Of a stretch of 39,596 nucleotides of DNA, positions 1 through 39,596 are shown one piece after another. The position numbers and the translations under genes were made by a program. How positions within the stretch are numbered: position 1 is the first letter of the stretch; the number at the start of each line of letters is the position of its first letter. The stretch is taken from contig CAIZLN010000152.1 of the NCBI GenBank assembly GCA_903933815.1, positions 1 to 39,596 of the forward strand, given 5' to 3'. Source of the stretch: an uncultured Solirubrobacterales bacterium. GTDB taxonomy: Bacteria > Actinomycetota > Thermoleophilia > Solirubrobacterales > 70-9. The notes beneath the pieces are model-generated. The model did no database searches and was not told where the DNA came from. It saw only the letters and a program-made list of their open reading frames with translations.

Positions 1-1564
1 GTTCGCGCAGTTCCACTACCCCTTCGAAAACCAGGAGGAGTTCGAAGAGCGCTTCCCTGCCGACTTCATCTGTGAGGCGATCGACCAGACCCGCGGCTGG
101 TTCTACACCCTGCTTGCCGAGTCGACCATGCTCTTCGACACCCCGAGCTACAAAAACTGTGTCTGCCTCGGGCTGATCCTCGATGCCGAGGGCCAGAAGA
201 TGTCGAAGTCGAAAGGCAACGTCGTCGCCCCCTGGGAGGTGCTCGACAAGTTCGGTGCCGATGCCTTCCGCTGGTATCTGTTCACCGCGCAGCAGCCGTG
301 GTCGGGATACCGGTTCTCACTCGAGGCGATCTCCGAGGCGCTGCGAAGCTTCCTGCTCACCCTCTGGAACACCTATTCGTTCTGGGTGCTCTACGCCAAC
401 GCCGAGAACGTCGACTCACAGGTCCCGCCCGGCCCGCCGGAGAACCCGACCGACCTCGACCGCTGGGCGATCTCCCGCCTGCAGGCGACGATCGAATCGG
501 TCAGCGCGAAGATGGACAACTTCGACTGCACCACTGCCGGCCGCGAGATCACCGACTTCGTCGAGGAGCTGTCCAACTGGTACGTGCGGCTCTCGCGTCG
601 GCGGTTCTGGGAAGGCGACGCCGCCGCATTCCAGACCCTGCGCTACTGCCTGGTCGAGATCGCCGGTCTGCTCGCTCCGTTCACCCCGTTCATCGCTGAT
701 GAGATCCACTCGAACCTGGTCGGCGGCGCGGCTGGTGACTTCGGATCGATGCCGGACTCGGTCCACCTGCGCGACTTCCCGGCGGCCGACCCGGCCCTGC
801 GGGACCTGAACCTCGAGGCCGCGATGGCGGCGACCCGCCAGACGGTCGAGCTCGGCCGGGCCAGCCGGGCCCAGGCCAAGGCGAAGGTGCGCCAGCCGCT
901 TTCGAAGGCCGTTGTGGTCGCGACCGACACCGAGCGCGAGGCGATCCTTTCCCAGGCCGAGCTGATCAAGGCCGAGCTGAACGTCAAGGAGATCGAGTTC
1001 GTCACCGACCAGTCGGACCTCGTCAGCTACTCAGTCAAGCCGAACTACCGGGCGCTTGGGCCGCGCTTCGGCAAGGACATGCCGCAGGTCGCCGCCGCGA
1101 TGGCCGGCCTGGATCCGGACCATGTGGTCGAGACCATCGAGTCCGGTGGCGAGATCGGCATCAGCATCGAAGGCAATGACCACACCCTCGGCGCCGAGGA
1201 CGTGATCATGTCGATGGAGCCGGTCGAGGGCTACCAGGTGGAATCTGAATCCGGCCACGCCGTCGCCCTGGCGCTGGAACTCGATGACGAGCTGATCGCG
1301 GAAGGCCGGGCGAGGGAGATCGTGCACGCCGTCCAGAACGCCCGCAAGAACGCCGGGCTGGAGATCACCGACCGGATCGAACTCTCGCTCTCCGGTGACG
1401 CCGAGCTGATCGAAGCCGCCAGCGCCCACCGGGCCTACCTGGCCGACGAGGTTCTGGCGACTGCGATCAATCTCGATGGCGGCAGCGAAGGCTCCGGAGT
1501 CGAGGGTGAAGTCGTGACAGTCGACGGCCGCGATCTGCGAATCGCGGTATCGCGCTCAGCATGA
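1..1564 (+). CDS. ileS: Isoleucyl-tRNA synthetase, C-terminal part (5' truncated by window)
   Basis: This class I aminoacyl-tRNA synthetase charges tRNA-Ile in the cytoplasm. The frame is open from base 2 at the left edge, so the N-terminal half, including the HIGH motif and editing domain, is missing. The visible part starts inside the catalytic core (PADFICEAIDQTRGWFYTLL). It then carries the KMSKS loop at 197-211, followed by the helical anticodon-binding domain (WNTYSFWVLYAN onward) and a long C-terminal extension. No C-terminal CxxC zinc knuckle is visible. Together with the extension this matches the eukaryote-like type 2 IleS (DUF5915 tail) rather than the E. coli-like type 1. The TGA stop is one base before the next start codon, so the two genes are probably co-transcribed. 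I am sure of the identity; the type assignment rests on motif reading. Confidence 0.96.
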   Translation, partial: FAQFHYPFENQEEFEERFPADFICEAIDQTRGWFYTLLAESTMLFDTPSYKNCVCLGLILDAEGQKMSKSKGNVVAPWEVLDKFGADAFRWYLFTAQQPWSGYRFSLEAISEALRSFLLTLWNTYSFWVLYANAENVDSQVPPGPPENPTDLDRWAISRLQATIESVSAKMDNFDCTTAGREITDFVEELSNWYVRLSRRRFWEGDAAAFQTLRYCLVEIAGLLAPFTPFIADEIHSNLVGGAAGDFGSMPDSVHLRDFPAADPALRDLNLEAAMAATRQTVELGRASRAQAKAKVRQPLSKAVVVATDTEREAILSQAELIKAELNVKEIEFVTDQSDLVSYSVKPNYRALGPRFGKDMPQVAAAMAGLDPDHVVETIESGGEIGISIEGNDHTLGAEDVIMSMEPVEGYQVESESGHAVALALELDDELIAEGRAREIVHAVQNARKNAGLEITDRIELSLSGDAELIEAASAHRAYLADEVLATAINLDGGSEGSGVEGEVVTVDGRDLRIAVSRSA

Positions 1565-1565
1565 G

Positions 1566-2615
1566 ATGACCCCCAACGAACCTTTCAGCCACACCCTGCT
1601 CGACCGCGCCCTGGGTGCCGGAGTGGTTCCCGGGCCGATCCTGCTGGCCGGTGTCCGGCGCTCACTCCGCAGCCGGCTGAAGCGCGAGCGCCTTGGCGGC
1701 GTCGAGGCCCAGGAGGAGCGCCTTGAGGCTCTGATCGAAGAGATGTCCACCGGTCCGATCGCCGAGATGGTCGAGGCCGCCAACGACCAGCACTACGAAG
1801 TTCCGCCCGAGTTCTTCCGGCTGATCCTCGGACCCCGGTTGAAGTACAGCTCCTGCCTCTGGACCGGGGACAGCGACACCCTTGAGCGCGCCGAGGAGCG
1901 AATGCTCGAGCTGACCTGTGCCCGGGCCGGGATCGAGGACGGCATGAAGATCCTCGACCTCGGCTGCGGCTGGGGTTCCTTCACGCTGTACGCAGCCGAG
2001 CGCTTCCCGGGCTGCCGGATCACCGCAGTCTCGAACTCTTCAGGACAAAGGCGCTCGATCGAAGCCAAAGCAAAGCGGCTCGGCCTCGACAACATCGAAG
2101 TGATCACCGCCGACGTCAACGAGTTCGACCCCAAGCGCCGCTTCGACCGGGTGGTTTCGGTCGAGATGTTCGAACACATGCGCAACTGGAAGGAGCTGCT
2201 CGGCCGGGTGAGCGCCTGGCTGGAGCCGACGGGCCGCGTCTTCATTCACATCTTCTCCCACCGGACCCTCGCCTACCGCTACGAAGAGAACTGGGCGTCG
2301 AACCGGTTCTTCGCCGCCGGAACGATGCCCTCACACGACCTGATGCTGCGTTTCCAGCAGCACCTCGAGGTCGAGCACCTCTGGGCAGTGGGCGGCAACC
2401 ACTACGCCCGCACCCTCGACGCCTGGCTGGTAAAGCTTGACGCCAACCGCTCTGAGGCCCGGAGCATTCTCGGCACGGTCAAGAGTGGTCGCGACGCTGC
2501 CCAGGCTTTCGCAATCTGGAGGGTCTTCCTGATCGCCGCCCGGGAGACCTGGGCCTTCGGCAACGGCGAGGAGTGGATCGTCAGCCACTACCTGCTGAAG
2601 CCACGCGAAGCCTGA
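1566..2615 (+). CDS. CFA-synthase-like SAM-dependent methyltransferase
   Basis: This 349-residue protein belongs to the cyclopropane-fatty-acyl-phospholipid synthase/coclaurine N-methyltransferase-like family. Residues 75-99 carry the family signature (QHYEVPPEFF, then KYSSCLW). The SAM-binding motif I LDLGCGWGS is at about 130-138, and EMFEHMRNWKELL follows in the catalytic core. It is shorter than E. coli Cfa (about 380 residues) and lacks much of that enzyme's N-terminal domain, so methylation of a lipid or a small amine are both possible. The ATG lies one base after the ileS stop, which suggests translational coupling. Function beyond 'CFA-family methyltransferase' is not decided by the sequence. 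Confidence 0.88.
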   Translation: MTPNEPFSHTLLDRALGAGVVPGPILLAGVRRSLRSRLKRERLGGVEAQEERLEALIEEMSTGPIAEMVEAANDQHYEVPPEFFRLILGPRLKYSSCLWTGDSDTLERAEERMLELTCARAGIEDGMKILDLGCGWGSFTLYAAERFPGCRITAVSNSSGQRRSIEAKAKRLGLDNIEVITADVNEFDPKRRFDRVVSVEMFEHMRNWKELLGRVSAWLEPTGRVFIHIFSHRTLAYRYEENWASNRFFAAGTMPSHDLMLRFQQHLEVEHLWAVGGNHYARTLDAWLVKLDANRSEARSILGTVKSGRDAAQAFAIWRVFLIAARETWAFGNGEEWIVSHYLLKPREA

Positions 2616-2618
2616 GGG

Positions 2619-2795
2619 TCAGTCGGCCGCTTCGGGGATGATCAGGTCCGGCTTCGACGTGTCGGAGAACTTCACCCAGCAGTGCTCCGGGGGAACTCCG
2701 GCCACCTCGCCGAGGGCCACTTCGATGCGCTTGGCGATCTCCGCCTTCTGCTCATCGGAGCGGCCCTCGTACCAGTGGATTTCTACGAAAGGCAT
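2619..2795 (-). CDS. 4-oxalocrotonate tautomerase-family protein
   Basis: This small protein of 58 residues starts Met-Pro-Phe-Val-Glu-Ile. After Met removal, Pro-1 is the catalytic base of tautomerase-superfamily enzymes, so the ATG at 2795 was chosen over longer in-frame starts. The rest (EGRSDEQKAEIAKRI, then VPPEHCWVKFSD) follows the beta-alpha-beta pattern of 4-OT monomers, which assemble into hexamers. It lies 16 nt after the thioredoxin stop on the same strand and is probably transcribed from the trxA promoter. No strong Shine-Dalgarno sequence is seen. The substrate is unknown; many actinobacterial members have no assigned pathway. Confidence 0.85.
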   Translation of the reverse strand: MPFVEIHWYEGRSDEQKAEIAKRIEVALGEVAGVPPEHCWVKFSDTSKPDLIIPEAAD

Positions 2796-2811
2796 GGTCG
2801 CGACCCGGGAC

Positions 2812-3138
2812 TCAGCCGGCCAGTGCCGGCTCGATTTCAGCAAGCAGCTTGCGCTTCGGCATCGCACCGACCATGCGCTTGACCATCTGTCCATCCTTGA
2901 ACAGGATCATCGTCGGAATCGAAAGCACCTCGTACTGGGCCGCAGTCGACGAGTTCTCGTCGATGTCGATGCTGAGAATCTTTACGTCGTCACGCTCGGC
3001 TGCGATCTCTTCGAGAACGGGATGGAGGACACGGCAGGGACCGCACCAGGTTGCCCAGAAGTCGACCAGAACAGCGCCCTCCTGGTCAAGCACTTCGGGC
3101 TTGAAAGATGCATCGGTCACTGCGGGGAGGTTCGCCAT
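2812..3138 (-). CDS. trxA: Thioredoxin
   Basis: This 108-residue thioredoxin is a cytoplasmic dithiol-disulfide reductant. The active-site motif WCGPC is at residues 31-35, and the cis-Pro loop SIPTM (Pro at about 75) is present. The length is the usual size for single-domain thioredoxins. The start ATG is preceded by AGGAGA at a good Shine-Dalgarno distance and by a strong sigma-70-type promoter about 40 nt upstream. It is followed by the tautomerase gene on the same strand. Thioredoxin is also the electron donor for APS/PAPS reductase, which is encoded near 32 kb of this window. Confidence 0.96.
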   Translation of the reverse strand: MANLPAVTDASFKPEVLDQEGAVLVDFWATWCGPCRVLHPVLEEIAAERDDVKILSIDIDENSSTAAQYEVLSIPTMILFKDGQMVKRMVGAMPKRKLLAEIEPALAG

Positions 3139-3179
3139 CTCTGTCTCCTGATCGTTGAAACTGCCGTTACCGTCTGGTC

Positions 3180-3208
3180 ACTATACAAAATGAAGTGGAC
3201 TCTGGCAA
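3180..3208 (-). promoter_or_regulatory. Sigma-70-type promoter for trxA
   Basis: On the minus strand a -35 TTGCCA (3208-3203) is followed after exactly 17 bases by a -10 TATAGT (3185-3180). The predicted transcript would have a leader of about 35 nt containing the AGGAGA ribosome site. This is the best classical two-element promoter I found in the window. It contrasts with the many leaderless genes that show only a -10 hexamer. Confidence 0.7.
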
Positions 3209-3262
3209 ACATTCGAGGTGCCTGGGCCACTGAGCGTGATGTTGTCGGGGAAAGTAGCGCAG

Positions 3263-3280
3263 CCCGCGAAAGCCTGCGGG
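3263..3280 (-). terminator. Possible weak hairpin after the GT2 gene
   Basis: An inverted repeat CCCGC/GCGGG with an 8-base loop lies just beyond the glycosyltransferase stop on the minus strand. No T-run follows it. This is a tentative terminator only. Confidence 0.25.
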
Positions 3281-3290
3281 AGGGTTGTCA

Positions 3291-4043
3291 TCACTTCCGT
3301 CGCCCTCGGCGGCCGAAGGACGAGATCCTGATCGCTGGCACCCTCCAGGCGGCCTCGATCACGATCGAGTTGCTCATCTTGGAACTGCCGGCCTGACGCT
3401 CGCGGAAGGTGATCGGCACTTCGATCACTTCAAAGCCCGCCTTCAGCACCCGGTAGGTCATCTCGACCTGAAAAGAGTAGCCAGATGCGTTGACGGTGTT
3501 GAGCTCGATTGATTCGAGGACCTCACGACGAAAGCACTTGAAGCCTCCGGTGAGATCGCGCACCGGCACCCCGAGCACGACCCGCGAATAGAGGCTGCCG
3601 CCGCGGCTGATCAGCCGGCGGGCCGCCCCCCACTCGGTGATGCCACCCCCTGGCACGTAACGCGACCCGACCACCAGGTCCGCCAGGGCGGAGGCGGCGA
3701 TCAGTCGCGGCAGGTAGGCGGGGTCGTGGGAGAAGTCGGCGTCCATCTGGACGACCAGTCCGGCACCACCCTCGAGGGCGCGGCGGAAGCCGGCGATGTA
3801 GGCGGGGCCGAGGCCTTGCTTGCCAGGGCGGTGCAGGACCTCGACCCGCGGGTCGACCGCGACAAGACCGTCGGCGATCCGTCCCGTGCCATCGGGCGAG
3901 GTGTCGTCGACGATCAGGATCCGGTCATCGGCAGAAAGCTTCGGTCCGACCGCCTCGACCATGCGCTCGATGTTGCCGGCCTCGTTGTAGGTCGGCAGGA
4001 TGACCCAGACGGGGCCGGACCGGGCTGGCTCGGGGACGGGCAC
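3291..4043 (-). CDS. Polyprenol-phosphate mannosyltransferase-like GT2 glycosyltransferase
   Basis: This 250-residue GT2 protein transfers a sugar, most likely mannose from GDP-mannose, to polyprenyl phosphate. PTYNEAGNI is at residues 17-25, VDDTSPDGT at about 45-53 and the metal-binding DAD at 101-103 in QMDADFSHDP. GSRYVPGG and the acceptor-side LTGGFKCFRREVL also match the DPM1/Ppm1 family. There is no C-terminal membrane domain, as in the soluble-domain forms. The start is GTG: a -10-like TAGCAT ends 6 nt before it on the minus strand, consistent with a leaderless transcript. The basic C-terminus (SFGRRGRRK) could contact membrane lipids. The gene is divergent from polX. The sugar specificity is inferred from the family. 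Confidence 0.88.
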   Translation of the reverse strand: MPVPEPARSGPVWVILPTYNEAGNIERMVEAVGPKLSADDRILIVDDTSPDGTGRIADGLVAVDPRVEVLHRPGKQGLGPAYIAGFRRALEGGAGLVVQMDADFSHDPAYLPRLIAASALADLVVGSRYVPGGGITEWGAARRLISRGGSLYSRVVLGVPVRDLTGGFKCFRREVLESIELNTVNASGYSFQVEMTYRVLKAGFEVIEVPITFRERQAGSSKMSNSIVIEAAWRVPAIRISSFGRRGRRK

Positions 4044-4049
4044 AAGGCG

Positions 4050-4055
4050 ATGCTA
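4050..4055 (-). promoter_or_regulatory. -10 element of leaderless GT2 promoter
   Basis: TAGCAT on the minus strand is separated by 6 nt (4049-4044) from the GTG start. Transcription would begin at or next to the start codon. Confidence 0.55.
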
Positions 4056-4138
4056 CGGCAGAAGTGGGCGGGCGCGTGGGTGCCTCTCCGGAACCCTGTC
4101 GACATCCCCGTATCCCGATTGGTTCCGCAGCTGCCGGG

Positions 4139-4144
4139 TAACTT
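4139..4144 (+). promoter_or_regulatory. -10 element of leaderless polX promoter
   Basis: TAACTT is followed by exactly 6 nt and then the polX ATG. There is no Shine-Dalgarno sequence between them and no room for one. Confidence 0.55.
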
Positions 4145-4150
4145 AGGCAC

Positions 4151-5854
4151 ATGACCAACGCCGAGATCGCCGCCGCCCTCGAAGAGCTGGCCGTGCTCTA
4201 CCAGCTCGACGGAGCTGACCGCTACCGCGTGCTCGCCTATACGAACTCTGCCCGCACCATCCGGGACCAGGGCAGCTCGGTCGAGGAGATGGCCCTTTGC
4301 GGCGAGGTCACTGAGCTGCCCGGGGTCGGCAAGACGCTGGAGGAGAAGATCCTCGCCCTGATCGAGACCGGGGAGATCCCGGCGGCCGCGAAGCTCAAGG
4401 AGAAGCTGCCGCCCGGCCTGATCGAGATCAACCGGATCCCCGGGCTCGGCCCCAAGACCGTGCGCAGGCTGCATGACGAACTCGGGGTCAATGGCCCCGA
4501 TGACCTGCGTGAAGCTGCCGAAGCGGGCAAGGTCAGGGAGCTGAAGGGGCTCGGTGCGAAGTCTGAAGAGAGCATCCTCGAAGGCCTCGACCGGCTGGAC
4601 GAGGAGCCCGCCGGTCCGCAGCGCAAGCTGCTCGATGAAGTCCTGCCGCTCGCCGAGGAGCTGGTCACAGCCCTGCGCGAACACCCCTCCTGCGAGCAGG
4701 CCGAGATCGCCGGCTCGGCCCGTCGTATGGCCGACACCTGCAAGGACATCGACCTGATCGCGACCTCACGGGACCCAAAGACGCTCGCTGCGCACATCGC
4801 CTCGCACGAAACCGTCGCATCGGCCGGAAACCCGAGCGAGAACGGGGTGAAGCTGGAGACCCAGCCGGGTATCGGCGTGGACGTTCGCATCGTCGTCCCG
4901 GAGGCGTTCGGCAACCTGCTCCAGCACTTCACCGGATCAGCCGCGCACAACACCGTGCTCAGAGAGATCGCCGTCAGCGAAGGCCTGCATGTCTCGGAGC
5001 ACGGGATCAAGGACGACAGCACCGGGGAGACGGAAGCCTTCCGGACGGAGCACGAGGTGTACGAGCGACTCGGGTACAGCTACATCGAACCGGAGCTGCG
5101 GGAGAACCGTGGCGAGCTGGAGGCCGCCCGTGCGGGTGAGCTTCCGGACCTGGTCGAGCGCTCTCAGGTCCGTGGCGACCTCCACTGTCACACCACCCTC
5201 TCCGACGGGCAGAACACCCTCGAAGAGATGGCTGCCGCGGCCGAGGAGCTCGGCTACGACTACCTCGCGATCACCGACCACTCGGCCAGCCACGGGTTCG
5301 GCGACGGTGTGCCGGCCGACGTGCTGCTGCGACGGGTCGAGGAAATCAGGGAGTTCAACCGGCAGGAGGGGCGGATCCGCCTGCTGGCCGGCTCCGAGGT
5401 CAACATCAATGCCGACGGCACGCTCGACTACGAAGACGATGTTCTGGACGAGCTCGACTGGGTGATCGCCTCTATCCACACCGGCTTCTCGAAGTCCGAG
5501 TCGGCGATGACGGCCCGCATGATCGCCGCGATCGAACACCCGGCGGTGGACTGCATCGGCCATGCGACCGGCCGCCTTCTGACCCGGCGCGATCCATACC
5601 CGCTCGATATCGAGGCCGCGCTCGAAGCGGCCGCCCGCAGCAACACCGCTTTCGAGATCAACGGCAGCCCGAAGCGCCGGGATCTCTCCGACGTCCACGC
5701 CCGCATGGCGAAGGCGGCCGGGGTAAAGATCGTCCTCAACACCGACTCCCACCGGGTCGGGAGCTTCGCTTACATGCGCTACGCCGTCGCGACGGCCCGG
5801 CGGGCCTGGCTCGAACCAGCCGACGTGCTCAACACCGGCTCGTGGTGGAAATAG
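4151..5854 (+). CDS. polX: Family X DNA polymerase with C-terminal PHP domain
   Basis: This 567-residue bacterial PolX is a gap-filling repair polymerase with a 3'-5' exonuclease/AP-endonuclease PHP domain. N-terminal helix-hairpin-helix motifs are seen at LPGVGKTLEEKI (56-67), IPGLGPKTV (96-104) and LKGLGAKSEESI (131-142). The palm-domain catalytic aspartates fit D199 and D201 in DIDLI and D244 in GVDVRIV. The PHP domain (about 340-567) keeps its metal ligands: HCH at 345-347, H377 in ITDHS, E416, H443, H471 and D532/H534 in TDSH. Length and domain order are those of B. subtilis-type PolX. The gene starts without a leader, divergent from the glycosyltransferase, and converges on the next minus-strand unit. 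Confidence 0.95.
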   Translation: MTNAEIAAALEELAVLYQLDGADRYRVLAYTNSARTIRDQGSSVEEMALCGEVTELPGVGKTLEEKILALIETGEIPAAAKLKEKLPPGLIEINRIPGLGPKTVRRLHDELGVNGPDDLREAAEAGKVRELKGLGAKSEESILEGLDRLDEEPAGPQRKLLDEVLPLAEELVTALREHPSCEQAEIAGSARRMADTCKDIDLIATSRDPKTLAAHIASHETVASAGNPSENGVKLETQPGIGVDVRIVVPEAFGNLLQHFTGSAAHNTVLREIAVSEGLHVSEHGIKDDSTGETEAFRTEHEVYERLGYSYIEPELRENRGELEAARAGELPDLVERSQVRGDLHCHTTLSDGQNTLEEMAAAAEELGYDYLAITDHSASHGFGDGVPADVLLRRVEEIREFNRQEGRIRLLAGSEVNINADGTLDYEDDVLDELDWVIASIHTGFSKSESAMTARMIAAIEHPAVDCIGHATGRLLTRRDPYPLDIEAALEAAARSNTAFEINGSPKRRDLSDVHARMAKAAGVKIVLNTDSHRVGSFAYMRYAVATARRAWLEPADVLNTGSWWK

Positions 5855-5907
5855 GCAGCCCCGGCACCGTCAGCAGTCAAACCGCCTGAAGGGCCACAGG
5901 GCGCCGG

Positions 5908-6420
5908 TCAGTAGGTGGTGAAGCCGGGCGAGCGGATCAGCTTGACCGGCTTTAATGCCGACCCCGGCTCAACCAGAAACCGGACACCGTCGCGCAGCTC
6001 AATCGCCAGCACGGCCGACTCGCGGTTGCGCCAGGCGAGCGCCACCAGCAGGGCGAAGCCGCTGCCGATCACCGCAACTTCGGGGAAGAAAAGCCCGATC
6101 CCACCGGCAATGAACACAGCCGCAAGGATCGGCCAGAGCCTGATGAAGGCGATCCGGCCGGGTGAGGGCAGTGAAACTCCTGGTGCTCCGGGGTGCACGG
6201 TGCGGGCCGCTGCCAGCGGACCCCGCATGACTTCGGCTGATCGCTCGGCCCCACCGAGACTCAGGCCGACCCAGGTCGCGGTGAGCCACCAGACGGCACC
6301 GACCAGCAGGATCACCTCGTTCTGTTCGCTCCGGGCACCCAGCACGGCGACGATCGCGAGCACGGTGGCGCCCCCTGCAGCCAGAAAGACGGTGGCCCGG
6401 AGGAGTTCAGAGAACGGCAT
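5908..6420 (-). CDS. Four-helix membrane protein of unknown function
   Basis: This 170-residue protein has four predicted membrane segments at about 8-28, 36-55, 94-112 and 114-130. A short soluble C-terminus of about 40 residues (ELRDGVRFLVEPGSALKPVKL) follows. I do not recognise a named family. The ATG lies only 6 nt after the otsB stop on the same strand, so it is almost certainly co-transcribed with trehalose-phosphatase. The C-terminal beta-rich stretch looks like a small cytoplasmic domain. A role in osmotic or trehalose physiology is inferred from context only. Confidence 0.75.
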   Translation of the reverse strand: MPFSELLRATVFLAAGGATVLAIVAVLGARSEQNEVILLVGAVWWLTATWVGLSLGGAERSAEVMRGPLAAARTVHPGAPGVSLPSPGRIAFIRLWPILAAVFIAGGIGLFFPEVAVIGSGFALLVALAWRNRESAVLAIELRDGVRFLVEPGSALKPVKLIRSPGFTTY

Positions 6421-6426
6421 CGGCCC

Positions 6427-7209
6427 TCAGGCGGCGAGCCCGGTGATCATGTCTATCCACTCGTCGGACCCGGCGACAACCATGTCGGCAGTTTCCATCA
6501 GCTCGGGCGGGCCTTCGTCGGAATCGACCGCAACGATCAGTAGCTGTTCGACCTGGCCGTCGGACTTCATCTTGCGCAGTCTCTTGACTGCGTCAAGGTC
6601 AGTCTGGTCGTCTCCTGCGAAAACAACGGTGGTGAGGCCGGTATCGGCCAGCAGCGACTCAACCGCGCCGGCCTTGCCCTCCATGTCGGGTGGCCTCAGC
6701 TCAAGGACTTTGCGTCCCCAATGGGTGACCAGGTCAGCCGCGCGGGCATCCTCGGCAATCTCCCTGACCATCTGCTCGGTTCGCTCCCCCGCTCCTCGCC
6801 AATGCAACGCCTGGATCGGGCCCTTGTCTTCAACCCGGATCTTGGCGGCGACCCAGTGAGGGCTGTCATTGTCGGTTATGAAGCGTGCGGCACGGGTCAC
6901 CTGTTCGCCTTCAAGCACCATCTCCGGCTCTTCCTTGCCGGGCTCGAGCAGCTCAAGCCCGTGATTGCCGAAGTAGGTGACCGACTTTGCACCGACCATA
7001 TCCCGGGCTACCCTGGCTGGCCTGCCGGTGACGCAGGCAACGAGGGCGAGCTCGCGGCTCAGGGTCTCGAGGCTGTCTCTGGCCTTGACCGGCACTCGAG
7101 CCTTTTCCGGACGGTCAACAATCCGGCAAAGCGTGCCGTCAACATCACTCATCAGGGCCGATCGGCCCGGTTCTTTCAGCAGAAGCGAGAGCGGTGAGTC
7201 CGGGTTCAT
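6427..7209 (-). CDS. otsB: Trehalose-6-phosphate phosphatase
   Basis: This 260-residue HAD-superfamily phosphatase removes phosphate from trehalose-6-phosphate, the last step of the OtsAB pathway. HAD motif I is DVDGT at 22-26 (D22 nucleophile, D24 acid/base). CVTGRP lies at about 59-64, NHGLELL at 82-88, the LRP..K lysine at about 179, and the metal-binding GDDQTD at 199-204. I chose the ATG at 7209. Longer in-frame extensions exist but would overlap the divergent transporter gene. No otsA is seen in the window. The start is 18 nt from the divergent start, with a GATACT hexamer 6 nt upstream, so this gene may be leaderless. The second operon gene encodes the membrane protein. Confidence 0.93.
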   Translation of the reverse strand: MNPDSPLSLLLKEPGRSALMSDVDGTLCRIVDRPEKARVPVKARDSLETLSRELALVACVTGRPARVARDMVGAKSVTYFGNHGLELLEPGKEEPEMVLEGEQVTRAARFITDNDSPHWVAAKIRVEDKGPIQALHWRGAGERTEQMVREIAEDARAADLVTHWGRKVLELRPPDMEGKAGAVESLLADTGLTTVVFAGDDQTDLDAVKRLRKMKSDGQVEQLLIVAVDSDEGPPELMETADMVVAGSDEWIDMITGLAA

Positions 7210-7214
7210 GGTCG

Positions 7215-7221
7215 TAGTATC
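7215..7221. promoter_or_regulatory. Shared, nearly symmetric -10 region between otsB and the TauE half-gene
   Basis: The two start codons (7209 minus, 7228 plus) are separated by 18 bp. The plus strand reads TAGTAT at 7215-7220, which is 7 nt before the ATG. The minus strand reads GATACT at 7221-7216, which is 6 nt before its ATG. The two hexamers overlap by five base pairs, so the same DNA could serve as the -10 of both directions, with leaderless transcripts on each side. The minus-strand hexamer departs from T-A-N-N-N-T at its first base. Confidence 0.5.
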
Positions 7222-7227
7222 GCCGGG

Positions 7228-7593
7228 ATGGACCGTCGACGAATCTGGAGCCTCGCCCTGATCGGTACGGCCGCGGGTGCTTTCAGCGGTCTTTTCGGTG
7301 TCGGAGGCGGCACGGTGATCGTGCCGATGCTGATCTTGCTGTTCGCCTACGGCGAAAGACTGGCCACCGGAACCAGCCTCGCGGCGATAGTTGCGATCGC
7401 TTTCCTGGCCGCTGCGCTGCAGGGCGGTTTCTACGGAAATGTAGACATCGACCTCGGCCTGATTCTCGCTATTCCGGCGATGGTGGGGATTGTCGTCGGA
7501 ACAGCCATCCAGCAGCGTATCCCCGAGAAGGCGGTCTCGCTGATCTTCGCCGTGCTGCTGATCGGTGTCGCGTTCGAGATGGTGCTGGGCTGA
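7228..7593 (+). CDS. TauE/SafE-family permease, first half-size subunit
   Basis: This 121-residue membrane protein corresponds to one four-helix repeat of the TauE/SafE (sulfite exporter/DUF81) family. The family's repeat motif GVGGGTVIVPML follows GAFSGLF near the N-terminus, and GNVDIDLG and IPEKAV are at the expected places. Full-length members (about 250 residues) contain two such repeats in one chain. Here the chain ends after one repeat, and the next gene encodes the other. The TGA stop overlaps the next ATG (TGATG), so translation is probably coupled and the pair likely forms a hetero-oligomer. The transported anion is unknown. The start is apparently leaderless. Confidence 0.87.
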   Translation: MDRRRIWSLALIGTAAGAFSGLFGVGGGTVIVPMLILLFAYGERLATGTSLAAIVAIAFLAAALQGGFYGNVDIDLGLILAIPAMVGIVVGTAIQQRIPEKAVSLIFAVLLIGVAFEMVLG

Positions 7594-8018
7594 TGGACCT
7601 CGCGCTCGCAATGCTCGTCTGCACTACCGGCGGCATTGTCGGCGGCCTGATCGGCGTCGGCGGAGGAATCGTCTTCATTCCGGCGATGACGGTGCTGCTC
7701 TCCAAGGGACAGGTCGAGGCCCAGTCAACCTCGCTGCTGATGATCGCCCTGGTCGCGATCGTGGGTGCATGGAGGCAGCGCTCCTACGGCAACGTGAACT
7801 TCAAAGACGCCTTCCTGATTGCCGCGCTTTCGCCGGTCGGCGTCCTGATTGGGGTCGTAACGGCAAACCAGATCCCGGAAAGGGCGTTGCGGATCGGATT
7901 CGCGATGGTTGCCCTGTACATGGCCTACCGCCTTCTGAAGCGCGTGTTCGCCCCGAACCATCCCGACCCGCGTGTGCCTGAGATAGCCGGTCCGCTCGAC
8001 CCGGACGGTCGTAGTTGA
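7593..8018 (+). CDS. TauE/SafE-family permease, second half-size subunit
   Basis: This 141-residue protein is the second four-helix repeat of a TauE/SafE permease. It has GGIVGGLIGVGGG followed by FIPAM at about 13-30, a SYGNVNFKDA loop equivalent to YGNVDIDLG in its partner, NQIPERALR, and a last helix ending YMAYRLLKRVF. A polar tail of about 20 residues follows. It starts at an ATG sharing its A with the upstream stop, and ends in TTGA, which overlaps the TTG start of the next gene. The matching loops in both halves confirm an internal-duplication origin. It is predicted to pair with the preceding subunit. Confidence 0.87.
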   Translation: MDLALAMLVCTTGGIVGGLIGVGGGIVFIPAMTVLLSKGQVEAQSTSLLMIALVAIVGAWRQRSYGNVNFKDAFLIAALSPVGVLIGVVTANQIPERALRIGFAMVALYMAYRLLKRVFAPNHPDPRVPEIAGPLDPDGRS

Positions 8019-8428
8019 AGGGTGGCATCCGCCCCAAGGGAGGGCCGTTCATCCCGGTCGCCGAGATCACCATGCGGGCCTCGCGCTCCTCGGGCCCGGG
8101 TGGCCAGCACGCAAATGTGACGGCTTCACGGATCGAAGCGGTCTTCGATGTGCGCACTTCGTTCTCGCTCAACGAAGCCCAGCGGGAACGGATCATCCGC
8201 AAGCTCGGTCCCGTGGTGACCGCGATCGCCCAGGACGCCCGCTCCCAGGCCCGCAACCGGGATCTCGCCCTCGAGCGGCTGGAGCACAAGCTGGCCGGTG
8301 CCCTGGCCGTCCCCCGCCGCCGTCGCGCCACCCGGCCGACCCGGTCCTCGAAACAGAAGCGCCTCGATTCGAAGCGTCGGCGGTCGGAGACCAAGCGCAC
8401 CCGCGGGCGTCCTGGCTTCGAGGAGTGA
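8015..8428 (+). CDS. arfB: ArfB-like peptidyl-tRNA hydrolase (ribosome rescue)
   Basis: This 137-residue protein has the release-factor GGQ motif at 29-31 (SSGPGGQHANVTAS), the catalytic element that hydrolyses peptidyl-tRNA. It ends with an unstructured, strongly basic tail (RRRRATRPTRSSKQKR onward). This is the ArfB/YaeJ layout, in which the tail enters the empty mRNA channel of stalled ribosomes. The start TTG overlaps the preceding stop (TTGA) and gives an N-terminus of about the right length. An internal ATG at residue 20 would remove the strand before GGQ and is less likely. The position behind the transporter genes looks like simple operon packing. Confidence 0.88.
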   Translation: MKGGIRPKGGPFIPVAEITMRASRSSGPGGQHANVTASRIEAVFDVRTSFSLNEAQRERIIRKLGPVVTAIAQDARSQARNRDLALERLEHKLAGALAVPRRRRATRPTRSSKQKRLDSKRRRSETKRTRGRPGFEE

Positions 8429-8524
8429 TGTCAGATCCAGCTGCCACCGACGACTCAATCCGGGCATCCTGACCATCGCCTAACCTCAATTGGCTACCGG
8501 CGAAACCGCAGAGGAGAAGTAGAC

Positions 8525-9706
8525 ATGAACGAGATCAAATGCCCGCACTGCGGAGAAGCGTTCAAGATTGACGAGGCCGGCTATGCGGAGATCCTGAGCC
8601 AGGTCCGCGACGACGCCTTCCACGAAGCCCTGCACGAACGGCTGGAACTCGCCGAGCAGGAAAAGAAGACCGCTGTGGAGCTCGCCACGGTCAAGGCCGC
8701 CGAAGGGCTGAAAGGCGATGTTGCCAAGAAGGACACCGAAATCGAACGGCTCAAGGCCGAACTCGACAAAGCGAGTGTCGCGGGTGAGCTCGCTCTCAAG
8801 AAGGCCCTCGGCGCGGTCGAAAAGGAACGCGATGACCTCGAGCGGTCGCTCGAGTCCAAGGGCACCGAGCAGAAATTGCTCGAGCAGTCGCTCAAGGACA
8901 AGTACGAAACCCAGATCAAGGACCGTGACGACACCATCGAGCGCCTGAAGGACATGAAGGCAAAGATGTCGACCAAGATGGTCGGTGAGTCGCTCGAGCA
9001 GCACTGCGAGACCGAGTTCAACAAGATTCGCGCGGCGGCCTTCCCGAGCGCTGACTTCGAGAAAGACAACGACGCGAGCTCCGGCACCAAGGGCGACTTC
9101 ATCTTCCGTGAGTCCGACGATTCGGGCACCGAGTTCGTCTCGATCATGTTCGAGATGAAGAACGAACTTGACGAAGGCTCGAACAAGAAGAAGAACGAGG
9201 ACTTCTTCAAGAAGCTGGACGAAGACCGGACCAAGAAGGGCTGTGAGTACGCCGTGCTGGTCTCACTGCTGGAGCCCGAGAACGAGCTCTACAACGCCGG
9301 TATCGTCGACGTCTCACACCGTTACCAGAGGATGTATGTGGTCCGGCCGCAGTTCTTCATCCCGATCATCACGCTGATCCGCAACGAGGCCCACAAGACC
9401 CTGAAGCTGAAGTCCGAGCTGGCCCTCGTCAAAGCACAGAACATCGACGTCACGAAATTCGAGGAAGAACTCGAGACCTTCAAGACGAAGTTCGGGAAGA
9501 ACTTCGACCTGGCATCGCGCAAGTTCCACACGGCGATCGACGAGATCGACAAATCCATCAAGGCCCTGGAGAAGACCAAGGAGAACCTGCTCAGTTCCGA
9601 GAGGAATCTCCGTTTAGCCAACGACAAGGCTCAGGACGTAACGGTCAAGAAGCTGACCCGCGGCAATCCGACCATGACCGAGAAGTTCAAGGAGCTTTCC
9701 GACTAG
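8525..9706 (+). CDS. DUF2130 protein with long coiled coil and nuclease-like core
   Basis: This 393-residue protein starts with one CPHC knuckle (residues 6-9). A charged heptad-rich coiled coil follows at about 35-155, then a globular domain at about 155-310, and a second helical part at about 320-380. The globular domain contains GDFIF (D191) and MFEMKNE (E210, K212). The spacing recalls the D...ExK active site of PD-(D/E)xK nucleases, to which I understand the DUF2130 family has been linked. It is often found near other DNA-metabolism genes, but its function is unproven. GAGGAG at 8511-8516 is a good ribosome site, and TAACCT at 8481-8486 is a possible -10. Its stop codon overlaps the convergent neighbour's stop. 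Confidence 0.8.
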
Positions 9707-10617
9707 TTGATGCCGTGCTCGAGCGCCGTCTTGACCTGGGCATCGAGGGCGTTGAGGCGGTAGAGGGCGATCGCCTCGGGTGAAGGGAAGTGGCGCAGCC
9801 GCAGGGCATCGGTGCCGTGGTGGCACATGACGCAGGAGAGCAGGGCGTCGCGCTCGCCAGTCTCAAGACCGGCCGCCGCCTCGGTGATCAGCTCGGCCCC
9901 GATCTGGAGATGGCCGAGGGTGCGGCCACGCTCGCTCAGCCCGATCTCGGCCCCGTAGGTGAACTCTCCGGTCTTGCCGATGTCGTGAATCAGCGCAGAG
10001 GCCATGAGCAGGTCGGAGTTGAGCCGCGGATGGAGCGTGCATGTTTCCGTGACCAGCGTGGCGACCGCGACGGTGTGCTCGATCAGTCCCCCGACATATG
10101 AGTGGTGGCCGGCTCGGGTACACGGCGCACGCCGGAACTCTTCGGCCGCCGGACCGGTGAAGATCAGGGTTTCGACCACTCGGCGCAGACCTTCGTTGTG
10201 GACCTCGCGGGTGAGGTGCTCGAGAAAGCCCTCGAGTTCCTCGCGGTTGCGGTAGGCCATCGGCAGAAAGTCAGTCGGATCGACTCGGCCCGGATCCACC
10301 TTCACCGCCGAGTCAATCTCAGCGCTGAGCTGGCCGCGGAAGCGCTCGACCCGGCCCTTGACCGTGATCACATCCCCACGCTCGAACCCGAGACCGATCC
10401 GGTCCACCTCCCGGAACAGACGGGCCGGGATCGTGCCGGTGCGGTCGCGGAGCTCGAGACTGAGATAGACCGAACCATTCCTCGCGGTGAGTCTGTCCTT
10501 GCGGGCGCAGACATAACTGCCGGAGAATGCCTGACCGGGTGTCAGCTCCGCGACCGGGTTGTCCCCGTCAGCCGTTTCCCGGCCGGTTTCAGTTGCCCCA
10601 CTTTCCACAAAACACAT
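9703..10617 (-). CDS. YhaM-like OB-fold/HD-domain 3'-5' exoribonuclease
   Basis: This 304-residue protein joins an N-terminal OB-fold (about 27-110: [34 protein letters not shown]) to an HD phosphohydrolase domain. [16 protein letters not shown] is at 171-186, ALIHDIGK at 208-215 and [11 protein letters not shown] at 234-244. This order and the motif spacing match the Staphylococcus/Bacillus YhaM (CvfD/Cbf1) family of Mn-dependent 3'-5' exoribonucleases. The ATG at 10617 was chosen because the upstream in-frame extension would cross the divergent PAC2 promoter. The gene has no T-A-N-N-N-T at the leaderless distance, unlike its neighbour. Activity is inferred from the family. Confidence 0.87.
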
Positions 10618-10671
10618 CCTGACCGAACCGGCAGACAGCCGCGATTCTCCCGCCGGAGACACGCCATCCTC

Positions 10672-10677
10672 TAGATT
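10672..10677 (+). promoter_or_regulatory. -10 element of leaderless PAC2 gene promoter
   Basis: TAGATT is followed by 6 nt and then the ATG at 10684. Confidence 0.55.
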
Positions 10678-10683
10678 GAACCA

Positions 10684-11547
10684 ATGGATCAACTGCGGTG
10701 GGAGATGAACCCCCCGAAACTGAGGAACCCGGCTCTCGTCTGCGCCTTCCGGGGATGGAATGACGCCGCTTCGGCGGCATCGTCCGCGCTCGAGACCCTC
10801 TGCGACTCGCTGGAGGTGGATGTCCTCGCCGAAATAGACCCTGAGGAGTACTTTGACTTTCAGGCCAACCGGCCGACTATCTCCTTCTCCGATGGCGCCC
10901 ACCGCCGGATCGAGTGGCCACGCAATACCTTCATCGCGGCCCGCGCCCAGGGCGCCGAGCGTGATCTCGTCCTGCTCGATGGAACCGAGCCCAACCTCAA
11001 GTGGCGGACCTACTCGGAAACAATCGTCAAAGTCGCCGAGTTCCTCAAGGTCGAGACCGTCGTCGTGCTCGGTTCGCTGATCGCAGAGGTCGCCCACACC
11101 ATGCCGGTGCCGATCACCGGCCTTGCCTCCAGTGAAGTTCTGGTCAAGCAGCTCAACCTTGACCGGTCCGACTACGAAGGCCCCACCGGGATAGTCGGCG
11201 TACTCCACGACCGCTGCCGTGCTGCCGGCCTGCCTTCCGTCTCACTCTGGGCGGCAGTCCCCCACTATGTCTCCGCCGTACCGAACCCGAAGGCTGCGCT
11301 GGCACTGAGCGAGCGGCTCGAGAAGATCACCGGGGTCGCCGTCGATGTCTCCGGCCTGACCGAGGAGACCGCGGCCTACGAAGAGCAGATCGGTCGGGCT
11401 GTATCGGCTGACCCGGAAGTCGAGGAGCTGGTCAGCCGGATCGAGAACGAGCAGCGCAAGCGCGGCGCGGAGGAGACAGAAGTCCCCAGCGGCGAGGCAC
11501 TCGCGATGGAGTTCCAGCGCTTCCTCAGGAACCAGAACTCGGAGTAG
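10684..11547 (+). CDS. PAC2-family protein (proteasome-assembly-chaperone-like)
   Basis: This 287-residue protein has the PAC2 family pattern. It shows LRNPALVCAFRGWNDAASAAS at the N-terminus, a central LVLLDGTEPNLKWRTYSE, VVVLGSLIAEVAHTMPVPITG, and PSVSLWAAVPHYVS before a helical C-terminus. Actinobacterial PAC2 proteins resemble the eukaryotic proteasome assembly chaperone fold, and some occur in genomes that encode a 20S proteasome. No proteasome genes are visible here. The gene appears leaderless and divergent from the YhaM-like gene (66 bp between starts). It converges on the helicase-nuclease gene. The biochemical role is uncertain. Confidence 0.87.
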   Translation: MDQLRWEMNPPKLRNPALVCAFRGWNDAASAASSALETLCDSLEVDVLAEIDPEEYFDFQANRPTISFSDGAHRRIEWPRNTFIAARAQGAERDLVLLDGTEPNLKWRTYSETIVKVAEFLKVETVVVLGSLIAEVAHTMPVPITGLASSEVLVKQLNLDRSDYEGPTGIVGVLHDRCRAAGLPSVSLWAAVPHYVSAVPNPKAALALSERLEKITGVAVDVSGLTEETAAYEEQIGRAVSADPEVEELVSRIENEQRKRGAEETEVPSGEALAMEFQRFLRNQNSE

Positions 11548-11557
11548 TTCTCCAACC

Positions 11558-11571
11558 CGGGCGACTGCCCG
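11558..11571. terminator. Small hairpin between convergent stops
   Basis: CGGGC and GCCCG flank a GACT loop in the 24-bp gap between the PAC2 and helicase-nuclease stop codons. There is no T-tract. It could act as a weak bidirectional terminator. Confidence 0.3.
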
Positions 11572-14500
11572 TCAGGCCTCTGCGGCGGGGCAGACCAGCC
11601 GGAAGTCGCACCAGCCGCAGACCCCGGGCGAAGGACGCGGCTCGAAGTCCTGGCCCAGAATGCCCTCTCCGACCTCCAGCGCGGTGCGCTCGACCCGCTC
11701 GCGATCATCCGGGGCAGCTTCCACCTCGACCTTCTCGCCCTCGAGCACGTAGTAGTAGCTGCCGGCCGTGATCTCGGTGTCCCAGGCCTCCCGCGCTCCC
11801 AGCCGGTACAGCGCCAACTGGATGTCACCACCGTGCCGGCCGGTCTCGACCCTCTGGCCGGTCTTGTAATCGATCACTTCGAAGCTGCCATCGGGCCGTT
11901 GATCAACCCGGTCTACCCGGCCGCGCAAGTAATGCGGGCCGATCCGGAACTCGAACTGCCGCTCCAGCCAGATCGGCCTGGAAGATGAATCCTGCTCGTT
12001 GCTCCAGTAGTTCTGCATGGCTGCGACGGCGCGGTCGCGAAACTGCAGCTCGTCGTTGGAATCGCCGAAGCCGCCGCGCCGCCAGCCAGCGTCGAGCATC
12101 GACATCAGCTCATCCAGCCCGGCACCTGCCGGAGCCGTCTTCGGGTCATGAAAACGCTGGAGCACGTTGTGGATCAGAATGCCGAAACGCTGGTTGATGG
12201 TCGGCGCGCGCGGGATACCGAAGACGCGGGCGAATTTGTACTTGAGCGGACAGGTCAGGTAGAGGTCGAGGTCAGAGGCCGAGAGCCGGAGGTCCTCACC
12301 GCGCCTCGGCAGGAAAGCGGCCAGTGACGGCTCGGACCGGGAATCGATCAGCCCCTGACGAAGCCCGCGCTCGCGCTCGTTTGCCAGCAGGTAGGGGTCC
12401 AGTGTTGACTGCTCCAGCTCAGCCAGCTGCTGCGGTGTCGCCACCTGGCCGAGCAGGCCGTTGACTGCCTCGATCGACTCCGCGTCCAGTCCGTCTTCCG
12501 GGCGCTGGGCGAGAGCAGCAAGTTTGAGCAGCTCGAGATAACGCGTGATGGCCCGGTTGAGGTCGTTCGGGGTGTCGAGCCGGGGCTCAATCAGTTCGCG
12601 ACCGGCGCGCCAGGAGGCCTCCAGAACTTCGTCGCGCATCATCCGGTAGGTCGAGTGGAGATCCTCGGCCGGGCCGAAGAGCTCCTCCTGATGGACTTCC
12701 TCGATCGCGCGGGCGGCGTTGAAGGCGTCCGACTGCGGGCCGGAGCGGCCGATGGCTCCGCGCCGTCCTGATGCCTCCGTCCCCGGTCCTTCGACATCCA
12801 CCCGGGAGAGCACCACTGCCTCACCGGCCGAGGTCACCGCAGCAGCGACTGCTGGACGTTCGGTGTCGCCAGCCCGGTCGAGGCCAAGCATGTAGACCCG
12901 CCGCCAGCTACCGCCGCGCACGCCGTCCCACGGTACGACCCGCACCTTGCCGGCGGTCGGCATCAACGGACCGGCAGCAGGCTCAAGGCCGGTGTCGGCC
13001 AGTGCGGAGACAAACGCTGTGAAGTCCCTGGTCGAGCCGTGGGGCTCACGAAGACACCAGGCGGTCGCGACTTCGGCCAGCCTCGACAGCGACAGCAGAC
13101 GCTCGGCCGTCTCCGGCCTGGCAGCAAACATGCCCTGGCGCCGAAACCCGATCCGCTCTATGAGCCTTCGCACGAAGGCATCCGGACGATGCCTGTCCAG
13201 CGCGCCGGAGGCCGCCCGGTAAAGCTTCAGGAATGCGTCGAGCCGTTCACGGGACTCAGGCGAGATCCGTGGGCTCTCCAGCGCGGCTTCACAGGCGGAA
13301 ACGAGATCGAGCTTGCGGCGTCTCGCGATCACGGTCAGCTGGGCCAGGTCAACCGAGCGCAGCTCGACCGGTGGCCGGGTGAGCGCCCTGGTAACCGCGC
13401 CACCGTCGGTGGGGTCCGAGAGCGCCCGCAGCCAGGCGACCGTATCCCGGACCTCTGGCGCGCGAAACAGGGCCGAGCCGCCGGAGAGACTGACGGACAC
13501 ACCACGGTCCTCAATCGCCGCGCCGACCACCGGACCGTCCCGGTTGGGGTCGGGCACAGCAACTGCAATCGACTCAGGTGAAACTCCGTCGGCAACCAAC
13601 AGTTCGACCTCACGAGCGACACCCTGAGCCTCGGCCTGCGCGGTCTCCGACGCCCAGAACCTGATCTCACAGCCACCCTCGGAGCCCGGCAGCCAGTCGG
13701 GGAAGTCCTGCTCCTTGCCTGCCGGGGATGTCACGTCACTCCCGTCAGAAGGGGAAAGTGTTCTGTCCCCACCAAAGAGGATCGCCCGGGCAACCTCGAT
13801 CCGGTCGGCGTCGAGACCCCAGGCGCGATCCAGCCGCAGCCTGTCAGCACCGGGAAGTGCTCGCCCGAGCAGCCACATCGCACCACCGGGATCGGTCCCA
13901 GGGGACGGATCAACGGCAACGACCACACTGGCCACCACGGTCCCCAGCGCGGCCAGCAGATCAGCCCGGACCGGACTCAGCTGTTCGGCTTCGTCAACCA
14001 GCAGGTGCGGGTGTACCTCGGCCACCGCTTCCCGGACCGAATCACAAGTGACAAGCAGCTCCCCGGCGAGCCTGCAGAGGTCGTTCGAGTCCACACAGCC
14101 AAGTTCAGCAAGCATCCCGTCGTGGAAGGCGATCAGATCCTCAAACTCGGCCCGGCGGACCGGGTCATCAACAAACGCGACCGTCTTCCTGCCGCATGTC
14201 GCCTTCTCTGAATCAAGACAGACCATCAGCCGTCGCAACAGACCAATGGGGTTACCGCGAATGTCGTGATGGCGAAGCGGCAACTGCTCGAACCTGACCA
14301 GCAGCATCGCGAGGCGTTCCGCCGATCCGACGACTTCGAAGTCCGGGTCAAGACCCGCCTCGACCGGCCACCTCCGGAGCAGTCGTTCGGCAAATGTCTC
14401 CCAGGTTTCGACCACCAGTTCTTCGTAGGGACCAGGCAGTCGCTGCTCCAGCCCACGTCGGTGGGTCTCTGCCGCCAGCCGGGTCGAGTTGATCAGAGCG

Positions 14501-14679
14501 ATCTTTGACGGATCGAGACCTGAGGCCGCCAGAGCCTCCAGGCGCTGGTCCAGCGAGGTGCTCTTGCCGGTACCCGCTGCCCCTTCCACGATCATCACCC
14601 CGGCTGCGTGGCTGGCGATCTCTGCCTGCATGCCATTGGGATCGGGGATTGGCAGCAGCTCTGACGGACGGTCGCTCAC
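11572..14679 (-). CDS. UvrD-like helicase fused to RecB-type Fe-S nuclease (AdnA/AddB-like)
   Basis: This 1035-residue protein has an N-terminal superfamily 1 helicase region and a C-terminal PD-(D/E)xK nuclease. The Walker A GAAGTGKST is at 33-41, and HLLVDEAEQLSP corresponds to motif II. The nuclease shows GRVDRVD (D923) and VIDYKTG (D937, K939). Cys810 in TCPLKYKF plus Cys1021, Cys1024 and Cys1030 near the C-terminus form the four-cysteine iron-sulfur staple typical of AddB/AdnA nucleases. The later motor motifs look eroded: PWDGVRGGSW stands where TAHSAKGLEW is expected, and no arginine-finger VALTRA motif is visible. It may be a nuclease/structural subunit of a break-resection complex whose motor partner lies elsewhere. 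The start is GTG and apparently leaderless. Confidence 0.87.
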   Translation of the reverse strand: MSDRPSELLPIPDPNGMQAEIASHAAGVMIVEGAAGTGKSTSLDQRLEALAASGLDPSKIALINSTRLAAETHRRGLEQRLPGPYEELVVETWETFAERLLRRWPVEAGLDPDFEVVGSAERLAMLLVRFEQLPLRHHDIRGNPIGLLRRLMVCLDSEKATCGRKTVAFVDDPVRRAEFEDLIAFHDGMLAELGCVDSNDLCRLAGELLVTCDSVREAVAEVHPHLLVDEAEQLSPVRADLLAALGTVVASVVVAVDPSPGTDPGGAMWLLGRALPGADRLRLDRAWGLDADRIEVARAILFGGDRTLSPSDGSDVTSPAGKEQDFPDWLPGSEGGCEIRFWASETAQAEAQGVAREVELLVADGVSPESIAVAVPDPNRDGPVVGAAIEDRGVSVSLSGGSALFRAPEVRDTVAWLRALSDPTDGGAVTRALTRPPVELRSVDLAQLTVIARRRKLDLVSACEAALESPRISPESRERLDAFLKLYRAASGALDRHRPDAFVRRLIERIGFRRQGMFAARPETAERLLSLSRLAEVATAWCLREPHGSTRDFTAFVSALADTGLEPAAGPLMPTAGKVRVVPWDGVRGGSWRRVYMLGLDRAGDTERPAVAAAVTSAGEAVVLSRVDVEGPGTEASGRRGAIGRSGPQSDAFNAARAIEEVHQEELFGPAEDLHSTYRMMRDEVLEASWRAGRELIEPRLDTPNDLNRAITRYLELLKLAALAQRPEDGLDAESIEAVNGLLGQVATPQQLAELEQSTLDPYLLANERERGLRQGLIDSRSEPSLAAFLPRRGEDLRLSASDLDLYLTCPLKYKFARVFGIPRAPTINQRFGILIHNVLQRFHDPKTAPAGAGLDELMSMLDAGWRRGGFGDSNDELQFRDRAVAAMQNYWSNEQDSSSRPIWLERQFEFRIGPHYLRGRVDRVDQRPDGSFEVIDYKTGQRVETGRHGGDIQLALYRLGAREAWDTEITAGSYYYVLEGEKVEVEAAPDDRERVERTALEVGEGILGQDFEPRPSPGVCGWCDFRLVCPAAEA

Positions 14680-14686
14680 GCCCCGA

Positions 14687-14692
14687 AAACTA
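14687..14692 (-). promoter_or_regulatory. -10 element of leaderless helicase-nuclease promoter
   Basis: TAGTTT on the minus strand lies 7 nt before the GTG at 14679. Confidence 0.5.
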
Positions 14693-14743
14693 GCTGAACC
14701 ACGAAGGAATATCGACCGGCAGCGGTCGAATCCGTTTCGTCAT

Positions 14744-14749
14744 TAGCAT
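14744..14749 (+). promoter_or_regulatory. -10 element of leaderless IMPase-family gene
   Basis: TAGCAT lies 7 nt before the GTG at 14757. This supports the GTG as the start. Confidence 0.5.
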
Positions 14750-14756
14750 TGGCACG

Positions 14757-15611
14757 GTGAACAGTCCGGAAACCGGTACAACCGGCAGCCAGCAGTCAGA
14801 CCCGGCAATGTCCGCAGACTGGCTCGGGATATGCCGACGGATCGTCAAACGCCAGCAGGTGCTTTTTGATGAGGCGCCGACGGTCGCTGCTCGCGATCAT
14901 TACGACGGCATCGGTGAGGGCGGCGACCACACCCTCGTCCTCGACCGCCTGTGCGAGGACATCGTCTTTGAGGAGCTGGAACAGCTGGCCGGCCAGGGTC
15001 CCGCCTTCACCGCTATCTCGGAGGAGCGTGGCCTGGTGGAGTTCAACGGTGGCGGGAGCACCTGGGTCGTCATCGACCCGATCGACGGCTCGCTGAACGT
15101 CCGCCGGACACTGCCAAACCACAGCCTCTCCGTGGCGATCGCCTCTGCGCCGAACATGTCTGCGGTCGAGTTCGGCTTCGTCCATGACTTCGGATCCCGG
15201 GAGGAATACTCGGCGCACTCCGGCCAGGGCGCATTTCTGAACGGCCGTGAGCTCAAGGTCGAGCCTGCCACGCAGCTGGAGCTGGTTGGGGTGGAAGGGG
15301 CAGAGCCCGGGGCCTTCCTGCCGATCGTCAAGAACCTGGTCGGCTCGGTCTACCGCTTCCGATGCGTCGGCTCTCTGGCGATCACTCTCTCTTACCTGGC
15401 CGCCGGAAGGATCGACGGCATGCTTTCCCCACACCTTTCGCGATCGGTCGACATCGCCGCCGCCCAGTTGATCGCCCGCGAGGCCGGAGCCCTTGTCGAG
15501 CTTGGCGAAGACGGCCTCGGGGAGGTCGGACTCGGTCTTGAACACCGCTTCACGGTCACTGGTGCCAGCAGCGCCGAGGGCCTCGCCACGCTGCTCGCCA
15601 GTCGTTCCTGA
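14757..15611 (+). CDS. Inositol-monophosphatase-superfamily phosphatase
   Basis: This 284-residue protein has the metal-binding core of the IMPase/FBPase/CysQ superfamily. It shows GGDHTLVLDRLCEDIV at about 55-70, SEERG at 88-92, DPIDGSLN at 107-114 (standing for DPxDGTxN) and RSVDIAAAQLIAREAGA near 229-245. These enzymes are Mg-dependent and Li-sensitive phosphatases acting on inositol phosphate, fructose-1,6-bisphosphate or 3'-phosphoadenosine-5'-phosphate. The variation does not let me choose between these substrates. It is divergent from the helicase-nuclease gene, with 77 bp between the starts. The GTG start is supported by a correctly spaced -10. Confidence 0.85.
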   Translation: MNSPETGTTGSQQSDPAMSADWLGICRRIVKRQQVLFDEAPTVAARDHYDGIGEGGDHTLVLDRLCEDIVFEELEQLAGQGPAFTAISEERGLVEFNGGGSTWVVIDPIDGSLNVRRTLPNHSLSVAIASAPNMSAVEFGFVHDFGSREEYSAHSGQGAFLNGRELKVEPATQLELVGVEGAEPGAFLPIVKNLVGSVYRFRCVGSLAITLSYLAAGRIDGMLSPHLSRSVDIAAAQLIAREAGALVELGEDGLGEVGLGLEHRFTVTGASSAEGLATLLASRS

Positions 15612-15792
15612 GGGAGCGGTACCGGCCGACTCGGATCCCTGAGTCAGGTCTTTCCAGGCCCGGACCCTGGTCCGGCTTTCCCGAACCAGCGCCTTGCGCA
15701 TGTCGACTCCTCACCGACCCGGTGCGTTTGAACGGATCTTTTCTGGCTCCCTGACACACCTGGTGTTGTGTGACGCTTATCCAATCCAAATC

Positions 15793-15806
15793 GGAACACA
15801 TGTTCG
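15793..15806. promoter_or_regulatory. LexA/SOS-box-like palindrome
   Basis: GGAACACATGTTCG contains perfect GAAC/GTTC half-sites with the four-base centre ACAT. It differs from the Gram-positive/actinobacterial LexA consensus CGAAC-N4-GTTCG at only the first base. It lies about 70 bp upstream of the H1-like protein gene. A T-A-N-N-N-T hexamer (TACACT, 15817-15822) sits downstream so that the box would cover its -35 region, as expected for a repressor site. The rest of the 263-bp gap after the IMPase gene shows no gene. Confidence 0.6.
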
Positions 15807-15816
15807 TATTCACTGC

Positions 15817-15822
15817 TACACT
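15817..15822 (+). promoter_or_regulatory. Candidate -10 of the H1-like protein gene
   Basis: TACACT lies 10 bp after the LexA-like box and would give a leader of about 45 nt with a Shine-Dalgarno sequence. TAGAAC and TAGTCT further downstream (15835-15851) are alternative -10 elements, so the assignment is tentative. Confidence 0.35.
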
Positions 15823-15874
15823 TCAAACATCCTTAGAACTAAGTAGTCTGATTTCGATAAGAAGGAGCATCACC

Positions 15875-16519
15875 ATGGCCGAGACAAAGACAAAAAAGAA
15901 GACCGCCGCGAAGCCCGCCATCAAGGCAACCGCGAAGAAGAAGGCCGCCGCCAAGAAGACCACTTCCAAGCCCCGCACCGCTGCCCAGCTGCGTGCCGAG
16001 GCCAGCGCCAAGGCCGTTCACGCCGCCGAACTCGATGCTCAGGCCGCCAAGACCCGCCTGGAGGAGATCGAAGAGGCCGCAGTTGAAGCAGCCCGGACCG
16101 CAGTCGACATTCCCGTCGGTGCAGCCCTCAACATCTCCGACCGCGTCGCCGAGCTGATTGAGCCGTGGACCGACCAGTCCTCCGCCGAGAAAAAGGTCAA
16201 GGGCTACCGTGCCGACCTGACCAAGACCTTCAAACGCGCCGAGCGTCGGGGCACCACCGCCCGCCGAAAGGCCACCCGCAAGGTCGCCAGAACCCGTAAC
16301 TCGCTTGAGCGTGAAGTCCGCAAGCAGCAGAAGACGGTCGAAAAGCAGATCAAGGCCACCAACAAGGACCTGAACAAGCAGATCGAGGCTCGCGTGGATG
16401 TCATGTCCAAGCGTGCCGAGAAGGCGCAGGCTGAAGTCAGCCGCATCGCCGAGGTTCGCGGCAAGAAGGCCCAGGACATGGTCAACCGCGTAACGGAGCA
16501 GCTCACCCAGCTGGTCTAG
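15875..16519 (+). CDS. Lys/Ala-rich histone-H1-like helical protein
   Basis: This 214-residue basic protein has an N-terminal 35 residues that are almost only Lys, Ala and Thr (repeats such as KKKAAAKKT), like bacterial histone-H1-like and HupB tails. Next comes an Ala-rich helix (about 37-80), a short ordered segment (DIPVGAALNISDRVAELIEPW), and then a long Arg/Lys-rich helix or coiled coil to the end. It has no signal peptide and no membrane helix. DNA binding in the nucleoid is the natural inference; a phasin-like surface role is an alternative. AAGGAG at 15862-15867 is a good ribosome site for the ATG. The upstream LexA-like box suggests DNA-damage control. Hairpins follow the stop. Confidence 0.78.
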   Translation: MAETKTKKKTAAKPAIKATAKKKAAAKKTTSKPRTAAQLRAEASAKAVHAAELDAQAAKTRLEEIEEAAVEAARTAVDIPVGAALNISDRVAELIEPWTDQSSAEKKVKGYRADLTKTFKRAERRGTTARRKATRKVARTRNSLEREVRKQQKTVEKQIKATNKDLNKQIEARVDVMSKRAEKAQAEVSRIAEVRGKKAQDMVNRVTEQLTQLV

Positions 16520-16531
16520 AACCCACTTAGC

Positions 16532-16593
16532 CCGGCCCCTCAGGAGAGGGGGTGGCCGGAGAAGCCTGCTGACCTCATAACCTCGTCAGCAGG
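16532..16593 (+). other. Two stem-loops after the H1-like gene
   Basis: CCGGCC (16532-16537) can pair with GGCCGG (16554-16559) around a smaller CCTC/GAGG stem. CCTGCTGAC (16565-16573) pairs perfectly with GTCAGCAGG (16585-16593) across an 11-base loop. Neither is followed by a T-run. They may protect the mRNA 3' end or be part of a small RNA together with the next hairpin. A C-rich single-stranded stretch (CCTCTCCTCCC) separates them from it. Confidence 0.45.
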
Positions 16594-16614
16594 ATTAGTA
16601 CCTCTCCTCCCTCG

Positions 16615-16642
16615 CCAACGGCCCCCTCCCAGGGGCCGTTGG
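16615..16642. terminator. Strong 11-bp hairpin between convergent units
   Basis: CCAACGGCCCC pairs perfectly with GGGGCCGTTGG around a six-base loop (CTCCCA), followed by TATTT on the plus strand. It lies between the stop of the H1-like gene and the end of the minus-strand sigma-factor unit, so it could terminate both. The T-tract is short, as is common for high-GC actinobacterial terminators. The 80 bp from here to 16722 show no gene. Confidence 0.5.
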
Positions 16643-16722
16643 TATTTGCAGGGTTCGGCAGCGAAGGGACCGCTGGCCCTGACGCACCCGCCGCATCCCG
16701 GCGACGGCTCCTTCAGATAGAC

Positions 16723-17154
16723 CTAGCGGCGTGCCAGACAGTTGACTTTCATCGTGAAGGTGATTCCAGGTCCTTCGTCAGACATGACCTCGAACTCGTA
16801 GCCACCGGGACCACCGAAGCGGTTCAAAGTCACGTTCCGGTTGACTTCGTAAGCGAGCGGACCCAGGCGGCCAATTGAAGGATCGAAGGCGAAGGGTGCC
16901 CGGGCCGGGCAGCGAACCGAACCCTCAAGCTCGGCGAATCTGCCGTCGCTCCGTAGCGGATCGGTCGAGGCCAGTCCGGCAACGTTGGCCAGAAACACCT
17001 TGCCGAGGGCACGAGCGCCCACCGAGTTTCTTCGCATGTCCTCGGGACCAGTCCCGAGCCCGCCGGGCAAGGCCACGGCGGTTCCGCTGATCGCCACGAT
17101 CAGGCTGATAACCGCGACAGCCATTGAAGGGGTCGGTCTCAGTCTGCTGCTCAT
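16723..17154 (-). CDS. Small exported protein with N-terminal hydrophobic helix
   Basis: This 143-residue protein starts with a basic n-region (SSRLRPTP) and a hydrophobic helix (MAVAVISLIVAISGTAVA) that is a signal peptide or anchor. The following RRNSVGARALGKV recalls the SVGTxxL segment of a group of exported proteins that I associate with Solirubrobacterales genomes. The mature part has a beta-rich C-terminus (YEFEVMSDEGPGITFTMKVNC) and two cysteines that could form a disulfide. AAGGAGG just upstream gives a strong ribosome site. It lies 29 nt after the large exported protein gene on the same strand, so it is the likely third gene of the sigma-factor unit. The function is unknown. Confidence 0.72.
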   Translation of the reverse strand: MSSRLRPTPSMAVAVISLIVAISGTAVALPGGLGTGPEDMRRNSVGARALGKVFLANVAGLASTDPLRSDGRFAELEGSVRCPARAPFAFDPSIGRLGPLAYEVNRNVTLNRFGGPGGYEFEVMSDEGPGITFTMKVNCLARR

Positions 17155-17183
17155 TCAGCCTCCTTCATTCCGAGTCCCGGCCT

Positions 17184-20066
17184 TCACCTGGGTGACCGAC
17201 TCGGATAGACGATGACCGACGTCGGTGCCGACGTCGAGGGCCGGTATGGCCACCCTGCCTCCGCCAGCGACACCGCCCGGAAGAGGATCCGCTGTGCCGA
17301 GGTGATCGTGCGGAAACGATAGGAGTACCTGAACCGGCCCCGGCGGTCAGTCCGCAGCACCTCCACCGGCCGCCACAGCCGACGATCGGGATCAAAGAAC
17401 TCGATCGCAACGAGTTTGCCGGCTGCCGGCTTGCTTGCTCCGTTCCCCATCACGACTCCACTCATGGTCGTGCGGTCTCCGTTTCGGAGAACTCCCGGGG
17501 TGACACTCATGGTTGTCCGGTCCCGGAAGGCAAGGCTCAGCCACTGACTGGTGGCGCGACCGTCCAGGTCGGTGCCGTCATAGAGCACCCTCACCGACCT
17601 TCCCGGACCAGGCCTGAGCCGGACGACGAACCTTCCGGTGCCATCTGAGACGACCTTGCTCTCCACCAACCTGAGATCCGACCCGGCATTGAAGCGCTGC
17701 TCCACGGTCAGCCCGGCGCCGGAAATGCCGCCACCTTCCTGATGACTTACCCGGCCCACCAGCCGCGCCGACTGTCCGTAGCCATAGGTCGCGACTCCTG
17801 ACTCGGGGCGGTTCCCGAGATGACCAAGGTTGACCTTCACCGGCCGCTTCAAGGGGAGTCTGAGAACCATCACCGAACCGTCCTGACGAGTCACGCTCGA
17901 AGCCGTGTTACCGGCCCGGTCGATCGCCGTGGCACGAAGCTCGTAGACACCGGGTCCGAGGTCATCAGAGGGGATCCTGGCCTCGAGAATGTCCCCATCG
18001 AGCTTGGTCTCCAGCGGAATGAAGCCGCCGGGGTCCGTTAGCCGGCGGATCTCGATCCGGCCCGCGTCCAGCCCGGAGAGGTTGTCAAAAGCTTCAGCCG
18101 AAGCCAGTTCCGGTGACGCCGGATCCGACCCCGGGGAAAAGTGCAGGGATGGAGGCGTGACATCGATCCGCACAGTGGTCGAGCCCGGCGGTGCGTGGCG
18201 CTCTCCGTTCGGGGCCATCCGTCCGTCGTTGACATTGCCGGCGAGATCCATCGCCCAGTACCGGACGGCAGTTGCCCCTTCGGTCACGACCGTGAAACTT
18301 GCCTGGTCCCCCGGGCTCTCGTAAGGGTGCTGTCCCGTCGGTGCGATAACTACCATCGGGGTACCGTCATCCGAAGCCGGGAGAGCGGCCATGCCGGAGA
18401 GTGCGTCACTCGCCTCTGCCTTCAGGGTCACCGGGCGGTTGACCCATCCCGTCGGTGCGCCGGAGACCGAGACCTCGGGGTCAGTGCGGTCTACGCGGAG
18501 CAGAGTGCTGAGCGGACGGCGAGAGGAGAGCCCGGCGCCCGACGTGGCGACTGCCGAAACCCAATGGTTTCCTTCGGGCAGGTTCGCAATCGTCGCGATC
18601 CGGCTCTCGGGTCCGTCGGCGAGAGCGAGCTCGGAAGCGGAGCAGACCGGCTCGAGACACGGACGGACTGAACCGTGGCTGCTTACGGCGATTGCGTATC
18701 CCCCAATTCCCGAAGGGCCCCCCGCGACTGCCCGCTCGATCGGCAGGTCGAGTGGCAGTTCATCATCCGAAATCCAGCCACGAGGGGCTTCGGGTTCGAC
18801 ATCTCCAGGGGGTGAATCGTCGAACCGGATCGTCGTTGAAGCCGGGCCACCCAGGTTTCCCGCTTCATCCTTCAGCCGGACTTCAACCCGGTAGACGCCC
18901 GCAGCGGGTACCTCGATCGGCCCGAATGTCCGCGGGTCTGTGCCGGTGACAGTTCCTTCGACCACCTGCAGTCCATCCTTGAGGTCAAGAACCCGGTAAT
19001 CGGCAGAAACGACAGCCGAGGTCTGGTCAGGGGGACTCTGCCAGCTGAACTCAAACTCGTTCGTCGGGCGCCAGGTTCCGCCACCGATGGCCTCGAGGCC
19101 GGAGGGTGGCGAGGGCGGCGAGTTGTCTATTTTCAGCGACCGGCGCTCGGTGCAGGTGCGATTTGCGGCCTCACGTGGGATCGCCAGATCAGAAACACAG
19201 AACCTGAAGCTGTTCGACCCTTCCCGAAACGGGGCAGACGCGCTGTCGATAAATCCGCTCCTGCTGACCTTCCCCGGGCAGGGACTGAATGTCGTCACAT
19301 ACGCGCCCCGATCGCCAGGGCAGCCAGAGGTCGGAAGGTCGACGGCGAGACCGTTTACTTCCATGGTGATGCGACTGACTCCGCTGCCCCGGTCAGTCGA
19401 ATCGACGTGATAGCTCATCGGGCCACGCTGCCAGCCACCCCGCTGGCTTCGCTCCCAGATCACACCGGAGACTTCAAGGTCGGGTGGTTGAAAGTCGTAG
19501 CTGCCGATCTCCATGTCGTAGATCTCCAGGTACGCCTTCGGGGTGTCTGCGTTGTTCTCGCAGCCGCCGTCGCGTACACACCAGAGCCGGGCGATGACTC
19601 CGGCCGGGGCCGACCCCGCCCCGCTCCAACGCATCGTGCGGATCTGACCGTCATGCGGATGACCTTCGTCGAGAGGGGTCGGCTCCCCGGCGTTACGAGT
19701 GGCTGACAGCTGCGCCCTCATGCCATTCACATCCCTGAGCCGGGCGCTGAAGGTGGTTCCGGTGATCCGGATCGAAGGGTCCGGAGACCACATGAACTGC
19801 CCGCCACCGTAACCCTGCACGGGCCTTCCCGAGCGGTCCTGGTAGATGCCCAGCTTTGTCAGCTCTCCAGGGCGACAACCGCTGACGAAATTGACCCGAC
19901 TCAGAGTGTTGATGTTCAGGTAATCCCCGAAGAAGCTGCTGTGATTCGAACCTGCACACTGCCTCACCGTGTATTGACCTGCCGCAGCCTTCGATGGCAG
20001 CCAGGTCACGGCCAGCCCGAGCAGCAGGGCAGCCAGCAACCAGCGGGGGGCTGGAATCCGGGCCAT
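17184..20066 (-). CDS. Large exported multi-domain (Ig/FnIII-like) surface protein
   Basis: This 960-residue protein has a clear signal peptide (ARIPAPRWLLAALLLGLAV..., AxA-type site at SKAAAG). The N-terminal third has a beta-rich region with several cysteines (VRQCAGSN, VSGCRPGEL, ARLWCVRDGGCENN). It is followed by repeated Ig/fibronectin-like modules with recurrent VDxTxPxxxxS junctions and AxDxAGN motifs (LKDEAGNLGG, AMDLAGNVNDG, AIDRAGNTAS). The last 200 residues carry two carboxypeptidase-regulatory-like beta-domains ([26 protein letters not shown]). No sortase motif or C-terminal anchor is seen. The ATG shares its A with the TGA of the upstream sigma-factor gene (TGATG), so translation is coupled; a GTG one codon earlier is an alternative start. 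A cell-surface or matrix role is inferred. Confidence 0.82.
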   Translation of the reverse strand: MARIPAPRWLLAALLLGLAVTWLPSKAAAGQYTVRQCAGSNHSSFFGDYLNINTLSRVNFVSGCRPGELTKLGIYQDRSGRPVQGYGGGQFMWSPDPSIRITGTTFSARLRDVNGMRAQLSATRNAGEPTPLDEGHPHDGQIRTMRWSGAGSAPAGVIARLWCVRDGGCENNADTPKAYLEIYDMEIGSYDFQPPDLEVSGVIWERSQRGGWQRGPMSYHVDSTDRGSGVSRITMEVNGLAVDLPTSGCPGDRGAYVTTFSPCPGKVSRSGFIDSASAPFREGSNSFRFCVSDLAIPREAANRTCTERRSLKIDNSPPSPPSGLEAIGGGTWRPTNEFEFSWQSPPDQTSAVVSADYRVLDLKDGLQVVEGTVTGTDPRTFGPIEVPAAGVYRVEVRLKDEAGNLGGPASTTIRFDDSPPGDVEPEAPRGWISDDELPLDLPIERAVAGGPSGIGGYAIAVSSHGSVRPCLEPVCSASELALADGPESRIATIANLPEGNHWVSAVATSGAGLSSRRPLSTLLRVDRTDPEVSVSGAPTGWVNRPVTLKAEASDALSGMAALPASDDGTPMVVIAPTGQHPYESPGDQASFTVVTEGATAVRYWAMDLAGNVNDGRMAPNGERHAPPGSTTVRIDVTPPSLHFSPGSDPASPELASAEAFDNLSGLDAGRIEIRRLTDPGGFIPLETKLDGDILEARIPSDDLGPGVYELRATAIDRAGNTASSVTRQDGSVMVLRLPLKRPVKVNLGHLGNRPESGVATYGYGQSARLVGRVSHQEGGGISGAGLTVEQRFNAGSDLRLVESKVVSDGTGRFVVRLRPGPGRSVRVLYDGTDLDGRATSQWLSLAFRDRTTMSVTPGVLRNGDRTTMSGVVMGNGASKPAAGKLVAIEFFDPDRRLWRPVEVLRTDRRGRFRYSYRFRTITSAQRILFRAVSLAEAGWPYRPSTSAPTSVIVYPSRSPR

Positions 20067-21436
20067 CACGGTCCGAACTCCCCGACGCCGCCAACCGGGA
20101 CTTTGGAGGTCGGGCTGCTCGTCGATACCGTCGGCGACGCCTGAGGCGGCGGCGCTGGGTCCGCAGAAGCCGAAACCGGCGTACCGACGGCTTCCGGAGT
20201 GAACTCCTGCTCCACCGGAGTCGGCGTGGGGGGCGGGGGCGAACCCGCGTTATGACTCTCACCTTCGGGCCCGGGGGACCGCCCGGGTGGTTCGTCGGCT
20301 TTGGCGGCCGGGATCTCCGCACCCCCGAAGGAAGGATCCTGCCGGACCGTGGAGGGCGGCTCAGCCCGGCCGGACGGGCGCTCTATGGCCGCTGGTCTTT
20401 CGGGCCTGTCGCTGGGTATGGGTGCGGGCAGCACGCCAACCGCGACACAGGCTGCGGCTCCGCCGGCGGTACCCACACACACCGTCGCGACCTTTGCCAG
20501 GACAGCGGCCCCGGCCCCTCGGGTACCGCCCGAGGCAGCGACCATCCCGAAAGCCTGATCCGGCTCCCTTCCGAGCCCCTGGAGCCGGAGCTGGGTCGAA
20601 ACTGCCAACTCCTGGATCCGCTCCCAGAGCGAAGGTGATGTGGGTACCGCCGGCAACAGCGCGGCGGCCTTCGGTGCAGCGCGGAAAGCCCGGAGTGTCG
20701 CCCGGCAATGACCGCAGGCGGCCAGGTGGTTGCGCACCTCCATCAGTTCCCTGCCTTCCAGTTCACCGTCACAGCAGGCAGAAAGCAGAGGCTCCAGCGC
20801 GGCGCACCTCTCGCCAGCCTCGCTCTGACTGAATACCGATCGGAAGCGGGCGCGTCCCTCGGCCAGACAGCGGTTGACCTTGGTCCGGGTCCACCCGTTC
20901 AGGCTGGCAATCTCTGCGTAGCTGTAGCCCTCGGCCAGCTGGGTGAGTGCCTTGAGCTCCTGGGGCTTCAGCTTCGCCAGGGCTTCCCGACTTCGGTCGA
21001 TCAACTCGCGCTTCTCGGCCCGCTCCTCCGGTCCCGAACCCTGACACGGGATCAGGTGAATCCAGTCCTCCGCATCTTCCGTTCGCTCGGCGGCTGGTGG
21101 CCTGCCAAGCATTCGCTCCCGAGCCTTGCGAATCGCCAGCGCCTCGTGCTTGATGACTGTCCGGGCCCAGGGCAGCAGCTGCCGGGGATCAGTGGTCGGT
21201 GCCTTCGACAGGAGGATTTCGATGCCACGCTGATAGGCATCCTCGGCGTCCTCCTGGCAGATCGAGTAGCGCCGGGCGCTGCTCCTGAGGGCTGCGTCGT
21301 GGCTTCTCACCAGTTCGACAGCCGCCCGTTTCCGGCTGGCCGGCGAGTGCTGATGAAGCGCTGCCTCCGCCCCCTTTTTCAACTTGTCTCCCTGACCGGC
21401 CGAACCGGTCGACCACGCTTCCTGCGTTATCCCCAT
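20066..21436 (-). CDS. ECF sigma factor fused to zinc anti-sigma domain, membrane helix and Pro-rich tail
   Basis: This 456-residue protein has four parts. Residues about 45-108 are sigma region 2 (RRYSICQEDAEDAYQRGIEI, then LLPWARTVIKHEALAIRK). Residues about 150-205 are sigma region 4 (LKPQELKALTQLAEGYSYAE, then NGWTRTKVNRCLAEGRARF). Residues about 218-250 are a ZAS-type anti-sigma domain with H237-x3-C241-x2-C244. A membrane helix lies at about 309-336, followed by about 120 Pro/Ser/Glu-rich residues predicted outside the cell. Sigma and anti-sigma are normally separate proteins; here the sigma part would be tethered to the membrane until released, for example by proteolysis. The gene is first in a unit with two exported proteins. 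Its start ATG has only a weak ribosome site. Confidence 0.88.
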   Translation of the reverse strand: MGITQEAWSTGSAGQGDKLKKGAEAALHQHSPASRKRAAVELVRSHDAALRSSARRYSICQEDAEDAYQRGIEILLSKAPTTDPRQLLPWARTVIKHEALAIRKARERMLGRPPAAERTEDAEDWIHLIPCQGSGPEERAEKRELIDRSREALAKLKPQELKALTQLAEGYSYAEIASLNGWTRTKVNRCLAEGRARFRSVFSQSEAGERCAALEPLLSACCDGELEGRELMEVRNHLAACGHCRATLRAFRAAPKAAALLPAVPTSPSLWERIQELAVSTQLRLQGLGREPDQAFGMVAASGGTRGAGAAVLAKVATVCVGTAGGAAACVAVGVLPAPIPSDRPERPAAIERPSGRAEPPSTVRQDPSFGGAEIPAAKADEPPGRSPGPEGESHNAGSPPPPTPTPVEQEFTPEAVGTPVSASADPAPPPQASPTVSTSSPTSKVPVGGVGEFGP

Positions 21437-21744
21437 CCCAGGAACCCCCTGATTCCAACATTTTTCCCTTGAGTTTTCCTACCCGCTGCGGAGCGCTTTT
21501 TCCACCCGGTTGATGACCTGGGCAAGTCTTCGGTGGGAAGGAACACGGTTTTCAACAAAGTCAGCATTTGCAGGACTAAGCCGTCCGGGACGTACAACTC
21601 TCCCCCCATTGATGACCAGGCTTTTCCCCCAAAATGCGGGATCTTTGACTCAGGGGATATTTCCGGCCCAAATGGCGCAAATTGCGTACTATTTCTGATT
21701 CAGCCCATCTTTCAGCCGGCCGCGGTGGCGGCGCGAGGTATCGC
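21437..21744. other. Intergenic region between divergent sigma unit and small protein gene
   Basis: This stretch of about 310 bp is visibly more AT-rich than its surroundings (runs such as CAAATTGCGTACTATTT). No reading frame in it resembles a protein. It should contain the promoter of the minus-strand sigma/anti-sigma unit. I could not find a convincing TTGACA/TATAAT pair or a GGAAC...GTC pair on that strand. GGAAC at 21539-21543 with GTC 15 bases later lies on the plus strand and is not well placed. No repeat or RNA gene was recognised. Confidence 0.5.
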
Positions 21745-21750
21745 TAGGTT
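21745..21750 (+). promoter_or_regulatory. -10 element of leaderless small-protein gene
   Basis: TAGGTT is followed immediately by GTGGCG and then GTG. The second GTG (21757) is at the 6-nt distance seen for other leaderless genes here. This decides between the two in-frame GTG codons. Confidence 0.5.
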
Positions 21751-21756
21751 GTGGCG

Positions 21757-21993
21757 GTGGCCAGCCGCGAAGAGATCGAAGCAGTCCTGCCGAAGCTGGG
21801 CCGCGGGGCCCGCATCAACCTGAAGCTGAAGGAGGGTGGTGAGGTCCCGGGGACGCTCTACGGGGTGTTCGACGGGTTCGTCCATTTCGAGGAGGAAGAG
21901 ATCGAGCCGGTCGACCTCGACCTGATCGACAACCTCCTGGTCAGGATCCACACCGAGGGTCCCGGCACCGACATCCTCGGCCAGCAGGGATAG
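21757..21993 (+). CDS. Small conserved-looking protein, possible Sm/SH3-like beta-barrel
   Basis: This 78-residue acidic protein starts at the second of two in-frame GTG codons. After an N-terminal helix (SREEIEAVLPKLG) it shows alternating strands: ARINLKLKEGG, EVPGTLYGVFDGFVHFEE, VDLDLIDNLLVRIHTEG. Helix plus four or five short strands with a G-x-L-x-G-V-x-D-x-F-V-x-F pattern recalls Sm/Hfq-like or other small beta-barrel folds. I cannot name a family. It is a single gene between a divergent sigma unit and a convergent small gene. Codon use and composition match the neighbours, so I consider it real. The fold suggestion is inference only. Confidence 0.6.
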   Translation: MASREEIEAVLPKLGRGARINLKLKEGGEVPGTLYGVFDGFVHFEEEEIEPVDLDLIDNLLVRIHTEGPGTDILGQQG

Positions 21994-22010
21994 CGAGAGA
22001 AAGGCCTCAC

Positions 22011-22055
22011 GGCCGGCTGCTGTCTGGCTGCGCCGCTGCTACAGCCTGGCCGGCC
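22011..22055. terminator. Inverted repeat between convergent small genes
   Basis: GGCCGGC (22011-22017) can pair with GCCGGCC (22049-22055) across a 31-base region. It lies in the 74-bp gap between convergent stops. No T-run is present. This is a tentative bidirectional terminator. Confidence 0.3.
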
Positions 22056-22067
22056 TGGTTGCGGCGT

Positions 22068-22406
22068 TCAGTCACGCTGGAGTCTGTTCAGGTCACTCCA
22101 GACATCCATGTACGTATGGGCGCGGTCGTGGCCCTGTCGTTCGGCCACGACGGACTTGAAGTTGGAGTAGTCGATCTGGCGAGCGAGGTCAGCGGCGGCG
22201 GCGACCCAGTCCTCACGGGTGACATATACCCGGAAGCGGTAGTCGGAGTTGTGAGTCTCGATGACATCACCGGCGTAGCCAGTCAGGGATTCGAGTTCAA
22301 ACAGATTCTCAAGGTCTGTGCCGACCCGGGCACGGATACACACGTGCCCCTCGCGATCGCCCTTGTCCACCACTGAGTAAAAACCGCGGTCAGTAACCAG
22401 CCACAT
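22068..22406 (-). CDS. Conserved hypothetical protein with MWLVT...DYSNFK motifs
   Basis: This 112-residue soluble protein begins MWLVTDRGFYSVVDKGD and contains RARVGTDLENL, DYRFRVYVTREDWVAAAADL and IDYSNFKSVVAERQGHDRAH before ending in DVWSDLNRLQ. I recognise this as a widespread actinobacterial protein of unknown function, usually 100-120 residues long. The strongly conserved DYSNFK and YMDVW segments suggest a defined active or binding site. An AAAGGGGAT stretch just upstream of the ATG is a plausible ribosome site. The gene is convergent with the small beta-barrel-like gene and divergent from the UDP-sugar decarboxylase. No function is assigned. Confidence 0.8.
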   Translation of the reverse strand: MWLVTDRGFYSVVDKGDREGHVCIRARVGTDLENLFELESLTGYAGDVIETHNSDYRFRVYVTREDWVAAAADLARQIDYSNFKSVVAERQGHDRAHTYMDVWSDLNRLQRD

Positions 22407-22540
22407 ACCGATCCCCTTTCAAACCGTAACCCGCCGCGAGGCTTCCGCGGCCCAGGGTTGGTGAGTCGGTAAGAAGCCTGGTTTTCTGACAGCCGCGCCC
22501 CGGACCACCTCCATCACGGCTGAGGTCGGGGAGTGTGGAA

Positions 22541-22546
22541 TAGCAT
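22541..22546 (+). promoter_or_regulatory. -10 element of near-leaderless UDP-sugar decarboxylase gene
   Basis: TAGCAT lies 8 nt before the ATG at 22555, so the transcript would begin within a base or two of the start codon. Confidence 0.5.
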
Positions 22547-22554
22547 CCTGCCTC

Positions 22555-23502
22555 ATGACCACCTGCGTAGTCACCGGCGGAGCCGGCTTTGTCGGATCCC
22601 ATCTCTGCGACCTCCTGCTGGAAAAGGGGCACGCGGTGGTCTGTATCGACAATCTGGATACCGGGTCGCTCGAAAACATCAAGCACATCCGCTCCGGGCA
22701 TTTCAGGTTTGTAAATCAGGACATCACCGAGGAGGTGCATGTCGATGGAGATGTGGACTTCGTCTACCACCTGGCCTCCCCGGCCAGCCCGATCGATTAC
22801 GCGCGCCTGCCTCTTCATACCCTCAAGGTCGGAGCCCAGGGCACCTGGCACATGCTCGGTGTCGCCAAGTTCAAACGGGCACGCTTCCTGCTCGCCTCGA
22901 CATCAGAGGTCTACGGAGACCCCCAGGTGCATCCGCAGGAAGAGAGCTACTGGGGTCACGTAAACCCGATTGGTCCGCGCGGGGTCTACGACGAGGCCAA
23001 GCGTTACGCCGAGGCACTGACCATGGCCTACCACCGCCAGCAGGGTGTGGACACCTCGATCGTGAGGATCTTCAACACTTACGGTCCGCGGATGCGGGCA
23101 CATGACGGGCGTGCGATCCCGACCTTCCTGCGCCAGGCCGTACAGGACCAGCCGCTCACCGTCTTTGGTGACGGCAGCCAGACCCGTTCATTCTGTTTCG
23201 TCGATGACCTGGTGAGGGGCCTTGTCAACCTGGCCGAGTCCGACGAGCATCTCCCGGTCAACATCGGAAACCCCGACGAGTACACCCTGCTTCAGCTCGC
23301 CAACGCGGTGATAGAGGTGTCGAACTCGAACTCGAAAATCGTCTTTGAGCCGCTTCCGGTGGACGATCCTCAGATCCGTCAGCCGGACATCACAAGGGCC
23401 CGGGAGATCCTCGGCTGGAAGCCGGAAGTCGGGCTTACCGAAGGCCTGCGCAAGACGATCGAGCTGTCCGGACGCGACCGGCTGACCGGCATAACCGCCT
23501 GA
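22555..23502 (+). CDS. UDP-glucuronate decarboxylase (UXS-like SDR)
   Basis: This 315-residue extended short-chain dehydrogenase most likely converts UDP-glucuronate to UDP-xylose. The NAD-binding GGAGFVG is at 8-14, followed by [18 protein letters not shown] at 72-82 and [13 protein letters not shown] at about 90-102 are hallmark UXS segments. The catalytic Tyr and Lys are Y145 and K149 in GVYDEAKRY, with the Ser/Thr in [20 protein letters not shown] and [18 protein letters not shown] also fit. It has the usual length of bacterial UXS and no membrane domain. It is followed 20 nt later by a second SDR, suggesting a nucleotide-sugar pair for cell-surface glycans. Confidence 0.92.
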
Positions 23503-23522
23503 GGCCCGGCCCGGGGCGCAAC

Positions 23523-24515
23523 TTGCTCTCCACTGAGTCGGGCAAGCCGGCGAACAGCCGTCCCAAACGGGTCCTGGTCACGGGAGCCAGCGGGTTCGTC
23601 GGCCGGTCAGTCTCGATCGAGTTTGAGTCACACGGCCATCTGGTAACCGGCACTTCGACCTCCGGAGAAGGTGATCTCCACGCACTGGACCTCGAGCGGC
23701 CCGACCAGATCACCCGGGTGTTGGAGGAGATCCGGCCAGAGGTAATCATCCACCTCGCCGGAATCCAGTCAGCGAGGGTGGCCTCGCAGGATCCGGACCG
23801 TGCATTCCGGATTAACACGGGTGGCACGGCGTCAATGCTCAGGGAGGCTGAGCGTCTGGTCCCCGGGGCACATTTTCTGCTGGGCTCAACCGCAGCGGTA
23901 TATGGAGGAGTCAGATCGCCTGCGGCCGGTCTGCCCGGAGGCGACCAGGTGCCATTCCGGGAGTCGGACCCGGTCAGGCCCGAGTCTCCCTACGGAGCTT
24001 CCAAGGCAGCCGCCGAGGTCCTGGCGCTCGAAGTGACGGCGCGAACGGAGATGCCGGTGACGGTCGTACGGTTGTTCAACCAGATCGGTGCCACGCAGCC
24101 TTCGAGTCAGGTGCCAGCCGGATTCGCCGCAGCAATAGCCCTTGCCGAAGCATCCGGAGAGGACCGCCTGACTCTCGATGTCGGTGACCCGGACAGGGTC
24201 CGGGACTTCACCGACACCCGCGACACCGCCAGCGCCTTGAGGCTCATATCTGAACGTCGGGTAACCGGGCGGCTGAACCTCTGCCGTGGAGAAACACATT
24301 CTCTTGCCCGAGTCATCGAAGTGCTGTCAGGGCTGACTGAAGTCGAGGTCAAGGTCCGTCGCATGCCGGAAAAGACAAACCCGAACGATGTCCCGACAAT
24401 CAGTGGCTCCCCCGCCAGGCTTGAGCGGGCGACCGGCTGGTCGTCTGAGGTTTCGCTGGAGGAAAGCCTCTCCGGTCTGCTTGAGATCCAGCGGGAGGCT
24501 GCTCGGCGGGCCTGA
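23523..24515 (+). CDS. NAD-dependent epimerase/dehydratase (RMD-like nucleotide-sugar SDR)
   Basis: This 330-residue extended SDR has VTGASGFVG at about 19-27, HLAGIQS, GSTAAVYGG and the catalytic YGASK motif (SPYGASKAAAEVLALE). Its closing segment MPEKTNPNDVPTISGSPARLE followed by TGW resembles GDP-6-deoxy-4-keto-mannose reductase (RMD) and related GDP-sugar enzymes, where R-P-N-D-V-P is typical. The start is taken as TTG because no ATG or GTG lies close to the Rossmann motif. The first 15 residues are therefore uncertain. It lies 20 nt after the UXS gene and is probably co-transcribed. The exact sugar substrate is not determined. Confidence 0.82.
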   Translation: MLSTESGKPANSRPKRVLVTGASGFVGRSVSIEFESHGHLVTGTSTSGEGDLHALDLERPDQITRVLEEIRPEVIIHLAGIQSARVASQDPDRAFRINTGGTASMLREAERLVPGAHFLLGSTAAVYGGVRSPAAGLPGGDQVPFRESDPVRPESPYGASKAAAEVLALEVTARTEMPVTVVRLFNQIGATQPSSQVPAGFAAAIALAEASGEDRLTLDVGDPDRVRDFTDTRDTASALRLISERRVTGRLNLCRGETHSLARVIEVLSGLTEVEVKVRRMPEKTNPNDVPTISGSPARLERATGWSSEVSLEESLSGLLEIQREAARRA

Positions 24516-24580
24516 GGGTGTCCACTGTGCCGGACCTCAACCCGAAGCAGCGGGCCACTTCCGGCGACGCAGGCCCGGTT

Positions 24581-25375
24581 TCAGTGCCCGCGTCCGATAC
24601 TCGACCCAAAGCGCCACCGGTTCAGCTCGCGGAAGTCATCGATGCTGCTGGCAGGGCCGTCGTCGCCCGCGAGGTGGCTGATGTCCTCAACTTTCATCGG
24701 CGTCTCGGTCGCAATGCCACCTTGCCCTCCGGTCACTCTCCAGACGCCGGCGCCGGTCCGGGCAGAGACCACCCGGGTAACCTCGCCGTCTTCAAACAGC
24801 AGCGCGGTCTGATCGTCGGCGCCGTAGCCGGCGGGCGCTCCCGTAGCCAGCTCCGCGAGGTATGCCTCCCGTCGTTCAGGATCACGGTGGTAATGGACGC
24901 AGAGGCTGCCGGGCAGCAGACCCAGGCCGTCAGCCATCGCCGGAGCGCCTGAGGAAGTGGTGATCCCCCACTCAAACCAGCACATCGCGCCAGCACTCTG
25001 GCCGCAGATGAGCACCCCGGCCTCAAGTGCTTCACAGAGCAGTTCGAAAACTCCATGCGCACCCCAGACGGCCACAAGATTGAGCAGGCTGCCACCACCG
25101 ACATAGATCACGTCCTGCGCCAGGAAGCAGGCCTCGAGATCAACCGGGGAGTCTCCCAGGCGAAACAGTGAGATATCCGTGGCCTCGGCACCGCGGCTGC
25201 CAAATGCTCGCCGGAAGCGGGCAATCTGGTCATCCGGGTCCCCGCTGGCAGTCGGCAGCAGGCAGATCCGTGGTGAGGCAGTGCCGGCGGTCTCGAGGAT
25301 GAAATCGCAGAGAACCTCGTTGCCATCAAGTCGATCGAACTCATGACCTCCCATCAGTAGCAGTCGTGAGGCCAT
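24581..25375 (-). CDS. Peptidase S51 family protein (cyanophycinase/peptidase E-like)
   Basis: This 264-residue protein belongs to the S51 serine peptidases of the class-I glutamine-amidotransferase-like fold. YVGGGSLLNL is at 91-100, and the nucleophile elbow GQSAGAMCWF places the catalytic Ser at about 127. HYHRDPERREAY at 161-172 is the expected histidine region, and LLPGSLCVHY precedes it. Peptidase E cleaves Asp-X dipeptides and cyanophycinase degrades the Asp-Arg storage polymer; the sequence does not decide between them. The ATG has a -10 hexamer TAACGT exactly 6 nt upstream on the minus strand, so it is apparently leaderless. It converges on the SDR pair. Confidence 0.87.
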   Translation of the reverse strand: MASRLLLMGGHEFDRLDGNEVLCDFILETAGTASPRICLLPTASGDPDDQIARFRRAFGSRGAEATDISLFRLGDSPVDLEACFLAQDVIYVGGGSLLNLVAVWGAHGVFELLCEALEAGVLICGQSAGAMCWFEWGITTSSGAPAMADGLGLLPGSLCVHYHRDPERREAYLAELATGAPAGYGADDQTALLFEDGEVTRVVSARTGAGVWRVTGGQGGIATETPMKVEDISHLAGDDGPASSIDDFRELNRWRFGSSIGRGH

Positions 25376-25381
25376 GCGACG

Positions 25382-25387
25382 ACGTTA
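25382..25387 (-). promoter_or_regulatory. -10 element of leaderless S51 peptidase gene
   Basis: TAACGT on the minus strand is 6 nt from the ATG at 25375. Confidence 0.5.
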
Positions 25388-25557
25388 CCTAAACGACGAG
25401 TGCGGACGGCACCGACCATGCGTACGACGGCGGACCGACCAGCGGTATGTGCGTCAGAGAACCCAGGTGGCTGCAAAGAACAGGACCCCCCGACAGCAGG
25501 GCGCAGGGAGCAAACTTTCAAGAAACGGGGTGGTCTCGACCGCAACTTCAGCCGTTC

Positions 25558-25596
25558 ACTACTGTTTTCGGACTGAGTGACACGAATCACAGTAGT
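25558..25596. promoter_or_regulatory. Inverted repeat, possible operator of the exported-protein gene
   Basis: ACTACTGT (25558-25565) and ACAGTAGT (25589-25596) are a perfect 8-bp inverted repeat with 31-bp centre spacing, about three helical turns. The right arm overlaps TAGTCT (25593-25598), a possible -10 for the exported-protein gene. It lies in a 269-bp gap with no gene. The arrangement suits a dimeric or looping regulator, but it could be chance. Confidence 0.4.
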
Positions 25597-25644
25597 CTTA
25601 GGACCGCCGCTCTTGGATGAAGATCCCGAGAGGGGGAGGAAGAA

Positions 25645-26991
25645 ATGTCGTACCAAACTCAAGGAGACATCATGTCCGCATCAACCGCCAGTACCCGGGG
25701 AGGCTTTGGTCGCACGGCCAAGATGGTCCTCCTGGGCGCGATGATCGCCTGTTTCGGCGTTCTCGCAATCGCAGGACCGGCCAAGGCCGCGCCAGTGAGC
25801 ATGGAACTGACCAACGGTCAGCTCAACCTCGGCTTCGCCTTCAGAGGTGCTGAGATCATGCCCGCCCCCCCGTCAGTCCAGCTCGCGGCACCCCCGGCCC
25901 CGGCCACGCCGCTGCCAGACCTCTGGGACGCAAGGGCGACCACATCGACCGTCAACCCGCTCTCGGCATTGCCGGCAGGTTGTCTTACGCCAGCACTGCT
26001 TAACCTCACGACTACACCTCCATCCGCGGTTGGAGCCAACCCGGAAGCACCGTGTAACGGCAACCCGGCTTCAGCGACTGTCTCCGGAGAACTGGTCGGC
26101 GACGCCGTAACCATTCCGGGCTCCCTTGACACTGGCCTCGGAGCTGTCCCGGGCGCAAACCCGTCCACCTCATGGGGAATGCCGAGTGGTTTCAGGTTCC
26201 CGATCATGGTCGTTCCGAACCCGCTGGATGGCAGCCCGGTTCCGGTTTCGATCGCGAGCACGGGTGCCCTCACCGGTACCTTCATCTCGGGCACCGGAGC
26301 GCTCAGCCTCGCCGGTCCGATCGAAGCACGGGTTCTGACCGGTCTGGCCACCAACCCGCTGGGTTCGTACTGCGCCCTTCCGCTTGCCGGACTGACGCTT
26401 TCGACCACCAGCAATGACGACTTCCCGGGTGTGCCGTTCGTTGACGGCTTCGACCAGGAAGGCGCCCTTACGGGTACCTACAACATCGTCGATGACGCAA
26501 CCTCGGTTGGCGGCGCCGACTGCGGCACCGTCAACTCGGTGAGCAAGGGTCTCGGCAGCGTCTGGGTCTCCAACGGTATCGCGACGCCGCCAGAGTGCCC
26601 CGAGTTCACGACCGGCATTCCGCCGGCCTGTGAGCCGATCCCATGCCCCGCCGGATTCACCGGCAATGAGCCGGACTGTGTTCAGCTCAGGGCAACCATC
26701 GGTAGCCTCTCGGTAACTGGTCCAGCCAGAGTCAAGGCAGGCAAGACCGTCTCCTACACGGCCAAGATCAAGAACACCGGCAACGCTACGGCGACGGGCG
26801 TAAGGCTCATCGCTTCGGGACGGGGCATCAGCTTCAACGCTCCGGTCGGTTCGATCAATGCGGGTGTCACCCGTACGGTCAACGTAAGGGTCCGTCCGAG
26901 GACCGTCGGCACAATCAAGGCCACCTTCAGGGCGACCTCGGGCAATGCCGGCAGCAAGACTGTGACCAAGAACATCAGGGTCGTTCGGTAG
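25645..26991 (+). CDS. Exported beta-rich protein with C-terminal CARDB-like domain
   Basis: This secreted protein has 448 residues from the ATG at 25645, or 439 from the ATG at 25672. Both starts have good ribosome sites: GGAGG 5 nt before the first and AAGGAG 5 nt before the second. The signal peptide core is MVLLGAMIACFGVLAIAG with an AxA cleavage site at AKA. The mature region is Pro/Ala/Gly-rich and beta-like (about 45-310). A Cys-rich linker follows (CPEFTTGIPPACEPIPCPAG), then a C-terminal Ig/CARDB-like domain (SVTGPARVKAGKTVSYTAKI, then KNTGNATATGV). It is a single gene between an inverted repeat and a strong terminator. A surface or matrix role is likely; no enzyme motif is seen. Confidence 0.78.
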   Translation: MSYQTQGDIMSASTASTRGGFGRTAKMVLLGAMIACFGVLAIAGPAKAAPVSMELTNGQLNLGFAFRGAEIMPAPPSVQLAAPPAPATPLPDLWDARATTSTVNPLSALPAGCLTPALLNLTTTPPSAVGANPEAPCNGNPASATVSGELVGDAVTIPGSLDTGLGAVPGANPSTSWGMPSGFRFPIMVVPNPLDGSPVPVSIASTGALTGTFISGTGALSLAGPIEARVLTGLATNPLGSYCALPLAGLTLSTTSNDDFPGVPFVDGFDQEGALTGTYNIVDDATSVGGADCGTVNSVSKGLGSVWVSNGIATPPECPEFTTGIPPACEPIPCPAGFTGNEPDCVQLRATIGSLSVTGPARVKAGKTVSYTAKIKNTGNATATGVRLIASGRGISFNAPVGSINAGVTRTVNVRVRPRTVGTIKATFRATSGNAGSKTVTKNIRVVR

Positions 26992-27006
26992 CAGTTCGCA
27001 CCGAAC

Positions 27007-27022
27007 TTCGCCTTATGGCGAA
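27007..27022 (+). other. Small stem-loop preceding the terminator
   Basis: TTCGCC and GGCGAA pair around a TTAT loop, just upstream of the main terminator hairpin. It may stabilise the mRNA end. Confidence 0.35.
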
Positions 27023-27028
27023 CGGTTG

Positions 27029-27063
27029 AAAAAGGGGCGGCCTTCGGGCCGCCCCTTTTGTTT
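27029..27063 (+). terminator. Rho-independent terminator of the exported-protein gene
   Basis: GGGGCGGCC (27034-27042) pairs with GGCCGCCCC (27047-27055) around a TTCG tetraloop. It has five A before it and TTTTGTTT after it. This is a textbook intrinsic terminator. The A-run would also let it work on the minus strand. Confidence 0.9.
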
Positions 27064-27142
27064 GCATCCGGACCGGCACCGCCGCAGGATCGCTCCCTCG
27101 CCACCGTGCACTCCCGGACAACCTTGTCGGGGCGTTCCCAAA

Positions 27143-27148
27143 TAGACT
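27143..27148 (+). promoter_or_regulatory. -10 element of near-leaderless carboxyltransferase gene
   Basis: TAGACT lies 8 nt before the ATG at 27157. It supports this ATG over longer in-frame starts that would run into the terminator. Confidence 0.5.
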
Positions 27149-27156
27149 GCCCGGCA

Positions 27157-28725
27157 ATGCGCGAGAAGAGTCCCGAAACCCACGAAGAGAAGCTTGATTA
27201 CCTGCGTGACCTACGCGACCAGGCGATCAACTCTGCCTCCGAGGAGGCCATCGAAAAGCATCACGCCAAGGGCAAGCTGACCGCCCGGGAGCGGATCGAC
27301 AAGCTGCTCGACCCCGGCTCCTTTGAGGAGCTCGACACCTTCGTCCGTCACCGGACCCATGACTTTGACATGCAGAAGCGCCGGCCCTGGGGTGACGCTG
27401 TAGTAACCGGCCACGGCACGATCGAGGGTCGCAAGGTCTTCGTCTTCTCGCAGGACTTCACCGTCTTTGGTGGCTCGCTCGGTGAAGTGATGGCCGAAAA
27501 GATGTGCAAGGTGATGGACCTCGCCGCCAAAGTCGGAGCCCCGGTCATCGGCCTCAACGACTCCGGTGGCGCCCGGATTCAGGAAGGCGTGGTCTCGCTC
27601 GGAGCCTACGGCGACGTGTTCGTGCGCAACGTACAGAGCTCCGGGGTGATCCCCCAGATCAGCGTGATCATGGGGCCGTGCGCGGGCGGTGCCGTTTACT
27701 CACCTGCGATGACCGACTTCATCTTCATGGTGAAGGAGACCTCTCACATGTTCATCACCGGGCCAGAGGTGATCAAGACCGTCACGGGTGAAGAGGTCGA
27801 GTTCGAGGAACTCGGTGGCGCGATGACCCACAACACGAAGTCGGGTGTCGCCCATTTCGCCTCGGAAGACGAAGAGAGCTGCCTGGAGGATGTCCGTTAC
27901 CTGATGAGCTTCCTCCCGCTCAACAACCTCGAGCAGCCTCCCTACTTCCCGCCGACGGACGATCCCGATCGCGAAGACCCCGAGCTCGACAACTTCGTTC
28001 CTGACGACCCGAACAAGCCGTACGACATGCGCAAGGTCGTCGCCATGATCGTCGACGATGGCGAGTTCTTCGAGGTTCACGAGCACTTTGCCAAGAACAT
28101 CGTCTGCGGTTTCTCCCGTCTCGACGGCCATCCGGTTGGCGTGGTCGGTAACCAGCCAGCCTTCAAGGCAGGGGTGCTCGACATCGAATCATCCGAGAAG
28201 GCCGCCCGCTTCGTCCGAACCTGTGATGCCTTCAATGTCCCGATTCTCACCTTCACCGATGTGCCGGGCTTCATGCCTGGCACCGATCAGGAGTGGAACG
28301 GGATCATCCGGCGCGGTGCGAAGCTGCTTTACGCCTACACCGAGGCAACCGTGCCGAAGCTGACAGTGGTGACCCGCAAGGCATACGGCGGTGCCTATGA
28401 CGTGATGGCCTCCAAGCACATGCTTGCTGACTACAACATCGCCTGGCCTACCGCGGAGGTGGCGGTCATGGGGCCAGAAGGCGCGGTCAACATCATCTAC
28501 CGCAAGGACATCGCCAGCTCGCCGACCCCGGACGAGCGCCGCGCGAAGCTGATCGCCGACTACAAAGCCCACTTCGCCAATCCATACTCAGCGGCCGAGC
28601 GCGGTTACATCGACGATGTGATCGAGCCCCGCGAGACCCGGCCGAAGCTGATCAAGGCACTGCGGACCCTGCAGACCAAGCGCGTCGCCCAGCCCAGACG
28701 CAAGCACGGCAACATCCCTCTCTAG
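27157..28725 (+). CDS. pccB: Acyl-CoA (propionyl/acetyl-CoA) carboxylase carboxyltransferase beta subunit
   Basis: This 522-residue carboxyltransferase moves CO2 from carboxybiotin to propionyl-CoA or acetyl-CoA, giving methylmalonyl-CoA or malonyl-CoA. The N-lobe has KLTARERIDKLLDPGSF, NDSGGARIQEGV (oxyanion site) and GPCAGGAVYSPA. The C-lobe has FVRTCDAFNVPILTFTDVPG, RRGAKLLYAYTEATVP, RKAYGGAYDVM and VAVMGPEGAV. The length is normal for PccB/AccD-type subunits. A tiny epsilon-like gene follows 3 nt later, and the biotin-carrying alpha subunit lies at 37.9 kb. The preference between propionyl- and acetyl-CoA depends on one active-site residue that I have not aligned. The symbol follows the closest family. 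Confidence 0.93.
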   Translation: MREKSPETHEEKLDYLRDLRDQAINSASEEAIEKHHAKGKLTARERIDKLLDPGSFEELDTFVRHRTHDFDMQKRRPWGDAVVTGHGTIEGRKVFVFSQDFTVFGGSLGEVMAEKMCKVMDLAAKVGAPVIGLNDSGGARIQEGVVSLGAYGDVFVRNVQSSGVIPQISVIMGPCAGGAVYSPAMTDFIFMVKETSHMFITGPEVIKTVTGEEVEFEELGGAMTHNTKSGVAHFASEDEESCLEDVRYLMSFLPLNNLEQPPYFPPTDDPDREDPELDNFVPDDPNKPYDMRKVVAMIVDDGEFFEVHEHFAKNIVCGFSRLDGHPVGVVGNQPAFKAGVLDIESSEKAARFVRTCDAFNVPILTFTDVPGFMPGTDQEWNGIIRRGAKLLYAYTEATVPKLTVVTRKAYGGAYDVMASKHMLADYNIAWPTAEVAVMGPEGAVNIIYRKDIASSPTPDERRAKLIADYKAHFANPYSAAERGYIDDVIEPRETRPKLIKALRTLQTKRVAQPRRKHGNIPL

Positions 28726-28728
28726 ACG

Positions 28729-28932
28729 ATGGCCCGGATCTCGATCTCAGGCTCCGCTACCCCGGCCGAAGCGGCAGCGGTAAGCGCTGCAATCGAACGC
28801 TTCCTCGGGGATACCGCCATCGCCCCGGCTCCCGTCGAAGAAGCCATGAATCCCTGGCTGAAGGCTGCCCTGGCTGATGGAGTCAGCGCCAAGGAGTCCT
28901 TTGGTCCGGGCAGCCCGGACGACCTCTTTTAG
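28729..28932 (+). CDS. Acyl-CoA carboxylase epsilon-like small subunit
   Basis: This 67-residue protein starts 3 nt after the carboxyltransferase stop. It contains SATPAEAAAVSAAIERFLGD, which resembles the N-terminal helix of actinobacterial AccE/PccE epsilon subunits (consensus T-x-E-E-x-A-A-V-x-A-A). A C-terminal NPWLKAALADGVS follows, where family members often have a W-x-x-x-x-R motif. Epsilon subunits activate or stabilise the alpha-beta carboxylase complex. Position, size and helix pattern support the call; sequence divergence is high. It is probably translated from the same transcript as the beta subunit. Confidence 0.68.
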   Translation: MARISISGSATPAEAAAVSAAIERFLGDTAIAPAPVEEAMNPWLKAALADGVSAKESFGPGSPDDLF

Positions 28933-29026
28933 GTGAGGCCGACCACCAGGTGCTCCCGGCAGGTAAGAATGGGGGCGGACCCCAGAACCACCCCCGCCAG
29001 CCGGCGGAACATCCGAGGAGGAGAGC

Positions 29027-29236
29027 ATGGCAGTCGTAAAGATCATCGAGCTTGTCGGTAGTTCCAGAATCTCAACGGACGACGCAGCCCAGCAGGCTCT
29101 GAAGCAGGCCCAGGATTCGTTGCGCAACATCCGCGCGGTGGACATTGTCTCTACCGGCATCCGGGGCGAGCACCTCGACGAGTACCGCGCGCATGTGCGG
29201 GTTGCATTCCTGATCGAGGGCAAGGACGTCACCTGA
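29027..29236 (+). CDS. Dodecin-family protein lacking the flavin-stacking Trp
   Basis: This 69-residue protein has the dodecin beta-alpha-beta-beta plan: VVKIIELVGSS, a helix with DDAAQQALKQAQDSL, then two strands ending EYRAHVRVAFLI. Flavin-binding dodecins have a Trp in the strand after the helix. Here the aligned position is Ala (about residue 37, in NIRAVDIVS), as in the actinobacterial calcium dodecin/SecE2 group. It is therefore probably a dodecameric shell that does not bind FMN. GAGGAGGAG upstream is a strong ribosome site, and TAAGAA near 28964 is a possible -10. Confidence 0.87.
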   Translation: MAVVKIIELVGSSRISTDDAAQQALKQAQDSLRNIRAVDIVSTGIRGEHLDEYRAHVRVAFLIEGKDVT

Positions 29237-29253
29237 GGCGGGGGTCACGGGTC

Positions 29254-29280
29254 GGCAGGGGCGGCTACGCCTACCCCGCC
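29254..29280 (+). terminator. GC-rich hairpin after the dodecin gene
   Basis: An imperfect stem (GGC-GGGG-GGC paired with GCC-CCCC-GCC around a TAC loop) follows the dodecin stop. There is no T-run. The remaining bases to the rhodanese start contain TAGGGT (29359-29364), a possible -10 that is 9 nt from that ATG. Confidence 0.45.
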
Positions 29281-29373
29281 AACCCGTATAGCCACCCCGG
29301 CCGACCCACCCGTCGCCCACACTCAGGGTTGACGGTGGGGGGTTTGACCGGGCGGTGTTAGGGTTTCGCGCCT

Positions 29374-29787
29374 ATGGAAGCCTCAGTTGATGAAACAGGC
29401 AATGGCCTTGAACCCCTTGAATGCGATGCGGACGGCGCTGCGGCGCTGATCGAATCCGGGGCGCGGCTGATTGATGTCCGGACCGCGCACGAGTTCGATG
29501 CGGGCCGGATCCCCGGAGCGGAGCGGATCGGTCTGGAGGAGCTGGCCGAGCGGCGCCACGAGCTTTCGGCGGACCAGCCGGTGCTGTTCTACTGCCGCAT
29601 CGGCAACCGTTCACTGATGGCTGCCCAGGCTTTCTCCGAGGCGGGGTTCGACGCGTCCTCACTCGCCGGCGGCATCGATGCCTGGCTGGAAGCCGACCGC
29701 AAGGTTGAGCCCGAGGACGGCTTCGTATCCGAGCCCGGCGAAGCGGCGGCTATCCTTGAAGCGCGTTCCAGAGCCGCTTCTTCTTAA
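29374..29787 (+). CDS. Rhodanese-like sulfurtransferase
   Basis: This 137-residue single-domain rhodanese has LIDVRTAHEFDAGRIPGAE at 32-50. The active-site loop CRIGNRS begins at Cys74 (FYCRIGNRSLMAA), and GGIDAW follows near the end of the domain. Such proteins carry persulfide sulfur on the catalytic cysteine. A charged tail of about 30 residues (RKVEPEDGFVSEPGEAAAIL) follows. It lies 150 nt upstream of the sulfite reductase gene on the same strand. A role in handling sulfur for the assimilation cluster is the natural inference. Confidence 0.88.
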   Translation: MEASVDETGNGLEPLECDADGAAALIESGARLIDVRTAHEFDAGRIPGAERIGLEELAERRHELSADQPVLFYCRIGNRSLMAAQAFSEAGFDASSLAGGIDAWLEADRKVEPEDGFVSEPGEAAAILEARSRAASS

Positions 29788-29895
29788 TACCTGAAATCCA
29801 GTCAGGTTTTGGTGCTTTTGCTACCATTCCTGAGGCTGAGTCGGAAGTCTTGCGGTTTCAGCGCAGATCCACAACCAAAATTGCAAACTTTTTGA

Positions 29896-29914
29896 ATCCG
29901 GCCGCCGGTCGGAT
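29896..29914. promoter_or_regulatory. 19-bp near-palindrome in front of the sulfur operon
   Basis: ATCCGGCCGCCGGTCGGAT has 9-bp arms around a central base with 8 of 9 positions matching. It sits immediately upstream of the sulfite reductase ribosome site. The centre is too tight for a good RNA hairpin, so a dimeric repressor/activator operator is more likely than a terminator. The rest of the 150-bp gap holds an AT-rich stretch (CAAAATTGCAAACTTTTTG) likely to include the promoter. TACCAT at 29822-29827 is a possible -10. Confidence 0.5.
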
Positions 29915-29937
29915 CTAGCCAGCAGGAGGAATCACCG

Positions 29938-31830
29938 ATGGAGCCGAGCACGGCCCCGGAAAAAGCCACATCGAAGCCCAGACCCAAGCCGGGAGACAAA
30001 GGCGTGGAGCAGGAAGAGGGCAAGGTCCAGAAGGGCAAGGGCAAGCTCGGCTCGCTCAACAACCCGGAGACCTACGAGGATGTGCCCGGCCGACTGATCC
30101 CGATCCTTGAGCACGAGTTCGTTGATTTCGACAATGAAGCCGAGCTCTTCCTCGACGGTGAGACTCCGGAGCCGGAGTTCATCGGTTTCCGTCTGAAGCA
30201 GGGTGTCTACGGCCAGCGCCAGCCCGGGGTTCAGATGGTCCGGGTCAAGCTGCCCTACGGCGGCATCACCCCGGACCAGATGGATGCCTTCGCAGACGCA
30301 GTCGAGACCTATGCTCCGCTGAAGAAGGGTCACATCACGACCCGCCAGAACATCCAGATCCACCACGTACCGCTCAACCAGATGTGCCACATGATCCGCG
30401 ACCTGGCCCCCAGCGGCCTGTCCTCCCGGGAGGGCTGCGGGAACACCGTGCGCAACGTGACCGGTGACCCGTGGGCCGGCGTCGCCGAAGACGAGATCTT
30501 CGACCCGACCACTTACGTCGGTGCCTATGTGCGCTATTTCGTCCGCCACCCCACGACCCAGCTGATGCCGCGCAAGATCAAGACGGCCTTCACCGGGTCC
30601 GACGCCGACCGCGCGATCACCGGCATCCACGACATCGCCTTCATCAGTCGGATCAGGGACGGCATCAAGGGGTTCGAGGTGAGGGTCGGCGGCGGCACCT
30701 CGATCATGGCCCGGGTCGCTCCGACGCTCTACGACTTCGTCGAGGCTGACAACGGCGACTTCCTCAAGGTCTCCGAAGCCGTGTTCCGGATCTTCGACCG
30801 CCAGTCCTGGCTGCGGGTCAACCGTGCCCGCGCTCGAATCAAGGTGCTGGTCGACAAGGTCGGCATCGACGAGGTCCGACGGATGGTCGATGAAGAGCTG
30901 AAGGGCGACTGGGTGGACGAGCGTGATTTCACGATCGACCACATGCGCTTCGACCTCGACGAAGAGGCGCTGCTTCCTGAGCCGGTGCCGGCCACCGCTT
31001 CGCCCAATGGGGATCGCTCCGAGTTCGAGCGCTTCGTCGAAGCCAACGTCCAGCCGCAGCGCCAGGAGGGTTTCAACACGGTCGAAGTAAAGATCGTGCG
31101 AGGGGACCTGACTCCGGAGCAGTTTCGCGGGCTCGGTCAGATCATGCGTGATTACACCGGCGGCTTCGCCCGCACAACCGTCCAGCAGAACCTGGTGCTG
31201 CGCTGGGTTCGCGACGACGCTCTCTACGAAGTATGGAAGCGTCTCGGCGAGCTCGACCTCGACGACGTCGGGCCGCGGAGGATCACCGACGTGGTCAGCT
31301 GCCCAGGCACCGACAGCTGCAAGATGGGCATCACCAGCTCGATGGGCCTGAACCGTGCGGTGCAGGAAAAGGTCGAGCAGATGGACATCACCGACCCGCT
31401 GACCCGTCAGATCCACATCAAGATGAGCGGCTGCCCGAATGGCTGCAGCCAGCACCACATCGCCAATATGGGCTTCTATGGAGCCTCGCTCAAGATTGGC
31501 GGGCGAACGATGCCGGCCTACGTGCCTCATCTGGGTGGCAAGTACGTTGACGGTGAGGTGATCTTCGGCACCCGCCTGAAGTCCAGGCTGCCCGCGCGCC
31601 GGGTGCCCGACGCAGTCGAGCGCTGGATCCGGCTCTACGAAGCCGAACGGACGGATGGCGAGGTTTTCAACGACTTCGTCGAGAGGGTCGGCACTGCCCG
31701 CATGGAGGAGGAGGTCAAGCCCCTGACCCTGCCGGCCGACTTCAGTCTCGACACCATGGAGGAGTTCATCGACTGGAGTCGCTCGGATCCCTATCAAGTG
31801 GAACGCGGCGAGGGTGAGTGCGCAATCTGA
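29938..31830 (+). CDS. Assimilatory sulfite (or nitrite) reductase, siroheme/4Fe-4S, ferredoxin type
   Basis: This 630-residue protein reduces sulfite to sulfide with six electrons. After a Lys/Pro-rich N-terminus of about 40 residues come two ferredoxin-like half-domains and the siroheme core. LKKGHITTRQNIQIHHV and EGCGNTVRNVTGDPWAG lie in the first half. The cluster ligands are C455 and C461 (CPGTDSC) and C499 and C503 (MSGCPNGCSQHH). The size and sequence fit the NirA/SirA-type monomeric enzyme of actinobacteria. The neighbouring APS reductase, ATP sulfurylase and APS kinase make sulfite the likely substrate. AGGAGGA just upstream is a strong ribosome site. Its end overlaps the next gene. 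Confidence 0.93.
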   Translation: MEPSTAPEKATSKPRPKPGDKGVEQEEGKVQKGKGKLGSLNNPETYEDVPGRLIPILEHEFVDFDNEAELFLDGETPEPEFIGFRLKQGVYGQRQPGVQMVRVKLPYGGITPDQMDAFADAVETYAPLKKGHITTRQNIQIHHVPLNQMCHMIRDLAPSGLSSREGCGNTVRNVTGDPWAGVAEDEIFDPTTYVGAYVRYFVRHPTTQLMPRKIKTAFTGSDADRAITGIHDIAFISRIRDGIKGFEVRVGGGTSIMARVAPTLYDFVEADNGDFLKVSEAVFRIFDRQSWLRVNRARARIKVLVDKVGIDEVRRMVDEELKGDWVDERDFTIDHMRFDLDEEALLPEPVPATASPNGDRSEFERFVEANVQPQRQEGFNTVEVKIVRGDLTPEQFRGLGQIMRDYTGGFARTTVQQNLVLRWVRDDALYEVWKRLGELDLDDVGPRRITDVVSCPGTDSCKMGITSSMGLNRAVQEKVEQMDITDPLTRQIHIKMSGCPNGCSQHHIANMGFYGASLKIGGRTMPAYVPHLGGKYVDGEVIFGTRLKSRLPARRVPDAVERWIRLYEAERTDGEVFNDFVERVGTARMEEEVKPLTLPADFSLDTMEEFIDWSRSDPYQVERGEGECAI

Positions 31831-32554
31831 GCCGATGATGGAACAGGGAACCTCGACAACCAGCCTCAACGAGTCCAGAACACGCTTCGACGAAGAAGCC
31901 GTGGCAGCAATGCTCGAGCCAAAGACAGCCGGGGAGGTTCTCGAATGGGCTTTCGGCGAGTTCGGTCAGGACATGTACATCGCCTGCTCGTTCCAGAAGA
32001 CGAGCTCTGTCGTGATGCAACTGGCGACCGCGATCAACCCCTCTGCCCGGTTCTTCTACCTCGACACCGACGTGCTCTTCCCCGAGACCTACGAGACCCG
32101 CGACCGTCTGGCCGAGCACTTCGGGGTCGAGTTCGAACGGTGGCACAACATCTCCCTGGAGGAGCAGTCCAGGGTCTACGGCGACCGCCTCTGGAAGACC
32201 GACCCGGATGCCTGCTGCGGCCTGCGCAAGGTCGAGCCGATGCGAAGGGCCCTCTCTACCGTAGACTGCTGGGCTTCCGGCATCCGCCGCGAGGATTCAG
32301 CCGCCCGGGCAAGCGCTCCGAAGTTCGCCTGGGACAAGCGTTTCAGCCTCTGGAAGATCAACCCCCTGGCCGACTGGTCCGAGCGGGATGTCTGGAATCA
32401 CCTGAATGAACACAACGTCCCCTACAACCCTCTCCACGACCAGGGCTACCCCTCGATCGGATGCACCCACTGCACCCGGCCAGTGGCACCGGGGCAGTCA
32501 GCCCGCGACGGTCGCTGGTCCGGCTCCGGCAAGACGGAGTGTGGGATCAACTGA
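31814..32554 (+). CDS. cysH: Thioredoxin-dependent APS/PAPS reductase with 4Fe-4S cluster
   Basis: This 246-residue enzyme reduces adenylyl sulfate (or PAPS) to sulfite using thioredoxin. The adenylyl-binding core shows IACSFQKTSSVVM and FFYLDTDVLFPETYE. DACCGLRKVEP and CTHCTRP provide the CC...CxxC ligands of the [4Fe-4S] cluster that mark APS-type reductases. The catalytic cysteine is in the C-terminal KTECGIN, where most family members end ECGLH. The GTG start at 31814 overlaps sulfite reductase by 17 nt. An ATG at 31835, just after that stop, is an alternative, and neither has an ideal ribosome site. It is co-transcribed with its neighbours. Confidence 0.93.
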   Translation: MSAQSEPMMEQGTSTTSLNESRTRFDEEAVAAMLEPKTAGEVLEWAFGEFGQDMYIACSFQKTSSVVMQLATAINPSARFFYLDTDVLFPETYETRDRLAEHFGVEFERWHNISLEEQSRVYGDRLWKTDPDACCGLRKVEPMRRALSTVDCWASGIRREDSAARASAPKFAWDKRFSLWKINPLADWSERDVWNHLNEHNVPYNPLHDQGYPSIGCTHCTRPVAPGQSARDGRWSGSGKTECGIN

Positions 32555-32610
32555 GGTCCCTTTTTCGTACCTTCCCTGTCAACAAATACCTAAACGGATG
32601 AGCTGAACAC

Positions 32611-33678
32611 ATGAGCGAATTAAACCTGACCCTTTCCGAACGCCAGACAGCCGACTTCGAGATGATCGGCAACGGTGGCTTCGCCCCCCTCAGTGGTTTC
32701 CAGGGCTCCGAAGACTGGCGCAATATCTGTGGACAGATGCGGACCGCAGAAGGCGACTACTGGCCAATCCCGATCACCCTGCCGACCGACCTTGAGTGTG
32801 AGGTCGGAGACGTGGTTTCCCTGTCTTCCGACGAAGGCAAGCCACTCGGACGGATCAATGTGAACGAGATCTTCGACCGGGATGTCAAGTACGAAGCCGA
32901 GACGGTCTACGGCACGACCGACGAGAACCACCCCGGTGTTGCCGCGATCTACGAAGAGGGCAACCGCTGCATCGCCGGCCCGATCGAGGTCGATGCCCTG
33001 CCGGACCACGAGGAGGCCTTCATGCGCCGCTACCTCACCCCGGCCGAGTCGAAGAAAGAGTTCGCCGATCGTGGCTGGAAGAAGATCGTCGCCTTTCAGA
33101 CCCGCAACCCGATCCACCGGGCCCATGAATATCTCACCAAGGCCGCCCTGGAGACCTGCGACGGGCTTTTCATCCACCCGTTGATCGGCAAGACCAAGGC
33201 CGGAGATATCCCGGCCGACGTTCGCATGCGCTGCTACGAGGTCCTGATGGAGGATTACTACCCGAACGACCGCGTGGTACTCGGAGTCAAGCCGGCCAAG
33301 ATGCACTACGCCGGCCCCCGCGAAGCAGTGCTGCACGCGATCATCCGCCGCAATTATGGAGCAACCCACTTCATTGTCGGCCGTGACCACGCTGGTGCCG
33401 GTGACTACTACGGCACCTACGACGCCCAGCAGATATTCGAGACGATAGATATCGACGAACTCGGAATTGAGCCTTTGATGTTCGAACACACTTTCTGGTG
33501 TCACAAGTGCGAAGGCCTTGCTTCCGGCAAGACCTGCCCTCACGACGCCGATTCCCACCTGTTCCTTTCCGGCACCAAGGTTCGTGAGATGCTCGGCAAC
33601 GGCGAAATGCCGCCGCCCGAGTTCTCCCGGCCCGAAGTCGCCCAGATCCTGATCGACGCTTACAAGGAGGACAACTGA
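32611..33678 (+). CDS. sat: ATP sulfurylase (sulfate adenylyltransferase), short N-terminus
   Basis: This 355-residue enzyme forms APS from ATP and sulfate. The active-site motif QTRNPIHRAHEY is at 163-174 and GRDHAGAGDYYG at about 258-269. A zinc-type cysteine set (CHKCEGLASGKTC) lies near the C-terminus, as in bacterial and archaeal Sat. The chain starts almost directly at TLSERQTADFEMIGNGGF. The usual leading PHGG segment of about 30 residues is absent, and an in-frame TGA at 32599 rules out a longer start. The 56-bp gap before it has a possible AT-rich promoter but no clear ribosome site. It is followed 2 nt later by the APS kinase gene. Confidence 0.94.
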   Translation: MSELNLTLSERQTADFEMIGNGGFAPLSGFQGSEDWRNICGQMRTAEGDYWPIPITLPTDLECEVGDVVSLSSDEGKPLGRINVNEIFDRDVKYEAETVYGTTDENHPGVAAIYEEGNRCIAGPIEVDALPDHEEAFMRRYLTPAESKKEFADRGWKKIVAFQTRNPIHRAHEYLTKAALETCDGLFIHPLIGKTKAGDIPADVRMRCYEVLMEDYYPNDRVVLGVKPAKMHYAGPREAVLHAIIRRNYGATHFIVGRDHAGAGDYYGTYDAQQIFETIDIDELGIEPLMFEHTFWCHKCEGLASGKTCPHDADSHLFLSGTKVREMLGNGEMPPPEFSRPEVAQILIDAYKEDN

Positions 33679-33680
33679 AC

Positions 33681-34232
33681 ATGTCAGAAGAAAAAGGATT
33701 CACCCTCTGGTTCACCGGACTCTCCGGAGCCGGCAAGACCACCATCTCCCACATCCTCGAAGAGCAGCTCCGTGCCCGTGGCTCGAAGCTCGAGATCCTC
33801 GATGGTGACGTGGTTCGCGAGAACCTCTCGAAGGGCCTCGGCTTCTCGAAGGAAGATCGCGACACCAACATCCGTCGCATCGCCTTCGTGGCAGATCTGC
33901 TCTCGCGCAACGGCACCCCGGTGATCACCGCCGCGATCTCGCCCTACCGCTCGATCCGTGACGAAGCTCGCGAGATGATGGGCGACCGGTTCATCGAGGT
34001 CTACATCGAAGCCTCGGTTGACGCCTGCGCCGAACGGGATGTCAAGGGGCTCTACGCCAAGGCGTTCTCCGGTGAGATCAAGGAGTTCACCGGCGTCTCG
34101 GACCCGTACGAGGAGCCGCTCAACGCCGAGGTCACGATCAAGACCGAAGAGGAAGAGCCGGCTGAGTCGGCTGCGAAGCTGATCGCCTACCTCGAAGAGC
34201 GCGATCTGATTCCCGCCGCAGTCAGTTCGTAG
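33681..34232 (+). CDS. cysC: APS kinase (adenylyl-sulfate kinase)
   Basis: This 183-residue kinase phosphorylates APS to PAPS. The P-loop GLSGAGKT is at 13-20. ILDGDVVRENLSKGLGFSKE and DRDTNIRRI bind APS, and RDVKGLYAKAFSGEIKEFTG is the lid region. The length is typical for stand-alone CysC. AAGGAGGACAACTGA, which includes the end of sat, provides the ribosome site, so translation is coupled. It is the last gene of the sulfur run and is followed by a strong terminator. Since the CysH here looks APS-type, PAPS may serve sulfation or a dual-specific reductase. Confidence 0.95.
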   Translation: MSEEKGFTLWFTGLSGAGKTTISHILEEQLRARGSKLEILDGDVVRENLSKGLGFSKEDRDTNIRRIAFVADLLSRNGTPVITAAISPYRSIRDEAREMMGDRFIEVYIEASVDACAERDVKGLYAKAFSGEIKEFTGVSDPYEEPLNAEVTIKTEEEEPAESAAKLIAYLEERDLIPAAVSS

Positions 34233-34291
34233 CGAATCGCTCTGCCTGGCAGTTGCCGACTGGAGAACAGTCGAATCTGTCAACCGGACTG

Positions 34292-34324
34292 AAAAAGGAC
34301 GGGCCCTCGGGCCCGTCCTTTTTT
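34292..34324. terminator. Rho-independent terminator of the sulfur-assimilation operon
   Basis: GGACGGGCC pairs with GGCCCGTCC around a CTCG loop, with five A before and six T after. It is symmetric enough to work in both directions. The following 178 bp before the fumarase gene hold no gene. CATAAT at 34432-34437 is a weak -10 candidate without a good -35. Confidence 0.9.
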
Positions 34325-34502
34325 GTCAGTCAATCGGATGGGAAGGTCTCTGAGCGATGCCTCCGGGCTTCCCTTGGAAGGTTCAGCCAACCGGGAATCT
34401 GAATCTGTGGAAAGATCCTGAGCACCTGAGCCATAATCCGGCCTTGGCAATCTTTCAGCAAAGCTTGAAATCAGCCCCCAGCCCCCACTCGAAAGGCACT
34501 TG

Positions 34503-36071
34503 ATGTCAGCAAAGAAGCCCTCCTCCCGCGCTCCAAAGGTTCTCAAGCTACCCATCGGCCTGAAGGCCAAGGGCGAGCGCAAAGAGTTCGACAGCCTCGG
34601 TGACGTTATGGTGCCTGCCAACCGCTACTGGGGTGCCCAGACACAGCGGAGCCTCATCCACTTCAACATCGGCAACGACCGGATGCCCCATGAGGTTTAC
34701 CACGCCTACGGCTATGTCAAGAAGGCTGCCGCAATCGTCAACACCAAGCACGGTCGACTTCCGAAGTGGAAGGGCAACCTGATCCAGAAGGTCTGTGATG
34801 AAGTCATCACCGGCCAGCTTGACGAGGACTTCCCCCTCTACGTCTGGCAGACCGGATCGGGCACCCAGTCCAACATGAATGTCAACGAGGTGGTTTCGAA
34901 CCGCTGCATCCAGCTGGTGGGTGGCAAGCTTGGAAGCCAGGAGCCGATCCACCCCAACGACCACGTGAACATGGGTCAGTCGTCCAACGACACCTTTCCT
35001 ACTGCCATGCACATTGCGGCCTACACAATGGCGACGGAAAAGACTATCCCGGCCCTGAAGCGACTCCAGAAGGCACTGGAAAAGAAGTCACGCCAGTGGG
35101 ACTCTGTTGTCAAGATCGGCCGGACGCACCTTGAGGACGCGACCCCACTGACTGTCGGTCAGGAATGGTCCGGCTACGCTGGCGCTCTCGGAGATGCCAT
35201 TGCCGACGTCGAGCACGCCACCAGCGGCCTGTTGCGGCTGGCCATGGGAGGCACCGCCGTTGGCACGGGCCTGAACTCACCGGTCGGGTTCGGCGACGAA
35301 GTGGCGGCATCCATTGCCAAGCTCACCGGCTACCGCTTCCGGACGGCAGAAAACAAGTTTGCGGCTCAAGGCACCCTGGACCGGATGGTTCGGGCACATG
35401 CCTCACTCAAAGCGGCATCGGTGACTCTCTACAAGATCGCCAACGACATGCGTTGGCTGGGATCGGGACCTCGTACCGGACTGATGGAGCTGACCCTTCC
35501 GTCAAACGAGCCGGGCTCCTCAATCATGCCGGGCAAGGTGAACCCCACTCAGGCCGAGGCGATGCTGATGGTCTGCATCCAGATCATGAGCTCCGATGTC
35601 GCTGTGCAGATGGGTGGTGCCGAGGGCAACTTCGAGCTCAACGCATTCCGTCCTGTCCTCATCAACAACTACCTCCACTCGGCGCTGATCATGGCCGACA
35701 TGTGCGATCACTTCCGTGAGTTCATGATCGAGGGTGCCAAGCTCAACAGGCCGAAGATCAAGGAGAACATCGAGAAGTCGGTCATGATGGTGACGGCGCT
35801 GTCGCCCATCATCGGCTACGACCAGGCATCAGTTATCTCTCACTACGCCATCGATAACGACCTCACGCTTCGCGAAGCGGCACTCAAGAACGGTGTCACC
35901 GAGGAACTCTACGACCGGGTCGTAGTGCCGATCAACATGACCAGGCCCGATGGTGCCAAGCCAAAGGCCAAGTCCCGCAAGAAGGCTGCCCCGCGGAAGG
36001 CTGCCACTCCCCGAAAGAAGGCCTCTCCCCGTAAGGCCGCGCCCCGTAAGAAGGGTGGAACAAAGTCGTGA
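34503..36071 (+). CDS. fumC: Class II fumarate hydratase with basic H1-like C-terminal tail
   Basis: This 522-residue enzyme interconverts fumarate and malate. Family motifs are TGSGTQSNMNVNEV, HPNDHVNMGQSSNDTFPTAM, the catalytic GRTHLEDATPLTVGQE and the signature GSSIMPGKVNP. The enzyme body ends near DRVVVPINMTRP, as class II fumarases do. About 38 residues follow that are almost only Lys, Arg, Ala, Pro and Ser, with repeats of the form PRKKASPRKAAPRKK. Such tails are typical of histone-H1-like proteins and are not part of known fumarases. The N-terminus also has a short basic extension (SAKKPSSRAPKVLKLPIG). The start is ATG at 34503 after a weak AAAGG. The TGA overlaps the aquaporin GTG start. 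Confidence 0.93.
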   Translation: MSAKKPSSRAPKVLKLPIGLKAKGERKEFDSLGDVMVPANRYWGAQTQRSLIHFNIGNDRMPHEVYHAYGYVKKAAAIVNTKHGRLPKWKGNLIQKVCDEVITGQLDEDFPLYVWQTGSGTQSNMNVNEVVSNRCIQLVGGKLGSQEPIHPNDHVNMGQSSNDTFPTAMHIAAYTMATEKTIPALKRLQKALEKKSRQWDSVVKIGRTHLEDATPLTVGQEWSGYAGALGDAIADVEHATSGLLRLAMGGTAVGTGLNSPVGFGDEVAASIAKLTGYRFRTAENKFAAQGTLDRMVRAHASLKAASVTLYKIANDMRWLGSGPRTGLMELTLPSNEPGSSIMPGKVNPTQAEAMLMVCIQIMSSDVAVQMGGAEGNFELNAFRPVLINNYLHSALIMADMCDHFREFMIEGAKLNRPKIKENIEKSVMMVTALSPIIGYDQASVISHYAIDNDLTLREAALKNGVTEELYDRVVVPINMTRPDGAKPKAKSRKKAAPRKAATPRKKASPRKAAPRKKGGTKS

Positions 36072-36865
36072 GCGAGGCCCCGGCTGGCAAGTCGGCGCTG
36101 GAAGCTGAGGTCGGAAACCGTCAGTTTTCGGCATCCTGGACCAGCGATGAGCACAGGATGCGCAGGCTTCTGGCTGAGTTCATCGGCACCTTCGGCCTGA
36201 TGTTCGTGCTGTCGGCCGGGGCTGCGATCCTCGTCAAGTACGGAGGAGGGAGCCCGCCGTCGTACGCAGTAGCGCTGATTCTCTCGGCGTTCGCAGCCCT
36301 GTGGCTGATGGTCGCCATATTCTTTCTTGGCGATATCTCGGCCCACTTCAACCCCGCAATGACTCTGGCATTCACCCTGAGGGGCGACATGGGATGGGTT
36401 ATGGCAGGCGTTTACTGGGTCGTTCAGTTCGCCGCCGCGATCGCCGGTGCGCTCGTCGCCAAATGGTTCTTCGGGCCACTTGGCAACCTCGCCGCAACCC
36501 GTCCCCCCGACGGGATGGCCATGGAATCTGTCGTGTTCGAAGCCCTGATCACCTTCGGACTGGTGCTGATGGTCCTCGGCATGGCCAACGGACCGAAGCT
36601 GAGCGGTGCTTATGTACCTTTCGCGGTGGCCGCTTACATCATGGCTCTGGGTTCGCTTGGCGGGCCATTTGAGGGTGCGGCGATGAATCCGGCCCGGGCG
36701 CTCGGCCCGGACGTGGCACTCTGGGATCTCGGTACCTGGTGGGTGTATCTGGTCGGCCCGAGCGCCGGAGCAGCTCTCGCCGTTGTCGTCGCCAAGATCC
36801 TTCGGGGTCCGGCCAAGGCACAGGAAGCCCGCGCCGCCATGGGAGATCCGACAGCCACCGACTAG
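36068..36865 (+). CDS. Aquaporin / MIP-family channel
   Basis: This 265-residue channel has the six-helix MIP layout. RRLLAEFIGTFGLMFVL opens the first helix, and the two NPA boxes are in AHFNPAMTLAF and GAAMNPARALGPDV, each preceded by the expected re-entrant loop. It passes water or small solutes across the membrane. A soluble N-terminus of about 35 residues precedes helix 1. The start GTG overlaps the fumarase stop as GTGA, so translation is coupled. The selectivity-filter residues were not assigned, so water versus glycerol versus other solutes is undecided. Confidence 0.92.
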   Translation: MSEAPAGKSALEAEVGNRQFSASWTSDEHRMRRLLAEFIGTFGLMFVLSAGAAILVKYGGGSPPSYAVALILSAFAALWLMVAIFFLGDISAHFNPAMTLAFTLRGDMGWVMAGVYWVVQFAAAIAGALVAKWFFGPLGNLAATRPPDGMAMESVVFEALITFGLVLMVLGMANGPKLSGAYVPFAVAAYIMALGSLGGPFEGAAMNPARALGPDVALWDLGTWWVYLVGPSAGAALAVVVAKILRGPAKAQEARAAMGDPTATD

Positions 36866-36942
36866 TTTGCCGGCTCCCCTCACCCTTCTTTCCGGCCCGT
36901 CCGGCTCGTGATGAACCCCGAACGATTCCGGCTCAGGATGCC

Positions 36943-37749
36943 TCAGGGACGCGGCGGGACTTCCGGCTCTCCGAGGCCATAGGTGTTGTAGTCACCGAAC
37001 TTGCTGAAGGTCTTGTGGGTCGGGCCGTGGTAATCGGATGATGCCGTCGCGCTGATACCGAGCTCCCGGGCCAGGCTCAGCAGGTGGGCGGTCTGCTCCT
37101 TCGAGTGTGGTGGGTAGTAGACCTCGATTCCACCTATGTCGAGTGCCCGGATCAGACGTTCCACCTTCTCGGGATCCTTGATGTCCCAGTAGGGGTGGGC
37201 GATGACCGGTACGCCGCCGGCCTCCCTGATCGTGGCGCAGGCCTCGTCAGCATCGGGCCAGGTGCGGGAGACAAACGCCTTGGCCCCGGGTACGAGATAT
37301 TCCTCAAAGAACGGGCCCATGTTGTCGGCCGCCCCGGCGGCGTGGGCGATGTGAGGCCGCCCGATTGCGTCGGCGGCTCCCGCTTCCCGAATCGCATCCT
37401 CAATGGTGATGTCAAAACCAAAACCGCGCAGGTTCTCGATGATCTGCTCGGCCCGCTCGCGGCGCTCCTGCTGCGCCCGGTCGCAGGCCGGCCCCATTTT
37501 CTCCAGGTCAATCCAGTAGCCGCAGATATGGAGGTCCTCGGCATATTCGTGGACCGAGGACATCTCGATTGCCGGCACGATCTCGACGCCAAGGCGCTTT
37601 CCGGCCTCGATCGCGGCAGGTACACCGGCGACCCCGTCGTGGTCGGTCAGGGCGAGCACCTCAACCCCGGCCTCGGCTGCCTTTTCAACTACCTCGGCCG
37701 GGGGAAGCTGGCCATCTGACACGGTGGAGTGACTCTGAAGTTCAATCAT
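36943..37749 (-). CDS. PHP-domain phosphoesterase (RNase AM / nucleoside-3',5'-bisphosphate phosphatase-like)
   Basis: This 268-residue stand-alone PHP protein most resembles the YciV/TrpH family, whose members degrade 5' ends of RNA or remove the 3'-phosphate of PAP. The metal-binding motifs are ELQSHSTVSDG (3-13), ALTDHDGV (33-40), IEMS (E62), GRPHIAHA, VIAHPYWD and SDYHG. The first motif is QxH instead of the usual HxH. The ATG has TATTCT exactly 6 nt upstream on the minus strand, so it is apparently leaderless. It converges on the fumarase-aquaporin pair. The sulfur-assimilation genes 3 kb away would produce PAP if PAPS is used, which fits a PAP-phosphatase role. That link is inference. 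Confidence 0.86.
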   Translation of the reverse strand: MIELQSHSTVSDGQLPPAEVVEKAAEAGVEVLALTDHDGVAGVPAAIEAGKRLGVEIVPAIEMSSVHEYAEDLHICGYWIDLEKMGPACDRAQQERRERAEQIIENLRGFGFDITIEDAIREAGAADAIGRPHIAHAAGAADNMGPFFEEYLVPGAKAFVSRTWPDADEACATIREAGGVPVIAHPYWDIKDPEKVERLIRALDIGGIEVYYPPHSKEQTAHLLSLARELGISATASSDYHGPTHKTFSKFGDYNTYGLGEPEVPPRP

Positions 37750-37755
37750 CCAGCG

Positions 37756-37761
37756 AGAATA
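37756..37761 (-). promoter_or_regulatory. -10 element of leaderless PHP-protein gene
   Basis: TATTCT on the minus strand is 6 nt from the ATG at 37749. Confidence 0.5.
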
Positions 37762-37910
37762 TGGGAAGTGGTCACTGCCTGGCCCCTCAGATTCCCTCGT
37801 TCACCAGAACCGGGCGGCCAGGGTCGGGTGTGGCTGCTGCAACGGGACCGCCGAAAAACAACGAAGGTCCGATCGCTGGTACCGGGGCGCGAGGCACGGC
37901 CCTTCCAGAA

Positions 37911-37916
37911 TAGAAT
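37911..37916 (+). promoter_or_regulatory. -10 element of leaderless biotin-carboxylase gene
   Basis: TAGAAT is followed by exactly 6 nt and the ATG at 37923. No -35 hexamer close to TTGACA is visible upstream. Confidence 0.55.
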
Positions 37917-37922
37917 CGGCTG

Positions 37923-39596
37923 ATGTTCAGCAAGGTTCTGATCGCCAACCGTGGCGAAATCGCTATCCGTGTGGCCCGCGCCCTGAAGGAGATGGACATC
38001 ACCTCGGTGGCCGTCTACTCGGAGGCCGACCGCGAAGCTCCCCACGTCGAGGAATGCGACGAGGCCTACCTGATCGGGCCGGCGCTGGCCTCGGAGAGTT
38101 ATCTCTCGATCGAGAAGATCATCGGTGCCGCGAAGGAAGCGGGAGCCGATGCAGTCCATCCCGGCTACGGCTTTCTCGCGGAAAACGCCGACTTCGCCCG
38201 CGCCCTCGAGGATGCCGGAATCACATTCATCGGCCCACCCGCATCGGCTATAGACGCAATGGGCTCGAAGACGATGGCCCGCGAAGTGATGGAGAAGGCC
38301 GGGGTTCCGATCGTTCCCGGAGCGACCGAACCTGCAGCGGACGTCGAAGAGGCTCGCAAGCAGGCCGATGAGGCTGGCTACCCTGTGGCCTGCAAGGCGG
38401 TTGGCGGCGGCGGCGGCAAGGGCTTTCGCGTCGCCATGACTCCCGGAGACCTTCAGGAGGCCTACGAAGGGGCCTCGCGCGAAGGCGAGAAGTTCTTCTC
38501 CGACCCCCGGGTCTATGTCGAACGCTACCTCGAGAATCCGCGACATGTGGAAGTCCAGGTGCTTGCTGACAAGCACGGCAATGTGATCCACCTTGGCGAA
38601 CGGGACTGCTCGATCCAGCGTCGCCACCAGAAGCTCATCGAAGAAGCCCCTGGCCCCCATGTCGATGAAGAGATGCGCGAGCGGATCGGCAAGATCGCAA
38701 CCGACGCCGCCCGTGCAGTCGGTTACTACTCGGCCGGAACCGTTGAAGGGATGCAGGTCGGCTCCGATTACTTCTTCCTCGAGATGAACACGCGGGTTCA
38801 GGTTGAGCACTGCGTCACCGAAATGATCACCGGGGTCGACATCGTTCGCGAGCAGATCCGGATTGCCGCCGGTGAAGAACTGAGCCTCGGGCAGGAAGAC
38901 GTTGAAATCAACGGCTGGGCGATCGAATGCCGGATCAACGCCGAAAAGGCCGACAAGAACTTCTCTCCCGCTCCCGGAAAGATCACGACCTACCGCGAGC
39001 CCTCAGGGCCGGGGGTCCGGGTGGATTCCGGCGTTATCGCCGGTTCGGAAGTGACTCCAATGTACGACCCGATGGTCGCCAAGCTGATCGTCTGGGACAA
39101 GGACCGGAAGATGGCGACAAAGCGGATGCTGCGCGCGCTTGACGAGTACCGCATAGGTGGACTTTCCACCCTGATTCCCTTTCACAAGGCGATCCTTGCC
39201 ACGCCACAGTGGGACCGCGGCGAAACCTGCAAGGACCTGACCGAGGACAAGGAGTGGCTGAAGACAACTGCGCCGGAAGCGCCTCCATCAACCGAGTCGG
39301 CCGAGGGCGAACCGGAAAAGGTCGCACGCGACTACCTGGTCGAAGTTTCAGGCAAGCGCTTCGATGTGAAGGTGGTTGGCGAGGCGGTTGGCGTAGTTGC
39401 CGGCGGGCCCGCGGGCGCCCCCGGACCGGGCGGCGCGCCGAAACGTGAGCGCAAGGCTGGCGGTGGTGGTGGCTCAAACAAGGCCGAGCTGGAATCGCCC
39501 CTTCAGGGATCCATCTTCAAGGTCAATGTGGAGAAGGGCGCCGAAGTTGCCGAAGGCGACCTGATCTGCGTCATCGAAGCGATGAAGATGGAAAAC
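37923..39596 (+). CDS. Acyl-CoA carboxylase alpha subunit: biotin carboxylase plus biotin carrier (3' truncated by window)
   Basis: The 558 visible residues run to the window end, which cuts the gene inside the biotin carrier domain. The biotin carboxylase part begins KVLIANRGEIAIRVARALKE and has the ATP-grasp glycine loop CKAVGGGGGKGF. ERDCSIQRRHQK, EMNTRVQVEH and the C-terminal biotin carboxylase lobe (PMYDPMVAKLIVWDKDR) follow. After a Gly/Pro-rich linker (about 500-525), the carrier domain ends at EAMKMEN, where the Lys is biotinylated. This is the fused alpha chain of actinobacterial acetyl/propionyl-CoA carboxylases, probably partner of the beta subunit at 27.2 kb. The transcript appears leaderless. 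Confidence 0.95.
   Translation, partial: MFSKVLIANRGEIAIRVARALKEMDITSVAVYSEADREAPHVEECDEAYLIGPALASESYLSIEKIIGAAKEAGADAVHPGYGFLAENADFARALEDAGITFIGPPASAIDAMGSKTMAREVMEKAGVPIVPGATEPAADVEEARKQADEAGYPVACKAVGGGGGKGFRVAMTPGDLQEAYEGASREGEKFFSDPRVYVERYLENPRHVEVQVLADKHGNVIHLGERDCSIQRRHQKLIEEAPGPHVDEEMRERIGKIATDAARAVGYYSAGTVEGMQVGSDYFFLEMNTRVQVEHCVTEMITGVDIVREQIRIAAGEELSLGQEDVEINGWAIECRINAEKADKNFSPAPGKITTYREPSGPGVRVDSGVIAGSEVTPMYDPMVAKLIVWDKDRKMATKRMLRALDEYRIGGLSTLIPFHKAILATPQWDRGETCKDLTEDKEWLKTTAPEAPPSTESAEGEPEKVARDYLVEVSGKRFDVKVVGEAVGVVAGGPAGAPGPGGAPKRERKAGGGGGSNKAELESPLQGSIFKVNVEKGAEVAEGDLICVIEAMKMEN

What the first reader, a model, noticed from the sequence alone, without database searches (positions are those of the whole stretch)
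15793..16519. LexA-type SOS box in front of a histone-H1-like Lys/Ala-rich protein
GGAACACATGTTCG matches the actinobacterial/Gram-positive LexA consensus at 13 of 14 positions, including both GAAC/GTTC arms. It sits where it would cover the -35 region of a TACACT -10. The downstream gene encodes a very basic helical protein with a KKAAAKKT-type N-terminus. A damage-inducible nucleoid or DNA-coating protein is not among the standard SOS genes I know.
Basis: partly seen in the sequence, partly recalled or inferred. Interest (0 to 1): 0.66.

Follow-up and report, generated by a model that had tools for sequence, protein, structure and literature searches.

The report
SOS-controlled histone-like gene with RNA tail
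In a whole order of soil and water bacteria (Solirubrobacterales), the DNA-damage alarm system appears to switch on a strongly basic, histone-tail-like protein that is not a known part of that response, and its message ends in a previously undescribed structured RNA.

Summary
The palindrome GGAACACATGTTCG lies at 15793-15806, in front of a 214-aa basic protein (15875-16519). On its own it is not beyond chance. But the same genome carries this LexA motif at lexA, recA, imuB-dnaE2 and uvrA. Scored with a matrix built from other genomes' lexA/recA boxes, this gene's site is the genome's 4th best, in a top five otherwise made of core SOS genes. Of 96 homolog promoters across the order Solirubrobacterales, 84 carry the box (12 bits or more), against about 0.5% of flanking windows of the same size. 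It sits in the core promoter. LexA control is therefore very likely (about 0.93), though no binding or induction was measured.

The protein belongs to no Pfam or NCBIfam family. It has a disordered Lys/Ala/Thr tail and two long helices. It most likely coats or bridges DNA after damage, or tethers DNA to a granule as Rhodococcus MLDS does; both functions are inferred.

Unexpectedly, the 3' untranslated region holds a conserved RNA: a hairpin with compensatory changes at 8 of 9 pairs, an invariant anti-Shine-Dalgarno stretch, then a terminator-like hairpin. It is absent from Rfam and restricted to this order in the genomes sampled.

The parts
15792..15807 (+). LexA-type SOS box CGGAACACATGTTCGT (core GAAC-N4-GTTC at 15794-15805)
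   Evidence: same motif at lexA/recA/uvrA/imuB-dnaE2; 21.9 bits; conserved in 84 of 96 homolog promoters.
15814..15822 (+). extended -10 TGC-TACACT
   Evidence: TGCTACACT in 13 of 14 genus promoters, the -10 hexamer starting 22-24 nt after the start of the box; the generic sigma-70 scan finds no promoter.
15832..15843 (+). second palindrome CTTAGAACTAAG, about 10 nt after the -10; function unknown
   Evidence: TTAG-N2-CTAA-type motif conserved in most homolog promoters, including some that lack the LexA box.
15875..16519 (+). gene for the 214-aa basic helical protein: tail 1-35 (Lys/Ala/Thr), helix 36-93, helix 101-213
   Evidence: homologs in 135 of 151 genomes of the order; AlphaFold2 mean pLDDT 74.7, pTM 0.35.
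16520..16613 (+). conserved structured 3'-UTR RNA element: P1 about 16530-16557 with GGAGAG in or beside its apical loop, P2 16565-16593, anti-Shine-Dalgarno stretch CCUCUCCUCCCUC 16601-16613
   Evidence: covariance model hit E 1.2e-15 at 16519-16614, only copy found in this genome; 8 of 9 P2 pairs show compensatory changes; no Rfam match.
16615..16642 (+). terminator-like hairpin CCAACGGCCCC-CTCCCA-GGGGCCGTTGG followed by TATTT
   Evidence: Sequence; an equivalent G+C hairpin follows the element in homologs. The strict terminator scan did not report it, having too few T.

Best explanation
The gene is a lineage-specific member of the SOS regulon. LexA dimers sit on the CGAAC-N4-GTTCG-type box that overlaps the -35/spacer of its promoter and keep it off. 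When RecA filaments form on damaged DNA, LexA cuts itself and the gene is expressed with lexA, recA, uvrA and imuB-dnaE2. The product is a very basic two-helix rod with a disordered histone-H1-like Lys/Ala/Thr tail. It most likely binds DNA without sequence preference and coats, compacts or bridges the damaged nucleoid. The transcript ends in a conserved folded RNA with an anti-Shine-Dalgarno strand, which probably regulates translation of this or other messages. Shown: the box, its identity with this genome's lexA/recA/uvrA/imuB boxes, a LexA with its cleavage site and Ser/Lys residues, order-wide conservation of the box, and base-pair covariation in the RNA. Inferred: LexA binding and induction (about 0.93), DNA binding by the protein (about 0.55), regulatory action of the RNA (about 0.4). 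The confidence below is for LexA control together with a DNA-directed protein.
For: lexA promoters of 30 of 30 genomes examined in the order carry a full GAAC-N4-GTTC box, usually CGAAC-N4-GTTCG, and most recA promoters do. Own-genome ranking: imuB-dnaE2 25.6, uvrA 23.5, lexA 22.8, this gene 21.9, recA 18.8 bits. Own LexA has the Ala-Gly cleavage site and Ser/Lys residues. The box is in all 14 genus promoters with free central bases but invariant arms, and in 84 of 96 homolog promoters, mostly 65-105 nt before the start codon. Where the protein has diverged strongly (G019, G045, G048) box and RNA remain. Protein: pI 9.8-12 in all aligned homologs; disordered tail plus two long helices. RNA: P2 96.4% paired, covariation 0.574 versus 0.258 in shuffles.
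Against: No binding or expression data. The left outer base of the box is A or G, not C, in the genus, and ACAAAC replaces CGAAC in many other genera. The box is absent in one family (f4, 5 of 5 genomes) and in genus g10 (2 of 2), so control is not universal. The protein has no recognised DNA-binding domain; basic coiled coils can also bind RNA, lipid granules or acidic surfaces. Three homologs with box and RNA are less basic (K+R 17-19%), which weakens DNA coating as the shared function.
Confidence: 0.55

Rival explanations
1. LexA controls the gene, but the protein tethers the chromosome to lipid droplets or polyester granules, as MLDS does in Rhodococcus: an amphipathic, apolipoprotein/phasin-like helical part on the granule and a Lys-rich tail on DNA, protecting DNA during damage.
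For: Six of 17 homologs weakly match the apolipoprotein A1/A4/E profile (best 9.7e-5), two the PHA-granule model (0.0073); the PDB profile search finds little but apolipophorin-III and ApoA-IV, weakly. MLDS binds droplets and DNA, raises UV survival and affects UvrA association with droplets (PMC5504291).
Against: All profile matches are weak and could reflect helical charge pattern; the window protein itself matches none. The tail is N-terminal here; MLDS is described as having it at the other end (own knowledge). No evidence that this genus makes droplets.
Confidence: 0.25
2. The main conserved product is the 3'-UTR RNA: an SOS-induced small RNA with an anti-Shine-Dalgarno seed that represses translation of chosen messages; the protein is secondary or an RNA partner. 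(This can hold together with the best explanation.)
For: Compensatory changes at 8 of 9 P2 pairs, invariant CUCUCCUCC stretch, terminator-like hairpin. RNA kept where the protein has diverged (G019, G045, G048), and extra or stand-alone copies in G064, G070, G067.
Against: No processing or expression data. A search for complementary 13-mers in the genome is not enriched over its control (51 versus 47). Genus g21 keeps gene and LexA boxes without the RNA. Sequences were chosen for the alignment by the CTCTCCTCC string, so its invariance there is partly by construction.
Confidence: 0.3
3. The palindrome is a site for another factor, or a fixed part of an unusual promoter, not LexA.
For: The -35 region overlaps the box; in many genera the left arm reads TTTACAAAC, which may serve as the -35. 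A second palindrome nearby suggests another regulator.
Against: Same motif and similar score as the genome's lexA, recA, uvrA and imuB sites; arms invariant while central bases vary; tandem boxes in genus g21 promoters.
Confidence: 0.06

Closest known systems
LexA/RecA SOS regulon of actinobacteria (Streptomyces venezuelae, consensus tCGAAC-N4-GNNCGa; PMC9380542)
   Same: Same box type, core targets lexA and recA, box in the promoter region.
   Different: A search of the S. venezuelae paper for 'nucleoid' and 'basic protein' found neither term; this gene family was found only in Solirubrobacterales within the class sample.
MLDS, lipid-droplet/DNA protein of Rhodococcus jostii RHA1 (PMC5504291)
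   Same: Helical part plus Lys/Ala-rich histone-H1-like tail; protects DNA under UV and starvation.
   Different: Tail at the other end (own knowledge); MLDS is controlled by MLDSR with its own operator; sequence homology between the two was not tested here.
Lys-rich nucleoid proteins (Hc2, Rv3852 family, HupB/HupS tails, DdbA of Streptomyces)
   Same: Lys/Ala-rich low-complexity tail, high pI.
   Different: No profile match for the window protein. DdbA is reported as expressed in sporulation and tied to spore nucleoid compaction, not as an SOS gene.
Rfam ar14 (RF02344) and other C/U-rich anti-Shine-Dalgarno sRNAs
   Same: CUCCUCC-type stretch and terminal terminator hairpin.
   Different: 17.8 bits against a cut-off of 58.8; different lineage; embedded in an mRNA 3' UTR.

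Membership tests
LexA-controlled SOS regulon | Box of the same form as at lexA and recA of the same genome | tested here: met
   lexA ACGAACACAAGTTCGC, recA CCGAACCTGTGTTCGA, this gene CGGAACACATGTTCGT.
LexA-controlled SOS regulon | Genome encodes a self-cleaving LexA and a RecA | tested here: met
   (224 and 532 bits); Ala-Gly site and Ser/Lys residues in the translation.
LexA-controlled SOS regulon | Box placed to block the promoter | tested here: met
   Starts 23 nt before the -10 TACACT; 22-24 nt in genus. The -10 itself is inferred from conservation.
LexA-controlled SOS regulon | Box conserved before orthologs | tested here: met
   14 of 14 in genus, 84 of 96 in order; absent in family f4.
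LexA-controlled SOS regulon | LexA binding and damage induction measured | not testable with these tools
   Needs EMSA/SPR and RNA-seq.
Histone-like nucleoid proteins (Hc2, Rv3852 family, HU, Lsr2) | Match to the family profile at its cut-off | tested here: not met
   Window protein: none up to E 0.1. Only single homologs: Rv3852 family 7e-4, Hc2 0.0037.
Histone-like nucleoid proteins (Hc2, Rv3852 family, HU, Lsr2) | DNA binding / nucleoid localisation | not testable with these tools
   Only composition: pI 10.4, 24% K+R, 12 Lys in the tail.
MLDS/HBHA-type droplet-DNA proteins | Helical droplet-binding part followed by a C-terminal Lys/Ala tail | tested here: not met
   Tail is N-terminal, residues 1-35; order of parts in MLDS from own knowledge.
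MLDS/HBHA-type droplet-DNA proteins | Sequence homology to MLDS | not tested
   MLDS sequence was not fetched.
PHA granule protein TIGR01837 / phasins | Profile match at cut-off | tested here: not met
   Two of 17 homologs, best 0.0073; window protein none.
Any Rfam RNA family (3'-UTR element) | Score at or above the gathering threshold | tested here: not met
   No match in the window or in ten loci holding the element.

The most novel reading that the evidence does not exclude
A single LexA-controlled transcript, conserved across Solirubrobacterales, delivers two damage-response effectors at once: a histone-like DNA-coating protein and, from its 3' UTR, a new structured regulatory RNA with an anti-Shine-Dalgarno seed that lowers translation of chosen messages while repair runs.
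Probability: 0.25. Interest if true: 0.85.

Novelty: new variant of a known kind. Interest (0 to 1): 0.66.

Why it matters
The SOS response is usually a list of repair enzymes, error-prone polymerases and division inhibitors. An SOS gene for a chromatin-like protein, kept across an order, would mean some bacteria remodel or shield the damaged chromosome as part of the core response. The conserved RNA in the same transcript would add a post-transcriptional arm to SOS in a group with almost no experimental record. Both are testable in cultured relatives such as Conexibacter or Solirubrobacter.

Tried and rejected
Bare GAAC-N4-GTTC as evidence: rejected, not enriched in window or genome. Pfam/NCBIfam naming of the protein: only weak coiled-coil and charge matches. 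PDB profile search: only weak apolipophorin/ApoA-IV and ice-binding-protein hits. Fold search was not run: the model is long helices with pTM 0.35, and matches would mean little. Targets of the anti-Shine-Dalgarno strand: 13-mer complements not enriched (51 versus 47 control). The 17.5-bit site at the clpC start codon and a 12.3-bit site inside an ileS-like gene at window 365 were set aside: neither lies where a promoter operator would. Literature: no report found of LexA work in Thermoleophilia or of an SOS-controlled histone-like protein of this type; one planned search on SOS small RNAs failed on its wording and was not repeated. GTG 15770 as start rejected: it would put the box inside the coding region and homologs start at the ATG.

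Full report
WHAT IS THERE. The window belongs to a draft genome of 2.03 Mb in 168 contigs; its closest named relatives are Solirubrobacterales MAGs. GGAACACATGTTCG is at 15793-15806, TGC-TACACT at 15814-15822, and an ATG with an AAGGAG ribosome-binding site at 15875 opens a 214-aa gene ending at 16519. The upstream neighbour is an inositol-monophosphatase-family gene (14757-15611).

IS THE BOX MORE THAN CHANCE? Not by itself: 0.72 copies of GAAC-N4-GTTC are expected in the window, and the genome holds 41, against 40 for the reversed control. Three further tests settle it. First, lexA and recA were found in this genome and its relatives. All 30 lexA promoters examined carry a full GAAC-N4-GTTC box within 250 nt, usually as CGAAC-N4-GTTCG, and most recA promoters do too. 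This genome's boxes are ACGAACACAAGTTCGC (lexA) and CCGAACCTGTGTTCGA (recA). Its LexA keeps the Ala-Gly cleavage site and the Ser/Lys residues. Second, a weight matrix was built from lexA/recA boxes of other genomes of the order and used to rank all 41 sites here. The top five are imuB-dnaE2 (25.6 bits), uvrA (23.5), lexA (22.8), this gene (21.9) and recA (18.8); the next, 17.5, sits at the clpC start codon. Gene names here rest on reading the translations (LexA and RecA on their NCBIfam models). Third, conservation: all 14 usable promoters in the genus carry GAACANNTGTTCG with invariant arms and free middle bases. Over 96 homolog promoters, 84 score 12 bits or more, against 2 hits in 90,887 flanking positions, about 0.5% per 260-nt window. 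The strict motif occurs only 1-11 times per genome in 18 genomes, with 0-2 reversed controls. These promoters are related by descent, so the counts are not independent, but the box persists across three families while the sequence around it changes.

HOW THE PROMOTER IS BUILT. In the genus the box begins 22-24 nt before TACACT, so it covers the -35 region. In many other genera the sequence reads TTTACAAAC-N4-GTTCG followed by a TATANT-type -10: the left half-site and a TTTACA -35 appear to be merged (inference). Genus g21 has tandem boxes. Family f4 (5 of 5), genus g10 (2 of 2) and a few single genomes lack the box. A second palindrome, TTAG-N2-CTAA, sits about 10 nt after the -10 in most promoters, including some without the box; its factor is unknown.

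THE PROTEIN. Homologs occur in 135 of 151 genomes of the order, and in a class-wide sample of 150 genomes only in this order. All aligned homologs are very basic (pI 9.8-12). The tail is Lys/Ala/Thr-rich and predicted disordered; two long helices follow (36-93 and 101-213). The most conserved parts are the PVGAAL and ERRG stretches. No curated family takes it in. Weak matches to apolipoproteins, PHA-granule proteins, Hc2 and the Rv3852 family are what a charged helical rod with a Lys tail would give, so they are leads only. DNA coating or bridging is my first choice, and a granule-DNA tether like MLDS (PMC5504291) my second.

THE 3'-UTR RNA. Behind the stop codon many homologs share a P1 stem with GGAGAG in or beside its loop, a 9-bp P2 hairpin, an almost invariant AGUA(C/U)CUCUCCUCCCUC, then a G+C hairpin. 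The 40 aligned sequences were picked by the CTCTCCTCC string, so its invariance is partly by construction; the P2 covariation is not. P2 is 96.4% paired; 8 of 9 pairs change on both sides; the covariation score is 0.574 against 0.258 in shuffles and at most 0.137 when slid. A covariance model finds one copy in this genome, at 16519-16614, E 1.2e-15; in relatives the copy normally lies right behind the gene. In a class-wide sample of 150 it occurs only in this order. Rfam has no match. Divergent homologs in G019, G045 and G048 keep both the LexA-type box and the RNA, and G064, G067 and G070 hold copies with no clear family member directly upstream. GGAGAG is complementary to CUCUCC, so the anti-Shine-Dalgarno strand may be masked by its own P1 loop; since both sides hardly vary, covariation cannot test this. 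P1 was seen in individual folds only. The window copy alone folds only moderately better than shuffles (z -1.88), so the case rests on covariation.

VERDICT. LexA control: about 0.93, inferred from sequence and comparison. Protein as DNA-coating/bridging factor: about 0.55. RNA with a regulatory role: about 0.4. Nothing here has been measured in a cell.

Noticed in passing
window 16520-16613: Conserved structured 3'-UTR RNA with an anti-Shine-Dalgarno stretch, not in Rfam, confined to Solirubrobacterales in the sampled genomes.
   Followed up: yes
window 15832-15843: Second palindrome CTTAGAACTAAG about 10 nt after the -10, conserved as TTAG-N2-CTAA in most homolog promoters; related TTACTTSTAA in family f4 promoters that lack the LexA box.
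   Followed up: partly
L243, L257, L258: Copies of the 3' RNA without a clear member of the protein family directly upstream (G067, G070:C35, G064:C52).
   Followed up: partly
L162-L165, L176-L178, L180 (upstream regions): Genus g21 homologs show two tandem LexA-type boxes in the promoter but no 3' RNA element.
   Followed up: partly
G001 contig C54, 2469-2817: A second, shorter copy of the gene in G001 also carries a GAACATGTGTTCG box about 97 nt upstream.
   Followed up: no
L119:1206-1221 (own genome, contig C100): A 17.5-bit LexA-like site overlaps the start codon of a clpC-like gene; probably chance.
   Followed up: no
L020 (G017): The G017 homolog has an in-frame TAA early in the gene although box and RNA are intact; assembly error or pseudogene.
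   Followed up: no
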